Shown: positions 1-64,000 of the stretch, piece after piece
How the letters are laid out: each line of letters begins with the position of its first letter
Position numbering within the stretch: the stretch's first letter is position 1
Assembly: GCA_937868075.1 (NCBI GenBank)
Contig: CALMLL010000025.1
Span: forward strand, 1-64,000
Source: an uncultured Marmoricola sp.
GTDB taxonomy: Bacteria > Actinomycetota > Actinomycetes > Propionibacteriales > Nocardioidaceae
DNA length: 64,000 nucleotides
Reading direction: 5' to 3'
Program-made: the position numbers and the translations under genes
The notes under the pieces: model-generated
What the model was told of the DNA's origin: nothing
Databases searched by the model: none
The model's input: only the letters and a program-made list of their open reading frames with translations

Positions 1-97
1 CGGCAAGGGGCATGAGACCGGCCAGGAGATCGCCGGAGTCGTGCACCCCTTCGACGATCGACAGGTGCTGGCCGACGTGATTGCGAGCACGCGGTGA
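1..97 (+). CDS. murE: MurE C-terminus (partial): UDP-MurNAc-tripeptide ligase
   Basis: Only the last 31 codons are present, read from base 2 to a TGA at 95-97. They contain GKGHETGQ, the conserved C-terminal motif of Mur ligases of the MurE type, and murF follows directly. MurE adds the third stem-peptide residue to UDP-MurNAc-dipeptide in the cytoplasm. Identity rests on this short motif and on gene order. Confidence 0.85.
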
Positions 98-1527
98 TCG
101 CGATGTCGCTGGCGCAGATCGCTCAGGTCACCGGTGGCCGCGTGGTCAACGCCGACCCGACGATCGAGGTCACCGCTCCTGCGGTGATCGACAGCCGCGA
201 GGTGCAGCCGGGTGGGCTGTTCGTGGCCTTCGTGGGCGAACGCGCCGACGGACACGACTTTGCCGCGGCGGCCATGGCCAACGGGGCCGCGGCCGTGATG
301 GGCAGCCGCGAGACCACGGCGCCGACCGTCGTGGTGGACGACGTCCAGATCGCGCTGGGCGCTGTGGCCAGGGATGTGCTGGAGCGTCGCCGCGCCGGCG
401 GGTCTGCTCTGCGGGTGTTGGCGGTGACCGGTTCGCAGGGCAAGACCTCGACCAAGGACCTCTTGGCGCACGTGCTGGCCGGGAAGGCGCCGACCGTGGC
501 GACCGCGGGTTCGTTCAACAACGAGATCGGGCTGCCACTCACAGTGCTGCGCACCGGCCCTGACACGGAGTTCCTGCTCCTGGAGATGGGGGCGCGCGGG
601 CGTGGCCACATCCGTGATCTGTGTGCGATCGCCACCCCCGACGTGTCGGTGGTGCTCAATGTCGGGCGGGCCCACCTGGGTGAGTTCGGCTCACAGGAGG
701 CGATCGCGGCGGCCAAGGGCGAACTCGTCGAGGCGCTCGGGGTCGACGGCGTCGCGGTGCTCAACGCCGACGACGCGATGGTGCACGCCATGGCACAGCG
801 CACCCAGGGCCGGGTGGTCACGTTCGGCCAGGGAGGCACAGCGGACCTGCGCTACACCGACGTGCACCTCGACGACCTTGGCCGACCGAGCCTCACGCTG
901 AGTACAGGGGAGCAGTCGGTGCGAGTCGCGATGGGTCTCGTCGGCGCCCACCACGCGGTCAATGCCGCCGCCGCGGCCGCTGCGGCCCTGGCGGTGGGTC
1001 TGGATCTCGCCTCGATCGGCGACGCACTCGCCCAGGTCAGGGGGTTGTCGAAGTGGCGGATGGAACTCACCGAACCACGCCCCGGTCTTCGGCTGATCAA
1101 CGACTCCTACAACGCCAACCCCGACTCGATGGCCGCCGCGCTTCAGACGCTGGCCGAGATGGGTCGGCGTACCGGCGCGCGCACGATCGCCGTTCTCGGA
1201 GAGATGCGAGAACTCGGCGAGGCCTCCTGGACCGAGCATCAAGCCGTGGGAGAGCTCACCCGAACACTGGGGATCGACACCGTGGTGGTCGTCGGAGAGG
1301 CCGCCGAGGGCATCGCCAGCATGTGTGACTCGCCACGCCGCGCGCCCGATGTCGACGCCGCAGTGGCCGTGGTGCGAGAAGATGTCGGGTCGGCAGCGGC
1401 CATCGTGTTGGTGAAAGCCTCGCGCGGTGCGGCGCTGGACCGCGTCGCCGCAGCGTTGACCGAAGGGTTCGCGTCAGGCGCGAACCGACCCGGAGACGGC
1501 ACCGAACGAAGGGAGGGACAGGCGTGA
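94..1527 (+). CDS. murF: MurF: UDP-MurNAc-tripeptide--D-Ala-D-Ala ligase
   Basis: 477 aa, normal for MurF. This cytoplasmic ATP-dependent ligase adds D-Ala-D-Ala to complete the UDP-MurNAc-pentapeptide. The ATP-binding loop [10 protein letters not shown] is at residues 111-120, and the central domain carries [11 protein letters not shown], typical of MurF. The GTG start at 94 overlaps the murE stop as GTGA and gives an N-terminus (MIAMSLAQ) that lines up with known MurF starts; an ATG at 103 is the alternative. The 3' end overlaps mraY by 4 nt, so expression is probably coupled. Confidence 0.95.
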
Positions 1528-2594
1528 AAGCAATCCTGCTGGCAGCTGGACTCGCCCTGGTTCTGTGCTTCGTGGGGACCCAGATCGCGATCAAGGTCTT
1601 GGCCAAGCACGGTTTCGGCCAGTTGATCCGCGAGGACGGCCCGACCAGTCACCAGACCAAGCACGGCACCCCCACCATGGGTGGGTTGGTCATCGTCTTG
1701 TCCAGCGTGATCGCCTACTTCGTGGCCAAGGCGTTCAGCGGCCAGAGTCCCTCGGCTTCGGTGCTCCTGCTGATCTTCTTGTACGTCGGGTTGGGCACGG
1801 TGGGTTTCCTCGACGACTTCATCAAGATCTACAAGCAACGCAACCTCGGCCTGCGCAGCAAAGCCAAGTTCATCGGGCAGACAATCATCGCGGTGTCCTT
1901 CGCGGCCCTGGCGGTCTGGCCGGGCCTGGCCGACGAACGCGGGATGACTCCGGCCAGCACCGCGGTCTCGTTCCTGCGCGACATCTCCTGGCTGGCGCTC
2001 CCGGCCGCCGGTGCGGCTGTCGTCATCGTGTTGCTGATCGCGGGTGCCTCCAACGCGGTCAACCTCACTGACGGACTCGACGGTCTGGCCACAGGCGCCT
2101 GCATGGCCGCCTTCGGCTCCTACACGCTGGTCAACATCTGGCAGAACAACCAGTCCTGCGTGCGCAGCCCGGGCAGTGCTTGCTATGAGGTCCGCGACCC
2201 ACTCGATCTGGCCATCATGGCTGCGGCCATCACCGGCGCCTGCTTCGGCTTCCTGTGGTGGAACGCATCCCCGGCGCAGATCTTCATGGGAGACACGGGT
2301 TCGCTCGCCTTGGGCGGCGCCTTGGCCGGCTTCGCGGTCCTGACCCGCACTGAAGTGCTGCTGGCCGTGATCGGCGGACTCTTCGTCATCCAGACGCTCT
2401 CGGTGATCTTGCAGGTCGGCTGGTTCAAACTCAGCGGCGGCAAGAGGCTCTTCCGCATGGCCCCGCTCCATCATCATTTCGAACTGCTCGGCTGGGACGA
2501 GATCACCGTGGTGATCCGCTTCTGGATCATTGCCGGACTCTTCGTGGCCGCCGGGCTGGGCATCTTCTACGCCGAGTGGGTAGCCGGCGCCTGA
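1524..2594 (+). CDS. mraY: MraY: phospho-MurNAc-pentapeptide translocase
   Basis: 356 aa polytopic inner-membrane enzyme that transfers phospho-MurNAc-pentapeptide to undecaprenyl phosphate, making lipid I. Visible family motifs are KHGTPTMGG near the N-terminus, DDFIK, NLTDGLDGLATG, FMGDTGSLALGG and APLHHHFE, which include the catalytic aspartates and the HHH motif. The GTG start overlaps murF as GTGA and is preceded by GGGAGGG. Its stop overlaps the murD start as ATGA. Confidence 0.96.
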   Translation: MKAILLAAGLALVLCFVGTQIAIKVLAKHGFGQLIREDGPTSHQTKHGTPTMGGLVIVLSSVIAYFVAKAFSGQSPSASVLLLIFLYVGLGTVGFLDDFIKIYKQRNLGLRSKAKFIGQTIIAVSFAALAVWPGLADERGMTPASTAVSFLRDISWLALPAAGAAVVIVLLIAGASNAVNLTDGLDGLATGACMAAFGSYTLVNIWQNNQSCVRSPGSACYEVRDPLDLAIMAAAITGACFGFLWWNASPAQIFMGDTGSLALGGALAGFAVLTRTEVLLAVIGGLFVIQTLSVILQVGWFKLSGGKRLFRMAPLHHHFELLGWDEITVVIRFWIIAGLFVAAGLGIFYAEWVAGA

Positions 2595-4033
2595 TGGACC
2601 TGCACGAGTTCGATCGCCGGGGCCCGTGGGATCGGTTGCGGGTCGTCGTGGCCGGCTTCGGCGTCTCGGGTTACGCCGCCGCCGACAACCTGACCTTCCT
2701 GGGCGCCCAGGTGACCGCCCTCGACGATGCCCAGACCGCCACGATGGCCGAGCAGGCCACCCTGCTGGAGACGCTGGGCGCCACCGTGCGACTCGGTCCT
2801 GGCTCGACCGCTGTCTTGCCCGACGCCGTGGATCTGGTGATCGTCTCTCCCGGGTGGCGTCCGACGGCTCCGCTGCTGGCCCAGGCCGCCTCGCGCGGGA
2901 TCCCGATCTGGGGGGAGGTCGAGTTGGCCTGGAGGCTTCGCGATCCCGAGCGACCCGCGCCCTGGTTGGCAGTGACCGGCACCAACGGCAAGACCACCAC
3001 CGTCGAGATGCTCGAATCGATGCTGCGCGCCGGTGGTCTGCGCACGGTCGCGGCCGGAAACGTCGGCCTCCCACTGGTGGAGGCGGTGATGGACCCCGAG
3101 CCCTACGACGTCCTCGCCGTGGAGTTGTCGAGTTTCCAACTGCACTACACCCAGACCATGGCGTGTGAGTCGGCGGCGGTGCTCAACGTCGCCGATGACC
3201 ACACCGACTGGCACGGTTCCCTGGCGGCGTACGCCGAGGACAAGGGACGCATCTACCAGTCGGTCCAGCGTGCCTGCGTCTACAACGTCGCCGACCCGAT
3301 GACCGAGCACCTCGTGCGCGAAGCCGACGTCACCGAAGGGGCCCGCGCCATCGGCTTCACCCTGGGCACCCCGTCGGTGGGCATGCTGGGGCTAGTCGAC
3401 GACGTCTTGTGCGACCGGGCGTTCATCGAGCGGCGTCACGACAGCGCTGCGGAGTTGTGCCAACTGAGCGACCTCGCTTCTCCGGCCCCGCATTTCGTGG
3501 CCAATGCCTTGGCTGCAGCCGCCCTGGCTCGCTCCCACGGAGTGAGTCCTGCTGCGGTCCGGGATGCGCTGCGAGCCTTCACCCCGGGGGCCCACCGGAT
3601 CTCTCCGGTTGCCACCTCGGGCGGGGTGACCTGGATCGACGACTCCAAGGCCACCAACCCGCATGCGGCCATGGCCTCGCTTCGTGCCTACGACCCGGTC
3701 GTATGGGTGGCCGGTGGTCTGGCCAAGGGCGCGGTGTTCGACGAGCTGGTGATCGCGGTGCGCGACCGACTCCGAGGCGTCGTCCTGCTCGGCAAGGACG
3801 CCCCGGTGATTGCGGAGGCACTTGGCCGACACGCGCCCGATGTGCCCGTGTTCCACATCGAGGCCGGGGAGACTTCGGTCATGGACGCGGTAGTGGCCTC
3901 GGCCGCTGCCATGGCCCAACCAGGCGACACGGTTCTTCTGGCCCCGGGTTGCGCGTCCATGGACATGTTCGCGAACTACGGCGAACGAGGAGATGCCTTC
4001 GCGGCCGCGGTCCGCCGACGGGTGGACGGGTAG
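2594..4033 (+). CDS. murD: MurD: UDP-MurNAc-L-Ala--D-Glu ligase
   Basis: 479 aa when read from the ATG at 2594, which overlaps the mraY stop (ATGA). An in-frame start 18 nt upstream is less likely. The N-terminal Rossmann-type segment VVVAGFGVSGYAAADNL binds the UDP-MurNAc substrate, TGTNGKTTT is the ATP loop near residue 133, and SSFQLH is typical of MurD. It adds D-glutamate to UDP-MurNAc-L-Ala in the cytoplasm. A 35-nt gap separates it from ftsW. Confidence 0.95.
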   Translation: MDLHEFDRRGPWDRLRVVVAGFGVSGYAAADNLTFLGAQVTALDDAQTATMAEQATLLETLGATVRLGPGSTAVLPDAVDLVIVSPGWRPTAPLLAQAASRGIPIWGEVELAWRLRDPERPAPWLAVTGTNGKTTTVEMLESMLRAGGLRTVAAGNVGLPLVEAVMDPEPYDVLAVELSSFQLHYTQTMACESAAVLNVADDHTDWHGSLAAYAEDKGRIYQSVQRACVYNVADPMTEHLVREADVTEGARAIGFTLGTPSVGMLGLVDDVLCDRAFIERRHDSAAELCQLSDLASPAPHFVANALAAAALARSHGVSPAAVRDALRAFTPGAHRISPVATSGGVTWIDDSKATNPHAAMASLRAYDPVVWVAGGLAKGAVFDELVIAVRDRLRGVVLLGKDAPVIAEALGRHAPDVPVFHIEAGETSVMDAVVASAAAMAQPGDTVLLAPGCASMDMFANYGERGDAFAAAVRRRVDG

Positions 4034-4068
4034 TCAGGCAGCCCTCCTCGGCCGGTGAGGAGACGGCG

Positions 4069-5331
4069 GTGAGCACCAGCCAGCGGGCCCCTGTGGCCGC
4101 GGCCGAGGGCGCCATCGGCCGCTGGCGGCACTCGCTGCAAGAACTGTCGGGTCACCCCCTGGCGCCGTACTACCTGCTCCTGGGCTGCACCTCGTTGCTG
4201 CTGGCAATCGGGCTCATGGAGGTGCTCTCCGCCTCGAGCGTGAGTTCCTTCAAGGCCTTCGGCAACTCCTACCACTGGTTCTTCCGGCAACTGAGCTGGA
4301 TGATGATCGGGATCCCGGCCGCGGTGATCGCCGCCAAGATCCCCCACGGAGTGCTGCGCAAGTTGTCCTGGCCGGCGATCCTGGTGTCCCTGGTGCTGAT
4401 CGGGCTCACCCGCACGTCCCTCGGCGTCAGCGTCAACGGAAACACCAACTGGCTCGCCCTCGGCCCGGTTCAGATCCAGCCCGCCGAGTTGGCCAAGTTC
4501 GCCCTCATCCTGTGGTGTGCCGACGTCTACGCGACCAAGGACAAACTGCTGCGTCACTCCAAACACATCTTGATCCCGGTGGTGCCGGTCTTCGCCCTCG
4601 CGACCGGACTGGTGGTCCTGCTGGGGGGTGACCTCGGCACCGGACTCATCCTCTTTGCGATCCTGCTCGGGATGCTCTGGATCGTGGGGGCACCGCTGCG
4701 ATTGTTCGGTTCGGCGCTGGCCGCCGTCGGTGTGATCGCCCTGGTCCTGGCCACGACGAGCGCCGAACGCATGTCGCGATTGACCAGTTTCACCAACCCC
4801 TTCGACCACTTCTTGGGCTCGGGGTGGCAGAGCGCTCACGGTCTGCTCGGCATGGCCAGCGGTGGTTTCTTCGGCAAAGGCATCGGGGCCTCGCAGCAGA
4901 AGTGGGGCAATCTCCCCGCGCCCCACACCGACTTCATCTTCGCCGTGCTCGGCGAGGAGTTGGGTCTGGTCGGCACCCTGCTGGTGTTGGCGTTGTTCGC
5001 CGGGATCGCCTGGGCCGGGATCCGGATCGCGGTGCAGTCCAAGGACCCCTTCGTGCGCTACTTCGCTGCCGGCATCACCGTGTGGATCACGGTGCAGATG
5101 GTGATCAACATCGGCATGGTGTTGGCGCTGTTCCCCGTGGTGGGACTGCCGTTGCCCTTCGTGTCCTATGGTGGCTCGTCGCTGGTTCCCGAACTGGTCG
5201 CGATCGGCCTGTTGGTCTCGTTTGCTCGTGCCGAACCCCGAGCCGCCCGTGCACTGGCCCATCAAGCCCGTTCGCGCGCTCGGGCCCGCGCCGTACGCCG
5301 TGGGTCGGGTGGGCCGAAGGCGAGCTCATGA
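4069..5331 (+). CDS. ftsW: FtsW: septal SEDS peptidoglycan glycosyltransferase
   Basis: 420 aa from the GTG at 4069, chosen because GAGGAG lies 7-8 nt upstream and the reading frame further 5' overlaps murD. It is a SEDS-family membrane protein with about ten hydrophobic segments. Family signatures are GGFFGKGIGASQQKWG, PHTDFIFAVLGEELG and FVSYGGSS near the C-terminus. It polymerises lipid II at the septum together with a class B PBP. The C-terminal tail is rich in Arg and Ala, and the stop overlaps murG (ATGA). Confidence 0.95.
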   Translation: MSTSQRAPVAAAEGAIGRWRHSLQELSGHPLAPYYLLLGCTSLLLAIGLMEVLSASSVSSFKAFGNSYHWFFRQLSWMMIGIPAAVIAAKIPHGVLRKLSWPAILVSLVLIGLTRTSLGVSVNGNTNWLALGPVQIQPAELAKFALILWCADVYATKDKLLRHSKHILIPVVPVFALATGLVVLLGGDLGTGLILFAILLGMLWIVGAPLRLFGSALAAVGVIALVLATTSAERMSRLTSFTNPFDHFLGSGWQSAHGLLGMASGGFFGKGIGASQQKWGNLPAPHTDFIFAVLGEELGLVGTLLVLALFAGIAWAGIRIAVQSKDPFVRYFAAGITVWITVQMVINIGMVLALFPVVGLPLPFVSYGGSSLVPELVAIGLLVSFARAEPRAARALAHQARSRARARAVRRGSGGPKASS

Positions 5332-6422
5332 CCCGAATCCTCCTCGCAGGAGGCGGAACGGCTGGGCACACCTCGCCCCTGCTGGCCACCGCCGATGCCT
5401 TGCGTCGCCGCGACCCGGACGTGGAGATCACCGCGCTGGGCACTCCCCGCGGTCTGGAGAACCGGGTGGTCCCGGCAGCCGGCTATCGGCTGGAACTGGT
5501 GCCGGCAGTCCCGCTGCCACGCTCGCTCAGCATGGAACTGCTGCGCACTCCGGGCCGGTTGCGGACCACTATCAAGGATGCGCTGTCGGTCTTGGATCGG
5601 GTGCGGCCCGACGTCGTGGTCGGCTTCGGCGGCTACGTCTCGGTGCCGGCCTACCTTGCGGCCCGTCGCCGTCGCCTGCCCATCGTGGTTCACGAAGGCA
5701 ACGCGATCCCGGGCATCGCCAACCGCCTGGGCGCGAGACTCACCCGCCATGTGGCCACCTCGTTCCCGGCCACCGACCTGCCCCATGCGGTCATGACCGG
5801 ACTCCCGATCCGGCGTCTCATCTCCACCCTCGACCGGTCCTCACTGCGCGCCGAGGCGCTGACGCACTTCGGGCTCCGCCCGGACTTGCCCACCCTGCTG
5901 GTCACCGGCGGCTCGCAAGGGGCTCGCCGACTCAACCAGTCCGCGGCGGCGGCCGCCGATGCTTTCGCGGCTGCAGGGGTTCAGGTGCTCCATATTGCCG
6001 GTCCGAACGGAGAGGTCAATCCGGTCCCCGTCGACGGTGGGCCGGCGTACGTCGTGGTGGACTTCGTCGACCGCATGGATCTCGCCTATTCCGCTGCCGA
6101 TGCCGTGCTCTGCCGCTGCGGATCCAACACCGTCACCGAGGTGGCCGGCGTCGGATTGCCGGCGGTCTTCGTCCCGTTGCCGATCGGCAACGGCGAACAG
6201 GCCCACAACGCCGCCCCCGTGGTGGACGCCGGGGGAGCACTCCTCGTCGCCGATGAGGATCTCACTCCGCGCTGGGTGCGTGACCACCTCCCCGCGCTGC
6301 TGCGCGATCCCGAGCGACTCGCACACATGGGGCAACGGGCTTCGGGGGTGATCGCGCTCGACGGTGACGAACTGCTCGCCGACCTCATCGAGCGCGCGAT
6401 CGCGGAAAGGTCGAACTCGTGA
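5328..6422 (+). CDS. murG: MurG: lipid I GlcNAc transferase
   Basis: 364 aa. The ATG at 5328 overlaps the ftsW stop; the protein opens MTRILLAGGGTAGHTSPLLA with the GT28 glycine-rich loop GGGTAGH. Other motifs are GFGGYVSVPAYLAA, HEGNAIPG, GGSQGARRLNQ and the UDP-GlcNAc-binding stretch RCGSNTVTEVAGVGLPAVFVP. It adds GlcNAc to lipid I on the inner membrane face, making lipid II. murC follows after 10 nt. Confidence 0.96.
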   Translation: MTRILLAGGGTAGHTSPLLATADALRRRDPDVEITALGTPRGLENRVVPAAGYRLELVPAVPLPRSLSMELLRTPGRLRTTIKDALSVLDRVRPDVVVGFGGYVSVPAYLAARRRRLPIVVHEGNAIPGIANRLGARLTRHVATSFPATDLPHAVMTGLPIRRLISTLDRSSLRAEALTHFGLRPDLPTLLVTGGSQGARRLNQSAAAAADAFAAAGVQVLHIAGPNGEVNPVPVDGGPAYVVVDFVDRMDLAYSAADAVLCRCGSNTVTEVAGVGLPAVFVPLPIGNGEQAHNAAPVVDAGGALLVADEDLTPRWVRDHLPALLRDPERLAHMGQRASGVIALDGDELLADLIERAIAERSNS

Positions 6423-6432
6423 GGTCGACCGA

Positions 6433-7857
6433 ATGAGGATCGAGGTTCCCGACCACATCCCTGCACCCGAGGACCTCGGCCGGGTGCATTTCGTCGGCAT
6501 CGGAGGAGCGGCACTTTCCGGGATCGCCCGGATCATGTTGGCTCGTGGGGTGGCGGTCTCAGGCTGCGACAACACCGACTCGGCCACCTTGGGCGCGCTG
6601 CGAGCCGAGGGTGCGCAGGTCGTTGTCGGTCACTCCGCCGACCATGTTGTCGACGCCAACACCCTCGTCGTGTCCACGGCCATGCGGCCCGACAACCCCG
6701 ATGTCGTGGCCGGCCGCAGGGCCGGGACCAGGTTGTTGCCCCGATCGGCGGCGCTTGCCTCGCTCATGCACGGTCGCCGCGTGGTGTCGGTGGCAGGAAC
6801 CCACGGCAAGACCACCACGACCTCGATGCTGACGGTGGCACTGCGCCACTGTGGGGCCGATCCGACGTTCGCCGTCGGCGGTGACCTCACCCAACTCGGC
6901 ACCAATGCCGCTCACGGGTCCGGGCCGCTGTTCATCGCCGAGGCCGACGAGAGCGACGGCGCCTTCTTGATCTATCCCAGCTTCGCGGCCATCGTGACCA
7001 ACGTCGATGCCGACCATCTCGACAACTGGGGCACGGTGGCCGACTACGAGGCGGCCTTCTCTCGCTTCGCTGCCGGCCTCGACCCGCAGGGGTTCCTGGT
7101 CGCGTGCATCGACGACCCAGGAGCCGCACGTCTGGCTCACGACGTCGCCGCAACCGGCCGCACCGTCCACACCATCGGAGAGAGCGCCGAGGCCGAGCTG
7201 CGCGCGGTCGATCTGCGCTTCGACGGCTCCACATCGAGATTCGCTGTGGAGCGGGCCGGGCTGCGGCTGGGGGAGGTGCGCCTGCAGATTCCCGGACGCC
7301 ACTACGTCCTGGACGCGTTGTGCGCGCTGACGGCCGGGTTGAGCCTCGGATTCGACTTCGAGGATCTCGCCGCAGGTTTGGCGACGTACGCCGGCACGCG
7401 GCGACGCATGGAGTTCAAAGGCGAGGTCGGCGGGATCAGGGTCTACGACTCCTACGCACACCATCCCACCGAGATCGCCGGCGACCTGCAGGCGGCGCGA
7501 TCCCTGGCGGGTAACGGCCGGGTCGTGGTGGCTTTCCAGCCGCACATGGTCTCGCGGACCCGCATCTTCGGGACCCAGATGGGGGAGGCGCTCGGCGCTG
7601 CCGACGAGGTGGTGCTCATGGATATCTATCTGGCCCGCGAGGACCCCGACCCTGAGGTGGGTTCGGCGCTGATCGCAGCGGCGGTGCCACTCCCGGGCGC
7701 CCAGGTCACTCTCGAGTCCGACTTCGACGCCACCGCCCATCGCCTGGTGGAGCGCGCACATCCAGGCGATGTGATCCTCACGCTGGGCGCGGGCACGGTC
7801 ACGAAGGTCGCCGACCAGGTCGTGGCACTACTCCGGTCAGAGGAGGGGACCCGATGA
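6433..7857 (+). CDS. murC: MurC: UDP-MurNAc--L-alanine ligase
   Basis: 474 aa from the ATG at 6433, preceded by GAGG at 6421-6424; upstream in-frame codons overlap murG. The N-terminal Rossmann motif is HFVGIGGAALSGIARIM, the ATP loop is GTHGKTTTTSML, EADESDGAFL lies in the central domain, and DSYAHHPTEI is the C-terminal MurC signature. It adds L-Ala to UDP-MurNAc, the first Mur ligase step. The stop overlaps ftsQ (ATGA). Confidence 0.96.
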   Translation: MRIEVPDHIPAPEDLGRVHFVGIGGAALSGIARIMLARGVAVSGCDNTDSATLGALRAEGAQVVVGHSADHVVDANTLVVSTAMRPDNPDVVAGRRAGTRLLPRSAALASLMHGRRVVSVAGTHGKTTTTSMLTVALRHCGADPTFAVGGDLTQLGTNAAHGSGPLFIAEADESDGAFLIYPSFAAIVTNVDADHLDNWGTVADYEAAFSRFAAGLDPQGFLVACIDDPGAARLAHDVAATGRTVHTIGESAEAELRAVDLRFDGSTSRFAVERAGLRLGEVRLQIPGRHYVLDALCALTAGLSLGFDFEDLAAGLATYAGTRRRMEFKGEVGGIRVYDSYAHHPTEIAGDLQAARSLAGNGRVVVAFQPHMVSRTRIFGTQMGEALGAADEVVLMDIYLAREDPDPEVGSALIAAAVPLPGAQVTLESDFDATAHRLVERAHPGDVILTLGAGTVTKVADQVVALLRSEEGTR

Positions 7858-8669
7858 CCACGGTCCTGCCACCTCCGCCCGACGGCGCTCGTGAGGGCAC
7901 CCGCGATCCGTCCGACAGCGAGGCGACCGAGGCCAGCAGCGCACAGGAGGAGACCATCCGCCTCGAGGCCGAGTTGTTCCGACGTCGTCGGCGCAAAACC
8001 CGGCTGCGACGCCTGCGGCCCTGGCTCCTCGGGCTCGTGGGGGTCGCCCTGGTCGCCGGAGGAGTCTGGTTGGTGGGCTTCTCGCCGTACCTTCGGGCCG
8101 AGCGGGTCTCGGTCAGCGGGATCCAGGTACTTCGTGCCGCTCAGGTGCAGAGCGCGGCCGCCGTGCCCAATCAGCCTCTGGCCCGCGTCGACCTCGACCA
8201 GATCCGGGCCCGGGTCGCCAAGCTGGCGCCGGTCAAGTCGGTCGAAGTCTCACGTTCCTGGCCGCACACGGTGAAGATCGCGATCATCGAACGCACTCCG
8301 GTCGCGGTGCTCCAACGTGAGTCGGCCTTCGTCGCCATGGATGCCACGGGACTGCCCTTCCGCACCTATGCCGCCCGCCCGCCGCGGCTGCCGCTGATCG
8401 CCGACGCCGCCAGTGCCGATCGCGCCGCCCGCAAGGAGGCGGCCAGGGTGCTGGGATCGTTGTCGGCGCCGCTGTTGTCACGAGTGGCTCAACTCGAGGT
8501 CACCTCCATCGACGGGATCACCTTGGCCATGCGCAACGGTCAGCGCGTGGTGTGGGGGACCGCGGCCGATTCTGAGGTCAAGGCCGAGGTGCTCGACATC
8601 TTGATCAAGCAGCCCAACGTGAAGGTGATCGACGTCAGCGTCCCGGGACGTCCCACGACCCGCCGCTGA
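7854..8669 (+). CDS. ftsQ: FtsQ/DivIB cell-division protein
   Basis: 271 aa. A Pro/acidic cytoplasmic N-terminus of about 45 residues is followed by an Arg-rich stretch, one transmembrane helix (about residues 57-77), then a POTRA domain beginning YLRAERVSVSGIQVL and an FtsQ-type beta domain (KSVEVSRSWPHTVKIAIIERTPVAV). A strong AGGAGGGG at 7841-7848 precedes the ATG, which overlaps murC. It bridges early and late divisome proteins outside the membrane. Position between murC and ftsZ supports the call. Confidence 0.92.
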   Translation: MTTVLPPPPDGAREGTRDPSDSEATEASSAQEETIRLEAELFRRRRRKTRLRRLRPWLLGLVGVALVAGGVWLVGFSPYLRAERVSVSGIQVLRAAQVQSAAAVPNQPLARVDLDQIRARVAKLAPVKSVEVSRSWPHTVKIAIIERTPVAVLQRESAFVAMDATGLPFRTYAARPPRLPLIADAASADRAARKEAARVLGSLSAPLLSRVAQLEVTSIDGITLAMRNGQRVVWGTAADSEVKAEVLDILIKQPNVKVIDVSVPGRPTTRR

Positions 8670-8712
8670 TCGACGTACGACGACACCACGACTCACACAA
8701 GTTCGACATCGC

Positions 8713-8731
8713 GTCGGCGTGTTGCGCCGAC
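8713..8731. terminator. Hairpin between ftsQ and ftsZ
   Basis: GTCGGCG (8713-8719) and CGCCGAC (8725-8731) form a perfect 7-bp stem with a 5-nt loop. No T-run follows, so it could be a weak terminator, an attenuator or an RNA-stability element separating ftsQ from the ftsZ promoter region. Confidence 0.35.
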
Positions 8732-8772
8732 CTCATCGGTCTCCTCGCCTACTTTGAGGACACGATCTCAGG

Positions 8773-8805
8773 TTGACATAACTATAACCCTTTACTTCAA
8801 GGTTA
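8773..8805 (+). promoter_or_regulatory. ftsZ promoter region with inverted repeat
   Basis: An AT-rich island in otherwise GC-rich DNA. It has TTGACA at 8773-8778, TATAAC at 8783-8788, and a perfect TAACC (8785-8789) / GGTTA (8801-8805) inverted repeat with 11 nt between arms. No well-spaced -10 partner for the TTGACA is clear, so the exact transcription start is unresolved. ftsZ commonly has its own promoters in actinobacteria. Confidence 0.5.
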
Positions 8806-8897
8806 GAGTTCCCGGCCCGGGAGAGCTTCCCCAACGTGATGAACACATTCAGGCGGCCGACCAGGCCGCATCCGAACCGACATGAAGGGCACCTGTC

Positions 8898-10049
8898 GTG
8901 GCAGCACCGCAGAACTACCTAGCCGTGATCAAGGTTGTAGGTATCGGTGGTGGTGGCGTCAACGCCGTCAACCGGATGATCGAGGTCGGACTCAAGGGAG
9001 TCGAGTTCATCGCGATCAACACCGATGCCCAAGCACTCTTGATGAGTGACGCTGACGTCAAGCTGGACATCGGCCGCGAGCTGACTCGCGGCCTGGGAGC
9101 CGGCGCCAACCCCGAGGTGGGCACCAAGGCCGCCGAGGACCATGCCGAAGAGATCGAAGAGGTGATGAAGGGCGCCGACATGGTGTTCGTCACCGCCGGC
9201 GAAGGTGGTGGCACCGGCACCGGTGGCGCCCCGATCGTTGCCAAGATCGCGCGCTCCCTGGGCGCTCTGACCATCGGTGTGGTCACCCGACCCTTCGCCT
9301 TCGAAGGCCGTCGGCGCGCCAACTCCGCTGAGGAGGGCATCGCCCGCCTTCGCGAAGAGGTCGACACCCTCATCGTGATCCCCAACGACAAACTGCTCAG
9401 CATCTCCGACCGCAGCGTGAGCATGCTCGACGCCTTCAAGCAGGCCGACCAGGTGCTGCTCCAAGGCGTTTCGGGGATCACCGACCTGATCACCACCCCT
9501 GGCCTGATCAACCTCGACTTCGCCGATGTGAAGTCGGTGATGAGCAACGCCGGTTCGGCGCTGATGGGCATCGGTTCGGCCCGTGGTGAAGACCGCGCGG
9601 TCAACGCGGCGTCGATGGCCGTCTCCAGCCCACTGCTGGAGGAGTCGATCGACGGCGCTCACGGCGTGCTGCTCTCGATCGCCGGGGGCTCCGACCTCGG
9701 GCTCTTCGAGATCAACGAGGCCGCGGCCATGGTGTCCGGCGCCGTGCACCCGGAGGCCAACATCATCTTCGGTGCCACCATCGACGACGCTCTGGGCGAT
9801 GAGGTCCGCGTGACCGTCATCGCGGCAGGGTTCGACGGCGGTCGCCCGAAGCGTCGCGACGAGGCTGCCGGGCTGCGCCCGCCGCGCCCGACGGTGCCGG
9901 CACCCGCAGCAGCGGTGGAGAAGGCGACGACCCCGGCCGCGACTCCGGCCCAACACACCACGTCCCCGACCCAGCCGGCCAACCCGGCTCGCCGCGTCGT
10001 CCCCTACGGCGGCGATGACGATCTGGATGTCCCGGACTTCTTGAAGTAG
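8898..10049 (+). CDS. ftsZ: FtsZ: tubulin-like cell-division GTPase
   Basis: 383 aa, GTG start with AAGGG 8 nt upstream. GTP-binding features are [15 protein letters not shown] at the N-terminus, the tubulin signature [12 protein letters not shown], and the T7 loop NLDFADVK. The variable Pro/Ala-rich linker (about residues 325-370) ends in the conserved tail [10 protein letters not shown], which binds partners such as SepF. It forms the Z-ring. A 228-bp gap with promoter-like sequence precedes it, so it can be expressed apart from the mur genes. Confidence 0.98.
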
Positions 10050-10760
10050 GTGTACCTCCGGCGTACGTCGACCGGCCCCGTCGAGTTGGCCTTCACAGAC
10101 CGACACGGCGGGGTCAGTCGTCCGCCCTTCGAGTCCCTCAACCTTGCCATCTCGGGTGAGGACGACCCCCGGTCGCGAGCCATCAACACCGCGCTGGTGT
10201 TGGCCGACTTCGCCCCCGGAGCGGCCATGGCCGACATGGTCCAGGTCCACGGTGGTGACGTGGTGTGTGTCAGCACTCCGGGTAGGTCCACCTGCGATGC
10301 CCTCATCACTGCCGAGACTGACGTCGTCTTGGTGACCCGCGTGGCCGACTGTGTCCCTGTCTTGCTGGCCGACCCCGAGCATGGCGTGATCGGCGCCGCC
10401 CATGCGGGGCGACCTGGCGTCGTGGCCGGCGTCATCACCAACACGGTGGCCGCAATGAGGGAACTCGGAGCAGACATCATCACCGCATGGGTCGGACCGC
10501 ACGTCTGTGGTGGCTGTTACGAGGTGCCCGACGACATGCGGGCCGCAGTCTCAGCCGTCGAGCCGACCACGTTCGCCCAGACACGGTGGGGCACCCCGGC
10601 GCTCGATATCGGCGCCGGAGTGCGGGCCCAGTTGCAGCGTGCCGAGGTCGAGGTGGTTTCGTGGGAGCAGTGCACCATGGAGTCGAGTGACCTCTACTCC
10701 CACCGGCGCGACGGTGCCGGTGCCGGGCGAAGCGCGGGACTGATCTGGAGGCGGTCGTGA
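10050..10760 (+). CDS. pgeF: PgeF/YfiH-family multicopper-type polyphenol oxidase domain protein
   Basis: 236 aa with a GTG start directly after the ftsZ stop. Family signatures are VADCVPVLLAD, AAHAGRPGVVAGV and VGPHVCGGCYEV, which carry the Cys/His residues of the active site. Members act on purine nucleosides or edit peptidoglycan precursors. Its place after ftsZ fits a cell-wall quality role, but which activity applies here cannot be read from the sequence. The stop overlaps yggS (GTGA). Confidence 0.87.
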   Translation: MYLRRTSTGPVELAFTDRHGGVSRPPFESLNLAISGEDDPRSRAINTALVLADFAPGAAMADMVQVHGGDVVCVSTPGRSTCDALITAETDVVLVTRVADCVPVLLADPEHGVIGAAHAGRPGVVAGVITNTVAAMRELGADIITAWVGPHVCGGCYEVPDDMRAAVSAVEPTTFAQTRWGTPALDIGAGVRAQLQRAEVEVVSWEQCTMESSDLYSHRRDGAGAGRSAGLIWRRS

Positions 10761-11449
10761 CACGGCGCGATGAGATCGCAGCAGGCCTGGTCGCGGTGCG
10801 GGGACGCATCGACGCGGCCGCAGCGGCGGTAGGACGGCACCCTGAGGAGATCACGCTGGTCGTGGTCACCAAGTTCTTCCCGGTCAGCGACATCGAGCAC
10901 CTCAAGGCGCTGGGGGTGGTCGACGTGGGGGAGAACCGTCACCAGGAGGCCGCTGCCAAGGCCGCTCAGATCGAGGGAGTGCGCTGGCACTTCATCGGCG
11001 GGCTGCAGAGCAACAAGGCTGCCGCGGTGGCGGCGTACGCCGACGTCGTACACAGTGTCGACCGGGTCAAGGTGGCCCATGCGCTGGCTCGTGGCGCCGA
11101 CCAGCATGACCGGCACGTCGAGGTCCTCCTGCAGGTCAGTCTCGATCCGCCCGACCGGGCCGGACGTGCCGGCGCAGCAGCCGCGGAACTGCCCGCGTTG
11201 GCGGCGGTGATCGACGATGCGAGCCATCTGCATCTGCGCGGTCTGATGGCTGTGGCTCCGCTCGACGAAGACCCGGTCGAGGCGTTTGCGAGGCTCTCGG
11301 GGATCCGCGCGGAGTTCTGTGCACGGCACCCCCAGGCGACCTGGCTCTCGGCCGGCATGAGCGGAGATCTAGAAGCGGCCGTCGCCGCGGGCGCGACACA
11401 CGTGCGCGTCGGCAGCGCAATCCTCGGTTCGCGCCCCACAGTCCCTTAG
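10757..11449 (+). CDS. yggS: YggS/PLPBP-family PLP homeostasis protein
   Basis: 230 aa. It is a single-domain alanine-racemase-fold protein; the PLP lysine is K39 in VVVTKFFP, followed by [18 protein letters not shown] and the phosphate-binding region near the C-terminus ([22 protein letters not shown]). It has no known catalytic turnover and buffers pyridoxal phosphate. The ftsZ-pgeF-yggS-sepF order is standard in actinobacteria. A hairpin lies just downstream. Confidence 0.94.
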
Positions 11450-11457
11450 GGTCAAAA

Positions 11458-11487
11458 CCGGGATGCCACCTGCTGGCGGCATCCCGG
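11458..11487 (+). terminator. 10-bp hairpin between yggS and sepF
   Basis: CCGGGATGCC (11458-11467) and GGCATCCCGG (11478-11487) form a perfect 10-bp stem with a 10-nt loop, nine bases after the yggS stop. No T-tract follows. It may partly terminate transcription or stabilise the upstream mRNA. Confidence 0.5.
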
Positions 11488-11540
11488 CGAACCATTGGTC
11501 TTCAAGAGTCGCGAAGCGACCACGCAGAAGGAAGAGACTC

Positions 11541-12017
11541 ATGAGCGGTGCGATGCGCAAGATGGGCGTCTACCTCGGTTTGTTCGAGGAAGCCGACCCC
11601 GAGCTCGACGAGTTGCGGGCCGATGCCTCGCAGTACGACGTCGAGGACACCGAGCAACACCAGGCCCGCGAGGAGCGCGCGGTCGCCAACATCGCCGACC
11701 ACCGGCGCACCCCGCGTGCGGCCACCGTGGCCACGCCGATGTCTCGCATCACCACCCTCCACCCGCGCACCTACAACGAAGCGCGCGTGATCGGGGAGAA
11801 CTTCCGCGACGGGGTACCGGTGATCATGAACCTCTCGGAGATGTCCGACGCCGACGCAAAGCGCCTGGTCGACTTCGCCGCCGGGCTGGTCTTCGCGGTC
11901 CGTGGCAGCATCGAACGCGTCACCAACAAGGTGTTCCTGCTCTCCCCTCCCAACGTCTCGGTGACCGCCGAAGACAAGCAGCGCATCGCTGAGGGTGGCT
12001 TCTTCAACCAAAGCTGA
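11541..12017 (+). CDS. sepF: SepF: Z-ring membrane anchor
   Basis: 158 aa from the ATG at 11541, preceded by AAGGAAGAG. The N-terminal [17 protein letters not shown] is the SepF membrane-targeting amphipathic helix, followed by an acidic linker and the SepF/DUF552 core (residues about 75-150: [36 protein letters not shown]). It tethers FtsZ to the membrane in bacteria lacking FtsA. A strong hairpin follows. Confidence 0.95.
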
Positions 12018-12027
12018 GCACCGTATC

Positions 12028-12066
12028 GGGCGCGCCTACCGGCACCTCCTGCCGGGCGGCGCGCCC
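12028..12066 (+). terminator. Two-part terminator-like hairpin after sepF
   Basis: An outer stem GGGCGCGCC (12028-12036) / GGCGCGCCC (12058-12066) encloses an inner stem CCGGCA (12039-12044) / TGCCGG (12050-12055). It begins 11 nt after the sepF stop. There is no T-run, as is common in high-GC actinobacteria. Confidence 0.6.
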
Positions 12067-12082
12067 GTGCTCATGTTCGGGC

Positions 12083-12088
12083 TAAACT
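12083..12088 (+). promoter_or_regulatory. Putative -10 element for divIVA
   Basis: TAAACT fits the TANNNT actinobacterial -10 and lies about 45 nt before the divIVA start, just past the sepF terminator. No convincing -35 is visible. Confidence 0.4.
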
Positions 12089-12133
12089 CAAGACCGGTTA
12101 GATCGACACAAACAACGTGAAGTGGGTATCCAA

Positions 12134-12877
12134 ATGCCGTTGACGCCTGAGGACGTGAGCAACAAGCGGTTCACGCCCGTCCGCCTTCGTGAGGGCTACG
12201 ACATGGGCGAGGTGGATCAGTTCCTCGACGAGGTCGAGGCCGAACTGGCCCGCCTGATCCAAGAGAACGATGATCTGCGCGCCAAGCTCGACGCCGCTAC
12301 GCACGGAGGATCGGGTGCCTACATGGCCCCGCGTGCGGTTCAGGCCGAACCGGAGCCCGCTCCCGAACCGGAGCCGACCCCTGAGCCGGAGCCGGCTCCG
12401 ATCGCTCCGATCGCGGCCACCCCGGTGGCTGCTCCTCAGGAGATCCGGGTGACCAACGTCGCCGAGGCGTCCTCGGCCGCGGCCCGCCTGCTGGAGATCG
12501 CCGGCCGCAACGCCGATGAGGTCGTCGAGTCGGCCAAGTCCGACGCCGACCGGATCATCGGTGAGGCTCGCACCAAGGCCGAGCGCCTCGAGTCCGATGC
12601 TCGCACCCGTTCCCAGATGCTCGACTCCGAGACCGCCGAGAAGCGTCAGCAACTCCTGGGCGACCTGGAGAAGGAGAAGGTCCGCCTCAACGGTGAGATC
12701 GAGACCCTGCGTACCTTCGAGCGCGAGTACCGCAGCCGGTTGAAGTCCTATTTCACCCAGCAGTTGGCCGCGTTGGAGACCAACCCGGGTGACTCTGCAG
12801 GAGCGTCTCACTCCTACGGGTCCACCGAGGCCCCCAAGCGGCTCAAGTCGCTGTTGGGCGAGGACGACAACAACTAG
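12134..12877 (+). CDS. divIVA: DivIVA/Wag31 polar growth scaffold
   Basis: 247 aa from the ATG at 12134. A GTG 12 nt upstream is possible, but MPLTPEDV matches the family start. Residues 1-55 form the DivIVA lipid-binding domain and first coiled coil (TPVRLREGYDMGEVDQFLDE). Residues about 71-100 are a Pro/Glu linker of repeated PEP units, and about 105-220 are Ala/Glu/Arg coiled coil. It marks curved membrane at poles and septa and directs apical wall growth. Its stop shares CTAG with the convergent ileS stop. Confidence 0.93.
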   Translation: MPLTPEDVSNKRFTPVRLREGYDMGEVDQFLDEVEAELARLIQENDDLRAKLDAATHGGSGAYMAPRAVQAEPEPAPEPEPTPEPEPAPIAPIAATPVAAPQEIRVTNVAEASSAAARLLEIAGRNADEVVESAKSDADRIIGEARTKAERLESDARTRSQMLDSETAEKRQQLLGDLEKEKVRLNGEIETLRTFEREYRSRLKSYFTQQLAALETNPGDSAGASHSYGSTEAPKRLKSLLGEDDNN

Positions 12878-15800
12878 TCCTGCGAGACCTTTCGCACTGA
12901 GAAGGCGAGTCCCAGTCCGTCGTCACGTACGACGTTGACTTCGGGCTCGCCTTCTTCGTTGCGTACGGCGAGTACCTCGCGCGAGACCACCTCCGCGTGC
13001 TCGCGAAGGGCCTCGGCCAAGTCGTCCCCGGCCCGCCAGGTCAGTTCGATGCGATCGCTGACCTCGAAGCCCGACGACTTGCGCGCTTCCTGGACCAGTC
13101 GGATGAACTCGCGGGCCAGACCCGCACGCACCAGCGCCGGGGTGAGGTGCAGATCCAGTGCCACCGTCTCGCCCTGCTCGTTGACGACCGACCAGCCTTC
13201 ACTGGGTCGCTCGGACACGATGACCTCATCGGCGTGCACCTCCACGGGTGCTCCGTCGACGGTGATCGTGGCGGCACCGGTCGCGGCGAGGCCGGCGGCC
13301 AGGGCCGCGGCGTCCGCGTCGGCGATCGCCTGGGCGACGACAGGGGTCTGCTTGGCGAAGCGTTTGCCCAGAGCCCGGAAGTTGCCCTTGGCCGAGTAGC
13401 TGACCAGGTCGGCACCGGCCTCCGACAACGCCGCCACGCTGGCCACATTGAGTTCGTCGGCCACCTCGGCTCGCAGTTCTGCGTTGAGCGACTCGTAGGC
13501 ACGGGTGGCCACCAGTGCCCGGGCCAGCGGCTGGCGGGTCTTGACCTTGGCCTCGGCGCGGGCGGCTCGGCCCAGTTCCACTAGGCGTCGGGCGATCCCC
13601 ACGGCGCGGCCAAGGTCGGCATCGACAGCGGTCGCGTCGAAGGCAGGCCAGTCCGAGAGATGTACCGAGTCCGGCGCAGCCGGGGTGACCGGCCGGACGA
13701 GGTCCTGCCACACCCGTTCGGTGATGAACGGGGTGATCGGGGCCATCACTTGGGTCAGTGTCACCAAGGTGTCGTGCAGGGTGGCCAAAGCGGCCGGGTC
13801 GCCGTCCCAGAAGCGGCGCCGCGACCGGCGTACGTACCAGTTGGAGAGGTCGTCGACGAACGCCCCGAGCAGGATCCCGATGCGCTGGGTGTCGAAGTTC
13901 TCATACGCCGTGGTCAAGGCCCCGACCAGTTCGGCCGTGGCCGAATGCAGCCAACGGTCCAGAACCGGGCGCTGGGCCACCGGCGGAGCCACCTGGTCGG
14001 GAGTCCACCCGGCCGCGCGCGCGTAGAGGGCGTGGAAGGCCACCGAGTTCCAGTAGGTCAACAGGACCTTGCGCACCGTCTCCTGGATCGTGGTGTGCCC
14101 GACTCGACGCGCCGACCACGGGGAGCCCGAGGCGGCCATGAACCAGCGCACCGCGTCGGCACCGTGCTCGTCCATGAGCGGGATCGGCTCCAAGATGTTG
14201 CCGAGATGCTTGGACATCTTGCGACCGTCCTCGGCCAGGATGTGACCTAGACACAGCACATTGCGGTAGGACGACTGATCGAAGACCAGCGTCCCCACCG
14301 TCATCAGGGTGTAGAACCAGCCTCGGGTCTGGTCGATCGCCTCGCAGATGAAGTCGGCCGGGTAAGCCTCCTTCAACCGCTCGGCAGACCCCTCGGCCCA
14401 CGGGTAGCCCCACTGGGCGAAGGGCATCGCACCGGAGTCGAACCAGGCGTCGATCACCTCGGGGACGCGCTGCGACGGCGCGCCGCAGGTGGGGCAGTCG
14501 AAGACGACATCGTCCACGAACGGACGGTGCGGGTCGAGGTCGGAGAGATCACGGCCGGTCAACTCCGAGAGCCGGGCCCGGGACCCCACGGCGACCTGGT
14601 GGTTGTCGGCGCAGCGCCAGATGGGCAACGGCGTGCCCCAGTAGCGCTTGCGAGACAACGCCCAGTCGACATTGTTGTCCAGCCAGTCCCCGTAGCGGCC
14701 GTGCTTGATCGTGTCGGGGTACCACGCGGTGGCTTCGTTCTCGCGCACCAGGGCCTGCTTGATCTGGGTGGTCCGGATGTACCACGAGGGCTGGGCGTAG
14801 TAGATCAACGCGGTGTGGCAACGCCAGCAGTGTGGATACGGGTGCTCGTAGGGAACGTGGCGGAACAACCGCCCGCGAGACTCCAGGTCGGCCACGAGAT
14901 CGGCGTTGGCGTGACGGAAGAACTGACCGCCCACGAGCGGGACGTCGGTGAGGAAGTGGCCGGTGGTGTCGATGGGGTTGACCATGGCCACCCCGTAGCG
15001 GCGGCAGGAGAGGAAGTCGTCCTCTCCGAAGGCAGGGGACTGGTGCACCAGACCGGTGCCGTCCTCGGCGGTCACGTAGGTCTCCAGCACCACGTAGTGG
15101 CTGTTGGGCCGGGTCTGGTCGGCCGCGATGTCGGCCGGGGCGGACTCGTAGTCGCCGGCGGGCCACTCGATCAGGTCGAAGGGGCGCTGGTAGCGCCAGC
15201 CGAGCATGTCGGTGCCCGTGAACGGTTCTCCAACGCGCTCCCAACCCTCGCCGAGCGCCTTGTCGAGGAGCGCTTCGGCGACCACGAGGGTCTCGTTGCC
15301 GTCGCTCACCCGCACATAGGAGAAGTCGGGGTGCACCGCGACCAGGGCATTGCTGACCAAGGTCCAGGGTGTCGTCGTCCACACCAGAAGGGCCGCCTCT
15401 CCGGCGTACGGACCGCTGAGGAGGGGGAAGCGCACATAGACGCTCGGGTCGACCACGGTCTCGTAGCCCTGAGCCAACTCGTGGTCGGACAGGCCTGTCC
15501 CACAGCGCGGGCAGTACGGCGCGACGCGGTAGTCCTCCACGAGCAGACCCTTGTCGTGGATCTGCGCCAGCGCCCACCAGACCGACTCGACGTACTCGGC
15601 ATCCATCGTGCGATAGGGCTCGCGCATGTCGAGCCAGCAGCCCATCCGTTCGGTCATCTGCTCCCAGAGATCGACGTGTCGAGACACCGAGTCACGGCAC
15701 TTCTGGTTGAACTCGGCAACGCCGAAGGCTTCGATGTCGGCCTTGCCGGAGAAGCCGAGTTCCTTCTCGACGGCCAACTCCACCGGCAGTCCGTGGCAGT

Positions 15801-16062
15801 CCCACCCGCCTTTGCGGTTGACCTGGAAGCCCTTCATCGTGCGAAAGCGCGGGAAGATGTCCTTGAACGTGCGCGACTCGATGTGGTGCGTGCCGGGCCG
15901 ACCGTTGGCGGTGGGCGGGCCTTCGTAGAAAGTCCACCCTGCTCGGCCGAGGTTGCGGTTGAGGGACTTCTCGAAGGTTTGGTGATCGCGCCAGAACTCG
16001 ATGATCTCGCGCTCGAGGGCGGGCAGATCGATCTGCGGTGGCACGGAGTTGTACTGCGGCAC
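12874..16062 (-). CDS. ileS: IleS: isoleucyl-tRNA synthetase
   Basis: 1062 aa, in the range of the long (about 1040 aa) eukaryote-like actinobacterial IleRS. The HIGH-equivalent is GPPTANGRPGTHH and the class I KMSKS equivalent is GRKMSKHLGN. The editing domain (CP1) lies between, and WYVRRSRRRFW marks the start of the anticodon-binding region. The start is GTG at 16060-16062 with AAAGGA a few bases upstream. A T-box leader on the same strand senses uncharged tRNA-Ile. The stop overlaps divIVA by CTAG. Confidence 0.97.
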   Translation of the reverse strand: MPQYNSVPPQIDLPALEREIIEFWRDHQTFEKSLNRNLGRAGWTFYEGPPTANGRPGTHHIESRTFKDIFPRFRTMKGFQVNRKGGWDCHGLPVELAVEKELGFSGKADIEAFGVAEFNQKCRDSVSRHVDLWEQMTERMGCWLDMREPYRTMDAEYVESVWWALAQIHDKGLLVEDYRVAPYCPRCGTGLSDHELAQGYETVVDPSVYVRFPLLSGPYAGEAALLVWTTTPWTLVSNALVAVHPDFSYVRVSDGNETLVVAEALLDKALGEGWERVGEPFTGTDMLGWRYQRPFDLIEWPAGDYESAPADIAADQTRPNSHYVVLETYVTAEDGTGLVHQSPAFGEDDFLSCRRYGVAMVNPIDTTGHFLTDVPLVGGQFFRHANADLVADLESRGRLFRHVPYEHPYPHCWRCHTALIYYAQPSWYIRTTQIKQALVRENEATAWYPDTIKHGRYGDWLDNNVDWALSRKRYWGTPLPIWRCADNHQVAVGSRARLSELTGRDLSDLDPHRPFVDDVVFDCPTCGAPSQRVPEVIDAWFDSGAMPFAQWGYPWAEGSAERLKEAYPADFICEAIDQTRGWFYTLMTVGTLVFDQSSYRNVLCLGHILAEDGRKMSKHLGNILEPIPLMDEHGADAVRWFMAASGSPWSARRVGHTTIQETVRKVLLTYWNSVAFHALYARAAGWTPDQVAPPVAQRPVLDRWLHSATAELVGALTTAYENFDTQRIGILLGAFVDDLSNWYVRRSRRRFWDGDPAALATLHDTLVTLTQVMAPITPFITERVWQDLVRPVTPAAPDSVHLSDWPAFDATAVDADLGRAVGIARRLVELGRAARAEAKVKTRQPLARALVATRAYESLNAELRAEVADELNVASVAALSEAGADLVSYSAKGNFRALGKRFAKQTPVVAQAIADADAAALAAGLAATGAATITVDGAPVEVHADEVIVSERPSEGWSVVNEQGETVALDLHLTPALVRAGLAREFIRLVQEARKSSGFEVSDRIELTWRAGDDLAEALREHAEVVSREVLAVRNEEGEPEVNVVRDDGLGLAFSVRKVSQD

Positions 16063-16089
16063 GTCGGGTCCTTTGGCGAACTGGTCGGT

Positions 16090-16308
16090 CTCGTCAAGGG
16101 ACGAGGCGCAAACCCCGCGGTACCACCCTCATTGACCGTCGGTGACGGCCCGCTTCATTGGCTGCGGCCGGTTCTACTGAGGATGCCCTGGCAGGGGTGG
16201 ATCCGGTTCTTCCGGCGACTCCGGGCTGATGTTCGTCGGCCGTCGTACCCCCGGGCTCACACCATCCCCGGATCGCTCGTGGTCGTACGGCGAACTACTG
16301 GTCCCATC
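16090..16308 (-). promoter_or_regulatory. T-box riboswitch of ileS (very short stem I type)
   Basis: On the minus strand the T-box consensus AGGGTGGTACCGCGG lies at 16129-16115, about 50 nt before the ileS start. Upstream is the conserved leader of actinobacterial ileS T-boxes, starting GATGGG near 16308, with a probable Ile specifier ATC at 16230-16228. Just after the T-box, CTCGTC/GACGAG (16090-16105) forms a hairpin with no U-run. The likely output is translational: its CCCTT could mask the AAAGGA ribosome site. The specifier position is inferred from recall of related leaders. Confidence 0.85.
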
Positions 16309-16393
16309 GACGTCTGTTCGCCCGCTCAGTGTGACATGTCCGGTATGCGAATCGCCAAACGGTTATGGCCCTCAACACCCTCGGGGCGTCGGG

Positions 16394-16422
16394 TTGTGGG
16401 GGAGAACGCGGGGCCGTATCCT
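16394..16422 (+). promoter_or_regulatory. Promoter of the TraR/DksA-type gene
   Basis: TTGTGG at 16394-16399 and TATCCT at 16417-16422 are separated by 17 bp, a good housekeeping sigma layout. The predicted start is near 16429, giving a leader of about 47 nt with GAGGGGAA before the ATG at 16476. Confidence 0.5.
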
Positions 16423-16475
16423 CCGCCGGAGACCGGGGTGACTTCGGGGTTGCCCCTGCGGTGAGGGGAACACAC

Positions 16476-17453
16476 ATGGCCACTTCTGGGGCCTCAGGCC
16501 GGGCGGCTCGTTCACTGGTCGCGCGCGCCACCGCGACCGCCAAGCAGATCGTCGAAGGCTTGGGCAAGATCGGCGAGCCCGAGTCGTCGATCGACTCCCC
16601 GACTCCGGCTCCGGCAGCAGCGTCGAAGGCCCCCGCTGGGAAGGCCCCAGCCAAGAAGGCGCCAGCCAAGAAGGTGGTGGCGACGAAGGCGCCAGCCAAG
16701 AAGGTGGTGGCGACGAAGGCGCCAGCCAAGAAGGTGGTGGCGACGCAGGCGCCCGCCAAGAAGGTGGTGGCGACGAAGGCGCCCGCCAAGAAGGTGGCAG
16801 CCAAGGCTGCTCCGGCCGCGACGAAGGCTGCCGCCACCAAGACGCCAGCCGCCAAAGCCCCGGCAGCCAAAGCCCCGGCAACGAAGAAGTCGTCGGCCAC
16901 GAAGGCCCCGGCGGCCGGCGCCTCCTCGACGAGGGCGCCTCGAACGACCCGAACATCTAGCACCACGACCCGCACGTCCCCCGCCGCAACCACGACCGCA
17001 TCAGCGGCGGCATCAACCCGGAAGGCAACGCCTGTGAAGAAGTCGGCCCCCTCGGCCCTGGCCTCTCTGGTGGTCAAGCACAACGAGGACCCGTGGACCA
17101 AGGCCGAGATCGAGGAGGTCAAAGCCCACCTCGATGCCGACGTGGTGCGTCTGGCCAAGGAACTCGAGATCGTCGAAGAGGACCTCCACGACCTCATGCG
17201 AGATGCCGGCGACGGTGCTGGACACGACCAGGCCGATGTGGGTGCCACCTCCTTCGAGCGCGATCAAGAGATGACGATCGCCAACAACGCCCGCGACATG
17301 CTCACCCAGACCAAACACGCTCTGGATCGCATCCACGACGGCAGTTACGGCGTCTGTGAGGAGTGCGGGGAGCCGATCGGCAAGCTGCGATTGATGGCCT
17401 TCCCGCGTGCCACACTGTGCATGTCATGCAAGAAGCGCGAGGAGCGTCGCTGA
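16476..17453 (+). CDS. TraR/DksA-type zinc-finger protein with Lys/Ala/Pro-rich N-terminal tail
   Basis: 325 aa from the ATG at 16476 (GAGGGGAA 5 nt upstream). Residues 1-45 hold a short RAARSLVARATATAK segment. Residues about 50-190 are low-complexity Ala/Lys/Pro/Thr, including decapeptide repeats of the type APAKKVVATK. The C-terminal part has a helical segment (DLMRDAG, NNARDMLTQTKHALDRI) and a C4 zinc finger C294-x2-C297-x17-C315-x2-C318. Such proteins bind in the RNA polymerase secondary channel. The basic tail resembles histone H1 and suggests DNA or RNA binding; that is inference. lspA overlaps its 3' end. Confidence 0.8.
   Translation: MATSGASGRAARSLVARATATAKQIVEGLGKIGEPESSIDSPTPAPAAASKAPAGKAPAKKAPAKKVVATKAPAKKVVATKAPAKKVVATQAPAKKVVATKAPAKKVAAKAAPAATKAAATKTPAAKAPAAKAPATKKSSATKAPAAGASSTRAPRTTRTSSTTTRTSPAATTTASAAASTRKATPVKKSAPSALASLVVKHNEDPWTKAEIEEVKAHLDADVVRLAKELEIVEEDLHDLMRDAGDGAGHDQADVGATSFERDQEMTIANNARDMLTQTKHALDRIHDGSYGVCEECGEPIGKLRLMAFPRATLCMSCKKREERR
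16651..16800 (+). repeat. 30-bp in-frame tandem repeat, about five copies
   Basis: Units start at 16651, 16681, 16711, 16741 and 16771, each ending in or near AAGGTGGTGG. The second and third are identical; the others differ at a few bases. They encode APAKKVVATK-type decapeptides in the tail of the zinc-finger protein. Copy number is likely to vary between strains. Confidence 0.9.
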
Positions 17454-17971
17454 TCGGCGACCCACACGATCTGGGGAACTCCCGGCGGCGTCTGGGGCTT
17501 TTCTTCGCGGTAGCCGGCCTCGGCCTTGCCCTGGACCAAATCACCAAGTGGTGGGCTGAAGGCGCGCTGACCGACCGCCCGCCGGTGCCGGTGATCGGCA
17601 CCTTCTTGCAGTTCTATCTGACCCACAACCCCGGTGCCGCCTTCAGTTCAGGGGTGCGCTTCACCTGGGTTTTCACCATCATCGCCATCGTCGCGACGGT
17701 CGTGGTGATCAGGTATGCCGGCCGCTCCCGCAACCTCGCCTGGACCCTTGCCCTCGGGATCCTGCTGGGTGGGATCACCGGCAACCTCGCCGACCGCTTG
17801 GCCCGTCCACCGGGGATCTTTCGAGGGCATGTCGTCGACTTCCTGATGCTGCCCCACTGGCCGGTCTTCAACGTGGCCGACATGCTGATCGACACCGCGG
17901 CGGCGATCATCGTGGTGCTTGCTTGGCGCGGCATTCGACTCGACGGCTCTCGGGACCGCGACGATGAGTGA
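17426..17971 (+). CDS. lspA: LspA: prolipoprotein signal peptidase
   Basis: About 181 aa from the ATG at 17426. Four membrane segments carry the family motifs [26 protein letters not shown] and FNVADMLID, the last two holding the catalytic aspartates. It cleaves signal peptides of lipidated prolipoproteins in the membrane. The start is uncertain: the ATG has no visible ribosome site and overlaps the upstream gene, while a CTG at 17450 overlaps its stop (CTGA) and has GAGGAG 5 nt upstream. It overlaps the next gene by 8 nt. Confidence 0.92.
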
Positions 17972-18899
17972 GGCCGAACACCGCACCGTCCTGGTTCCCG
18001 AAGGGCTCGCCGGCGAACGCGTGGATGCCGGGGTCGCTCGGATGTTCGGTATCTCGCGCACGCGCGCGGCCGAGTTGTGCGCCGAATCCCTGGTGATGAT
18101 CGACTCGCGGTCGGTGCCGAAGTCCGAGCGGCTGGTTCCGGGCAGCCTGCTCGAAGTCACGATCCCGTCGATCGCAGACCCGCTCGAGGTGGTTCCCGAA
18201 CTCGTCGAGGGCATCGCCATCGTTCACGACGAGGATGCGTTCGTCGTCGTCGACAAGCCTGTCGGGGTAGCCGTGCACCCCTCGATGGGGTGGACCGGCC
18301 CGACCGTGGTCGGACACCTGCGGGGTGCCGGGTTCCAGATCGCCACGTCGGGGGCCAGTGAGCGACAAGGCATCGTGCAGCGCCTCGATGTGGGGACCTC
18401 CGGCGTCATGGTGATCGCGAAGTCCGAGCACGCATATTCGGTGCTGAAAGATGCCTTCCGTCAGCGCACTGTCGACAAGACCTACCACGCTCTGGTCCAG
18501 GGGCATCCGGACCCGCTCAGCGGCACCATCGATGCACCGATCGGGCGCCACGGCTCCTCGGACTGGAAGTTCACCGTCCGCGCCGACGGGCGGGCCTCGG
18601 TGACCCACTACGAGACCTTGGAGGCGCATCGGTTCGCCTCGTTGCTGGAGGTGCATCTCGAGACGGGTCGCACCCATCAGATCCGGGTCCATATGGCCGC
18701 GCTCAAGCATCCGTGCGTCGGCGACCTCACCTACGGCGCCGACCCCAGACTCGCGGCACGCGTCGGCTTGGAGCGTCAGTGGCTCCATGCCGTCCGACTG
18801 GGCTTCGTTCATCCCGACTCCGGTGATTACGTGAGTTTCGAATCCGGCTATCCAGCCGACCTCGCCCACGCTCTGGACGTGATCCGGCATGCCGACTGA
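17964..18899 (+). CDS. rluD: RluD-family 23S rRNA pseudouridine synthase
   Basis: 311 aa from the ATG at 17964, which overlaps lspA by 8 nt. It has an N-terminal S4 RNA-binding domain (residues about 14-75) and an RluA/RluD catalytic domain with the active aspartate in [11 protein letters not shown] and the motif [12 protein letters not shown]. It isomerises uridines in large-subunit rRNA. Adjacency to lspA is the usual lspA-rluD pairing. The exact target positions cannot be told. Confidence 0.92.
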
Positions 18900-19623
18900 C
18901 CCTCCCGATCTGATGATCCGTCCGGCCGGCCACGCCGACCTGCAGGCGATTGCGGAGGTCTATCTGGAAGCGCGCCAGGCGGCCGTGCCGGCGATGCCGC
19001 CGCCTGTGCACACCGTGGAAGAGATCCGAGCCCACATCGGCGGCTGGGACCTCACCGCCAAACAGGTCTGGCTCGCTGAGGTGGCCGCCGACGTGGTCGG
19101 CTTCGCGGCCCTGAGCGCGGACTGGCTCGACGATCTCTACCTACGCCCCGAGTACGCCGGCCAGGGGATCGGCTCGGCGATCCTGGACCTGGTGAAGGCC
19201 CAACGCCCGGCGGGGTTCAGCCTGTGGGTGTTCGAGTCCAACGAGCCGGCTCGGCGCTTCTATCGCCGTCACGGCCTCATCGAGCTCGACCACACCGATG
19301 GCCATGACAATGAGGAACACGCTCCCGACGTACGCATGGCGTGGCCGGGCCACGATCCCTTGGGTTTCATGCGGGCTCAGATCGATGACGTCGACACCGA
19401 CCTGGCCCACGTGCTGGCTCGAAGGTTCGCTCTCACGGCCGCGATCCAACCGTTGAAACCGATCTCCGGTCATGCCGGGAGGGACCCGGCCAGGGAGCGG
19501 GAGATCGCGCTGCGGATGGCTCACCTGACCGGTCTCCCGGTCGAGGGCCTCCAGCAGATCGTGCACGCGGTGATCGTGGAATCGCTCACCGCGTATGAGA
19601 CCGGCCACGTCCGGAACACCTGA
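18889..19623 (+). CDS. GNAT acetyltransferase fused to AroQ-type chorismate mutase
   Basis: 244 aa. Residues about 8-150 are a GNAT domain: substrate region, then [17 protein letters not shown] (acetyl-CoA loop, 84-100) and [14 protein letters not shown]. Residues about 160-236 match the all-helical AroQ chorismate mutase fold: R162, the IDDVD turn, R178/R179, K190 and the RERE stretch (202-205) align with E. coli Arg11, Arg28, Lys39, Arg51 and Glu52. The E. coli Gln88 position appears not to be conserved. The start overlaps rluD by 11 nt. What the acetyltransferase acts on is unknown. Confidence 0.75.
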
Positions 19624-19647
19624 GCGACACGGCACGTTGGAGGGGAC

Positions 19648-20502
19648 ATGCACCAGCACTACAACGGAGTGAAGACCGCACTGCTTCTGGGCGGGATCTT
19701 CGGCCTGCTCTTGGCCATCGGCGCCGTGGTCGGCGGGGGTCGGTTCTTCTGGCTCTTCGGACTCTTCGGTCTCGCGATGACCTTCTACAGCTACTGGAAC
19801 TCCGACAAGGTAGCCATCAAGGCGATGCGCGCCTATCCGGTCACCGCCGAGCAGCAGCCGGCGATGTACCGCATCGTCGAAGAACTCTCGACCAAGGCGG
19901 GCAAGCCCATGCCGCGCTTGTTCGTCTCGCCGACCGCGGCGCCCAATGCCTTCGCGACCGGCCGCAACCCTGAGCACGCGGCCGTGTGCTGCACCGAAGG
20001 GATCCTGGGACTCCTCGACGAGCGCGAGTTGCGCGGGGTCCTCGGTCACGAGTTGATGCACGTGTACAACCGCGACATCTTGACCTCGTCGGTCGCTGCT
20101 GCCCTTGCCGGGGTGATCACGTCCATCGCCCAGGGGTTGTTCTTCTTCGGTGGCCGAGACAGTGAGGACACCAACCCGCTGGCCATGATCGCGATGGCGC
20201 TGCTGGCGCCTCTGGCCGCGACGCTGATTCAGATGTCGATCAGCCGAACGCGTGAGTTCGACGCCGACGAGGACGGTTCGGCGCTCACCGGTGACCCGTT
20301 GGCGCTGGCAAGCGCCCTGACCAAACTCGAAGCCGGGGTGGCGGCTCGGCCGCTGGCCCCGACTCCGCAACTGCAAAGTGCCGCTCACCTGATGATCGCC
20401 AGCCCGTTCCGCGCCCAGGACGTCTCCCGGCTCTTCTCCACCCACCCGCCCACCGCCGAGCGGATCGCCCGACTGCAGGGGTTCTCCCGCGGTCTGCGCT
20501 GA
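19648..20502 (+). CDS. htpX: HtpX: membrane zinc metalloprotease
   Basis: 284 aa, ATG preceded by TGGAGGGG. There are two N-terminal membrane helices (about 10-50), the M48 zinc motif HELMHVYNRD (H-E-x2-H) near residue 134, two more hydrophobic segments (about 145-200), and the third ligand region REFDADEDG. The family degrades misfolded membrane proteins. It lies 24 nt after the GNAT-mutase gene on the same strand. Confidence 0.94.
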   Translation: MHQHYNGVKTALLLGGIFGLLLAIGAVVGGGRFFWLFGLFGLAMTFYSYWNSDKVAIKAMRAYPVTAEQQPAMYRIVEELSTKAGKPMPRLFVSPTAAPNAFATGRNPEHAAVCCTEGILGLLDERELRGVLGHELMHVYNRDILTSSVAAALAGVITSIAQGLFFFGGRDSEDTNPLAMIAMALLAPLAATLIQMSISRTREFDADEDGSALTGDPLALASALTKLEAGVAARPLAPTPQLQSAAHLMIASPFRAQDVSRLFSTHPPTAERIARLQGFSRGLR

Positions 20503-20560
20503 TCGCGCCGAATCGCTGCAGGGCCAGGATCTGGTCGGTGCCCGCTGCCACACTGTGCCC

Positions 20561-20950
20561 ATGACCAGTTTCACCGCCTCCGGCACCTTCGAGGTCCAGC
20601 TGAGTCCCTCGCCCGGTGAGGTGGGCGGTTCAGTGGGGCGATTCGACCTGACCAAGACCTGGCACGGCGACCTGCAGGGCTCGGGGTCCGGGCTCATGCT
20701 CTCGGCGGGCAACCCCGCTGCCGGCGACGCCGGCTACGTGGCTATCGAGACCTTCATCGGCACCCTGCACGAACGCGAAGGGTCCTTCGCCTTCGCCCAG
20801 TTCGGGCTCATGGAGGGCGGTCAGTCGACGTTGACCTACCGGGTCGTGCCCGGGTCCGGCATCGGCGAACTCAGCGGCATCCGCGGGGTGCTCGACCTGG
20901 TCATCGAGGAGGGGGAGCATCGCTACACCCTCACCTACGACCTCGACTGA
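20561..20950 (+). CDS. DUF3224-family protein
   Basis: 129 aa from the ATG at 20561; a GTG two codons earlier is possible. It is a small beta-barrel protein with the DUF3224 pattern: MTSFTASGTFEV start, HGDLQGSG, GYVAIETFIGTL, SFAFAQFG, GSGIGELSGIRG. Its function is unknown. It sits 58 nt after htpX and is followed by a terminator-like hairpin. Confidence 0.8.
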   Translation: MTSFTASGTFEVQLSPSPGEVGGSVGRFDLTKTWHGDLQGSGSGLMLSAGNPAAGDAGYVAIETFIGTLHEREGSFAFAQFGLMEGGQSTLTYRVVPGSGIGELSGIRGVLDLVIEEGEHRYTLTYDLD

Positions 20951-20975
20951 AGCCCGACATGGGGCGAGACCAGCT

Positions 20976-21001
20976 CGACTCGCGACGACCCCCGCGAGTC
21001 G
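20976..21001 (+). terminator. 9-bp hairpin between the DUF3224 gene and dnaE
   Basis: CGACTCGCG (20976-20984) and CGCGAGTCG (20993-21001) form a perfect 9-bp stem with an 8-nt loop, 25 nt after the DUF3224 stop. No T-run follows. Confidence 0.5.
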
Positions 21002-21027
21002 TGTTCAAGCCACTGGATCCACTCCCG

Positions 21028-21092
21028 TAGGCTGACGTTCCTTCCCCACCTGGCAGGTGCGTCGCGCCTGTGCGCTCCCGCTGCGCGGGAGC
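21028..21092 (+). promoter_or_regulatory. Putative dnaE -10 and leader hairpin
   Basis: TAGGCT at 21028-21033 fits a TANNNT -10, giving a leader of about 85 nt. Within it GCTCCCGC (21074-21081) and GCGGGAGC (21085-21092) form a perfect 8-bp stem with a 3-nt loop, about 30 nt before the dnaE start. Its role is unknown. Confidence 0.35.
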
Positions 21093-21124
21093 ATTCGTAC
21101 GCCGGAAAGGAAGCCCTCAGCGTC

Positions 21125-24100
21125 ATGTCGAGCACGTCCGGTTTCGCACATCTCCACGTGCACACCGAGTACTCCATGCTCGACGGGGCCGCCCGTATCG
21201 ACGGCCTCTTGCGACGTACGGCCGAACTCGGCATGGACACCCTTGCCATGACCGATCACGGCAACGTGTTCGGTGCCTATGAGTTCTGGTCCAAGGCCAG
21301 GGCGCACGGGATCAAACCGATCATCGGCATGGAGGCCTACGCCACCCCCAACACGCACCGGACCGAGCGCAAACGGGTCCGGTGGGGCGACGGTGGCGGT
21401 GATGATGTCGCCGGCGGCGGTGCCTTCACTCACATGACCCTGCTGGCCGAGAACAACACCGGGATGCACAACCTCTTCCGGCTCTCCTCCCGGGCCAGCC
21501 TGGAGGGGACCTTCTACAAACCCCGCATCGACCGCGAACTCCTCGCCGAACACGCCACCGGTCTGATCGGCACGACCGGGTGCCCCAGCGGCGAGGTGCA
21601 GACTCGTTTGCGTCTGGGCCAGTGGGACGAAGCGGTCCAAGCGGCCGCGGAGTTCCGCGACATCCTCGGCCCCGGCAACTACTACCTCGAGTTGATGGAC
21701 CACGGGCTCACCATTGAGACCCGGATCCGCGACGACCTGCTCGCTCTCGGCCGCCACCTCTCCCTGCCCCTGGTGGCCACCCACGACTCCCACTACGTCC
21801 TGCCCGAGGATGCCCCCGCTCACGAGCACCTGCTGTGCGTGTCGTCGGGTTCGGTGATGAGCGAGCCGACGTACGACGAGGGTGGCAAGCGCTTCGCCTT
21901 CCAGGGGCACGAGTACTACGTGAAGTCGCCGGCCCAGATGCGCGAGATCTGGCGGGATCTGCCTGAAGCCTGCGACAACACCCTGCTGATCGCCCAGCGA
22001 TGCGAGGTGGAGTTCGACGAGTCGGCCAACTACATGCCGCAGTTCCCCTGCCCGGAGGGGGAGACCGAGGACACCTGGTTCGTCAAGGAGGTCGAGCGCG
22101 GCCTGCGGTTCCGCTATCCCCAGGGCATCTCCCCGGAGGTGCGCAAGCAGGCCGACTTCGAGATCGACGTCATCACCAAGATGGGCTTCCCCGGCTACTT
22201 CCTGGTCGTGGCCGACTTCATCAACTGGGCCAAGGACCACGGCATCCGGGTCGGTCCGGGGCGCGGCTCCGGAGCCGGATCCATGTGCGCCTACGCCATG
22301 CGGATCACCGACCTCGATCCCCTCGAGCACGGCCTGATCTTCGAGCGGTTCCTCAACCCCGACCGCATCTCGATGCCCGACTTCGACATCGACTTCGACG
22401 AGCGTCGACGTGGCGAAGTGATCCGCTACGTCACCGAGAAGTACGGCGACGACCGGGTCTCGATGATCGTGACCTACGGGACGATCAAGGCCAAGCAGGC
22501 CGTCAAGGACGCCAGTCGCATCCTGGGCTACCCGTTCGCGATGGGTGACAAGATCACCAAAGCGATGCCGGCTGTGGTCATGGGCAAGGACGTCTCCCTC
22601 GGCGCCATCTTCGACCCGGACAACGAGCGTTACTCCGACGGCGGGGAGTTCCGCACGCTCTATGAGACCGACGTCGACGTGAAGAGAGTCGTCGACACCG
22701 CCGTCGGGCTAGAAGGGCTCAAGCGCCAATGGGGGGTGCACGCCGCTGGCGTGATCATGTCCAGCACTCCGCTGCAGGAGATCATCCCGGTGATGCGGCG
22801 CGAGGCCGACGGCGTGATCATCACCCAGTTCGACTTCCCCACGTGCGAGAAGCTCGGGCTGGTCAAGATGGACTTCCTCGGCCTGCGCAACCTGACCGTT
22901 CTCGACGACGCCCTGATCAACATCGTCAACAACCGCGGGCGCAAGATCGTCTTGGAGGAACTCACCCTCGACGATCCGGCGACCTACGCCCTGCTCCAGC
23001 GCGGTGACACCCTGGGAGTGTTCCAACTCGACGGTGGCCCGATGCGGGCGTTGCTGCGCAGCATGCAGCCGGACGCTTTCGAGGACATCTCCGCGGTGGG
23101 CGCGCTCTACCGCCCAGGCCCCATGGGCGCGGACTCCCATAACAAGTACGCGCGCCGCAAGACCGGGCGCGAGCCGGTCGAGCCGATCCACCCCGACCTC
23201 GCCGAGGCTCTCGAAGACGTGCTCGGGGAGACCTACGGGTTGATCGTCTACCAAGAGCAGGTCATGGCGATCGCGCAGAAACTGGCCGGCTACACGCTGG
23301 GTCAAGCCGACATCCTGCGCCGCGCGATGGGCAAGAAGAAGAAGGAGGAGCTCGACAAGCAGTTCGAGAACTTCTCCGGCGGCATGGCCGCGCGCGGGTT
23401 CTCCGCAGCCTCGATCACCACGTTGTGGGAGGTGTTGGTCCCCTTCTCCGACTACGCCTTCAACAAGGCGCACTCGGCGGCGTACGGCCTGGTCTCGTAC
23501 TGGACGGCCTACCTCAAGGCGAACTACCCGGCCGAATACATGGCCGCCCTCCTCACCTCGGTCAAGGACGACAAGGACAAGATGGCGGTCTATCTCGGTG
23601 AGTGCCGCCGGATGAAGATCAATGTCCTGCCCCCAGACGTCAACGAGTCCGAGGCCACGTTCACCCCGGTCGGCGACGACATCAGGTTCGGCCTCACCGC
23701 GGTGCGCAACGTCGGTGCTGCCGTGGTCGATCAGATCGTGGCGGCGCGACGTGAGAAGGGCCGCTTCGTCGACTTCGCCGACTTCATGAACAAGGTGCCG
23801 GTCCAGGTCTGCAACAAGCGCCTCGTGGAGTCCCTGGTCAAGGCGGGAGCCTTCGACTCCCTCGGCCACGGCAGACGCGCGCTGGTCACCGTGCACGAGT
23901 CCGCGGTCGATCAGTTCGCCGACATCAAACGCAACGAGGCGATCGGCCAAGACTCCCTGTTCGCCGACATGGCTGAGGATGACGCCGGCTTCGGGATCAG
24001 CGTGGTTGTCCCCGACATCCCCGATTGGGACAAGCAGACCCGCTTGGCCCACGAGCGGGAGATGCTCGGCCTCTATGTGTCCGACCACCCGCTCAACGGC

Positions 24101-24661
24101 CTCGAACACGTCTTGACCAGGGCCGCGGACTGCACCATCGGTGAACTCATGGCCGACGAGGAGCGCCACTACGGACCTACGGTCACGGTGTGCGGACTGG
24201 TGACCGCGGTCTCGCGCAGGCTGACTCGCAAGGGGGACGCCTGGGCCACCGTCACCCTGGAGGATCTCCATGGTGCTGTGGAGGTGCTGTTCTTCCCGGC
24301 CGCCTACCAACTCCACGCCACGATGCTGATCGAGGACACCGTGTTGACGGTTCAGGGGCGCATCAGTCGGGACAAGGAACAGCCCGAACTGCATGCCAAC
24401 GCCGCCAGCACCCCCGACCTTGCCGATCACGCCGCCGGTCCCGTGGTGATCACGCTGCCGGCGACTCGCTGCACCCCGCCCGTGGTCGAACAACTCAAAG
24501 ACGTGTTGCGCACGCACCCGGGGATGACCGAGGTGCGCCTCAAACTGCAGGCCCGGGGATCGACCACGGTCCTGCGCCTCGACGACCGCCTTCGAGTCGA
24601 ACCCAGTTCGGCACTCTCGGCCGATCTCAAACACCTGCTGGGGCCGGCATGCCTCGGCTAG
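21125..24661 (+). CDS. dnaE: DnaE: DNA polymerase III alpha subunit
   Basis: 1178 aa, the size of actinobacterial DnaE1. The N-terminal PHP domain begins FAHLHVHTEYSMLDG and retains its metal-binding histidines. The C-family polymerase palm carries the catalytic PDFDIDF near residue 420, followed by GLIVYQEQVM and the helix-hairpin-helix and OB-fold regions toward the C-terminus. It is the main replicative polymerase. The intact PHP site suggests proofreading by the alpha subunit, as known for mycobacterial DnaE1. GGAAAGGAAG lies 11 nt before the ATG. Confidence 0.97.
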   Translation: MSSTSGFAHLHVHTEYSMLDGAARIDGLLRRTAELGMDTLAMTDHGNVFGAYEFWSKARAHGIKPIIGMEAYATPNTHRTERKRVRWGDGGGDDVAGGGAFTHMTLLAENNTGMHNLFRLSSRASLEGTFYKPRIDRELLAEHATGLIGTTGCPSGEVQTRLRLGQWDEAVQAAAEFRDILGPGNYYLELMDHGLTIETRIRDDLLALGRHLSLPLVATHDSHYVLPEDAPAHEHLLCVSSGSVMSEPTYDEGGKRFAFQGHEYYVKSPAQMREIWRDLPEACDNTLLIAQRCEVEFDESANYMPQFPCPEGETEDTWFVKEVERGLRFRYPQGISPEVRKQADFEIDVITKMGFPGYFLVVADFINWAKDHGIRVGPGRGSGAGSMCAYAMRITDLDPLEHGLIFERFLNPDRISMPDFDIDFDERRRGEVIRYVTEKYGDDRVSMIVTYGTIKAKQAVKDASRILGYPFAMGDKITKAMPAVVMGKDVSLGAIFDPDNERYSDGGEFRTLYETDVDVKRVVDTAVGLEGLKRQWGVHAAGVIMSSTPLQEIIPVMRREADGVIITQFDFPTCEKLGLVKMDFLGLRNLTVLDDALINIVNNRGRKIVLEELTLDDPATYALLQRGDTLGVFQLDGGPMRALLRSMQPDAFEDISAVGALYRPGPMGADSHNKYARRKTGREPVEPIHPDLAEALEDVLGETYGLIVYQEQVMAIAQKLAGYTLGQADILRRAMGKKKKEELDKQFENFSGGMAARGFSAASITTLWEVLVPFSDYAFNKAHSAAYGLVSYWTAYLKANYPAEYMAALLTSVKDDKDKMAVYLGECRRMKINVLPPDVNESEATFTPVGDDIRFGLTAVRNVGAAVVDQIVAARREKGRFVDFADFMNKVPVQVCNKRLVESLVKAGAFDSLGHGRRALVTVHESAVDQFADIKRNEAIGQDSLFADMAEDDAGFGISVVVPDIPDWDKQTRLAHEREMLGLYVSDHPLNGLEHVLTRAADCTIGELMADEERHYGPTVTVCGLVTAVSRRLTRKGDAWATVTLEDLHGAVEVLFFPAAYQLHATMLIEDTVLTVQGRISRDKEQPELHANAASTPDLADHAAGPVVITLPATRCTPPVVEQLKDVLRTHPGMTEVRLKLQARGSTTVLRLDDRLRVEPSSALSADLKHLLGPACLG

Positions 24662-25200
24662 CCGGGGTCCGTCGCTGGCTGGGCGTCGCAGTGTCGTGGG
24701 TGCTGCTCGGCATCATTGGTGGAGGCGCCTGGCACGTGATCGCGCACCCGGCGCGCTTCACGAAGTTCGGTGATCAGTGGTTCATGGGGCAGCTCGCGCT
24801 GGGTGATCGCTTCGGCGTCGACGGCTGGTTCGCGGTCATCGGGGCGGGAATCTCCGCACTGGCGGGCCTGGCCTGGCTGATGAGGACTCGTCTCCATCCG
24901 GTGGGAGTGGTGGTTGCCGGGGTCGTGGGTTCCGTCGTTGCGGGAGCGATCGCGTGGGGCACCGGGCTGCTCATGGCCCCCAGCGCGGCCCAACTGGCCG
25001 AATTGACCAAGGCCGGTGTCGGAGGGTCCACCGTGCCGGACCGGTTCGTGTTGTTCTGGCCCGGCTTCCTCATGGCCTGGCCGACGGGTTTCTTGATGGG
25101 AGCAGTGACCGGGTTGCTGCTGTTGGACGCGGTGACCACCAACTACCGTCGCCCGCCGTCGGCGACAGCAGAGGTCAATCGCGGGCGATCGGTGCCGTAG
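24649..25200 (+). CDS. Small membrane protein, four predicted helices
   Basis: 183 aa from the ATG at 24649, which overlaps the dnaE stop by 13 nt. Hydrophobic segments lie at about 10-30, 58-77, 85-109 and 133-160; the tail is basic. The layout recalls actinobacterial DUF2567-type proteins, but I cannot confirm that. The 3' end overlaps the convergent YbaK-like gene by 26 nt. No function can be assigned. Confidence 0.65.
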   Translation: MPRLAGVRRWLGVAVSWVLLGIIGGGAWHVIAHPARFTKFGDQWFMGQLALGDRFGVDGWFAVIGAGISALAGLAWLMRTRLHPVGVVVAGVVGSVVAGAIAWGTGLLMAPSAAQLAELTKAGVGGSTVPDRFVLFWPGFLMAWPTGFLMGAVTGLLLLDAVTTNYRRPPSATAEVNRGRSVP

Positions 25201-25657
25201 ACGCGCTGGTCAAAGTGATGAGGTCCTCGCCCCTGAGTTCGATATCGACGCCGCGCTTGCCCGCGGAAACATAGATGGTTCTGTGGTCGATGGCAGTGAT
25301 ATCGACCACCGTGGGCAGTGGTCGACGTTGACCCAGGGGTGAGATCCCGCCGACGACGTACCCAGTGGCGCGTTGGGCTGCCGCAGGGTCGGCCATTGTG
25401 GCCCGCTTGCCGCCCACGGCAGCCGCCAATGCCTTGAGATCCAGGTGTCCGCTCACGGGTACCACCGCGACCACGAGGGCGTCATCGACCTGCGCGAGCA
25501 GCGTCTTGAACACCCGGGCCGGGTCGACACCCAGGGCGGCCGCGGCCTCGGCGCCGTAGCTCGTCGCCCGAGCGTCGTGCCGATAGGGGTGGACCGTGAA
25601 ACCCACGTTGGCGCGCTCGAGCGCCACCGTGGCCGGGGTGCCGACGGTGCGAGCCAT
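25175..25657 (-). CDS. ybaK: YbaK/EbsC-type Cys-tRNA(Pro) deacylase
   Basis: 160 aa from the ATG at 25655-25657, which shares one base with the upstream Lon-domain gene stop (TGATG). It has the YbaK fold: GTPATVALERANVGFTVH start, RVFKTLLAQVDD with the conserved lysine, KRATMAD and GYVVGGISPLG. The family hydrolyses mischarged Cys-tRNA(Pro). A longer upstream reading frame overlaps the Lon gene and is rejected. Confidence 0.88.
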   Translation of the reverse strand: MARTVGTPATVALERANVGFTVHPYRHDARATSYGAEAAAALGVDPARVFKTLLAQVDDALVVAVVPVSGHLDLKALAAAVGGKRATMADPAAAQRATGYVVGGISPLGQRRPLPTVVDITAIDHRTIYVSAGKRGVDIELRGEDLITLTSASTAPIARD

Positions 25658-26325
25658 CAGTTGGGGGACCATCGCGTGCGGGCGACGTCGGTCGCGGGCA
25701 GCGAAGGCACCGCTCGCATCGCCCTGATCTCTTCGCGCAGGTAGATGGTCAGCACGTAGAGCCGCTCCTCGGCGGTCTCGGTGGCCAACAACTCCTGCCG
25801 TTGGGCCAACGTGAGCGAGGCGCTCTCGGCCATGGTCCACGACAACCACTCCGGATCGCGGGGTACGCCGACAGGCAGGCTCGGCCGAAGACCCATCTGG
25901 CTGAGCATCGTGCGGTAGTCGTCGAAGGTCCTGGTCGCGATCAGGGCCGCCTCGAGCGGTGTCTCCCCGTCCTCACCGGGGAGCAGGTCCACGATCCCAG
26001 CCGGGAACTCTCCGGGTGGGTCCATCGACAGAAGTCGCAGCCGTTGTCGTCCGACGACCTCGATGTTGAACCGGCCATCTGGAAGGGCCTCGACGGCGAC
26101 GACTTGGACCAGCGTGCCCAGCGTGTGCAGCGACTGGGCGCCACTGTCGCCGACTTCGTAGCCCTCCCGGATCGCGGTGACCCCGAAGACCCGATCGGCG
26201 GGATCCTCGATCGTGAGCAGGTGCCGCACCAGAGCCCGGTAGCGCTCCTCGAAGACGTGCAGACCGGTGGTGACACCGGGGAAGACCACGGTGTTCAGCG
26301 GAAACATCGGCACGTGCTGGCTCAC
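25657..26325 (-). CDS. Lon N-terminal (PUA-like) domain protein
   Basis: 222 aa, GTG start. The protein begins HVPMFPLNTVVFPGVTTGLHVFEERYR, the start of the Lon substrate-binding (LAN) domain, and ends in a helical segment (SLTLAQRQELLATETAEERL). No AAA+ or protease domain follows, so it is a stand-alone LON domain as found in many bacteria; role unknown. It is divergent from hisD, with only 68 bp between start codons. Confidence 0.85.
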   Translation of the reverse strand: MSQHVPMFPLNTVVFPGVTTGLHVFEERYRALVRHLLTIEDPADRVFGVTAIREGYEVGDSGAQSLHTLGTLVQVVAVEALPDGRFNIEVVGRQRLRLLSMDPPGEFPAGIVDLLPGEDGETPLEAALIATRTFDDYRTMLSQMGLRPSLPVGVPRDPEWLSWTMAESASLTLAQRQELLATETAEERLYVLTIYLREEIRAMRAVPSLPATDVARTRWSPN

Positions 26326-26331
26326 GCGGCC

Positions 26332-26337
26332 AACTTA
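26332..26337 (-). promoter_or_regulatory. -10 hexamer for a leaderless Lon-domain mRNA
   Basis: TAAGTT on the minus strand ends 6 nt before the GTG at 26325, so transcription would begin at or near the start codon. No ribosome site is visible. Confidence 0.55.
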
Positions 26338-26381
26338 GCCGCCGACCGTGAGACCCGGGGCCGGCCAGCAATGGGCAACCT

Positions 26382-26387
26382 TAGGAT
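26382..26387 (+). promoter_or_regulatory. -10 hexamer for a leaderless hisD mRNA
   Basis: TAGGAT ends 6 nt before the ATG at 26394. No ribosome site is visible, fitting a leaderless his operon transcript. Confidence 0.6.
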
Positions 26388-26393
26388 TGGGCC

Positions 26394-27692
26394 ATGATGC
26401 GGCGGATCGACCTACGCGGTCTCGGCTCGGGAGTGGACTATCGCGACCAGGTGCCCAGAGCCGCTTTCGACGTGGAAGCCGCTGTCGGTGTCGTCCGGCC
26501 GATCTGTGACGACGTGCGAGACCGTGGCGTGGCCGCCATCGTGGAGTACTCCCAGCGTTTCGACGGGGTGAACCAGGACGACATCCGGGTCCCTCAGCAG
26601 GCGTTGACCTCGGCGCTGGCGACCCTCGACCCGCAGGTGCGTGCCGCCTTGGAGGAGTCGATCAGACGTCTCCGGATGTCCTGTGAAGCCGAGCGGGAGC
26701 CGGATCTGGCCACCGACCTCGGGCCCGGTGCTCGAGTCAGTCAGCGGATGATCCCGATCCAGCGGGTCGGCCTCTATGTGCCCGGCGGGGTGGCCCCCTT
26801 GGTCTCCAGCGTCGTGATGAACGTGGTCCCGGCGCAGGTGGCCGGAGTCGGTTCGATCGCGCTGGCCAGTTCTCCGCGGCAGGACAACGGCGGGCTCCCC
26901 AGCGCCGAGATCCTGGCCGCCTGCGCGCTCCTCGGCGTCGATGAGGTGTACGCCGTCGGCGGAGCCCAGGCGATCGCGATGTTCGCCCACGGGGCGGGCC
27001 CGTGCGCCAAGGTCGACCTGATCACCGGCCCGGGCAACATCTACACCGTGGCCGCCAAGCGGCTCCTCAAGGGACTGGTGGGCATCGATGCCGAAGCCGG
27101 CCCCACCGAGATCGCGATCCTGGCCGACGACAGCGCCACCGCCGCCTATGTGGCCGCCGATCTGATCTCTCAGGCAGAGCACGACCCGATGGCGGCCAGC
27201 GTCCTGGTCACCGACTCGACCGCACTCGCCGATGAGGTGGAGATCGAGTTGGACAAGCAGGTGGGCGCGACCAAGCACGTCGAGAGAATCCGCACCGCAC
27301 TGAGCGGTCAACAGTCCGCCGTCGTCCTGGTCGATCACCTCGAGCAGGGCCTGGCAGTGGTCAACGCCTATGCCGCCGAGCACCTCGAGATCCACACCCG
27401 CGACGCTGCCGCGCTGGCCGCCCGAGTGACCAATGCCGGTGCCATCTTCGTCGGCGACTTCGCGCCAGTCAGCCTGGGTGACTACTGCGCAGGCTCCAAC
27501 CACGTGCTCCCCACGGCCGGGTGTGCCTGCCACTCCAGCGGGCTCTCGGTGCGTTCCTTCCTCAAGGCCGTCCACGTGATCGACTACGACCGGGCGGCAC
27601 TGGCCGAGGTGGCTGACCACGTGACGACCCTGGCCGCCGCCGAGGACCTGCCCGGACACGGCAACGCCGTGCGGGTTCGGTTCGAGACATGA
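26394..27692 (+). CDS. hisD: HisD: histidinol dehydrogenase
   Basis: 432 aa. It catalyses the last two oxidations of histidine synthesis, histidinol to histidine, using NAD and zinc. Motifs are [55 protein letters not shown] and AEHLEIHT, which include the zinc and substrate histidines. It is the first gene of the his operon, and its stop overlaps hisC (ATGA). Start could be either of two adjacent ATGs. Confidence 0.96.
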
Positions 27693-28783
27693 CCGAGCGC
27701 ATCTGGGTACCTCCGCTTCGAGCCGAGTTGGAGGGGATCGAGCCCTACGGCGCGCCGCAACTCGACGTTCCCGTGCAACTCAACGTCAACGAGAACCCCT
27801 ACGGCCCGAGCCCGGACTTGGTCCAGGACCTCGCCACCGCGGTGCGCGGAATCGCGGGTGCCCTCAACCGCTACCCCGACCGCGAGTTCGTGACGTTGCG
27901 GGAAGGCTTGGCTGCCTACCTCTCCGCAGAGGCCGGGGTGGCGCTCACCGCTGCTCAGGTCTGGGCCGCGAACGGCTCCAACGAGGTCATGGTGCAGTTG
28001 CTGCAGGCGTTCGGCGGGCCGGGTCGGACGGCGCTCAGCTTCGCCCCGACGTACTCGATGTATCCCGAATACGCCCGCGACACCAACACCGCCTGGATCT
28101 CCGGGCGCCGCCACGAGGACTTCTCCTTCGATCTCGAGCACGCTCGCGGCCTCATTGCCGAGCACCACCCCAGCGTGGTGCTGTTGCCCAGCCCCAACAA
28201 CCCCACCGGAACCGCGCTGCCTCCCGAGGTGGTCACTCACATCGCCGAGGCAGTGGGGGACGGGGTGCTCGTCATCGACGAGGCGTACGCCGAGTTCCGC
28301 CGCGAAGGAACGCCCAGTGCGCTGGCCCTGTTGGATCGCTGCCCCAACCTCGTGGTCACCCGGACCATGAGCAAGGCCTTCGCCCTGGCCGGTGCCCGCC
28401 TGGGCTATCTGGCCGCGAGCCCGGCGGTGTGTGATGCGATCCGGGTCGTCCGGTTGCCCTATCACCTCTCCGCGGTCACCCAGGCGGTCGCGGTCACCGC
28501 GCTTCGACACGCCCCCGAACTCCTGTCGCGGGTGGGCGATCTGCGGCGCGAACGGGACGCCCTGGTCCGGTGGCTTCGCGAGGCCGGATACGAGGTGGCC
28601 GACAGTGACGCCAACTTCGTCCTTTTCGGCCGATTCGTGGACCGGCATGCGATCTGGCAAGGATTGCTGGATCATGGGGTGCTGATCCGGGAAACCGGGC
28701 CCGACGGATGGCTGCGTGTGAGCGTGGGCACCCCTGATGAGATGAACGCGTTCCGTGAGGCACTCGTGGAGGTTGACCGATGA
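27689..28783 (+). CDS. hisC: HisC: histidinol-phosphate aminotransferase
   Basis: 364 aa class I/II PLP aminotransferase. The substrate and PLP motifs are [43 protein letters not shown] and the Schiff-base lysine in [17 protein letters not shown]. It converts imidazole-acetol phosphate to histidinol phosphate. Both ends overlap neighbours by 4 nt (hisD, hisB), so the operon is translationally coupled. Confidence 0.95.
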
Positions 28784-29382
28784 GCAGGACTGGCCGGATC
28801 GAACGCCAGACCAAAGAGACCTCTGTCCTCGTCGAGGTCGACCTCGACGGGACCGGGCAGACCGACGTGTCCACTGGCGTCGGTTTCTATGACCACATGC
28901 TCGATGCGCTGGGACGCCACAGCCTGATCGACCTGACCGTTCGCACCGACGGCGACACCCACATCGACGCCCACCACACGGTCGAGGACACCGCCATCGC
29001 GCTGGGCGACGCGCTGCGCGCCGCCCTGGGGGACAAGAGCGGGATCCGCCGGTTCGGCGAGGCCACCGTGCCGCTGGACGAGACCCTGGTCCAGGCCGTC
29101 GTCGACGTCTCCGGGCGCCCCTATTGCGTTCACACCGGCGAGCCGGAGGGCCAGGCCAACGTGCCCATCGGCACCGACGGCTACCTCGGGAGTCTCACCC
29201 GGCACGTGTTCGAGACCCTGGCCCACCACGCCCAGATCGCCCTGCACGTGCGGGTCCTGGCAGGTCGCGACCCGCACCACATCGTCGAGGCGCAGTTCAA
29301 GGCAGTCGCCCGCGCTCTGCGCGCCGCGATCGAGATTGATCCGCGTGAGACCGGGGTGCCGAGCACCAAGGGTGCTTTGTGA
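28780..29382 (+). CDS. hisB: HisB: imidazoleglycerol-phosphate dehydratase
   Basis: 200 aa, a monofunctional IGPD without the phosphatase domain of the enterobacterial fusion. Metal-binding motifs are [32 protein letters not shown], the second-half equivalent [16 protein letters not shown], and [16 protein letters not shown]. It dehydrates IGP to imidazole-acetol phosphate. The ATG overlaps the hisC stop; hisH begins 1 nt after its stop. Confidence 0.96.
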
Positions 29383-29383
29383 C

Positions 29384-30043
29384 GTGATCGACGTGGTCGT
29401 GCTCGACTACGGGTCGGGCAACGTGCGCTCTGTGGTGCGCGCACTCGAGCGTGCCGGCAGCGCCGTCACCCTCACCGCCGACAAGCAGGCCGCCCTGGCC
29501 GCCGACGCCCTCGTCGTGCCGGGGGTGGGCGCCTTCTCGGCCTGCATGAGCGGTCTTCGCCGGGTGGGCGGTCCCGAGATCATCGGGCGGCGACTGGCCG
29601 GTGGACGAGCGGTGCTGGGGATCTGTGTGGGCATGCAGGTGCTCTTCGAGCACGGCTCCGAACACGGGGTCGAGACCGACGGTTGCGGTGAGTGGCCCGG
29701 TGTCGTCGAACGACTGCAGGCCCCCGTCGTACCCCACATGGGGTGGAACACCGTCGCGGCGCCGGCCGAGAGCACCCTGTTCACCGGTGTGGAGAGCGAC
29801 CGGTTCTACTTCGTCCACTCCTACGGCGTACGCCGATGGGAACTGGTCACCAACGGCCGGACCCGCCCGCCCGCGGTGACCTGGACCGACCACGGTGGCG
29901 ACCGGTTCGTCGCGGCTGTGGAGAACGGCCCCCTGGTGGCCACCCAGTTCCACCCCGAGAAGTCCGGCGACGCCGGGGCCCGGTTGCTGCGCAACTGGGT
30001 CGACGGCGTGAGCGCAACGCTCACCAAGACCGCAACAACGTGA
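29384..30043 (+). CDS. hisH: HisH: glutaminase subunit of IGP synthase
   Basis: 219 aa from the GTG at 29384, 1 nt after hisB. It is a class I glutamine amidotransferase: [13 protein letters not shown] start, nucleophile cysteine in [10 protein letters not shown], oxyanion region [13 protein letters not shown], and the His-Glu pair in TQFHPEKSG. It supplies ammonia to HisF, encoded two genes downstream. Confidence 0.95.
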
Positions 30044-30077
30044 GTAACCACATGACGCAGACCCCGAGGAGGACACC

Positions 30078-30812
30078 GTGAACCGCCAACTCGAACTTCT
30101 GCCCGCCGTCGACATCGCCGGTGGTCAGGCGGTGCAACTGGTCCAGGGAGTGGCCGGGTCGGAGAAGCGATTCGGGGACCCGGTCGAGGCCGCGCTTCGC
30201 TGGCAGAACCAGGGTGCCCAGTGGTTGCACCTGGTCGACCTCGACGCCGCTTTCGGCCGCGGACACAACCGGGAGTTGCAGGCCCAGATCGTCGGCGCCC
30301 TCGACATCGACGTGGAGATGAGTGGCGGAATCCGCGACGACGAGTCGCTGACCGCTGCGCTGGCCACCGGCTGCCGGCGAGTCAACATCGGCACTGCCGC
30401 CTTGGAGAACCCCCAGTGGTGCGCCCGGATCATCGCCGAACACGGTGATCGGGTGGCAATCGGCTTGGATGTGCGCGGACGCACCCTGGCCGCTCGCGGG
30501 TGGACCCGTGAAGGCGGCGACCTCTATGAGGTGCTGGAACGCCTCGATGGCGAAGGCTGCGCCCGCTACGTCGTTACCGACGTCAACAAGGACGGAATGC
30601 TCCAAGGCCCCAACCTCGACCTGCTCCGCGCTGTGTGCGCGGCGACCGACCGACCGGTCGTGGCCAGCGGCGGCATCACCGAGTTGGCCGACATCGAGGC
30701 CCTCATGGGTCTGGTCGAGAAAGGCGTCGAGGGGGCGATCATCGGGACGGCCCTCTATGAAGGCCGGTTCACCCTGCCCGAGGCGCTGCGACTCACCGGG
30801 ACCCTCTCGTGA
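30078..30812 (+). CDS. priA: PriA: bifunctional HisA/TrpF isomerase
   Basis: 244 aa (beta/alpha)8 barrel with GTG start and GAGGAGG upstream. It has both phosphate-binding repeats ([11 protein letters not shown] and [10 protein letters not shown]) and catalytic aspartates in LPAVDIAGG and VVTDVNKDG. The stretch [11 protein letters not shown], with Arg and Trp, and the overall match to M. tuberculosis PriA point to the dual-substrate enzyme that serves both histidine and tryptophan synthesis rather than plain HisA. Its stop overlaps hisF (GTGA). Confidence 0.9.
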
Positions 30813-31573
30813 GCCTGGCCACCCGGGTCATCCCCTGCCTCGACGTCGATCGGGGCAGGGTTGTCAAGGGCGTCAACTTCGTGGACCTGCGCGATGCCGG
30901 GGATCCGGTCGAACTGGCCAAGAGGTACGACGCCGAGGGGGCCGACGAGCTCACCTTCCTCGACATCTCGGCCTCCCACGAGGGCCGCGCGACCACGCTG
31001 GAGATGGTCAGTCGGACCGCCGAGCAGGTGTTCATCCCACTGACCGTCGGCGGGGGAGTAGGCAGCGTCGACGACGTCGATGCCTTGCTGCGCGCCGGCG
31101 CAGACAAGGTCTCGGTCAACACCGCAGCGATCCGCCGTCCCGAACTCATCGCCGAGATCGCCGACCGCTTCGGCAGCCAGGTGCTGGTGCTCTCGGTCGA
31201 TGCCCGTCGGGCTGCAGGGACCGACAGCGGCTTCGAGGTCACCACCCATGGTGGTCGCACCAGCGCCGGACTCGACGCGATCGGCTGGGTGCGTCGGGCC
31301 GCCGAGTTCGGTGTCGGAGAGATCCTGCTCAACGCGATGGACGCCGACGGCACCACCGACGGCTTCGACCTCGACCTGATCAGAGCGGTACGCAGCGAGG
31401 TGAGCATCCCGGTGATCGCCAGCGGCGGAGCCGGCAAACTCGAGCACTTCGCGCCGGCGGTGGAGGCCGGTGCCGACGCCGTGTTGGCGGCGACGGTCTT
31501 CCATTTCGGCACTCTGTCCATCGCCGAGGTGAAGCAAGCCCTCGCCGCGGCCGGGCACGCGGTTCGGCTCTGA
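30809..31573 (+). CDS. hisF: HisF: cyclase subunit of IGP synthase
   Basis: 254 aa (beta/alpha)8 barrel starting [20 protein letters not shown] with the catalytic Asp of IPCLDV; the second catalytic Asp is in [14 protein letters not shown]. Phosphate loops are [11 protein letters not shown] and [11 protein letters not shown]. It uses HisH-derived ammonia to form IGP and AICAR. It is the last gene of this his cluster; hisG, hisI, hisE and a phosphatase gene are not in the window. A 7-nt gap separates it from convergent feoC. Confidence 0.96.
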
Positions 31574-31580
31574 GCGTCTC

Positions 31581-31883
31581 CTAATCGGGCGGCCGGAGTC
31601 GCAACGCAACCAGGACCGGACCCTGGCGGGCAGGGGACGGTGCCGAGGCGCCACAGCCTGGCTGGTCGGCGACTCCCGAGGCGCAGGTGCGGCATCCGCC
31701 GCTGGGACAACCGGTGGCCAAAGTCGTGGCGTCGATGCGCCCCATGCGGATCAACGTGTCGATGGCCAGTTCGGCGAGTTCAAGGCTGACCCCCGCCCGG
31801 TGGGCAGCCTCATGGACCGTCGCTGCGCCGCCCTCGAGGGCCGAGAGCACACCGCTCACGGCACCGGTCGCGGCCGGGCTCAC
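31581..31883 (-). CDS. feoC: FeoC-like small [Fe-S]-motif protein
   Basis: 100 aa. The GTG at 31881-31883 overlaps the feoB stop as GTGA. The N-terminal part (about 5-55) looks like a winged helix (VSGVLSALEGGAATVHEAAHR, SLELAELAIDTLIRMGRI). It is followed by four cysteines, C59-x4-C64-x2-C67-x9-C77, as in FeoC proteins that bind an iron-sulfur cluster. The Pro/Ala-rich C-terminal tail is unusual. It is the third gene of a feoABC operon and may sense iron or stabilise FeoB. Confidence 0.7.
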   Translation of the reverse strand: MSPAATGAVSGVLSALEGGAATVHEAAHRAGVSLELAELAIDTLIRMGRIDATTLATGCPSGGCRTCASGVADQPGCGASAPSPARQGPVLVALRLRPPD

Positions 31884-33826
31884 GTCAGCAGCCTGCCGAT
31901 CTGGAACACCACGACCGCCAACACCCAGGCCACACCCAGTTGCAGCACCAGGCCGGCCAGCGTCCATCGCAGCCCCACCTCGCGCTTCTGGGCGGCCAGG
32001 GTGGCCACGCAGGGGGTGTAGGCGAGCAGGAACACCAGGAAAGCGGCCACGGCTGCGGCGGCATGACCGCCGGAGGCTGCCGTGAAGGAGTCGATCAAGT
32101 GGTGGCCCAGGGAACCGGGGTCGCTCACTGAGGTGGGTTGGGCGACGGCGTACGTCTGAGCCCAGGAGGAGATCACCGCCTCCTTGGCCACGAAACCCAC
32201 GAACAGCGTCGAGACGATCTCCCAACCGCCGAAACCAGCCGGGTCGAACAGCGGGGCCAGCCCTTGCGCGACCGCGCCGTAGACCGAGTCGCGTGGAGCC
32301 ACGTGACCGAAGGAGCCGGTTGCGCCCACGGGAATCGCCTGCAGCACCCACACGACGATCACGGTTGCCACGATGATGCCACCGGCGGTCTGCAGGAACC
32401 CGCGCAGCCGGCGCCAGGTCACCGTGGAGGTCACCCACCAGGTCGGGCGCTGGTAGGGAGGCAGTGCCAGCACGAGCGGCTCGTTGGGCATCGCTCGCCA
32501 GAGGGTACGCCGCAGCAGCATGCCCACGCCGACGACCAACACCAGGGAGGCGAGGTACATCGCGAAGACGACGGTTCCTGCGTGGGCCGGGAAGAAGGTC
32601 GCCGCCAACAGCAGATAGACCGTCAGCCGGGCCGAGCACGAAGTGAACGGCACCAGGAGCGTCACCAGGAGGCGCTGCCGGGCGTGCGGCAGGATCCGCG
32701 TCGCGGCGATGGCCGGGACGTTGCAGCCGAAGCCGACCACCAACGGCAAGAACGCCTGACCGGGAAGGCCGAGACGTCGCATCAGGCGGTCGGTGACCAC
32801 GGCGGCCCGGGCGAGGTAGCCGGAGTCTTCCAGGACCGCCAACAGCGCGAACATGATCGTCATCAGTGGGACGAAGGTCAGCAGCATGCCCACCCCGGCG
32901 ATCAGGCCGTCGACGACCAGACTCTCCACCCAGGTCCCGCCCAGACCGAGGGCTCCCAGCAACCAGGAGCCGCCGCGGGAGACCGGGCCGGAGAAGAAGG
33001 CGTCCAGGGCGCCTTGCAGCGGGGCGGCGACCTTCGTGGTGATCTGGAAGACCAACCACATCACCGCCAAGAAGGCGCCCATGCCCAGGAAGGGCGCGGT
33101 CAACACCCGATCGATGCGATCGCTGAGCGTGGGGGAGTCGTCCAGAGTGCCGTCGGCGGCCACGAGCGCGGACTGGATCCAGGTGAATCGGTCATCGGCC
33201 CGAGACAGGTCGTCGGCGCCGCGGTTGATCCTCGGCTGCGGCACCGCAGAGTCCAGAGCCGTGGAGACCGCCGCCGCCAGGGCTGCGGCGCCTTGTCGGG
33301 CACGCGGGTCGGTGACCACCACCGGGCAGTCGATCGCGACCGCCAGCGCGGCCGGGTCGAGGCGCCCACCCCGTCGGCGTACGACGTCGACCATGGTCAG
33401 CGCGACGATCACCCGCAGTGGCTGCTCGCGAAGTTGGGCGACCAGATACAACGACCGCGTCAGGTGAGCCGCGTCGGTGACCACGACGCAGACCGACGGT
33501 GGCGCAGCCCCGTCAGCGGCGACGAGGTCTCTGGTGAGTTCCTCGTCGGGGGATCGGGCTTGGAGGCTGTAGGCGCCGGGAAGGTCCAGCACCTCCACGT
33601 CGGTGCCACCCACCTGCCAGCGTCCGCGGCCGACCGCGACGGTCGTGCCCGGCCAGTTGCCGACGGTGCTGCCGGCGCCGGTCAGGAGGTTGAAGAGGGT
33701 GGACTTGCCGGAGTTGGGTGATCCGAGCAGGGCGATGCGGGGAGTGCCGGCGTCGGCAGGTGCCTGCTCAGCAGGGCCGTGGCAGGCCGGCGCGGTCGTC
33801 TTGCGCAGCGGACTCGTGGAAGTCAC
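31880..33826 (-). CDS. feoB: FeoB: ferrous iron transporter
   Basis: 648 aa from the GTG at 33824-33826, which overlaps the feoA stop. The cytoplasmic G domain has G1 GSPNSGKST (residues 35-43), the NWPGTTV region, G3 DLPG (81-84) and a helical GDI-like region. The membrane part holds the two Gate regions (for example VGFGCNVPAI and AYTPCVATLAAQKRE, the latter with a conserved Cys) typical of FeoB. It imports Fe(II) with NTPase control. A longer upstream frame running through feoA is rejected. Confidence 0.95.
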   Translation of the reverse strand: MTSTSPLRKTTAPACHGPAEQAPADAGTPRIALLGSPNSGKSTLFNLLTGAGSTVGNWPGTTVAVGRGRWQVGGTDVEVLDLPGAYSLQARSPDEELTRDLVAADGAAPPSVCVVVTDAAHLTRSLYLVAQLREQPLRVIVALTMVDVVRRRGGRLDPAALAVAIDCPVVVTDPRARQGAAALAAAVSTALDSAVPQPRINRGADDLSRADDRFTWIQSALVAADGTLDDSPTLSDRIDRVLTAPFLGMGAFLAVMWLVFQITTKVAAPLQGALDAFFSGPVSRGGSWLLGALGLGGTWVESLVVDGLIAGVGMLLTFVPLMTIMFALLAVLEDSGYLARAAVVTDRLMRRLGLPGQAFLPLVVGFGCNVPAIAATRILPHARQRLLVTLLVPFTSCSARLTVYLLLAATFFPAHAGTVVFAMYLASLVLVVGVGMLLRRTLWRAMPNEPLVLALPPYQRPTWWVTSTVTWRRLRGFLQTAGGIIVATVIVVWVLQAIPVGATGSFGHVAPRDSVYGAVAQGLAPLFDPAGFGGWEIVSTLFVGFVAKEAVISSWAQTYAVAQPTSVSDPGSLGHHLIDSFTAASGGHAAAAVAAFLVFLLAYTPCVATLAAQKREVGLRWTLAGLVLQLGVAWVLAVVVFQIGRLLT

Positions 33827-34074
33827 TGGACCGGTGCCCCGCGGATCTCTCGGGCCCCGGCCGCGCTCACCGCGATCCGACTTCCGTCGAAGGCGAGGAG
33901 TCGACCGCCGCCGTGGGTCTTGTGGAGGATCCGCACGACCACGCCCGGACGAAGCCCGAGTTCGTGGAGTCGCCCCTGCGTGGTGCCGATCACTGAGTCC
34001 ACGCACACCTGGGTGCCACACGGCAGGTCGGCCAGCCAGGCAGCAGGAGATGGGGTGCTCGCGGAAGCGGTCAC
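33823..34074 (-). CDS. feoA: FeoA: SH3-like partner of FeoB
   Basis: 83 aa with the FeoA pattern: LPCGTQVCVDSVIG, LHELGLRPGVVVRILHK and GSRIAVSAAGAREIRG. The GTG start at 34072-34074 has no ribosome site and lies 6 nt after a TAACCT -10, so the mRNA is probably leaderless. The feoA-feoB and feoB-feoC junctions both overlap by 4 nt. An iron-box-like palindrome covers the promoter. Confidence 0.9.
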   Translation of the reverse strand: MTASASTPSPAAWLADLPCGTQVCVDSVIGTTQGRLHELGLRPGVVVRILHKTHGGGRLLAFDGSRIAVSAAGAREIRGAPVQ

Positions 34075-34080
34075 GCAAAC

Positions 34081-34102
34081 AGGTTAGGTTACCCTTAGTT
34101 GT
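34081..34102 (-). promoter_or_regulatory. feo promoter with DtxR/IdeR-like box
   Basis: Plus-strand TTAGGTTACCCTTAGTTGT at 34084-34102 matches 12 of 19 positions of the recalled IdeR/DtxR consensus TTAGGTTAGGCTAACCTAA, with the first eight identical. On the minus strand TAACCT (34086-34081) is a -10 element ending 6 nt before the feoA start. The box overlaps the -10, the expected position for iron-dependent repression. Confidence 0.6.
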
Positions 34103-34177
34103 CGAGCAATTCGGGTTCCGCGTGGGTTAACTCACCTTGTCGGAGTCGACCGGTTGCGGTAGTAGCGTTCGGCACTG

Positions 34178-35485
34178 ATGCCACCTTCGACGTACAGCTG
34201 CGTGAATCCCCACGACTATCCCGATCGCTACACCGACCATGATCGGCAGCGCTGGGTCGATGAGCCTGCGAAGAGGGTCGATGCCCCCGAGCGGACACCG
34301 TTCGAGCGTGATCGGGCCCGCGTGGTTCATTCCGCGGCGTTGCGGCGGTTGGCCGCCAAGACCCAGGTCGTCGGCCCCGAGACCGACGATTTCGCCCGGA
34401 ACCGACTCACCCACTCCCTCGAGGTGGCCCAAGTGGCCCGCGACGTGGCCCATGTCCTGGGCTGTCATCCCGATCTGGCCGAAACTGCCGCGCTGGCCCA
34501 CGACCTGGGCCACCCACCGTTCGGCCACAACGGCGAGGCCGCCCTCAACAGCCTCGCCGAGGCAGCAGGCGGCTTCGAAGGCAACGCCCAGACGTTGCGC
34601 ATCCTGACCAGGCTCGAGCCCAAGTCCTGGGCTCCCGACGGTTCCCCGTTGGGACTCAATCTGACGAGGGCGACGCTAGATGCCTGCACGAAGTACCCCT
34701 GGCTTCGTGATCGTGGGCGTCACGGCACCAAGTTCGGGGTCTATGCCGAGGATGTCGACGTTTTCGCGTGGCTTCGTCAGGGAATCGAGGGTGAGCGACG
34801 TTGTGTCGAAGCTCAGGTCATGGACTTCGCCGACGACGTCGCCTACTCCGTCCACGACGTCGAGGACGGGATCGTGTCGGGTGCGATCACGCTGAGCCTG
34901 CTCGATGACCCCGACGAGCGCGGCGCTGTGTGGGCCACCGTACGGGAGTGGTATCTGCCTGAGGTCGGCGACGACGAGCTCGACGAGGCGTTGAACCAGG
35001 TGCGTCAGGTGCGGGCCTGGCCGGCCCTGAGTGGAGCCGCTTGGCCGGGCGCGGCGTACGACGGGAGCCGAGCGGCGCTGGCCCGGCTCAAGAACCTCAC
35101 CTCGGACCTGATCGGGATCTTCTGCGGCGCGGTGCAGCACGCAACCCGCGAGGTCCACGGTCCCCAGCCGCTGGTGCGCCACGATGCCGACCTGGTGGTG
35201 CCGACCCACACGATCACCCAGATCGCGGTGCTCAAGGGGATCGCCGCGCACTACGTCATGCGCTCGGAGCAGCGAACCTCGCTGATGGCGCGTCAGCGTG
35301 AGGTGATCGCCGATCTCTACGGGTATTTCTCCACTCGGCCCGATGCGATGGAACCGATGTTCGCCGGGGACTTCGCTACGGCGACCGACGACTCCACCCG
35401 GGTGCGTGTGGTCTGCGATCAGATCGCCTCGTTGACCGACGGCTCGGCACTGCTGTGGCACCACAGCGCGACGTCCTCCCGGTGA
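34178..35485 (+). CDS. dgt: Dgt-type dNTP triphosphohydrolase
   Basis: 435 aa with the HD-domain dGTPase layout: FERDRARVVHSAALRRLAAKTQV, NRLTHSLEVAQVARDVA (first His), the HD pair in ALAHDLGHPPFGHNGE, and the later Asp in ADDVAYSVHDVEDG. The family cleaves dNTPs to nucleoside and triphosphate. A possible promoter (TTGTCG 34137-34142, then TAGTAG/TAGCGT near 34160-34168) implies a very short or absent leader. It diverges from feoA and reads toward the serine hydrolase. Confidence 0.9.
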   Translation: MPPSTYSCVNPHDYPDRYTDHDRQRWVDEPAKRVDAPERTPFERDRARVVHSAALRRLAAKTQVVGPETDDFARNRLTHSLEVAQVARDVAHVLGCHPDLAETAALAHDLGHPPFGHNGEAALNSLAEAAGGFEGNAQTLRILTRLEPKSWAPDGSPLGLNLTRATLDACTKYPWLRDRGRHGTKFGVYAEDVDVFAWLRQGIEGERRCVEAQVMDFADDVAYSVHDVEDGIVSGAITLSLLDDPDERGAVWATVREWYLPEVGDDELDEALNQVRQVRAWPALSGAAWPGAAYDGSRAALARLKNLTSDLIGIFCGAVQHATREVHGPQPLVRHDADLVVPTHTITQIAVLKGIAAHYVMRSEQRTSLMARQREVIADLYGYFSTRPDAMEPMFAGDFATATDDSTRVRVVCDQIASLTDGSALLWHHSATSSR

Positions 35486-35502
35486 CCGGGTCGGGGCTGC
35501 TT

Positions 35503-35508
35503 TAGTCT
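35503..35508 (+). promoter_or_regulatory. -10 hexamer for a leaderless serine-hydrolase mRNA
   Basis: TAGTCT ends 6 nt before the ATG at 35515, with no ribosome site in between. Confidence 0.55.
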
Positions 35509-35514
35509 CCCCTC

Positions 35515-36843
35515 ATGCGCACCTTCCGACGGATCCTGTTCGGGCTCTTCATCTTCCTGGTCGTGGCTCTGGTGGCCGGCTACTGGTACGAGCGGCCGAT
35601 GCTGCTCACCGGCACCGGCTACGCCGCCCACAACGCCTGTGCGGTGCGTGATGTGGCCGGACGCAAAGACCCGGCCAGCGACCTCCCGCCCAACCCGCTG
35701 GTCCCGGTGCTGCGCACCGGCGGCGTGGACCCCGACGGCCAGCGCGGTTCCATCCTCGGAGTGCTCGGCGCGCAGACGGCCTGGTTCGCCGAAGGCTTCG
35801 GCTGCACGTTGGCCTCCGACCCGCCCAACCTGGGTGACGCGACGATCGTGACCAAGCCCAACCCGCTGCTCGTGGGCGGCACCGTCGACCCGCCGGCCGC
35901 CTTGGCTCCGGCCATTGACAAGGCGTTCGGGGGCGCGTTACCGGCCAAGGATCGGGCTGCCTTGAGGACGCGTGGAGTCGTGGTCATGCGAGATGGCCAG
36001 GTGGTCGCCGAGCGGTACGCCGACGGGTTCACCCCCGACACCCCGCAACTGGGCTGGTCGATGACCAAGAGTGTCGCCAACCTGTTGGTCGGGCGCCTGG
36101 TCAAGGAAGGCAAGGTCAAGATCACCGACGACCACCTCCGGCCCGAATGGACCGACGGGCGCGCCAAGATCACCATCGACGACCTCATGCGCATGACCAG
36201 TGGGTTGGAGTGGGACGAGACCTACGCGCTGGGGACACCGATCACTCGGATGCTCTATCTGGAGTCGGACATGGGCTCCTATGTCGCCAGCCAGAAGCAG
36301 ACTCACGCATTGGGGGACTACCAGCAGTACTCCAGCGGTAGCACGACCTTGATGTGCGCGATCTTGGCCGACAAGACCGGCGTCAAGGCCGACCTGCCCC
36401 GGCGCGAACTCTTCGAGCCGCTCGGTCTGGGCACCGCCGTCATGGAACCAGATGCGGTCGGCACGCCGGTCTGCAGTTCCTACATGTGGGCGACCCCGAG
36501 GGAGTGGGCCGTGATCGGCCAGTTCGCTCTCGACGACGGCGTCGTCGGAGGTGAGCGACTGCTTCCCGAGGGCTGGATGAAGGAGTCGACCACTCCCAAG
36601 CCGGTCAAGGAGAGCGACGAGGTCTCCTATGCCGCCGGGTGGCGCTCCAACACCACCGCCGACGGCAAGATCGTCGACAAGCGGATCCCTGCGGACTCCT
36701 ACTGGGCCCAAGGCCACGACGGTCAGTGGCTGTTCGTTGTGCCCTCGGAGCGCCTGGTGGTCGTGCGGATGGGCTTCAGCCCCGATGTCGAGGACGAGGG
36801 TGCCTTCGACCTCGTGCATGACGTGGTGGCCGCCGGTCGCTGA
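35515..36843 (+). CDS. Membrane-anchored serine hydrolase (class C beta-lactamase fold)
   Basis: 442 aa. An N-terminal hydrophobic segment (about 6-23) acts as signal or anchor. The catalytic domain has the SxxK motif S182-M-T-K185, a YxS/N-type motif Y272-S-S, and a C-terminal HDG in place of KTG, as in esterase-type members of family S12. It probably acts outside the membrane on an ester, amide or peptidoglycan-like substrate that cannot be specified. Its stop overlaps the next gene by one base (TGATG). Confidence 0.8.
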   Translation: MRTFRRILFGLFIFLVVALVAGYWYERPMLLTGTGYAAHNACAVRDVAGRKDPASDLPPNPLVPVLRTGGVDPDGQRGSILGVLGAQTAWFAEGFGCTLASDPPNLGDATIVTKPNPLLVGGTVDPPAALAPAIDKAFGGALPAKDRAALRTRGVVVMRDGQVVAERYADGFTPDTPQLGWSMTKSVANLLVGRLVKEGKVKITDDHLRPEWTDGRAKITIDDLMRMTSGLEWDETYALGTPITRMLYLESDMGSYVASQKQTHALGDYQQYSSGSTTLMCAILADKTGVKADLPRRELFEPLGLGTAVMEPDAVGTPVCSSYMWATPREWAVIGQFALDDGVVGGERLLPEGWMKESTTPKPVKESDEVSYAAGWRSNTTADGKIVDKRIPADSYWAQGHDGQWLFVVPSERLVVVRMGFSPDVEDEGAFDLVHDVVAAGR

Positions 36844-37781
36844 TGACCCTGATCTGGTTGCCCTTCGACGCGGGTCTTCTCAGGCAGCGCCCGGCCGGGG
36901 TGCGCTTCGAGACCGTGGTACCCGACCGCCGAGGTGGAGTACCGGACTCGGTGCGCGACGTGGCGTTCTACGTCACCCCTTATCGGTTCGGGCGGCCTGA
37001 CGTCGGGTGGTGCGCCGCGGCGCCGGCGCTGCAGGTCGTGCAGACCTTGACCGCAGGAGTGGAGCACGTCGCCGGGCACATCCCCGACACCATCACCTTG
37101 TGCAACGGCCGGGGCATCCACGACGCCTCGACCTCGGAGTTGGCGATGGCATTGATCCTCGCCTCACTGCGCGGCATCCCCGATTTCGTGCGTGCACAGG
37201 ACGCCGGCCACTGGCGCTGGGCGTGGAACCCGGCCTTGGCCGACAAGTCGGTGTTGATCGTGGGGGCCGGGTCCATCGCCCACGCGCTGGTGGCTCGGCT
37301 CGAACCGTTCGAGACCCAGGTGCGACTGGTTGGGCGCACCGCCCGGCCCGGGGTCCACTCGGTGGCCGAACTTCCCGATCTGCTGCCGGAGGCCGACGTG
37401 GTCGTGCTCCTGGTGCCGGCCACGGCTCAGACCCAGGGCATGGTCGACGCCGACTTCCTGGCCCGACTCAAGGACGGGGCGCTGCTGGTCAACGTCGGCC
37501 GCGGCTCCCTCGTGGTCACCGACGATCTGATCGCGGCACTGAACAGCGGGCGCATCTCGGCGGCTCTCGACGTCACCGACCCTGAACCCCTGCCCGACGG
37601 CCACCCCCTCTGGCGGGCCCCCAACCTCCTGATCTCGCCCCATGTAGGTGGCCCGAGTTCGGCGATGTGGCCACGGGCCTATGCCTTGGTGAGCGAACAG
37701 GTGCGCAGGTTCGCTGCCGGGGAGCCGCTGCTCAACGTCGTACCCCGAGAGCCGGGCGACCTGGCCCCCGCCCGGTCGTAG
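36843..37781 (+). CDS. D-2-hydroxyacid dehydrogenase family protein
   Basis: 312 aa. The NAD-binding domain has VLIVGAGSIAHALVARL, LVPATAQTQGMVDADFLARLKDGALLVN (split across the family motif), NVGRGSLVVTDDL and ALDVTDPEPLPDGHPLW, with the catalytic His region ISPHVGG. Such enzymes reduce 2-keto acids to D-2-hydroxyacids; the substrate is unknown. It is coupled to the serine-hydrolase gene and its stop overlaps the -10 of dnaG. Confidence 0.85.
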   Translation: MTLIWLPFDAGLLRQRPAGVRFETVVPDRRGGVPDSVRDVAFYVTPYRFGRPDVGWCAAAPALQVVQTLTAGVEHVAGHIPDTITLCNGRGIHDASTSELAMALILASLRGIPDFVRAQDAGHWRWAWNPALADKSVLIVGAGSIAHALVARLEPFETQVRLVGRTARPGVHSVAELPDLLPEADVVVLLVPATAQTQGMVDADFLARLKDGALLVNVGRGSLVVTDDLIAALNSGRISAALDVTDPEPLPDGHPLWRAPNLLISPHVGGPSSAMWPRAYALVSEQVRRFAAGEPLLNVVPREPGDLAPARS

Positions 37782-37784
37782 ACT
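37779..37784 (+). promoter_or_regulatory. -10 hexamer for a leaderless dnaG mRNA
   Basis: TAGACT ends 7 nt before the GTG of dnaG at 37792 and includes the TAG stop of the preceding gene. Confidence 0.5.
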
Positions 37785-37791
37785 CCGCAGC

Positions 37792-39660
37792 GTGGCGGGC
37801 CGCATCCGAGAAGACGACATCGCGCTGGTGCGCGAGAAGTCGCGCATCGACGATGTGGTCTCCTCCTATGTCACGCTGCGCAACGCCGGCGGCGGATCCT
37901 TGAAGGGTTTGTGTCCCTTCCACGACGAGAAGTCGCCCAGTTTCCACGTGACCCCCAGCCGCGGGTTCTACCACTGTTTCGGCTGTGGGGAGGGCGGGGA
38001 CGTGATCGCCTTCGTGATGAAGGTGGAGGGCCTGGGGTTCACCGACACCGTGGAGCGACTGGCCGAGAAGTTCGGGGTGCAACTGCGTTACGAGGAGGGT
38101 GGACCGGCCCGGCCCACCGGAGGCCCCCAGCGCGGGCGTCTCATCGAGGCCCACAAGGTCGCTGCGGACTTCTATCGCGACCAGTTGGGCACGCCGGACG
38201 GGCTCACCGCACGACAGTTCCTCTCCGAGCGTGGCTTCGATCGTGATGCCGCCGACCTCTTCGGTGTCGGGTTCGCCCCGCGTGGCAACGACGTGTTGGC
38301 GACGCATCTGCGCCAGCACGGGTTCAAGGACGACGAGGTGGTCGCCGCCGGTCTGGTCGGGGAGGGCCGCGGGCTCTACGACCGGTTCCGCGGGCGGCTG
38401 GTGTGGCCGATCCGCGACACCTCCGGTGACACCGTCGGTTTCGGCGCCCGCCGGATCTTCGAGGATGACCGGATCGAGGCCAAATACCTCAATACCCCGG
38501 AGACGGCGATCTACAAGAAGTCCCAAGTGTTGTACGGCATCGATCTCGCCCGCCGAGAGATCGCCCGCTCGAGCCAGTGCGTCGTGGTGGAGGGCTACAC
38601 CGACGTGATGGCCTGCCACCTCGCCGGCGTACGCACTGCGGTGGCGACGTGCGGCACGGCTTTCGGTGACGACCACGCCCGCGTCGTACGCCGACTGCTG
38701 CACGATCACGAGGAGTTCCGTGGCGAGGTCATCTTCACCTTCGACGGCGACGAGGCCGGTCAGAAGGCGGCGCTGCGAGCCTTCGCCGGGGACCAGCAGT
38801 TCGTCTCCCAGACCTACGTCGCCGTCGAACCCGACGGCCTGGACCCGTGCGACGTGCGGATCCAGAAGGGCGATGAGGGGGTTCGCGACCTGGTCGCGAG
38901 ACGCATCCCGCTCTATCGCTTCGTGCTGAGCAACGTGGTGCACCGCTACGACCTCGATCGTGCCGATGGCCGCATCGATGCCCTGCGCGAGGCGGCCAAA
39001 CTGGTCACCTCGATCCGCGACCGGTCCAAGGTTGACGCGTTCGCCCGCGAACTGGCCGGGATGTTGGGCATCGACCCCCTGGACGCGCAGCGTGAGGTCC
39101 GTCGCGCCTCGGCGCGGGCCGGTTCCAAGACGGTGGAACCGAGCCCGCCTCCGGCCGACCCGGCCTCGACCCTGGCCGCCTTGCCCGACCCTCGCGATCC
39201 GCGGCTCCTGATCGAGCGGGAGGCGCTCAAACTGGTCATCCAGCAGCCGATCCTCACCTTCGCCTCGATCACCGAGGTGGAGGAGGACGACTTCACTCAT
39301 CCGGCCTACCGAGCGGTGTGGCGGCTGGTGGTGGCGGCCGGAGGGCCCCGCGCAGCCACCGCGACCTGGGTCACCACGTTGACCGAGGCGGCCTCCGAAC
39401 CGGCCTTGCGCCAGTTGGTGGGCGCCTTGGCGCTGGAGGCGCTCCCGGCCCGCACCGAGCCCACCGTCGACTACGCCACGGCCTACCTGTGCCGGTTGCG
39501 GGAACTGACCGCCCAGCGCCGCATCGCCGATCTCAAGTCGCGGCTGCAGCGCACCAACCCGGTCGAGCAGGCCACCGACTACAACCGGATGTTCGGTGAG
39601 TTGGTCGCTTTGGAGCAGCATCGGCGCGCTCTGCGCGATCTGGCGGTGGGGGACTCATGA
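37792..39660 (+). CDS. dnaG: DnaG: DNA primase
   Basis: 622 aa. The N-terminal CHC2 zinc finger is C41-x2-H44-x17-C62-x2-C65. The TOPRIM catalytic domain has VVVEGYTDVMACH (Glu) and FDGDEAGQKAALRAF (DxD). The C-terminal DnaB-interaction region follows an Ala/Pro linker near residue 450. It makes RNA primers at the fork. GTG start with a -10 element 7 nt upstream; its stop overlaps the next gene (ATGA). Confidence 0.97.
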   Translation: MAGRIREDDIALVREKSRIDDVVSSYVTLRNAGGGSLKGLCPFHDEKSPSFHVTPSRGFYHCFGCGEGGDVIAFVMKVEGLGFTDTVERLAEKFGVQLRYEEGGPARPTGGPQRGRLIEAHKVAADFYRDQLGTPDGLTARQFLSERGFDRDAADLFGVGFAPRGNDVLATHLRQHGFKDDEVVAAGLVGEGRGLYDRFRGRLVWPIRDTSGDTVGFGARRIFEDDRIEAKYLNTPETAIYKKSQVLYGIDLARREIARSSQCVVVEGYTDVMACHLAGVRTAVATCGTAFGDDHARVVRRLLHDHEEFRGEVIFTFDGDEAGQKAALRAFAGDQQFVSQTYVAVEPDGLDPCDVRIQKGDEGVRDLVARRIPLYRFVLSNVVHRYDLDRADGRIDALREAAKLVTSIRDRSKVDAFARELAGMLGIDPLDAQREVRRASARAGSKTVEPSPPPADPASTLAALPDPRDPRLLIEREALKLVIQQPILTFASITEVEEDDFTHPAYRAVWRLVVAAGGPRAATATWVTTLTEAASEPALRQLVGALALEALPARTEPTVDYATAYLCRLRELTAQRRIADLKSRLQRTNPVEQATDYNRMFGELVALEQHRRALRDLAVGDS

Positions 39661-40157
39661 GGTTCTGGGGGGCACCGCCCTCGATCAACGACCGGCTCGA
39701 GGGGGAGACTGCGTTGGCGTGGGCGCCACTGCCGACCGATCGACCCGAGGTCGGCTCGTGGCCGGAGGACAGTTGGCTGGTCGGCACCCGGGAGGCGCTG
39801 TGGGTGGTGTCCGAGACCGCCACCCGCACTCCGTGGGAGGCGATTGCCACCGCGCAGTGGGATCCGGACACGGAGTCGTTGGCCGTGGTGGGGGTCGACC
39901 ACGGTCCCGCACGAGTGTTCGTCGTGGACCAACCCGGTCGGGTGCTCGAACTCATCCGCGAGCGGGTCACCGCTTCGGTGGTGGTTCAGCGGGCCGTCGC
40001 TGGTCTGCGCGGGGTCAGTGTGGTGGCCCGCCGGCCACCGGCCGGGGGTGCCGTGACGTGGGCTGTGGAGTACCCCGCCGAGGTCGACCTCAGCGATCCC
40101 GACGTGACCGCCATGGTCGGTGCCGCGATGCGAGCGGCTCAGGCCGAGTTCGATTAG
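39657..40157 (+). CDS. Conserved protein coupled to dnaG, function unknown
   Basis: 166 aa, ATG overlapping the dnaG stop. It is soluble, without signal peptide or membrane helix, and seems to be a beta-rich domain (WLVGTREALWVVSE, WEAIATAQWDPDTESLAVVGV) followed by helices near the C-terminus. I recognise it only as the kind of small gene that follows dnaG in this group. No catalytic motif is visible. Confidence 0.7.
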   Translation: MRFWGAPPSINDRLEGETALAWAPLPTDRPEVGSWPEDSWLVGTREALWVVSETATRTPWEAIATAQWDPDTESLAVVGVDHGPARVFVVDQPGRVLELIRERVTASVVVQRAVAGLRGVSVVARRPPAGGAVTWAVEYPAEVDLSDPDVTAMVGAAMRAAQAEFD

Positions 40158-40183
40158 TTTCACTCCGCGCGAGTTGCTATCGT
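40154..40183 (+). promoter_or_regulatory. Promoter of tRNA-Asn
   Basis: TTAGTT (40154-40159) and TATCGT (40178-40183) are 18 bp apart; predicted start near 40190, six bases before the mature tRNA. Confidence 0.45.
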
Positions 40184-40195
40184 TTCCCAGCGCGA

Positions 40196-40271
40196 TCCCC
40201 TGTAGCTCAACTGGCAGAGCATTCGGCTGTTAACCGGAGGGTTGTTGGTTCGAGTCCAACCGGGGGAGCCA
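40196..40271 (+). tRNA. tRNA-Asn (GTT)
   Basis: A full cloverleaf is visible: acceptor TCCCCTG/CGGGGGA, D arm GCTC...GAGC, anticodon stem TTCGG/CCGGA with loop CTGTTAA (anticodon GTT), T arm GTTGG/CCAAC, discriminator G at 40268 and an encoded CCA at 40269-40271. A terminator follows. Confidence 0.97.
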
Positions 40272-40279
40272 AACGAGTA

Positions 40280-40316
40280 GACCCGGCCTGATGGCCGGGT
40301 CTCTCTGCTTTTCTGG
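40280..40316 (+). terminator. Intrinsic terminator after tRNA-Asn
   Basis: GACCCGGCC (40280-40288) and GGCCGGGTC (40293-40301) form a perfect 9-bp stem with a 4-nt loop, followed by a T-rich stretch (TCTCTGCTTTTCT). It is the clearest intrinsic terminator in the window. Confidence 0.85.
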
Positions 40317-40368
40317 CGGGCTGTTCGGTCCGGGCTCTCTGGCCGTCGACCGGTCGAGGTGTGGCGGC

Positions 40369-41115
40369 CTAGTCGCCCCAACCCATCGGGAACACCTCGA
40401 AGGCGGCCGCCTTCGCCACTCCGAGTCGCGGGCCGACCGCGCGGGCGATGCCTTCGAGGAACTCCTCGGGGTCCCAGTTCTCCCAGCCGAGTCCGTCGAT
40501 GTAGGCGCGGTGGGCTTCCAGGGAGGCCACTCCGGCCTGGAACGTGTCGGTCGTGTCGACCGCATGGGTCGCCTCGGGTGAACCGGATGCCCACACCTCG
40601 CGCACCCCTCCCCAGGGTTCGAGCCCGTCGACCAACTGATCGGTGAAGACCCAGCGGTTGCCGGCGTCTCGCACCGCGTCGAGGACGGCCCGCCCGGTGG
40701 CGATGTGGTCGGCCTGATTGAGGTTGCGGCCTCCGAAGGTGTCGCGGAAGTTGCCGGTGATCACGATCTCGGGTCGGTGTCGACGTACGACCTGGGCGAT
40801 CGCGCGTCGCAGGGGTACGCCGTACTCCAACACTCCGTCCGGCAGACCCAGGAACTCCACTGTGTCGACCCCGACCACGCGGGCCGACTCGACCTGTTCG
40901 GCCTCGCGCACCAGCCGCGACTCCTCGGGGTGCAGGGCATCGATGCCAGCCTCACCGCTGGTCACCATGCAGTAGGTGACCTCCTTGCCCTGACCGGTCC
41001 ACCGGGCGATCGCGGCGGCAGCCCCGAACTCCAGGTCATCGGGGTGGGCCACGACGCACAAGGCGCGTTGCCAGTCTTCGTCGAGTGGGGTCAGAGGCGG
41101 CGGCGGAGTGTCCAT
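40369..41115 (-). CDS. PIG-L family zinc deacetylase
   Basis: 248 aa. The LmbE/PIG-L metal site is AHPDDLEFGAAA near residue 23 and NQADHIATG (third ligand His). The family includes mycothiol-pathway enzymes MshB and Mca, and other GlcNAc deacetylases; the length is short for Mca, so the substrate is left open. A TAGCCT -10 lies 6 nt upstream of the ATG. It is divergent from the DEAD-box helicase gene. Confidence 0.85.
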   Translation of the reverse strand: MDTPPPPLTPLDEDWQRALCVVAHPDDLEFGAAAAIARWTGQGKEVTYCMVTSGEAGIDALHPEESRLVREAEQVESARVVGVDTVEFLGLPDGVLEYGVPLRRAIAQVVRRHRPEIVITGNFRDTFGGRNLNQADHIATGRAVLDAVRDAGNRWVFTDQLVDGLEPWGGVREVWASGSPEATHAVDTTDTFQAGVASLEAHRAYIDGLGWENWDPEEFLEGIARAVGPRLGVAKAAAFEVFPMGWGD

Positions 41116-41121
41116 GACCCG

Positions 41122-41127
41122 AGGCTA
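41122..41127 (-). promoter_or_regulatory. -10 hexamer for a leaderless PIG-L mRNA
   Basis: TAGCCT on the minus strand ends 6 nt before the ATG at 41115. Confidence 0.55.
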
Positions 41128-41201
41128 GTGCGCCTGCTCACACTCGCCCCCCGATCCGGGGTAATCAGGCTCGATTCGTCGGTCCTGCACTGGGCGTCCC
41201 C

Positions 41202-41207
41202 TACGCT
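41202..41207 (+). promoter_or_regulatory. -10 hexamer for a leaderless helicase mRNA
   Basis: TACGCT ends 6 nt before the GTG at 41214. Confidence 0.55.
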
Positions 41208-41213
41208 GAGGCA

Positions 41214-42890
41214 GTGAATACCGCCGACCCCGTCCCGTTCGATCAACTGGGACTCTCCCAACCAGTGCTGCGGGCACTGGCCGATGTCGGCTACGAGGCA
41301 CCCTCGCCGATCCAGGCCGAGACCATCCCGCTCCTTCTCCAGGGTCGCCACGTCGTCGGGCTGGCCCAGACCGGCACCGGCAAGACCGCAGCCTTCGCGT
41401 TGCCCATCCTGAGCCAACTCGACCTGGCCTCGAAGAAGCCGCAGGCGCTGGTCCTGGCCCCCACCCGCGAGCTCGCGTTGCAGGTCAGTGAGGCGTTCGA
41501 ACGCTACGCCCACCACATCAAGGGACTTCACGTGCTTCCGGTCTACGGCGGCCAGGGGTACGGCGTGCAGCTGTCGGCCCTCCGCCGTGGCGTGCATGTG
41601 GTGGTCGGGACTCCCGGCCGCGTCATGGACCACTTGGAGAAGGGCACACTCGACCTCTCGGAATTGCGTTTCGTGGTGCTCGATGAGGCCGACGAGATGC
41701 TCAACATGGGGTTCGCCGAGGACGTCGACACCATCTTGTCCGGGACCCCAGCGGAGAAGCAGGTCGCGTTGTTCTCCGCGACGATGCCTCCAGCGATCCG
41801 GCGGATCGCTCGTCGTCACGCCCCCGATGCCGCCGAGGTGACGGTCAAGGCCTCGACCCGGACCGCCACCAACGTGGCGCAGCGCTACCTCTACGTGGCC
41901 CACTCGAACAAGTTGGATGCGCTGACCCGGATCCTCGAGGTGGAGAACTTCGAGGCGATGATCGTTTTCGTCCGCACCAAGCAGGCCACCGAGGAACTTG
42001 CCGAGCGGCTGCGAGCTCGTGGGTTCTCGGCCACCGCGATCAACGGTGACATCGCCCAGAACCAGCGTGAACGCACCGTCGAGCAGTTGCGCAAGGGCAA
42101 ACTCGACATCCTGGTGGCCACCGATGTGGCCGCCCGCGGACTGGACGTGGAGCGGGTCAGTCACGTCGTCAACTACGACATTCCCACCGACGTGGAGTCC
42201 TATGTGCACCGCATCGGTCGGACCGGTCGCGCCGGGCGGTCGGGCGATGCGATCAGTTTCGTGACTCCTCGTGAGAAGGGACTGCTTCGCTCGATCGAGA
42301 AGCACACTCGCTCCACCGTCGTCGAGATGCGTCTGCCCACTGTGGAGGACGTCAACGCGACCAGGGTGGCGAAGTTCAACGAGGCGATCACTGCCGCTCT
42401 GGGCGATGCTCAACTCGGACTGTTCCGCGAACTCGTGTCGGCGTACGAGAACGAGCACGACGTGCCGATCCGCGACGTGGCCGCGGCGATCGCGGTGTTG
42501 GCCCAGGACGGCGAACCGCTGTTGCTCACTCCGGAGCCTCCCGCCCCGCCCCGCGCGCGTCCGGCAGCCCAGTCGGGTCTGATGCGGTGGCGGATCGCGG
42601 TCGGCAAGCGCCACCGTGTGGAACCTCGCCAGATCGTGGGCGCGCTGGCCAACGAGGGTGGGCTGCGACGCGGTGACTTCGGGAAGATCGACATCATGCC
42701 CGGCTTCTCGATCGTGGAGTTGCCCGACCTCTCCGGCGATCAGCTGGCCGCGCTGGCCCACACCCGCATCTCAGGAGTGCTCATCGACATCCGCCCCGAC
42801 AGCGGACCCTCGCGCGCACCGCGCCGCGAGGGCGGCCCGCGAAAGTCGTTCGATACCAAGCCGCGCAAGAAGCCGCGCCACGGCAGCTGA
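41214..42890 (+). CDS. deaD: DeaD/CsdA-like DEAD-box RNA helicase
   Basis: 558 aa, GTG start. The helicase core shows the Q motif (FDQLGL...SPIQ), motif I AQTGTGKT, Ia PTRELALQ, II DEAD, III SAT, and VI HRIGRTGRAGR. The C-terminal part has a DbpA-type RNA-binding domain (about 455-530: WRIAVGKRHRVEPRQIVGAL, GFSIVELPDL) and a basic Arg/Lys tail. It probably unwinds structured RNA in ribosome assembly or at low temperature. Confidence 0.93.
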   Translation: MNTADPVPFDQLGLSQPVLRALADVGYEAPSPIQAETIPLLLQGRHVVGLAQTGTGKTAAFALPILSQLDLASKKPQALVLAPTRELALQVSEAFERYAHHIKGLHVLPVYGGQGYGVQLSALRRGVHVVVGTPGRVMDHLEKGTLDLSELRFVVLDEADEMLNMGFAEDVDTILSGTPAEKQVALFSATMPPAIRRIARRHAPDAAEVTVKASTRTATNVAQRYLYVAHSNKLDALTRILEVENFEAMIVFVRTKQATEELAERLRARGFSATAINGDIAQNQRERTVEQLRKGKLDILVATDVAARGLDVERVSHVVNYDIPTDVESYVHRIGRTGRAGRSGDAISFVTPREKGLLRSIEKHTRSTVVEMRLPTVEDVNATRVAKFNEAITAALGDAQLGLFRELVSAYENEHDVPIRDVAAAIAVLAQDGEPLLLTPEPPAPPRARPAAQSGLMRWRIAVGKRHRVEPRQIVGALANEGGLRRGDFGKIDIMPGFSIVELPDLSGDQLAALAHTRISGVLIDIRPDSGPSRAPRREGGPRKSFDTKPRKKPRHGS

Positions 42891-42905
42891 GCAGACGAGC
42901 GCTGG

Positions 42906-43742
42906 TCAGTTGCTGGGCCACATCGCGGCGACGCGGGGTGCCGATTCGATGCCTTGCCTGATCCCGGCGGCGATCGCCTGGGGTGATCGGCTCGGGTCGA
43001 GGACGCGGTAACCCATCGCCCACCGTGCTTCGCGGTCGGGGGTGATCACAACCCGTTGAAGGGCACCGGCGCGCCGCAACTGTGAGCGCACCGAGTGGTA
43101 GCGCGTCGTGGACACCGGCAACGGTGAGAGCACTAGCATCGCGTCGGCGTCGGTCACCAGATCGATGTTGGTGGGGGATCGGACACCACCGTCGATGTAG
43201 AAGTGCCCGTCGATCTCGACGGGGGGCCAGACCATCGGCACGGCGCAACTGGCCGCCACTGCGCGCACCAGGTCGACCCCGGAGGTGGAGTCGAACACCA
43301 CGATCTCGCCGGTCTCGGCATTCATCGCGGCGATCCGCAGGTCGCGCCCCGGGGGCCACTCGGAGACGCCTAGCCGTTCACGGATGACCTCGACGCGATC
43401 GGGTCCACGCCACTGGTGGGCGCGCATGGAGACCTGGCCGATGCGGCGACGGCGCTCGATCGGTCCACCGGTGGAGACCATCTGCGGGATCGCTCGGACC
43501 ATCGCCCCAGGGGAGAAGGTGCCGCCAAGGGCTTTGTCGCTGAGTTTGTTCTGCTCGGAGTCGAGTTCGTCGAGGTCACGGCAGAGCAGGAGCGTGCCGA
43601 CCACCGAACCCGCGGAGGTGCCCAGGATCGTGTCGGCGTTGCGCACGTCGACCCCGGCCTCGCCGAGCCCCTTGAGCACACCCATCTCCCAGGCGATACC
43701 GGTGATCCCGCCACCGCCCAGCACGAGTGCGCTCCTCCCCAT
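42906..43742 (-). CDS. Patatin-like phospholipase
   Basis: 278 aa from the ATG at 43740-43742; in-frame codons further upstream lie beyond the promoter and are rejected. The oxyanion loop is LGGGGITGIAWEMG, the nucleophile elbow GTSAGS has S43, and the Asp of the dyad is in YIDGGVRSP. The family hydrolyses lipid acyl esters. TACCGT ends 6 nt before the ATG. It is convergent with the helicase gene, 15 nt apart. Confidence 0.88.
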   Translation of the reverse strand: MGRSALVLGGGGITGIAWEMGVLKGLGEAGVDVRNADTILGTSAGSVVGTLLLCRDLDELDSEQNKLSDKALGGTFSPGAMVRAIPQMVSTGGPIERRRRIGQVSMRAHQWRGPDRVEVIRERLGVSEWPPGRDLRIAAMNAETGEIVVFDSTSGVDLVRAVAASCAVPMVWPPVEIDGHFYIDGGVRSPTNIDLVTDADAMLVLSPLPVSTTRYHSVRSQLRRAGALQRVVITPDREARWAMGYRVLDPSRSPQAIAAGIRQGIESAPRVAAMWPSN

Positions 43743-43748
43743 GCCTCC

Positions 43749-43754
43749 ACGGTA
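43749..43754 (-). promoter_or_regulatory. -10 hexamer for a leaderless patatin mRNA
   Basis: TACCGT on the minus strand ends 6 nt before the ATG. GGAGG also lies there, but it is too close to the ATG for a normal ribosome site. Confidence 0.5.
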
Positions 43755-43880
43755 GGCCGCAAGCCTCCTGGAGGCACTGATCCCACGTGTGGGGAACGTC
43801 ACCGGCTTCTGCCCTCGACACGGTCGGGCGACCCTTCGTCGCTGGCCGAGTGCTTCGTCGGCGTACTCCTCGGCAGGCGG

Positions 43881-43886
43881 TATGGT
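43881..43886 (+). promoter_or_regulatory. -10 element of the CAU tRNA gene
   Basis: TATGGT at 43881-43886 predicts a start near 43893, 14 nt before the tRNA. No clear -35. Confidence 0.4.
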
Positions 43887-43906
43887 CCATCGTGCCCGCG
43901 TGGCGC

Positions 43907-43980
43907 GGGGCGGTAGCTCAGTCGGTCAGAGCAGAGGACTCATAATCCTTGGGTCGTGGGTTCGAGCCCCACCCGCCCTA
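43907..43980 (+). tRNA. tRNA with CAU anticodon (elongator Met or Ile2)
   Basis: Acceptor GGGGCGG/CCGCCCT (with a G-T pair at the end), D arm GCTC...GAGC, anticodon stem GAGGA/TCCTT with loop CTCATAA (anticodon CAT), T arm GTGGG/CCCAC, discriminator A at 43980. CCA is not encoded (CCT follows). The sequence alone does not tell elongator Met from lysidine-modified Ile2. It is not initiator-like, because the anticodon stem lacks the three G-C pairs. Confidence 0.92.
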
Positions 43981-44081
43981 CCTGATGTCAGCAGTTAATC
44001 CCTCCTCGGACACTGCGGCTGCCTCCTGATGTTGTGTCGAGTCACACCATCGACTGCGCTGCGCCCAGCCACGTGAAACAC

Positions 44082-44115
44082 CAACGGCCGCCCCGGGGAA
44101 CCGGGACGGCCGTTG
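44082..44115 (-). terminator. Terminator of the peroxiredoxin gene
   Basis: CAACGGCCG (44082-44090) pairs with CGGCCGTTG (44107-44115), and CCCGG (44092-44096) with CCGGG (44101-44105), around a 4-nt loop with one internal mismatch. It lies 13 nt past the prx stop, followed on that strand by GTGTTT. It may also stop transcription from the tRNA side. Confidence 0.75.
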
Positions 44116-44128
44116 TGTGATCGGGGTG

Positions 44129-44791
44129 TCAGTCGCAGCCCACCGCGCCCTTGCCGGCGGCGTCTTCACGCAGGACCGCGGTGCGCAGGTAGGGGTAGAC
44201 CTCGACGACGTCGTCGAACTTGGCGATGGCGTCGGGGGTGGACACGGTCGGAGGCACGATGATCCGGTCGCCGGGCTTCCAGTCCACCGGGGTGGCGCAT
44301 TCGCCACGGTCGGCTTCCTGGAGGGCGTCGACGGTGCGCAGGATCTCGTCGAAGTTGCGACCCGTGGACTTGGGGTAGGTCATCGAGAGCCGGATCTTCT
44401 TGGCCGGGTCGATCACGAACACCGAGCGCACCGAGGAGGTGTCGCCCTCGCCGGGGTGGATCATGTCGTAGAGCTCAGCCACGGTCTTGTCGGGGTCGGC
44501 GATGATCGGGTAGTCCACCGTGCACTGGCTGTACTCCTCGATGTCGCCCTTCCACTTCGCGTGGTCCTCGACGCTGTCGACCGAGAGCGCGATCGTCTTG
44601 ACTCCGCGCTTGGCCCACTCGTCCTTGAGCTGGCCGACCCGGCCCAGCTCGGTGGTGCAGACAGGGGTGAAGTCGGCAGGGTGGGAGAACAGGACAACCC
44701 AGTTGTCACCGGCCCACTCGTGGAAGGCAACCTCGCCCTGCGAGGTCGCGGTAGTGAAGTCAGGGGCAGTGTCGCCCAAGTGCAAAGCCAT
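44129..44791 (-). CDS. 1-Cys (Prx6-type) peroxiredoxin
   Basis: 220 aa from the ATG at 44789-44791; in-frame codons further upstream have no typical peroxiredoxin sequence. It starts MALHLGDTAPDF, with the peroxidatic cysteine C45 in DFTPVCTTELG and the long Prx6-type C-terminal domain (YPKSTGRNFDEILRTVDAL, WKPGDRIIVPP). It reduces H2O2 or alkyl hydroperoxides. A strong terminator hairpin follows. Confidence 0.92.
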   Translation of the reverse strand: MALHLGDTAPDFTTATSQGEVAFHEWAGDNWVVLFSHPADFTPVCTTELGRVGQLKDEWAKRGVKTIALSVDSVEDHAKWKGDIEEYSQCTVDYPIIADPDKTVAELYDMIHPGEGDTSSVRSVFVIDPAKKIRLSMTYPKSTGRNFDEILRTVDALQEADRGECATPVDWKPGDRIIVPPTVSTPDAIAKFDDVVEVYPYLRTAVLREDAAGKGAVGCD

Positions 44792-44917
44792 CGTTGGTCT
44801 CTCTGCTTGAAGGGGTGCTTGAGTCCATAGTGCACCCTGGTTCAACCCCCCTGTGCAGGGTGTCCTGACTGTGGACAGGTCTCCCGAACAGCGGTGCTTC
44901 GGCTATGCGCCGAGCCT

Positions 44918-45718
44918 TCAGCAGGCGGCGTCGTACGTGCCCCGGTTGCCCTGGGGCGCTGCGATCGACTTCGCGTTGGGCCGACTCAAGGTGTAGTAGC
45001 GGGCCCAGTCCATCTGCATGCGGCCACGGTTCATCCGGGCGCCTTCGTTGGCGATGAGTCGGTAGCGCAGCTTGTACTTGACTCCGGTCAGAGCCTCGTC
45101 GCGGCGCTCGGTCATCAGCACCTTGCCCTCCATGAACCACGAGATGTGGTCCTTGGTGATCTCCACGGCGTAAGTGTGGAAGTCGCGGGTGTTGACCGGG
45201 TGCGCGTTGGAGTCGGAGAACTCGTTGTTGGGCAGCGAGCGGGCGTTGAAGTTCGCCGACTTCGCACCGAGACGGAACGTCGCCAACTGGATGGTCTGTG
45301 CACCGCAGTGGAACTGGTCGGCAGCCGAGGGGACCAACTCCACGGCCACGCGGTACGGCGTGTGGCCGAACTCGTATTGCCGGGTTCGCATGCTGGTCTC
45401 CCAGCGACCGTACGTGCGCGCGTTGCCCGGGAAGGTCGCAATCAGGGTGCGGCCCTTGGCCGGTCCGTTGAGGGTCAACTGCCCGTGCTGGTTCTGGATC
45501 GTGGGGGCGCCGGCGTTGCGGACCCAGCCGCTCCCGAGGGGCCCGACGAACCCGTCGTGCCACGCCGCGTTGCCCCAGCGATAGACCTTGGCGGTGTTGA
45601 TCGGCGGCATGCCGGTGGCCAGGTCGCCGGTGAACGGCTCCGGCGTGCTCAAGGCGAGAGCGAGAAGGGCGGCTCCGGCAGGGAGGAGGGCACGACGCAG
45701 CGAAGTCACAAAGCGCAT
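44918..45718 (-). CDS. Secreted GH16-like (concanavalin A fold) protein
   Basis: 266 aa. A signal peptide is likely (MRFVTSLRRALLPAGAALLALALS). The body has beta-sandwich features of glycoside hydrolase family 16: YGRWETSMRTRQYEFG, the strand DFHTYAVEITKDHISWFMEGK and the C-terminal MDWARYY. I do not see the family's E-x-D-x-x-E catalytic motif where expected (ELVPSAADQFHCGAQ lies there), so it may be a binding protein. Two cysteines, one at the C-terminus, could form a disulfide. TACGGT ends 6 nt before the ATG. Confidence 0.55.
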   Translation of the reverse strand: MRFVTSLRRALLPAGAALLALALSTPEPFTGDLATGMPPINTAKVYRWGNAAWHDGFVGPLGSGWVRNAGAPTIQNQHGQLTLNGPAKGRTLIATFPGNARTYGRWETSMRTRQYEFGHTPYRVAVELVPSAADQFHCGAQTIQLATFRLGAKSANFNARSLPNNEFSDSNAHPVNTRDFHTYAVEITKDHISWFMEGKVLMTERRDEALTGVKYKLRYRLIANEGARMNRGRMQMDWARYYTLSRPNAKSIAAPQGNRGTYDAAC

Positions 45719-45724
45719 TCGGAC

Positions 45725-45730
45725 ACCGTA
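45725..45730 (-). promoter_or_regulatory. -10 hexamer for a leaderless GH16-like mRNA
   Basis: TACGGT on the minus strand ends 6 nt before the ATG at 45718. Confidence 0.5.
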
Positions 45731-45806
45731 GGTGAGATCGCCAGTGATGGGAATTCGGGCCTAGACCGGTCCAGACACGCTGCCGTAATCACGGGCTCCT
45801 ATCCTG

Positions 45807-46523
45807 GTGAGGGAGGTGAACGTCATCGAGCCGGTTGTGCTGCGTGACGGGTCCGCAGCGGTCTTCTGGCCGCTGCTGCCAACAGATCGCGAGCTTCTCG
45901 CTGCGGCCTACGCCGACTTGTCCCCTGAGTCTCGGCGGCGGCGCTTCCTGGCCGCGGTGGATCGATTGACCCCGGCGATGCTGGATCGGCTGGTCGACGA
46001 CGTCGACGGGATCAATCACATCGCACTGGTGTTGTTCGCTGAGGACGGCCAGGAGGGTCGTTTCGACCCGGTCGGGGTGGGCCGGATCGTGCGCTACGAC
46101 GAGGACCCCGACACCGCCGACATCGCCGTCACGGTGAAGGACGAGTGGCACAACCGGGGTGTCGCCACCGCCCTGTTGGCGGAGTTGGTGCGCCAGCGCC
46201 CGGTCGGGGTGACCCACCTCCTCACCGAGGTCCTGGCCGACAACCCCGCGTCGTTGGCGATGCTCAAGCGCCTCGGTCCCACCCGCACCGAGCGTGAGGG
46301 GAGCGGAGTCTTGGAGGTGCAGGTGGACCTGGGCGGTGCCGGCACCTGGCGCGAGGACCTCACGGGTGCTCCCGGAGAGTCCCGCTCGATCCGGTTGCGC
46401 TGGCCGTGGCGATCCGTCGATGCCGCCGGTTCGGCTGCTGAGGCCGATGTCGAGACCCATTCGCAGTCTCCGTCAGCTACAGAGCCAGAGCCAGAGCCAG
46501 AGACAGAGCCCTCCGGCGCCTAG
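45807..46523 (+). CDS. GNAT-family acetyltransferase
   Basis: 238 aa if GTG 45807 is used; GTG 45816 is equally possible. A TATCCT at 45800-45805 favours the second, with a very short leader. The GNAT domain (about 10-165) has the PESRRRRF start typical of Pat-like stand-alone GNATs and the acetyl-CoA loop VKDEWHNRGVATALL. The C-terminal tail is acidic and low complexity (repeated PEPE/TEP). Substrate unknown. Its stop shares CTAG with the convergent CNNM gene. Confidence 0.8.
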   Translation: MREVNVIEPVVLRDGSAAVFWPLLPTDRELLAAAYADLSPESRRRRFLAAVDRLTPAMLDRLVDDVDGINHIALVLFAEDGQEGRFDPVGVGRIVRYDEDPDTADIAVTVKDEWHNRGVATALLAELVRQRPVGVTHLLTEVLADNPASLAMLKRLGPTRTEREGSGVLEVQVDLGGAGTWREDLTGAPGESRSIRLRWPWRSVDAAGSAAEADVETHSQSPSATEPEPEPETEPSGA

Positions 46524-47644
46524 CCGACCTGACCGCTGTCGGCCAGCGAGCCCGTGGAGGTGCCCGAGTCTGTGTCTGTGTCGGGGTCGGAGCCTGATTC
46601 GGGGTCACTGTCGGTGTGCGCGGCGTCGCGGATCTCCCCGACCAGTTCCTCGATGACGTCTTCGAGGGTGGCGATCCCCAGCATGGCGCCGTCAGGCCCG
46701 GTGACACGGGCCATGTGGGAGCCCTTGGCCTGGATGACGGCGAGTGCGGCCTGCAAGGTGGCGGTCTCGGTCACATTGGCGAACGGGCGGATCCATTTGT
46801 CCTCGATGGTCTTCGCGCGCCCTTGAGGATCGTCGGTCAACACATCCTTGATGTGGATGTAGCCGACCAGTTCGCCCTCGGACTCCACCGGGAACCTGGA
46901 GAAGCCGGTCTCGGCGCAGAGCGCTTCGACCTCATCGACGCGGTCGCCGCGCTCGACGGTCTTCAGTGTCGAGATCGGTAGCAGGACGGTCGCCACGGTC
47001 CGCGTGGTGAACCCCAGTGCGCCGGACAACCGCTCGTACTCGCCTTCTTTGAGCAGCCCTTCGTCGCGGGACTCATTCACCAGCGCCTCGACCTCCTCCT
47101 TCGTGAAGGTCGAAGCCACAGCACTGGCCGGCTCGAACCGCAAGAGGCGTACGACGGCGTCGGCGATCCCGTTGAGCAGGGCCACGATCGGCCGGAAAAG
47201 GGTGACGAAGGCCATCATCGGCGCGCCCAGCACCAGGGCGGCGCGCTCGGGGCCGGCCAGAGCGATGTTCTTGGGCACCATCTCGCCCAGCACCACATGC
47301 AGGTAGACGACGATCCCCATCGCGATCGCGAAGGCGATCGGGTGCAGGAGGTTGGCGGGCAGGTGCAGGGCGTGCACGGCCGGCTGGATCAGGACTGCGA
47401 GGGCGGGCTCGGCCACCGCACCCAGACCGACCGACGCCAAGGTGATGCCCAACTGCACCGCCGCCATGACCGTCGAGAGGTTGTCCATCGCGCGCAGGGC
47501 GCTCTTGGCCAGCGTCGACCCGGCAGCAGCCCGCGGCTCGAGTTTGGTACGCCGGGCCGCAACCAGCGCGAACTCACCGCCGACGAAGAAGGCGTTGGCC
47601 AACAGCAGGAAGAGTCCGACCCAGATCGCCGTCGAGGTGCTCAT
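46520..47644 (-). CDS. CNNM/CorC-type membrane protein with CBS pair (second copy)
   Basis: 374 aa. It has an N-terminal CNNM (DUF21) domain with about four membrane segments (for example WVGLFLLLANAFFVGGEFALV and the GEMVPKNIAL motif), then a CBS pair (about 205-330: VLLPISTLKTVERGD, GIATLEDVIEELVGEI). The acidic Ser/Asp/Thr tail is low complexity. Unlike the upstream copy, it lacks a full CorC_HlyC C-terminal domain. The ATG overlaps the stop of the upstream copy. Family members are linked to Mg/Co efflux. Confidence 0.87.
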   Translation of the reverse strand: MSTSTAIWVGLFLLLANAFFVGGEFALVAARRTKLEPRAAAGSTLAKSALRAMDNLSTVMAAVQLGITLASVGLGAVAEPALAVLIQPAVHALHLPANLLHPIAFAIAMGIVVYLHVVLGEMVPKNIALAGPERAALVLGAPMMAFVTLFRPIVALLNGIADAVVRLLRFEPASAVASTFTKEEVEALVNESRDEGLLKEGEYERLSGALGFTTRTVATVLLPISTLKTVERGDRVDEVEALCAETGFSRFPVESEGELVGYIHIKDVLTDDPQGRAKTIEDKWIRPFANVTETATLQAALAVIQAKGSHMARVTGPDGAMLGIATLEDVIEELVGEIRDAAHTDSDPESGSDPDTDTDSGTSTGSLADSGQVG

Positions 47645-49008
47645 GAAGCGGCCTCCTCGACGCGGCGGATGCTGAGCCGGTCCACGCGCAGGCCGTCCAT
47701 GCGCATCACCGTCAACTCCGCGAAGATCGCGGTGGCCTCGGCGTCATCGTCGTCCTCGTCGTCGATCTCGGCAGGCAGCGGCACCAGCACCGAGTCGCCC
47801 TTGGTCGGGATGCGACCCAGGCTGCGGATGAAGAGGCCGGCAACGGTGTCGTAGTCCTCGTGTTCGGGGAGTTCGAGGCCGGTTCCCTCACTCACCTCGT
47901 CGGGCCGCAACAGCCCGGAGATCACCCAGGAGCCGTCAGGTCGTTGACGCAGTCTGGAGCGGTGCCGGTCGTGTTCATCGCTGATGTCGCCGACGATCTC
48001 CTCGACGACGTCCTCCAAGGTGACCACGCCCGCGGTGCCGCCGTACTCGTCGGAGACCACAGCCAGTTGGAAGCCCTCACCGCGCAGGAGGCCCAGCAAG
48101 GGGTCGAGCCGCAGTGACTCCGGCACCACGATCGCGTCGACCATCACCTCGCGCACGAACGTGGTGTCGCGTTCGCCTCGCGGAACCGCCACGGCCTGTT
48201 TGACGTGGACGGCTCCGACGACACTGTCGGCGGAGTTCTTGGTCACGGGGAACTTCGAGAGTCCGGTGCTGGCGGCCAAGGTGATCAGTTCGGAGACGGG
48301 TGCGTCGAACTCCACCGACTCCATGCGCACCCGTGGCGTCATGATCTCCCCGGCGGTGCGCGGCCCGAAGGCCACCGATCGCTGCACCAGCGAGGCGGTG
48401 TCGGTGTCGAGCTTGCCCTCCGATGCCGATCGGCCGGCCAGGGAGGCCAGTTCGTCCGAGGAGCGCGCCGAGCGGAGTTCCTCCTTCGGTTCCATGCCGA
48501 GGAGGCGGACGACCGCGTTGGCCGATCCGTTGAGCACCCAGATGGCCGGGAGGGTGATCGTGGTGAAGAGTCGCTGGAAACCTTGCATCGCTCGCGCCGT
48601 GGCCATCGGCGCGGACAGGGCCACCTTCTTGGGAACCAGTTCCCCGAAGATCATCGTGACGATGGTGGCCAGCACCAATCCGAGGGAGAGCGCGATGCCG
48701 GGCACCGCCCGACCGGGAACACCCAGCGCGGTCAACGGAGTGGAGAGCAGGGAGGCGATCGCGGGTTCGGCGAGGAACCCGATGCCCAGGTTGGTCAGGG
48801 TGATGCCGATCTGTGCTGCTGAGAGTTGGGTGGACAGAGTGCGCAACGCCCGCTGAACCCCGGTGGCGACTTCGTCACCCTCAGCGGCCGCGCGGTCGAC
48901 AGCGGCGCGGTCGACGGCCACGAAGGAGTATTCGGCCGCTCCGAAGGCGCCGCAGAGGACGACCAGCAACAACGCGATCGCCAACAGCACCCAGTCCATG
49001 CGGGTCAT
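47641..49008 (-). CDS. CNNM/CorC-type membrane protein with CBS pair and CorC domain
   Basis: 455 aa from the ATG at 49006-49008 (MTRMDW; a second ATG is three codons in). It has a CNNM domain with about four membrane segments and the motif GELVPKKVAL, a CBS pair starting IMTPRVRMESVEF, TLEDVVEEIVGDI, then a CorC_HlyC domain (GSWVISGLLRPDEV, YDTVAGLFIRSLGRIP). It is paired in an operon with the second copy. It is divergent from the PP2C gene. Confidence 0.88.
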   Translation of the reverse strand: MTRMDWVLLAIALLLVVLCGAFGAAEYSFVAVDRAAVDRAAAEGDEVATGVQRALRTLSTQLSAAQIGITLTNLGIGFLAEPAIASLLSTPLTALGVPGRAVPGIALSLGLVLATIVTMIFGELVPKKVALSAPMATARAMQGFQRLFTTITLPAIWVLNGSANAVVRLLGMEPKEELRSARSSDELASLAGRSASEGKLDTDTASLVQRSVAFGPRTAGEIMTPRVRMESVEFDAPVSELITLAASTGLSKFPVTKNSADSVVGAVHVKQAVAVPRGERDTTFVREVMVDAIVVPESLRLDPLLGLLRGEGFQLAVVSDEYGGTAGVVTLEDVVEEIVGDISDEHDRHRSRLRQRPDGSWVISGLLRPDEVSEGTGLELPEHEDYDTVAGLFIRSLGRIPTKGDSVLVPLPAEIDDEDDDDAEATAIFAELTVMRMDGLRVDRLSIRRVEEAAS

Positions 49009-49165
49009 TGTTGCCGATTCGTGGGCGCACCGTTGCCCGACGTACGCCAACGAACTGTCGGAGGTCCCTGCTTGAGTTCAGGTGACGAAACCTGACCCTG
49101 GCCGACCGGCGAGCCGGAACTGCAGGAACAAGCAGGTCGTTGAGCAGTCAAGCGCGGAGGTCATC

Positions 49166-49981
49166 ATGTTGAGATTCGTCCCAGCGGGCAGGTCCCATCG
49201 TGGTCTGGTGCGCCGAAACAACGAGGACGCCGGCTTCATCGGATGCACCTGTCTGGTGGTGGCCGATGGAGTCGGCGGATCGCCGGCAGGCGAGGTGGCC
49301 TCGGCCACGGCCGCCCACGTCGTGTCGTCCAATGCGCGGCAGCGCGTGGGCCTACGCCCTGTCTCCGTGCTCCGAGGCGCGGTGCAGTCTGCCCACCTGG
49401 CGATCTCGGAGGGGGTCGCCCGCCGCCCCGACTGGGAAGGCATGGCCACCACGCTGACCGCGGTCCTCACCGACGGTCAGCGGGTCGGGCTCGTCCACGT
49501 GGGGGACTCCCGTGCCTACCTGTTCCGCGAGGGCAACCTCCGGCAACTCACCAACGACCACACGTGGGCGGGCGAACTCCTCGCGCTCGGCGATCTGACC
49601 GCTGAGGAGGCGCGCCACCACCCCTACCGCAACGTGGTCGTGCGTTCACTCCATGGGGACTCCGACGAGGCCGGTGACTTGATCGATCTGCGCCTGCGGC
49701 CGGGGGACCGGTTGCTCCTGACCACCGACGGGGTCACCGATCTGGTCGACGATGAGATGCTCACGACCGTCCTCGACCGAACCGACGACGACGAGGTTGC
49801 GGTGGCCGCGATCGAGGCGGCGGCGCTGCGCCTGGGTGGGCGCGACAACATCACTGTCGTGGTGGCCACCGTGGCCGAGGCATCACGGTCAGGCAGCCAG
49901 GCAGGCACGCCACTGGGAGCAGCCTGCGACCGGCTCAACATCCTCGACGTCGATGACCGCTCCTGGGGCGCACTGGCCTAG
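49166..49981 (+). CDS. PP2C-family Ser/Thr protein phosphatase
   Basis: 271 aa from the ATG at 49166, chosen for GGAGG 5 nt upstream; a longer frame back to 49082 has no good start. PP2C motifs in order are RNNEDAGF, VADGVGG, HVGDSRAYLFR, NDHTWAGELL, TTDGVTDLVDD and DNITVVVA, with the metal-binding aspartates intact. No membrane segment or sensor domain is present. It likely counters STPK signalling, but no kinase gene is in the window. Confidence 0.9.
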   Translation: MLRFVPAGRSHRGLVRRNNEDAGFIGCTCLVVADGVGGSPAGEVASATAAHVVSSNARQRVGLRPVSVLRGAVQSAHLAISEGVARRPDWEGMATTLTAVLTDGQRVGLVHVGDSRAYLFREGNLRQLTNDHTWAGELLALGDLTAEEARHHPYRNVVVRSLHGDSDEAGDLIDLRLRPGDRLLLTTDGVTDLVDDEMLTTVLDRTDDDEVAVAAIEAAALRLGGRDNITVVVATVAEASRSGSQAGTPLGAACDRLNILDVDDRSWGALA

Positions 49982-49987
49982 GTCGAC

Positions 49988-50016
49988 TAGAACACGTTTC
50001 AGTAACGTGTCAGAAT
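49988..50016 (+). promoter_or_regulatory. Promoter with palindromic operator for the alpha/beta hydrolase gene
   Basis: A perfect inverted repeat ACACGTT (49992-49998) / AACGTGT (50004-50010) with a 5-nt spacer overlaps TAGAACACGTTTCA (49988-50001), which fits the KstR-type pattern TnnAACnnGTTnnA. CAGAAT (50011-50016) is a -10 ending 7 nt before the ATG. A TetR-type repressor site is the simplest reading. Confidence 0.5.
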
Positions 50017-50023
50017 CCGCGCC

Positions 50024-50935
50024 ATGGACGTCACTCGACCGCGCCTAGAGGGCACTGTGGCCGTGCGTGACGGGCGGCGCCTCTCCTTCGCGGAGTTCGG
50101 CACCCCCGATGGCTCGCCGGTGGTGTGGATGCACGGCACACCGGGGGGCCGTCGGCAGATTCCGGTCGATGCGCGGGCCTTCGCCGAGGAGTACGATCTG
50201 CGCCTCATCGGGATCGACCGGCCAGGGATCGGCCAGTCGACCCCTCACCTCTACGACAACATCTTGGATTGGACCACCGACCTCGACCTCGTGGCCGACC
50301 AACTCCACATCGACACCATGCGTGTGGTCGGTCTCTCCGGAGGTGGCCCCTACGCCCTTGCCGCCGCTGCCGCCCATCCGGATCGGGTGCACGCGGTGGG
50401 TGTGATGGGGGGAGTGGCGCCCACTCGGGGCGTTGACAAGGTCGGCGGCGGGGCGGTCGCGTTGGCCACGCGCTTCCGGACTCTGCTCGAGGCCACCCGG
50501 GTCCCCTTCGGTTTGGGCCTGACGTACGCCATCCGAGCGGCGCGTCCCTTCGGCGGCCCCCTGATCGACACGTACGCCGCCTTCCAGCCCGCCGGCGACA
50601 AGGAGTTGTTGGGCCGCCCAGAGTTCCGGGCGATGTTCCTCGACGACCTGGTCGGCGGCACGAGACGCCAGGCGACGGCGCCGGTCTCGGACCTAGTCCT
50701 TTTCACCCGACCATGGGGCTTCGACCTGGCCGACGTCACGGTGCCGGTCCGCTGGTGGCACGGGGATGGCGACCACATCGTTCCCCTGGCCCACGGCGAA
50801 GAGGTCGTCGCTAAACTCCCTGACGCCGCGCTCACGGTAATCCACGGGCACAGTCACCTGGGTGGACTCTCGGTGGCCCGCGAGGTGCTCAGCACCTTGT
50901 TGGATCTCGGCCCGCGGCGCGCGTCGGCGCGCTAG
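50024..50935 (+). CDS. Alpha/beta-fold hydrolase
   Basis: 303 aa. It has the oxyanion motif HGTPGG, the nucleophile elbow GLSGGGPYAL (Ser) near residue 107, an acid region GDGDHIVP, and the catalytic His in HSHLGG. The substrate is unknown; related proteins are esterases or peptidases. A KstR-like operator overlaps its promoter, and the mRNA is probably leaderless. Confidence 0.85.
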   Translation: MDVTRPRLEGTVAVRDGRRLSFAEFGTPDGSPVVWMHGTPGGRRQIPVDARAFAEEYDLRLIGIDRPGIGQSTPHLYDNILDWTTDLDLVADQLHIDTMRVVGLSGGGPYALAAAAAHPDRVHAVGVMGGVAPTRGVDKVGGGAVALATRFRTLLEATRVPFGLGLTYAIRAARPFGGPLIDTYAAFQPAGDKELLGRPEFRAMFLDDLVGGTRRQATAPVSDLVLFTRPWGFDLADVTVPVRWWHGDGDHIVPLAHGEEVVAKLPDAALTVIHGHSHLGGLSVAREVLSTLLDLGPRRASAR

Positions 50936-51089
50936 GGGAATCGCCCGGGACTCCTCCTGCTTGTCCCCAGGCTTCACATCGCTCACAATAGGAGCACAAC
51001 CTGACATAGGTCACAGTGATCAACTCCTGTCCGTGCAGAGGCCGCTGGGGAAGGCGTCGCCTCGACGCTGGTCGGACGAGGAGGTCATC

Positions 51090-51593
51090 GTGACGATTCA
51101 CTCCACCCGTGGCGTGCTTTATGTGCACTCCGCGGCTGCTGCATTACTTCCGCACATCGAGTCTGCGGTCAGCAACGTCTTGGCCATGCCGATCAAGCTC
51201 GACTGGACCCCCCAACCTGCACAACCCGGTGCTTGGCGCGCGGAGTTCTCCTGGGCCGCCGACGCCGGCACCGCAGCCGCCCTCGCCTCCGCGATGCGTG
51301 GTTGGGAGCGCATCCGTTTCGAGGTCACCGAGGACAAGACCCCTGCGACCGAAGGCGCCCGCTACTCCTACACCCCGACCCTGGGTATCTTCCACGCCGT
51401 CACCGGCCTGCACGGGGACATCCTGATCCCCGAAGACCGGCTCAAGAGCGCGGTCGTCAAGGCGGCCCTGGGTGACGTCTCGTTGGTCGGTGAGATCGAC
51501 AAACTGCTGGGCAAGCCGTGGGACGACGAACTGGAGTCGTTCCGCTACGCCGGGGACGGTGCCCCGGTCAAGTGGCTGCATCAGGTGGTGTGA
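51090..51593 (+). CDS. DUF3145 family protein
   Basis: 167 aa from the GTG at 51090 with GAGGAGG 5 nt upstream. It matches the actinobacterial DUF3145 pattern along its whole length: STRGVLYVHSA, LDWTPQPAQPG, GWERIRFEVTED, RYSYTPTLGIFHAV, GDILIPEDRL, LLGKPWDDELE and FRYAGDGAPVKWLHQ. Function unknown. It lies convergent to accD at the end of the fab operon. Confidence 0.9.
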   Translation: MTIHSTRGVLYVHSAAAALLPHIESAVSNVLAMPIKLDWTPQPAQPGAWRAEFSWAADAGTAAALASAMRGWERIRFEVTEDKTPATEGARYSYTPTLGIFHAVTGLHGDILIPEDRLKSAVVKAALGDVSLVGEIDKLLGKPWDDELESFRYAGDGAPVKWLHQVV

Positions 51594-51610
51594 CTCGGGC
51601 GACCCGATCT

Positions 51611-51627
51611 GGTCTTCGTTGAGGACC
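51611..51627. terminator. Hairpin between DUF3145 and accD
   Basis: GGTCTTC (51611-51617) and GAGGACC (51621-51627) form a 7-bp stem (one G-T pair) with a 3-nt loop in the 43-bp gap between two convergent genes. It could serve both. Confidence 0.4.
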
Positions 51628-51636
51628 GGTCGGCGC

Positions 51637-53046
51637 TTAGAGCGGAATGTTGCCGTGGTAGCCGCGCATGCACAGCCCGGCTCCGTTGATCGCCGCCGCG
51701 ATCGCTGATCGGGTGGCGGTGGGCTCGACGACCTCGTCGACCACTCCGATCCTGACCGCGGTGTCAATTCCACCGGCCAGCCGGGTGTGCTCCTCGGCCA
51801 GTTCGGCCTCGACCTGGGGGCGTACGTCGGCAGACACCTCGGCCAGACGACGCCGGTGGAGGATCCGCACTGCCGCCACCGCGCCCATGACGGCCACTTC
51901 CGCGCCCGGCCAGGCCAGCACCTTGGTAGCGCCCATCGAGCGCGCGTTCATCGCGATGTAGGCGCCGCCGTAGGTCTTGCGGGTCACGACCGTGACGCTG
52001 GGCACGACGGCTTCGCCGAAGGCGTGCAGCAGTTTGGCCCCGCGACGGACCACGCCGTCCCACTCCTGACCCACCCCCGGCAAGTAGCCGGGTACGTCGA
52101 CGAGCACAATCAGGGGCAGGCCGAACGAGTCACACATACGCACGAAGCGGGCCGCCTTCTCCGCACTGGCGGAGTCGAGACAGCCGCCCAGGCGCAGCGG
52201 GTTGTTGGCGATCACTCCGACTGATCGGCCACCGAAGCGCCCCAACGTGGTGACGATGTTGGGCGCCCAGCGGGCATGCAGTTCCTGGGCGGTGCCTGCG
52301 TCGAGAACCGCTTCGACCAGGGGGTGCACGTCGTAGGCGCGCTTGCGAGACTCGGGCAGCAAGGCGGCCAGGTCGACGTCCTCGACCATGGTCTCGTCCA
52401 AGGAGCCCTGGGCACCGAGGAGGTGGGCAATGTCGCGGGTGCGGCCCAGCGCCTCTTCCTCGGACTCGGTGAGCACATGGACCACACCGGATCGACGTCC
52501 GTGTGGCTCCGGGCCACCCAGACGGGCCATGTCGACGTCCTCGCCGGTCACCGAACGGACCACATCGGGCCCGGTCACGAAGATGCGGCCCTCCGGCCCG
52601 AGCACCACCACATCGGTGAGCGCGGGGCCGTAGGCGGCCCCGCCGGCGGCAGGACCGAGCACGACCGAGACCTGCGGCACCAGGCCGGAGGCTCGGGTCA
52701 TGGCATAGAAGATCTCGCCCACGGCATGCAGCGAGAGCACTCCCTCACCGAGCCGAGCACCGCCGGAGTGCCACACTCCGATGATCGGCACCCGGTCGGT
52801 CAGGGCGCGTTGGTAGGCATCCACAACGACGCGGCAACCGTCGACGCCCATGGCGCCACCCATAACGGTCGGGTCGGAGCAGAAGGCGACCACGCTCTTG
52901 CCGTGGGCGCGTCCGATGGCCGAGGCCATCCCAGACGAATCGGGAGCGTGCAACCACTCCAGCGTGCCTTCATCGAGAAGTGCCGCCAGACGCACGCTGG
53001 GGTGACGAGGATCGGTGCTGACCTCGGGAGCGGCGGTGGCCGTCAT
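51637..53046 (-). CDS. accD: Acyl-CoA carboxylase beta (carboxyltransferase) subunit, AccD6-like
   Basis: 469 aa with two crotonase-fold carboxyltransferase halves: VVAFCSDPTVMGGAMG and the N-half oxyanion region HSGGARLGEG, then VIANNPLRLGG and LVDVPGYLPGVGQEWDG in the C-half, with YGGAYIAMN. It transfers carboxyl from biotin to acetyl- or propionyl-CoA, giving malonyl-CoA for the fab genes beside it. It lacks the C4 zinc finger of E. coli-type AccD. The ATG overlaps the fabF stop. Confidence 0.93.
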   Translation of the reverse strand: MTATAAPEVSTDPRHPSVRLAALLDEGTLEWLHAPDSSGMASAIGRAHGKSVVAFCSDPTVMGGAMGVDGCRVVVDAYQRALTDRVPIIGVWHSGGARLGEGVLSLHAVGEIFYAMTRASGLVPQVSVVLGPAAGGAAYGPALTDVVVLGPEGRIFVTGPDVVRSVTGEDVDMARLGGPEPHGRRSGVVHVLTESEEEALGRTRDIAHLLGAQGSLDETMVEDVDLAALLPESRKRAYDVHPLVEAVLDAGTAQELHARWAPNIVTTLGRFGGRSVGVIANNPLRLGGCLDSASAEKAARFVRMCDSFGLPLIVLVDVPGYLPGVGQEWDGVVRRGAKLLHAFGEAVVPSVTVVTRKTYGGAYIAMNARSMGATKVLAWPGAEVAVMGAVAAVRILHRRRLAEVSADVRPQVEAELAEEHTRLAGGIDTAVRIGVVDEVVEPTATRSAIAAAINGAGLCMRGYHGNIPL

Positions 53047-54278
53047 GAGTGGCTCCTGAAAGCCACCGCGACGTTGTGGCCGCCGAAGCCGAATGAGTTG
53101 TTGAGGGCAGCGATATCGCCTGCGGGCAGGTCGCTGGTGGAGGTGGCCACGCGGAGGCCGATGTCCTCGGGATCCTCGAGGTTGATGGTTCCCGGAACCC
53201 GGCGCTCGTGGAGGGCCAGCACGGTTGCGATCGCCTCGATCGCCCCGGCGGCCCCCAGGAGGTGACCGGTCATCGACTTCGTCGAGGTCAGCAGCACCTG
53301 GTCGGTGTGACCATCCAGCGCATTGCGGATGGCACCCGCTTCGGCCACGTCGCCTTGAGGGGTCGAGGTGGCGTGGGCGTTGATGTGCACGATGTCGGCC
53401 GGGCTGAGACCCCCCTCGGCCAGGGCGATCCGCATGGCGCGGGTGGCTCCGAGTCCTGCGGGATCGGGTTGAGCGATGTCGTGGGAGTCGGCGGTGATAC
53501 CGGCGCCGGCCGCCTCGGCGTACACCGTGGCCCCGCGGGCCATCGCGTGCTCATAGGACTCGAGTACGACGATCCCGGCACCCTCACCGAGAACGAAGCC
53601 ATCGCGGCCCTTGTCCCAGGGCCGTGAGGCGCGGGCCGGTTCGTCGTTGCGCCGTGACAGCGCCATCATCTGCCCGAAGGCGGCCATCGGCAGCGGGTGG
53701 ATGGCGGCTTCGGTGCCACCGGCCACCACGACGTCGGCGCGGCCAAGGCGGATCAGGTCGATGCCCAAGGCGATGGCCTCGTTGCCCGAGGCACAGGCCG
53801 ATACCGGGGTGTGGACTCCGCCCTTGGCCCCGATGAACAGCCCTACGGCTGCGGCGGGGCCATTGGGCATCAGCATGGGGATCGCCAACGGGGAAACCCG
53901 TCGAGGACCGGAATTGACCAGATTGTCGTAATTCGACAACAGCGTGGTCACTCCGCCGATCCCCGAAGCCACCGCGACCGCGACCCGCTCGGGGTCGAGT
54001 TCGGTGATGTCCAAGCCGGAATCGGCCCACGCCTCCTGAGCGGCCACCATGGCCAACTGGCCACTGCGGTCGAGCCGGCGAGCCTTGACCCGGTCGAGCA
54101 CGTCGCTGGGGTCGACCGCCACTGGGGCGCCGATATGGGTCGGCAACTGCTCTGCCCAGGGGTGCTCGAGCCGGGTGACCCCGGAGTCACCCCGACACAG
54201 GGCAGCCCAGGTGTCGGCCACGTCGCCACCCACAGGTGTCGTCGCGCCCAACCCGGTCACGAGCACTCGAGTCGTCAT
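53043..54278 (-). CDS. fabF: FabF: beta-ketoacyl-ACP synthase II
   Basis: 411 aa condensing enzyme. The Cys-His-His triad is in VSACASGNEAI (Cys), NAHATSTPQGD (His) and NSFGFGGHNVA (His), with the Lys in STKSMTGHLLGAAG. It elongates acyl-ACP in type II fatty acid synthesis. The ATG lies 4 nt after the acpP stop, and the gene end overlaps accD. Confidence 0.95.
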   Translation of the reverse strand: MTTRVLVTGLGATTPVGGDVADTWAALCRGDSGVTRLEHPWAEQLPTHIGAPVAVDPSDVLDRVKARRLDRSGQLAMVAAQEAWADSGLDITELDPERVAVAVASGIGGVTTLLSNYDNLVNSGPRRVSPLAIPMLMPNGPAAAVGLFIGAKGGVHTPVSACASGNEAIALGIDLIRLGRADVVVAGGTEAAIHPLPMAAFGQMMALSRRNDEPARASRPWDKGRDGFVLGEGAGIVVLESYEHAMARGATVYAEAAGAGITADSHDIAQPDPAGLGATRAMRIALAEGGLSPADIVHINAHATSTPQGDVAEAGAIRNALDGHTDQVLLTSTKSMTGHLLGAAGAIEAIATVLALHERRVPGTINLEDPEDIGLRVATSTSDLPAGDIAALNNSFGFGGHNVAVAFRSHS

Positions 54279-54282
54279 TGCC

Positions 54283-54528
54283 TTATGCGCCCTGGCTCTC
54301 GATGAAGGCCACAGCGTCGCCGACCGTCTTGAGGTTCTTGACCTGCTCGTCGGGGATGCTCACGCCGAACTTGTCCTCGGCGCTGACGACGACCTCGACC
54401 ATGCTGAGGGAGTCGACGTCGAGGTCATCGACGAACGACTTGTCCAGTTGCACGTCGTCGGCCGGGATGCCGGTGACTTCCTCGACGACCTCGGCGAGGC
54501 CGGCGCGGATTTCTTCAGTGGTGGCCAT
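54283..54528 (-). CDS. acpP: AcpP: acyl carrier protein
   Basis: 81 aa, acidic and helical. The phosphopantetheine serine is in DDLDVDSLSMVEVV (DSL motif) near residue 40. GGAAAGGAAGG lies just upstream of the ATG. It carries growing acyl chains for FabD, FabH and FabF, all encoded next to it. Confidence 0.96.
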   Translation of the reverse strand: MATTEEIRAGLAEVVEEVTGIPADDVQLDKSFVDDLDVDSLSMVEVVVSAEDKFGVSIPDEQVKNLKTVGDAVAFIESQGA

Positions 54529-54579
54529 GGGCCTTCCTTTCCATTTACAGGGTGGTGGTGTGGTGTTGCTCGTTAGGTG

Positions 54580-55551
54580 TTAGGGAACAGTGACGACCTG
54601 GGCGGCATAGCTCAAGCCCGCGCCGAAGGCGATCAACAGCGCTGTGTCCCCGGACTTGGCGCGGCCGTCGGCGAGCATCGCGTGCAGGGCCAGCGGCACA
54701 CTGGCCGCCGAGGTGTTGCCGGTGTGGGTGATGTCGTTGGCGATCTGGACCTCGGGGGGCAGTTTCATCGCCCGCGCCAACGCGTCGACGATGCGCATGT
54801 TGGCTTGGTGGGGAACGAACACATCGAGATCCGCAGCGGTGATGCCGGACCTCTCGAGTGTTTGGTGGGCCACCTTGGCCATCTCATAGACCGCCCATCG
54901 GAAGACCGAGTTGCCCTCCATCACGAGGTGGGGCATGCGCGGGTTGTCGGAGTGAACGACTTCGCGCCAATCCTCCTTCTGCCGGATCAGGTCGTACTTA
55001 CCGCCGTCGCTGCCCCAGACGACCGGCCCGATGCCGGTCTCATCGCTGGGCCCGACAACGGCCGCACCGGCGCCGTCGGCGAACAAGAACGCGGTACCGC
55101 GGTCGTCGGGGTCGGTGATGTCGGACAGGCGCTCGACCCCGATCACGACGGCGTACTTGGCCGAGCCGGCCTTCACCGCGTCGCTGGCCAGGGCGATGCC
55201 GTGGCAGAAGCCGGCGCAGGCCGCTGAGATGTCGAAGGCGGCCGCGTCAACGGCCCCGAGTTGGTGGGCGACCATCGTGGCCGCGGAGGGGGTCTGCAGC
55301 ATGTGGGAGACGGTGGCCACGATCACCAGATCGACCTGGCTGGGCTCGATTCCGGCGTGTTCGAGAGCCTCGCGAGCCGAATTGACCGACATCACTTCGA
55401 CGGTCTCTTCCGGTGTGGCCAAGCGCCGCTCGATGATGCCCGACCGGGTGCGGATCCATTCGTCACTGGAGTCGATGCGGTCGACGATCTCGGAGTTGGG
55501 CACGATGCGGCTGGCCCGGTGGACCCCGATTCCCAAGATGGCGGTGCTCAT
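54580..55551 (-). CDS. fabH: FabH: beta-ketoacyl-ACP synthase III
   Basis: 323 aa. The catalytic triad is Cys in DISAACAGFCHGI, His in VPHQANMRI and Asn in HTGNTSAAS. It condenses an acyl-CoA primer with malonyl-ACP to start chain synthesis. The chain-start preference (straight or branched) cannot be judged from motifs. The ATG overlaps the fabD stop (ATGA). Confidence 0.95.
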   Translation of the reverse strand: MSTAILGIGVHRASRIVPNSEIVDRIDSSDEWIRTRSGIIERRLATPEETVEVMSVNSAREALEHAGIEPSQVDLVIVATVSHMLQTPSAATMVAHQLGAVDAAAFDISAACAGFCHGIALASDAVKAGSAKYAVVIGVERLSDITDPDDRGTAFLFADGAGAAVVGPSDETGIGPVVWGSDGGKYDLIRQKEDWREVVHSDNPRMPHLVMEGNSVFRWAVYEMAKVAHQTLERSGITAADLDVFVPHQANMRIVDALARAMKLPPEVQIANDITHTGNTSAASVPLALHAMLADGRAKSGDTALLIAFGAGLSYAAQVVTVP

Positions 55552-56729
55552 GCCGGCACCACCACGTCAGGGTAGAGACGCAACAGGGGTTGGCCTGGTG
55601 AGACCAGATCGCCGTCTTCGACCAGCCACTCCAGCACAGTGCCGCCGTGGGGCGCGACGACGGGAGTCTCCTCACGCAGACTGCGCACGCTTCCGATGCG
55701 AGCGGCCGGGACGAGGGTGTCGCTGATCTCCTCGCGGACGAAGGTGCCCTTGGCGGGAGCCACCAGCAGGCGCCAGGTCGGGGAGGTGTCGATCGTGGAG
55801 GGGGTCCCGTGGCGGTCGCAGAACTCTCGCGCCTGGTCGAGTTGGTCGGGGGTCTTGAGGGCAAAGGTCTCGACGCCGGGCAGTGCCCGCTTGGCGATGC
55901 CGGTGAGGGTGCCGGCGGGCGGCATCTCCAGGATGCCGGTCACGCCGAGATCGGTCATGGTCTGCAAGCAGAGGTCCCAGCGGACCGGACGGGCCACCTG
56001 GGTCACGATGCGGCGTACGACGTCTCGCCCGTCATGGATCACGAGGCCATCGGCGTTGGAGATGACCGGGGTGCGGGGATCGTGGGTGGACACGCCCATT
56101 GCCAAACGACCCATGACCGAGACGGCCGGAGCCATGTGCTCGGTGTGGAACGCGCCTGCCACCGAGAGCGGCATCAGCCGCGCCTTGGCGGGTGGCTCGT
56201 CGGCGAGCGCGGCCAGTTGTTCCATGGTGCCGGCTGCGACGATCTGGCCGGGACCGTTGATGTTGGCCGGGGTCAGACCATGGGTGTGCAGGCTGGCCAG
56301 CACCTCGTCGCGGTCGCCACCGAGGATCGCGGTCATGCCGGTTGGCACGCTGGCGGCAGCGTTGGCCATGGCCCGGCCACGTTCGCGGACCAGCACCATG
56401 GCCTGCTCGGCGGTGATGGCGCGCGCGCCGGCGGCAGCAGTGAGTTCACCCACCGAGTGGCCCGCTACCGCACCGATCCGACCGAAGGCATCGGCCGGGT
56501 GTGGGAACAGGGCCAGCGCGGCCACCAGTCCGGCGCCGACCAGCAGTGGTTGGGCGACCGCAGTGTCGCGGATGGTCTCTGCGTCCGCCACGGTGCCGTA
56601 GTGCGCCAGGTCGATCCCGGCGACCGCGCCCAGCCAGTCCAGCCGCTGGGCGAAGGCGGTGTCCTCGAGCCACGGAGTGAGGAAGCCTGGAGTCTGCGCG
56701 CCTTGGCCCGGCGCAACGATGATGAGCAC
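55548..56729 (-). CDS. fabD: FabD: malonyl-CoA:ACP transacylase with C-terminal biotinyl/lipoyl-like domain
   Basis: 393 aa, about 80 residues longer than usual FabD. Residues 1-308 are the acyltransferase: GQGAQTPGF, nucleophile S92 in GHSVGE, and H195 in AGAFHTEHM. After a short linker (306-317), residues about 318-390 look like a barrel-sandwich hybrid: VAPAKGTFVRE, a turn near RIGSVRS, then VVAPHGGTVLEWLVEDGDLV and PGQPLLRL. Where carriers have AMKM, this has SLRE, so there is no modifiable lysine. GTG start with a weak ribosome site. Confidence 0.92.
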   Translation of the reverse strand: MLIIVAPGQGAQTPGFLTPWLEDTAFAQRLDWLGAVAGIDLAHYGTVADAETIRDTAVAQPLLVGAGLVAALALFPHPADAFGRIGAVAGHSVGELTAAAGARAITAEQAMVLVRERGRAMANAAASVPTGMTAILGGDRDEVLASLHTHGLTPANINGPGQIVAAGTMEQLAALADEPPAKARLMPLSVAGAFHTEHMAPAVSVMGRLAMGVSTHDPRTPVISNADGLVIHDGRDVVRRIVTQVARPVRWDLCLQTMTDLGVTGILEMPPAGTLTGIAKRALPGVETFALKTPDQLDQAREFCDRHGTPSTIDTSPTWRLLVAPAKGTFVREEISDTLVPAARIGSVRSLREETPVVAPHGGTVLEWLVEDGDLVSPGQPLLRLYPDVVVPA

Positions 56730-56777
56730 CCTGCAAGCCTGCCGTGTGTGCGGCGCCGGAGGCGTCTCCGCCGTGCA

Positions 56778-56814
56778 CCAATACCGACCGGTTGATTTGT
56801 AGGTTTCCTACAAA
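56778..56814 (-). promoter_or_regulatory. fabD promoter and probable FasR operator
   Basis: TTTGTAGGTTTCCTACAAA (56796-56814) is a perfect 8-bp inverted repeat with a 3-nt spacer. It covers the fasR stop codon. On the minus strand TATTGG (56783-56778) may be the -10, so the palindrome would sit at the -35, the usual place for an activator such as FasR. The leader would be about 40 nt. Confidence 0.6.
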
Positions 56815-57962
56815 GAACTCGTGTCCCCAGCGAGGCGACCCAACGTGAGGGCCACTCTCAGGGTGTAGGCGTCGCGGGCGTCCAAGGGTTGGAGCCCGGT
56901 CAGTTCCTGCACCCGCCGAAGCCGGTAGCGCACCGTGTTGGCGTGGACGAACAGCGCCCGGGCCGCAGCCTCCAGCGAACTCCCCGCGTCGAGGAACGTC
57001 TGGGCCGTTTCCAGCACCGCCGAGCCCGCCGTTGCCAATGGTCGGTAGATCTGGCTGACCAACCAGTCCACAGCATCCGCGTCACCCACCAGCGCCCGCT
57101 CCGGCAACAAGGCGTCGGCATGGATGACGTGGGGGGCGTCGACCCAGGCGCGGGCCACCCGATGGCCGGACAGAGCCGCCGCCGCTGATCGGGGTACGTC
57201 GTGCAACGAGTCCACGACCGGACCGATCACCACAGCCTCAGATCCGAGCACGGCCGAGAGCGCCTCGGGGGGCTCGGGATCGGATCCGCCGAGCAGGACC
57301 ACCATGCGATGGCCCTGCACCGCGCAGAGAGCGTGCAGGCCGTGGTCTGCGGCCAGTTGGTGGATCACATCGACAGGGTTGGCGTCCCCGTCGGGCACAC
57401 CGCCGACGACGGTGACGATGCGTGTGTGTGGGTCCCACCCCAGCGCGCTGGCGCGGGACTCGACGGTGCCGTCGGTCTCACCGCGCAGCACCGAGTCGAC
57501 GACCAGGGCTTCTAGGCGGGCATCCCAGGCGCCGCGTTGCTCGGCGGCCCGGGCATAGACCTCGGCGATGGCGAAACCGATCTCGCGGCCGTACCTGGTC
57601 ACCGCGGCGATCGCGTCCGGGGCGTCGTCGGGACCGAGGACGTCGACGAGGTTCTCCTCCACCACGCCAATCACCAGTCGGACCATCGCCACGGTGCGAG
57701 CCAGGCTGATCTGGCCCGCGAAGGCCCGGGGCGCCGCACCGAAGACGTCGTGGAGCACTTTGGGTCGGGGACGTTCATCGGCGGCGTACCAGTCGACGAA
57801 GCTGCGCACGCCGCCCTGGACAACCATGCCGATCCAGGCTCGCTCCTGGGCGCCGAGGTCGGTGAACCAGGGGAGTTCCCGTTCGATCCGGCTCACTGCG
57901 GTGGTGCTGAGCCGACCCACGGATTGCCGCAATCGCTGGGTGACGACTTTGGAGGGACCCAC
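56808..57962 (-). CDS. fasR: FasR-like PucR/CdaR-family regulator of fatty-acid synthesis
   Basis: 384 aa. The N-terminal and central parts are helical sensor-like sequence, and the C-terminal PucR HTH is LEAAARALFVHANTVRYRLRRV (split) followed by LTGLQPLDARDAYTLRVAL. In Streptomyces a protein of this family, FasR, lies directly upstream of fabD-fabH-acpP-fabF and activates them; the same order is seen here. Start GTG with TAAGGT ending 6 nt upstream, so probably leaderless. Confidence 0.88.
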   Translation of the reverse strand: MGPSKVVTQRLRQSVGRLSTTAVSRIERELPWFTDLGAQERAWIGMVVQGGVRSFVDWYAADERPRPKVLHDVFGAAPRAFAGQISLARTVAMVRLVIGVVEENLVDVLGPDDAPDAIAAVTRYGREIGFAIAEVYARAAEQRGAWDARLEALVVDSVLRGETDGTVESRASALGWDPHTRIVTVVGGVPDGDANPVDVIHQLAADHGLHALCAVQGHRMVVLLGGSDPEPPEALSAVLGSEAVVIGPVVDSLHDVPRSAAAALSGHRVARAWVDAPHVIHADALLPERALVGDADAVDWLVSQIYRPLATAGSAVLETAQTFLDAGSSLEAAARALFVHANTVRYRLRRVQELTGLQPLDARDAYTLRVALTLGRLAGDTSSL

Positions 57963-57968
57963 GCCGCG

Positions 57969-57974
57969 ACCTTA
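57969..57974 (-). promoter_or_regulatory. -10 hexamer for a leaderless fasR mRNA
   Basis: TAAGGT on the minus strand ends 6 nt before the GTG at 57962. Confidence 0.55.
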
Positions 57975-58044
57975 GCGAGCATTCTGATTAACTGGTGGGT
58001 AACTTTGTGAGGCAACTGAAGTGCGTGCGAATCGGAGGACTGCG

Positions 58045-59019
58045 GTGGCGTCAGGTCTGGCAGTGCAGCAGGTCACGATCCACGGTCACCACCGGGCCTA
58101 CGTGAAAGCCGGAAGCGGTCCGGCGCTCCTGCTGCTGCACGGTCTGGGCTGCGACCTTCACACCTGGGATCCCGTGATCAGGGAACTTGCCGAACGGTTC
58201 ACCGTCGTGGCCCCCGACCTCCTCGGCCACGGCGAGTCGGACAAGCCCCGCGCCGACTACTCCATCGGCGGCTACGCCAACGGGATGCGCGACCTGCTCA
58301 CCGTGCTGGGCATCGATCGCGCCACCGTGGTCGGGCACAGCTTCGGTGGAGGCGTGGCGATGCAGTTCGCCTACCAGTTCCCCGAACGCACCGAGAGGGT
58401 GCTCCTGGTCGCCCCCGGCGGTCTCGGCCCCGAAGTCAACCCTGCGGTGCGGGCGGTGACCTTGCCCGGGTTCCAGCAGGCGATGGCGGTGGCCACCTTG
58501 CCCGGTGTGCGCCACGTCGGTACGACGCTGATGCGCCTGCTCGCCTTGACCAAGTCGCCGGCGCTGCGTGACCTCGATGAGGTCGCCGCGATCTATGACT
58601 CCTTCCGGGACCCCGCCGCGCGGGCCGCGATCTCCCATGTGGTGCGCGCCTGTATCGACTGGAAGGGACAGGTCATCACGATGGCCGATCGGGCCTACCT
58701 GACGCGGGCGGTGCCGATGTGCGTGATCTGGGGGGAGGAGGACGCGGTCATTCCGGCCGAACACGCCGAGATCGCTCGCGTGCTCATGCCCGATGCCGAC
58801 ATCGAACTGGTGCCGGATTCGGGCCACTTCCCCCACAAGGACCACCCCGAGCGCTTCATCAAGATCCTCACCGACTTCGTCGACACCACCGAGTCGGCCC
58901 GCCACGATCACGACGAGTGGCGCGACCTGCTCAGCCACGGACCGGCCGCGCCGCGGGTGCGCGAGCGCGCCGGTGCCTTCCCGCGCACTCCGGTGCTGCG
59001 GCGCATCGGCAACGTCTAG
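58045..59019 (+). CDS. Alpha/beta-fold hydrolase
   Basis: 324 aa from the GTG at 58045, chosen for GGAGGA 5 nt upstream; a GTG at 58021 is in frame but lacks a ribosome site. Motifs are LLLHGLGCDLHTW (oxyanion), VVGHSFGGGVAMQF (nucleophile Ser), WGEEDAVIP (acid) and DSGHFPHKDHPERF (His). It is close in type to C-C bond hydrolases and epoxide or lactone hydrolases, but the substrate is unknown. Divergent from fasR, and its stop shares CTAG with the BASS transporter gene. Confidence 0.85.
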   Translation: MASGLAVQQVTIHGHHRAYVKAGSGPALLLLHGLGCDLHTWDPVIRELAERFTVVAPDLLGHGESDKPRADYSIGGYANGMRDLLTVLGIDRATVVGHSFGGGVAMQFAYQFPERTERVLLVAPGGLGPEVNPAVRAVTLPGFQQAMAVATLPGVRHVGTTLMRLLALTKSPALRDLDEVAAIYDSFRDPAARAAISHVVRACIDWKGQVITMADRAYLTRAVPMCVIWGEEDAVIPAEHAEIARVLMPDADIELVPDSGHFPHKDHPERFIKILTDFVDTTESARHDHDEWRDLLSHGPAAPRVRERAGAFPRTPVLRRIGNV

Positions 59020-59975
59020 CTGGCAGTCGCCGGTTCGGCCCCTGCGGTCCGGGCCCGCCAGACCCGGGCGAGCGCGAGCGCGGCGATGATGTCCCAGATT
59101 CCCCACCACGCGGCTACCAGTGCCATGCCTCCGAGCCCGTCGAAGAAACTGAACACCAAGAGCAGACCCAGTCCTGCGTTGCGGACACCGACCTCGAACG
59201 TCATGGCCTTGGTCGAGTCGGTCGGCAGCCGGAAGGCTCGTGCGATGGCATAGCCCAGGCCCAGCGCCAAGGCGTCGTGGAGGAAGACCGCGATCGCGAC
59301 CACACCGATCCAGGACACGAAGATCCGCCAGTTGCCCAACAGGGCCACCAGAATCAGCGTACCCAGGGCGAGGAAGGCGATCGGGCTGACCACCCGCCCC
59401 GCCTTGCCGGCCATGCGTGGCCACACGTGGGCCACCGCGATGCCGACGACGAAGGGCACTCCGATCACGACCAGCACCTCGACCAGCATGTCCAGGGGAT
59501 CGAGTTTGATCCGCCGCATGAGCGCGCCACCGGTGGGGTGCAAGCTGCCCCAGAGGGCGAAGTTGAGCGGCATCAAGAAGATCGCCAGGAGGTTGCTCAC
59601 CGCGGTCATCGAGACCGACAACGCGACATCACCCTTGGCTTGGTGGGTGACGATGTTGGAAACGTTCCCCGGCGGGCAGCACGCCACCAGGATCATCCCG
59701 AGTGCCACCGATCCGCGCACGCCCAACACCAACGTGAGAGCGAAGGTGATCGCGGGCAGCAGGACGAACTGCGCGCCGACGCCGATCGCGATCGCCTTGG
59801 GTCGGCGGGCGGCGCGGCGGAAGTCCTCCACGGTCGTGTCCAGGGCGATCCCGAAGAGGATCGTGGCGATGATGATCCGCAGCAGCACCCGGGAGTTCTC
59901 GTTGAAGGCGATCGAGATGTCGTCGACACCGCCCGTAGGGGCCAGGAGTGAGACGACGGTCATCACATGGTTCAT
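59016..59975 (-). CDS. BASS-family (bile acid:Na+ symporter-like) transporter
   Basis: 319 aa with about nine or ten hydrophobic segments. Family motifs are the CCPPGNVSNIVTHQAKGD loop and TFEVGVRNAGLGLLL, which hold residues that bind Na+ and substrate in bacterial ASBT homologues. It probably imports an organic anion with sodium. The ATG overlaps the stop of the epimerase gene upstream (ATGA), so it is the third gene of a ThDP-enzyme operon. Confidence 0.87.
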   Translation of the reverse strand: MNHVMTVVSLLAPTGGVDDISIAFNENSRVLLRIIIATILFGIALDTTVEDFRRAARRPKAIAIGVGAQFVLLPAITFALTLVLGVRGSVALGMILVACCPPGNVSNIVTHQAKGDVALSVSMTAVSNLLAIFLMPLNFALWGSLHPTGGALMRRIKLDPLDMLVEVLVVIGVPFVVGIAVAHVWPRMAGKAGRVVSPIAFLALGTLILVALLGNWRIFVSWIGVVAIAVFLHDALALGLGYAIARAFRLPTDSTKAMTFEVGVRNAGLGLLLVFSFFDGLGGMALVAAWWGIWDIIAALALARVWRARTAGAEPATAS

Positions 59976-60928
59976 GAGGGGTCCCCCGATTCGGTGCGGC
60001 GTCCCTGGCGGAACACCTCGTAGGTCTGGGCGGTGGTTTTCGTGGGCAGTCCCGGGAAGTCCCTGCGCAGGCGGGTGTTGTCGAGCACGGGGCGGTGCAA
60101 CAAGAAGTCCACCTGTTCGGGGCCGTAACGACCCACGCCGAGTGCCTTCATCACCTGCAGCGCTCGACGTACGACGGCGGGAGGGACGACCAGCACCGGT
60201 TTGCCCTCGATCCTGGCGATGTCTCGCATCGTCATCACCCCGTCACCGGCGAGGTTGTAGATCCCGGTACGCCGACTGCGGACCCCCGCCACCACGACGT
60301 CGGCCACGTCGTGGTCCCAGATGAAGGTGAAGGGCGAATCGGCGCCCCGGAAGGTGAGGATGCGACGACCCGTGAATAGGGCGGTGATCTGATTGTCGGT
60401 CCCCGCACCCAGGATCGTGCCCGGTCGAAGCACGAGCTGGCCCACCTGCGGGTGCAGCCGTCGGGCGCGGGCGAGGAGTTCCTCCACCGCCGCCTTGTGG
60501 CGGGAGTACGCGAACTCGGGATGGCCCGGTGTGGGGGTGTCCTCGGTGAGCAGGTGTCCGTCGTTGCGAGCGTCGTAGCCGTAGGCGGCCCCCGAGGAGG
60601 TGACGCTCAGGTGGCCCACGCCGGCCGCGACACAGGCGTCGACGACTCGTTGGGTGCCGCCGACCTCGATGTCCTCGAGTTCGGACTCGCTCATGCCCTT
60701 GGGAGGTTCGACGATCGCGGCAAGGTGGACCACCGCGTCGACGGCGTACTCGGTGAAGAGTGCGGCGAGATCGAGGTCGCGCAGATCCCCCTGGAGATAG
60801 GTGACCCCCTCCACGGGGATGCGCGGCGCGCGAATGTCCACGGCGATGGTGGTCTCGCCCGCCGCTGCGAGGCGTTCGACCACGAGGGTGCCGAGGTATC
60901 CGCAGCCGCCGGTGACAAGCACGCTCAT
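59972..60928 (-). CDS. NAD-dependent epimerase/dehydratase (extended SDR)
   Basis: 318 aa from the ATG at 60926-60928, which lies 2 nt after the ThDP-enzyme stop. The NAD loop is VTGGCGYLGTLV (TGxxGxxG), with VHLAAIV, TSSGAAYGYD (Ser) and the active YSRHKAA (YxxxK). The C-terminal half binds substrate. It could be a sugar-nucleotide epimerase, a hydroxysteroid-type dehydrogenase or a reductase; operon context does not settle it. Confidence 0.85.
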   Translation of the reverse strand: MSVLVTGGCGYLGTLVVERLAAAGETTIAVDIRAPRIPVEGVTYLQGDLRDLDLAALFTEYAVDAVVHLAAIVEPPKGMSESELEDIEVGGTQRVVDACVAAGVGHLSVTSSGAAYGYDARNDGHLLTEDTPTPGHPEFAYSRHKAAVEELLARARRLHPQVGQLVLRPGTILGAGTDNQITALFTGRRILTFRGADSPFTFIWDHDVADVVVAGVRSRRTGIYNLAGDGVMTMRDIARIEGKPVLVVPPAVVRRALQVMKALGVGRYGPEQVDFLLHRPVLDNTRLRRDFPGLPTKTTAQTYEVFRQGRRTESGDPS

Positions 60929-60930
60929 GG

Positions 60931-62706
60931 TCAGCCCTTGGGCTCTTGGTGCATCTTCTTGAACGATTGCAGCCCAGGCGCCCACAGGTGCTCGACATTG
61001 TCGACCTCCACCGCGACGACCGCCGGACGGCCGCAGTCGCGGGCCCGCTCCAAGGCTCCAGACAGTTGACCGGGCTCGGTGACGTGCTCGCCATGGGCGC
61101 CGAACGCTTCGGCGAGCAGGTCGTAGCGGCAGGGGGCGAAGTCGGCGTACACGATCTGGTCGGCCGGCAGCGACTGGCCCAGGAGCATCTTGCGGGCCAC
61201 GGTCGCCACGGGATGAGCCTGGATCTGCTGGCTCATCTTCACCATGCCCCACTGGCCGTCCACCATCACGACGTAGACGATCGGCAGGCCCAGCCGCACC
61301 GCACTCTCGACTTCGCTGGGGTGCATCCCGAACGCGCCGTCGCCGATCAACACGCACACCCGACGGTCTGGTGCTGCCACGGCGGCGCCGAGCGCCTGGC
61401 CCATGCCTGCTCCGAGCATCCCGAACTTGAAGGTCGACAGCACCGTGTTGGGGATCTCCGCGTGGTGGTAGAAGCTCGACCACACCACGGTGTTGCCGCC
61501 GTCGAAGACCCACACCGTGTCATCGGGCATGACCTTCTGTGCCGTGTGCGGCACCAGGGCCGGGTGGACCCGCGATCCCGCCGAGGGACTGAGTGGCTTG
61601 TCGAGGCGAGCCCGCTCTCGAGTCCAGGTCTCCCGCCACGTCTGCAGTTGCCGCGTTCGCCGGTCGTGATCGGGTACGCCGCCGAGGCGCTCCACAGCGT
61701 CGGCGAGGTCTCGCAGGGCTTCACGGGCATCGGCGAGCAGGGAGATCTCGACGGGCTTGTTGACCCCGAGCCGGTCGTCGTCGACATCGATCTGGATGGT
61801 CTTCTGGGTGGCCGGACTGGCCCAGTTGGGGGCCTTGCCCCACCAGTCGGTCTCGCCGAGGCGAGAACCGACCACCAGTGCGGTGTCGGCCGCGTTGCGC
61901 ACGTCGTCGACGACCTCGAGCGCGGTCATGGGGATTGCTTCGAGGCGGGTCTCGGGAAGGGCGCCGCGGGCCGCCCACGAGGTGGTGACCGGCGCCGCGA
62001 GCAGACCCGCCAGCCGCGCCAACTCGGCCTCGGCGCCGGCGTGGTAGACCCCAGATCCGACATGGATGAGTGGTTGGGCGGCATCGATGAGCAGGCGGGC
62101 GGCGCGCTCGATCAACACCGGGTCGGCCTGCAGGGGGGTGACGCGGCGATAGGTGTGGGGAGCCCGCGCCGCGTCGGGACCCCAGCCGCTGGGCTGGTTG
62201 ATCAGATTCTCGGGAATGTCCACATGCACCACACCGGGCCTGCCGGTGAAGCTCTCCCGGAAGGCCCGCCGGATCAACTCCGGGATCCGATCCGCAGATG
62301 GGCAGTAGCCGCTCCACTTGGTCATCGGGCCGGTGACCGCGGTCTGGTCGAAGTACTGGTAGGTGCCGCCCCGGTCGGGGTGGCCGATGCCGACCCGCCG
62401 CGCAGAGGTGATCAGGAGCACCCGGTTGCCCTCGCCCTCCTCCACCGCGACGCCGGGCAGCACGTTGGCCACTCCGGGGCCGTTGGAGGCGATGCAGACT
62501 CCGATGCGTCCGGTCAGTCGGGCATAGGCGCCGGCCATGTGTGCCGCGGCCGCCTCGTGGCGCGGGGAGTGCAACGTGATCCCGGCTTCTTCGAGGGCGC
62601 GGTAGAGCCCGAAATAGGTGCCGTCGATGATCCCGAAGACGTGTTCAACCCCTTCGGCTGCCAGCATGCGAGCGATCACCTGACCGCCGGTCAGTCCTTT
62701 GGCCAT
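60931..62706 (-). CDS. ThDP-dependent enzyme, acetolactate synthase / oxalyl-CoA decarboxylase-like
   Basis: 591 aa with the three-domain layout: Pyr domain with catalytic Glu E51 in SPRHEAAAAHMAGAYARL, central domain, and PP domain with GDG at 455-457. The usual Mg-ligand NN about 26 residues later is V482-D483 here (MVDGQWGMVK), so Asp would replace the second Asn. AGGAGGAG precedes the ATG. Substrates could be a 2-keto acid or acyl-CoA. It heads the operon with an epimerase and a BASS transporter and diverges from a PucR regulator. Confidence 0.82.
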   Translation of the reverse strand: MAKGLTGGQVIARMLAAEGVEHVFGIIDGTYFGLYRALEEAGITLHSPRHEAAAAHMAGAYARLTGRIGVCIASNGPGVANVLPGVAVEEGEGNRVLLITSARRVGIGHPDRGGTYQYFDQTAVTGPMTKWSGYCPSADRIPELIRRAFRESFTGRPGVVHVDIPENLINQPSGWGPDAARAPHTYRRVTPLQADPVLIERAARLLIDAAQPLIHVGSGVYHAGAEAELARLAGLLAAPVTTSWAARGALPETRLEAIPMTALEVVDDVRNAADTALVVGSRLGETDWWGKAPNWASPATQKTIQIDVDDDRLGVNKPVEISLLADAREALRDLADAVERLGGVPDHDRRTRQLQTWRETWTRERARLDKPLSPSAGSRVHPALVPHTAQKVMPDDTVWVFDGGNTVVWSSFYHHAEIPNTVLSTFKFGMLGAGMGQALGAAVAAPDRRVCVLIGDGAFGMHPSEVESAVRLGLPIVYVVMVDGQWGMVKMSQQIQAHPVATVARKMLLGQSLPADQIVYADFAPCRYDLLAEAFGAHGEHVTEPGQLSGALERARDCGRPAVVAVEVDNVEHLWAPGLQSFKKMHQEPKG

Positions 62707-62750
62707 CGACTGCTCCTCCTCTGGTGCGGCTGAGGTGTCCCTTGCTTCTC

Positions 62751-62780
62751 AACGTAGAGGCCCGCCGCGGCGACTGTCTT
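62751..62780 (-). promoter_or_regulatory. Promoter of the ThDP-enzyme operon
   Basis: On the minus strand AAGACA (62780-62775) and TACGTT (62756-62751) are 18 bp apart. The predicted start is near 62744, with a leader of about 38 nt holding AGGAGGAG. Confidence 0.45.
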
Positions 62781-62808
62781 GTGATCGCACGCCTCGCTCC
62801 GCGCTCTC

Positions 62809-62826
62809 GTTGTGGCTGGCCACAAC
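62809..62826. promoter_or_regulatory. 18-bp perfect palindrome between divergent promoters (probable PucR operator)
   Basis: GTTGTGGCTGGCCACAAC consists of two 8-bp arms around TG. It lies just upstream of the -10 (62833-62838) of the regulator gene, covering its -35 region, and about 65-80 bp upstream of the predicted operon start. That fits a site for autoregulation and activation of the operon. Confidence 0.6.
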
Positions 62827-62832
62827 TGTTGG

Positions 62833-62838
62833 CATAGT
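62833..62838 (+). promoter_or_regulatory. -10 hexamer for a leaderless PucR mRNA
   Basis: CATAGT ends 7 nt before the ATG at 62846, with no ribosome site. Confidence 0.5.
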
Positions 62839-62845
62839 CCGGCCC

Positions 62846-64000
62846 ATGTCAACCTCCTCCGACACCGGGCCCGGCACCGCTGTCCACCCACCGCCACGCG
62901 AGGACTGGAGCGCGATCTCCGACCTGATCGAGCGGGTTTCGGCCGAGTCTGACTTGTTGGAGTCGATCGCGGAGGAGGTGCGTTCCTCGATTCGGGAGAT
63001 TGCCGGGGTCGAGGCTGCCGATGTGGCCCGCCACACTCGCGCACTGCTCTCGGCCTCGACACGGGCCATCGAGGCCAGGCGCGGACCGACCGAGGCCGAG
63101 CTCGGTTTCGTCGCCGACCTGGCGGTCACCCGAGCACGCCAGGGCGTCCCGATCCACGCGGTGCTGAGCGGGATCCGCATCGCCGAGCGCCGGATCTGGG
63201 CCCGCGCCGTACGCCGAGCGGGGGAGGCGGGTATCTCGGCCGATCTCGTCCTGCAGGCCCGCGAGTTGTACGACGACTGGGCCCATCAGGTGCGAGAACG
63301 CCTACTCCTGGCCCACCGAGCCGCAGAGGCCGACGAGAGCGGCCATCCGCGCGGTCGGGCACTGGTGCGTCGGCTCCTTGAAGGGGGCGCCCCGGCGGCG
63401 TTGGCCGCCGCGGAGGCGGGACTGCCGGGCATGGTGGTGGTGGGCGTCGCCCCCGGTCTGGTCGGTGCCGCGCGCGAATCACTGATCTCCCGCGTCTCTG
63501 CCCTGCCTGCCACGGTGGCCACCGTCGACGCCGGTGAGGTCGTCGTGGTCTCGCGAGGGATCCGATCCACGGGGTCGGACTCGCTGTTGGTCCTGGCCGG
63601 GCCCGGACCTGTCGAAGAGGTCCCGGTGCTGCGACGACTGGCCGTGACCGGTGCTCGGGCGGCCGCCACCCTGGGTCGCCGCGGGGTGGTGCACGTGGGT
63701 GAGGTGGCCAGCCTGGCCGCCCTCTGGGACCGTGCCGACCTTGCCGCCGCACTCGTGGAGCATCACGGCGCGGCGTTGGCACGACTCGGCCGCAACACCG
63801 CCGCCAATCTGGACACGGTTCGTTCCTGGTTGGAGCATCGCCAAGACACCGAGGCAACAGCCAGCGCCTGTTTCGTGCACCCCAACACCGTGCGTAACCG
63901 GGTGCACGCAGTGGTCGAACTCACCGGGCTCGATCCCCGGGATCCCTTTGCCGCCGTGGACCTGTGGTGGCTGTGTTCGACGTGGCCCGAGCGTCACGTA
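62846..64000 (+). CDS. PucR/CdaR-family transcriptional regulator (3' end outside window)
   Basis: 385 codons are visible without a stop; the window ends near the true C-terminus. The N-terminal half is helical (SDLIERVSAESDLLESIAEE, GIRIAERRIWARAVRRAG). The central region is alpha/beta, and the C-terminal PucR HTH is ASACFVHPNTVRNRVHAVVE followed by LTGLDPRDPFAAVDLWWL. It resembles FasR in layout. It is divergent from the ThDP operon, with a palindrome in between, so it probably controls that operon in response to a small-molecule substrate. Confidence 0.85.
   Translation, partial: MSTSSDTGPGTAVHPPPREDWSAISDLIERVSAESDLLESIAEEVRSSIREIAGVEAADVARHTRALLSASTRAIEARRGPTEAELGFVADLAVTRARQGVPIHAVLSGIRIAERRIWARAVRRAGEAGISADLVLQARELYDDWAHQVRERLLLAHRAAEADESGHPRGRALVRRLLEGGAPAALAAAEAGLPGMVVVGVAPGLVGAARESLISRVSALPATVATVDAGEVVVVSRGIRSTGSDSLLVLAGPGPVEEVPVLRRLAVTGARAAATLGRRGVVHVGEVASLAALWDRADLAAALVEHHGAALARLGRNTAANLDTVRSWLEHRQDTEATASACFVHPNTVRNRVHAVVELTGLDPRDPFAAVDLWWLCSTWPERHV

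Follow-up and report, generated by a model that had tools for sequence, protein, structure and literature searches.

Sulfonates hold much of the organic sulphur of soil and sea, and to our knowledge not all of the routes by which they are degraded are known. One enzyme of these routes, sulfoacetaldehyde acetyltransferase (Xsc), works in the taurine and isethionate pathways among others. In the known pathways for sulfolactate and DHPS, the enzymes SlcC/ComC/SlcD and ComDE lead to sulfoacetaldehyde, and Xsc then acts on it (PMC11382572). A second point of reference for the locus described here is the HKA synthases, homologues of CybE whose products are alpha-hydroxy-beta-keto acids (PMC12395478).

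The window analysed in this work is a stretch of 64,000 nucleotides from an uncultured Marmoricola sp. (contig CALMLL010000025.1, positions 1 to 64,000). Near its right end lies an operon for a ThDP-dependent enzyme, an SDR and a BASS transporter. These components are of known kinds; their combination, the family of the ThDP enzyme and the link to Xsc are new as far as we have checked. We found no description of this gene set, or of Xsc with these partners, in the open-access literature.

Results

The original prediction for this region described three tightly coupled leftward genes with a divergent PucR-type regulator, and gene calls and domain searches bore out its genes, spacings and orientations throughout. 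On the minus strand, the gene of a 591-aa ThDP-dependent enzyme with three TPP domains (60931..62706), whose family has no characterised member, is followed after a 2-nt gap by that of an extended SDR of the epimerase/dehydrogenase type (59972..60928). The SDR gene in turn shares a 4-nt ATGA overlap with the gene of a BASS (SBF) transporter, a probable organic anion importer (59016..59975). The PucR-type gene, recognised by its HTH_30 domain, runs on the plus strand from 62846 to the end of the window at 64000 and on to its stop at 64012; the contig extends to 65973. The divergent genes are separated by a 139 bp intergenic region (62707..62845) that is likely the control region, and the corresponding spacer measures 85-182 bp in three Nocardioides-like relatives with PucR upstream. 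At the far end of the operon, an alpha/beta hydrolase gene (58060..59019, plus strand) converges on the BASS gene, the two stops overlapping by 4 nt. The 3′ end of the PucR gene overlaps the 3′ end of the convergent aceE gene by a few bases.

The four genes of the cassette have been inserted into a conserved stretch of resident genes, aceE - hydrolase - fasR - fabD - fabH. A copy of the hydrolase, 62-82% identical, adjoins a fasR-type PucR gene (56808-57962 in the window) in 10 of 11 congener loci. Five of these loci also take in aceE, which lies tail to tail with the hydrolase across an empty site of 96-189 bp. In the window the four genes of the cassette, and nothing else, lie between the two, about 4.99 kb from hydrolase stop to aceE stop (59020-64008 in full, 59020..64000 within the window). 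Because the cassette has split a resident hydrolase/aceE pair whose empty site is seen in congeners, it is an insertion and the hydrolase is a bystander. The convergent hydrolase noted originally is therefore real and does end on the BASS gene, but it is chromosome-resident in congeners and does not belong to the operon. As a resident gene of the genus, lying beside fasR and facing aceE, it was ruled out as a member of the pathway.

Among 98 relatives, the window's own genome was the only one with the cassette, which was found in 5 of 396 sampled Actinomycetota. Such rarity, combined with the insertion, points to possible horizontal transfer. No match was found in plasmid records at E 1e-60. 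The GC content of the insertion matches that of the host (0.689 against 0.679 +/- 0.008), so base composition gives no hint of the donor. At either edge, the outermost cassette gene runs over the resident stop codon by about four bases. Two further observations concern the resident locus itself. The FabD-like acyltransferase (55548-56729) carries a C-terminal extension (TPVVAPHGGTVLEWLVEDGDLVSPGQPLLRLYP) that has a biotinyl/lipoyl-type look, with no obvious attachment lysine, and the search output lists a single in-frame TGA in the fasR-type gene of one congener locus (L096).

The ThDP protein was scanned against 84,980 species genomes, and the best 80 of 371 relatives were taken. Four further loci came from whole-genome searches, and the locus set comprises 85. 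By record title, these loci belong to the Actinomycetota, Pseudomonadota, Bacillota, Myxococcota, Desulfobacterota, Bacteroidota, Hydrogenedentota and Binatota, and the ThDP enzymes are 51-80% identical (44 sequences aligned). A neighbour was counted if it lay on the same strand and no more than 6 kb from the ThDP gene. By this measure an extended SDR gene accompanies the ThDP gene in 70 loci and a BASS gene in 59, with some of each hidden by contig ends. The association of both with the ThDP gene is far above chance. Outside the Nocardioides-like branch the order is mostly ThDP-BASS-SDR, and a classical SDR (PRK06181-like) follows in more than 40 loci.

Distance matrices from 51 loci were correlated at 0.89 for ThDP/SDR, 0.77 for ThDP/BASS and 0.70 for SDR/BASS, values reached by none of 2000 permutations. 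Such matching distances reflect species descent as well as co-inheritance, and they speak against recent chance assembly. The original prediction could have failed had these genes not kept company in other genomes; the neighbourhood search found the set co-occurring across at least eight phyla. Its retention over that range argues that the three genes form a functional unit, as had been proposed. No conserved extra pathway genes (CoA ligases, CoA transferases, further oxidoreductases) were found around the cassettes, where the frequent neighbours proved unrelated (GGDEF, HD-GYP, PAS, DEAD-box, LptF, haem and others).

With N, M and C TPP domains in a single 591-aa chain, the enzyme belongs to the ThDP superfamily. 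An unnamed curated model (cut-off 571) gives 278 bits. It scores 274 bits against a cut-off of 538 for acetolactate synthase (TIGR00118), 246.7 against 676.4 for Xsc (TIGR03457; 245.9 in the genome search), 201 against 600 for 2-hydroxyacyl-CoA lyase (NF058623) and 202 against 557 for oxalyl-CoA decarboxylase (NF006721). The sulfopyruvate decarboxylase ComDE is absent among the NCBIfam matches listed for the enzyme, which is a single chain and not two subunits. Judged by these scores, the enzyme is outside every characterised or curated family compared.

The catalytic Glu51, Gln117, Gly455-Asp456-Gly457 and Asp483 are invariant in all 85 sequences, and Gln117 aligns with the conserved Gln of Xsc. 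We take Asp483 to occupy the second metal-ligand position of the GDG-N motif; in ThDP enzymes the second metal-binding residue is usually Asn, and here it is Asp in every family member. An AlphaFold2 model built from 44 family members (mean pLDDT 90.1, pTM 0.92) has as its closest solved fold the HKA synthase BbmA (Z 41.5, rmsd 2.6 over 522 residues, 30% identity), which also gives a sequence match of 226 bits. Benzaldehyde lyases and 2-hydroxyacyl-CoA lyase/synthases come no more than 2 Z units from BbmA, and on fold the three types cannot be separated. The conserved residues are those of an active-looking family, probably one of C-C lyases, ligases or decarboxylases.

The extended SDR domain scores 96.7 bits against a cut-off of 20.9, and its glycine-rich NAD motif, NAD-type Asp33 and YxxxK motif (Tyr143, Lys147; alignment numbering) are invariant or nearly so. 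For the classical SDR of other cassettes, the window's genome holds only a 34% partial match. The transporter belongs to the BASS/SBF family (PF01758, 126.8 bits against 24.3), with Ser106, Asn107 and Glu261 invariant in 58 sequences. Its EVGxQN motif reads EVGVRN in the window (residue 265), a change of Gln to Arg found in 6 of 58 relatives, from the Nocardioides-like and Hydrogenedentota branches. We take this Gln position to lie near a sodium site known in ASBT, and the replacement could alter sodium coupling.

The regulator carries a C-terminal HTH_30 domain (59.9 bits against 27). It is real and divergent in the window, as originally described, but as a partner of the set it is confined to the Nocardioides-like branch, in 5 of the 85 loci. 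Elsewhere the regulators are GntR/UTRA in Bacillaceae and IclR or AraC, mostly in Betaproteobacteria.

The clue to a substrate comes from the genes upstream. At 11 of the 85 loci, which span three phyla (two Bacillaceae, one Desulfobacteraceae, eight in or near the Betaproteobacteria), the ThDP gene has xsc directly upstream on its own strand. The gap to the ThDP gene is 11-125 nt in nine of them and about 1 kb in another; in the remaining one the genes overlap, by a crude ORF call. All 11 proteins pass TIGR03457 at equivalog level, with 773-963 bits where 676 are needed. Identity between the three groups of Xsc is only 49-56%, so the pairing with the cassette is old or has arisen more than once. 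Six Bacillaceae have an iron alcohol dehydrogenase in the xsc slot between the GntR and ThDP genes; no Xsc came up when their whole genomes were searched. The presence of xsc or the iron alcohol dehydrogenase in one slot looks like two exits for one aldehyde.

The link extends beyond adjacency. Of 25 proteobacterial cassette genomes that lack an adjacent xsc, 12 encode the enzyme at another place, against 8 of 184 others from the class sample (Fisher p 4e-8, unmatched for genome size or phylogeny). At the gammaproteobacterial locus L046, a gene of the TauE/SafE sulfite-exporter family is divergent from the cassette, and a second gammaproteobacterial locus, L023, has a divergent gene of the same sequence cluster. 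None of the 23 genomes with both Xsc and the cassette has a ComE over the cut-off; weaker relatives (115-141 bits) occur in four of the 23, and in the 11 where Xsc is adjacent the matches are no more than traces. In those genomes, given the lack of an over-threshold ComE, the cassette could be the source of sulfoacetaldehyde. Of the C-S bond cleaving enzymes that would mark an organosulfonate cluster (Xsc, SuyAB or CuyA), the searches covered Xsc, which is not adjacent at the other 74 loci. No Xsc over the cut-off was found in the window's genome (2.99 Mb, 97% complete), and none in the cassette genomes L002-L011, which are mostly actinobacterial.

Several betaproteobacterial cassettes with Xsc have one or two extra classical SDR genes adjoining a divergent IclR gene (L017:5685-7264, L020:6538-7326, L042:6402-7205, L073:6490-7260), which suggests another oxidation step in those strains. 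Directly behind one of these cassettes is a 409-aa ORF (L073:14559-15788) with a relative in L020 and no Pfam or NCBIfam match.

Discussion

We put at about even the chances that the inserted operon is an organosulfonate-catabolism module in the window's genome, where its role is assigned by orthology. For the cassette family as a whole, the sulfonate reading is somewhat more likely. The original prediction of import and C-C cleavage of an organic acid fits the cassette, and Xsc adjacency in 11 genomes adds a pointer to a sulfonate.

The results above establish how the genes are ordered and conserved, that they co-evolve, which families they belong to, that Xsc can lie next door and that the cassette is inserted; from these we infer every reaction, the transport direction and the substrate of the following scheme. 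The BASS transporter would import a sulfonated organic acid, coupled to Na+. The extended SDR, elsewhere often together with a classical SDR, would oxidise a hydroxyl to a ketone, and the ThDP enzyme would then cleave the C-C bond beside the carbonyl, by decarboxylation or acyloin cleavage, to give sulfoacetaldehyde. Xsc, where present, would convert this to acetyl phosphate and sulfite, and in Bacillaceae without Xsc its reduction by the iron alcohol dehydrogenase would probably yield isethionate. In the window's genome, PucR would control the operon.

The simplest guess at the substrate would be 3-sulfolactate, by way of sulfopyruvate, since this is the smallest substrate needing one oxidation and one decarboxylation. 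Two SDRs could serve its two enantiomers. Alternatives would be 2,3-dihydroxypropanesulfonate or a four-carbon sulfo-sugar acid; kinship with the HKA synthases would allow a four-carbon hydroxy-keto acid to be split into sulfoacetaldehyde and glyoxylate. As Xsc is absent here and in other actinobacterial cassette genomes, this branch may use another substrate or exit. The absence of the classical SDR and the Arg variant of the BASS transporter may likewise mean that the substrate or exit differs in the window's branch.

It is also possible, though less likely, that the cassette handles a non-sulfonated organic acid, the original prediction in its general form. Some lineages would then have taken on Xsc for a step that is unrelated or merely analogous, and sulfonates would never be substrates of the actinobacterial copies. 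The many loci with no adjacent Xsc would fit such a history, as would the lack of the enzyme in the window's genome and in the L002-L011 genomes. In addition, the iron alcohol dehydrogenase of the six Bacillaceae loci scores nearer to enzymes of the lactaldehyde/ethanol type than to the model for sulfoacetaldehyde reductase. A further point against the sulfonate reading is that Xsc has a part in taurine and isethionate pathways too. However, Xsc adjoins the cassette in three phyla, in diverged Xsc groups, and is enriched elsewhere in cassette genomes, which argues for a sulfonate.

Other readings concern the ThDP enzyme. It could be a carboligase that makes an alpha-hydroxy-beta-keto acid, like CsmA/BbmA, in a biosynthetic operon. 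HKA synthases are its best solved relatives by both sequence and fold, but benzaldehyde lyase and 2-hydroxyacyl-CoA lyases come within 1-2 Z units, and identity is low. The constant partner is an importer-type transporter, to which some genomes add the degradative Xsc, and no biosynthetic neighbours were seen around the cassettes; we therefore regard a carboligase as improbable. The structural neighbours also include CoA-dependent 2-hydroxyacyl-CoA lyases and oxalyl-CoA decarboxylases, yet scores near 200 bits, where the cut-offs are 557-600, and the absence of a conserved CoA ligase or CoA transferase beside the cassette, make an enzyme of this kind very unlikely here. A divergent acetolactate synthase would belong to the same superfamily, but it is scarcely credible at half the curated cut-off for TIGR00118, with no small subunit adjacent and with an SDR and a BASS transporter as the constant partners. 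The original prediction, which would have been undone by a close match to such an enzyme, held on this point.

To return to sulfonates, the broader proposal is that the cassette represents a widespread, undescribed pathway for a natural sulfonate, in which new sulfoacetaldehyde-producing ThDP lyases and a BASS sulfonate importer are joined in a compact cassette in at least eight phyla. We consider this plausible, at slightly less than an even chance. If true, the cassette would give access to sulfoacetaldehyde by a new route, so far masked by generic family names, in organisms that range from Nocardioides to Bacillaceae, Rhodocyclales, Myxococcota and Flavobacteriia. It would also give a BASS transporter a sulfonate role and define a new family of ThDP lyases, which could be assayed by coupling to Xsc.

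Each component can be set beside a known relative. Like ASBT-Nm (3zux) and PanS, the transporter is of the BASS family and keeps the sodium-site Ser/Asn and Glu; unlike them, it scores below the TIGR00841 and PanS cut-offs, and its branch has Arg for the Gln of EVGxQN. The ThDP enzyme shares its fold and C-C lyase/ligase chemistry, the latter by prediction, with benzaldehyde lyase and the 2-hydroxyacyl-CoA lyases, but is only 25-27% identical to them and has no conserved CoA or aromatic pathway genes nearby. The HKA synthases BbmA/CsmA (PDB 8x3x, 8x3z) are the nearest solved structures, at about 30% identity and in another gene context. With Xsc, the enzyme has in common the ThDP superfamily and the conserved Glu, Gln and lysine after the GDG motif; it falls far below the TIGR03457 cut-off, however, and accompanies Xsc rather than replacing it. 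The closest parallel is the sulfolactate/DHPS pathway, in which, as proposed here, a dehydrogenase oxidises the sulfonate, a ThDP step gives sulfoacetaldehyde and Xsc follows. Whereas ComDE is a small two-subunit ThDP enzyme, the cassette combines one 591-aa ThDP enzyme with an extended SDR and a BASS transporter, and by this analogy it would be a non-homologous route to sulfoacetaldehyde.
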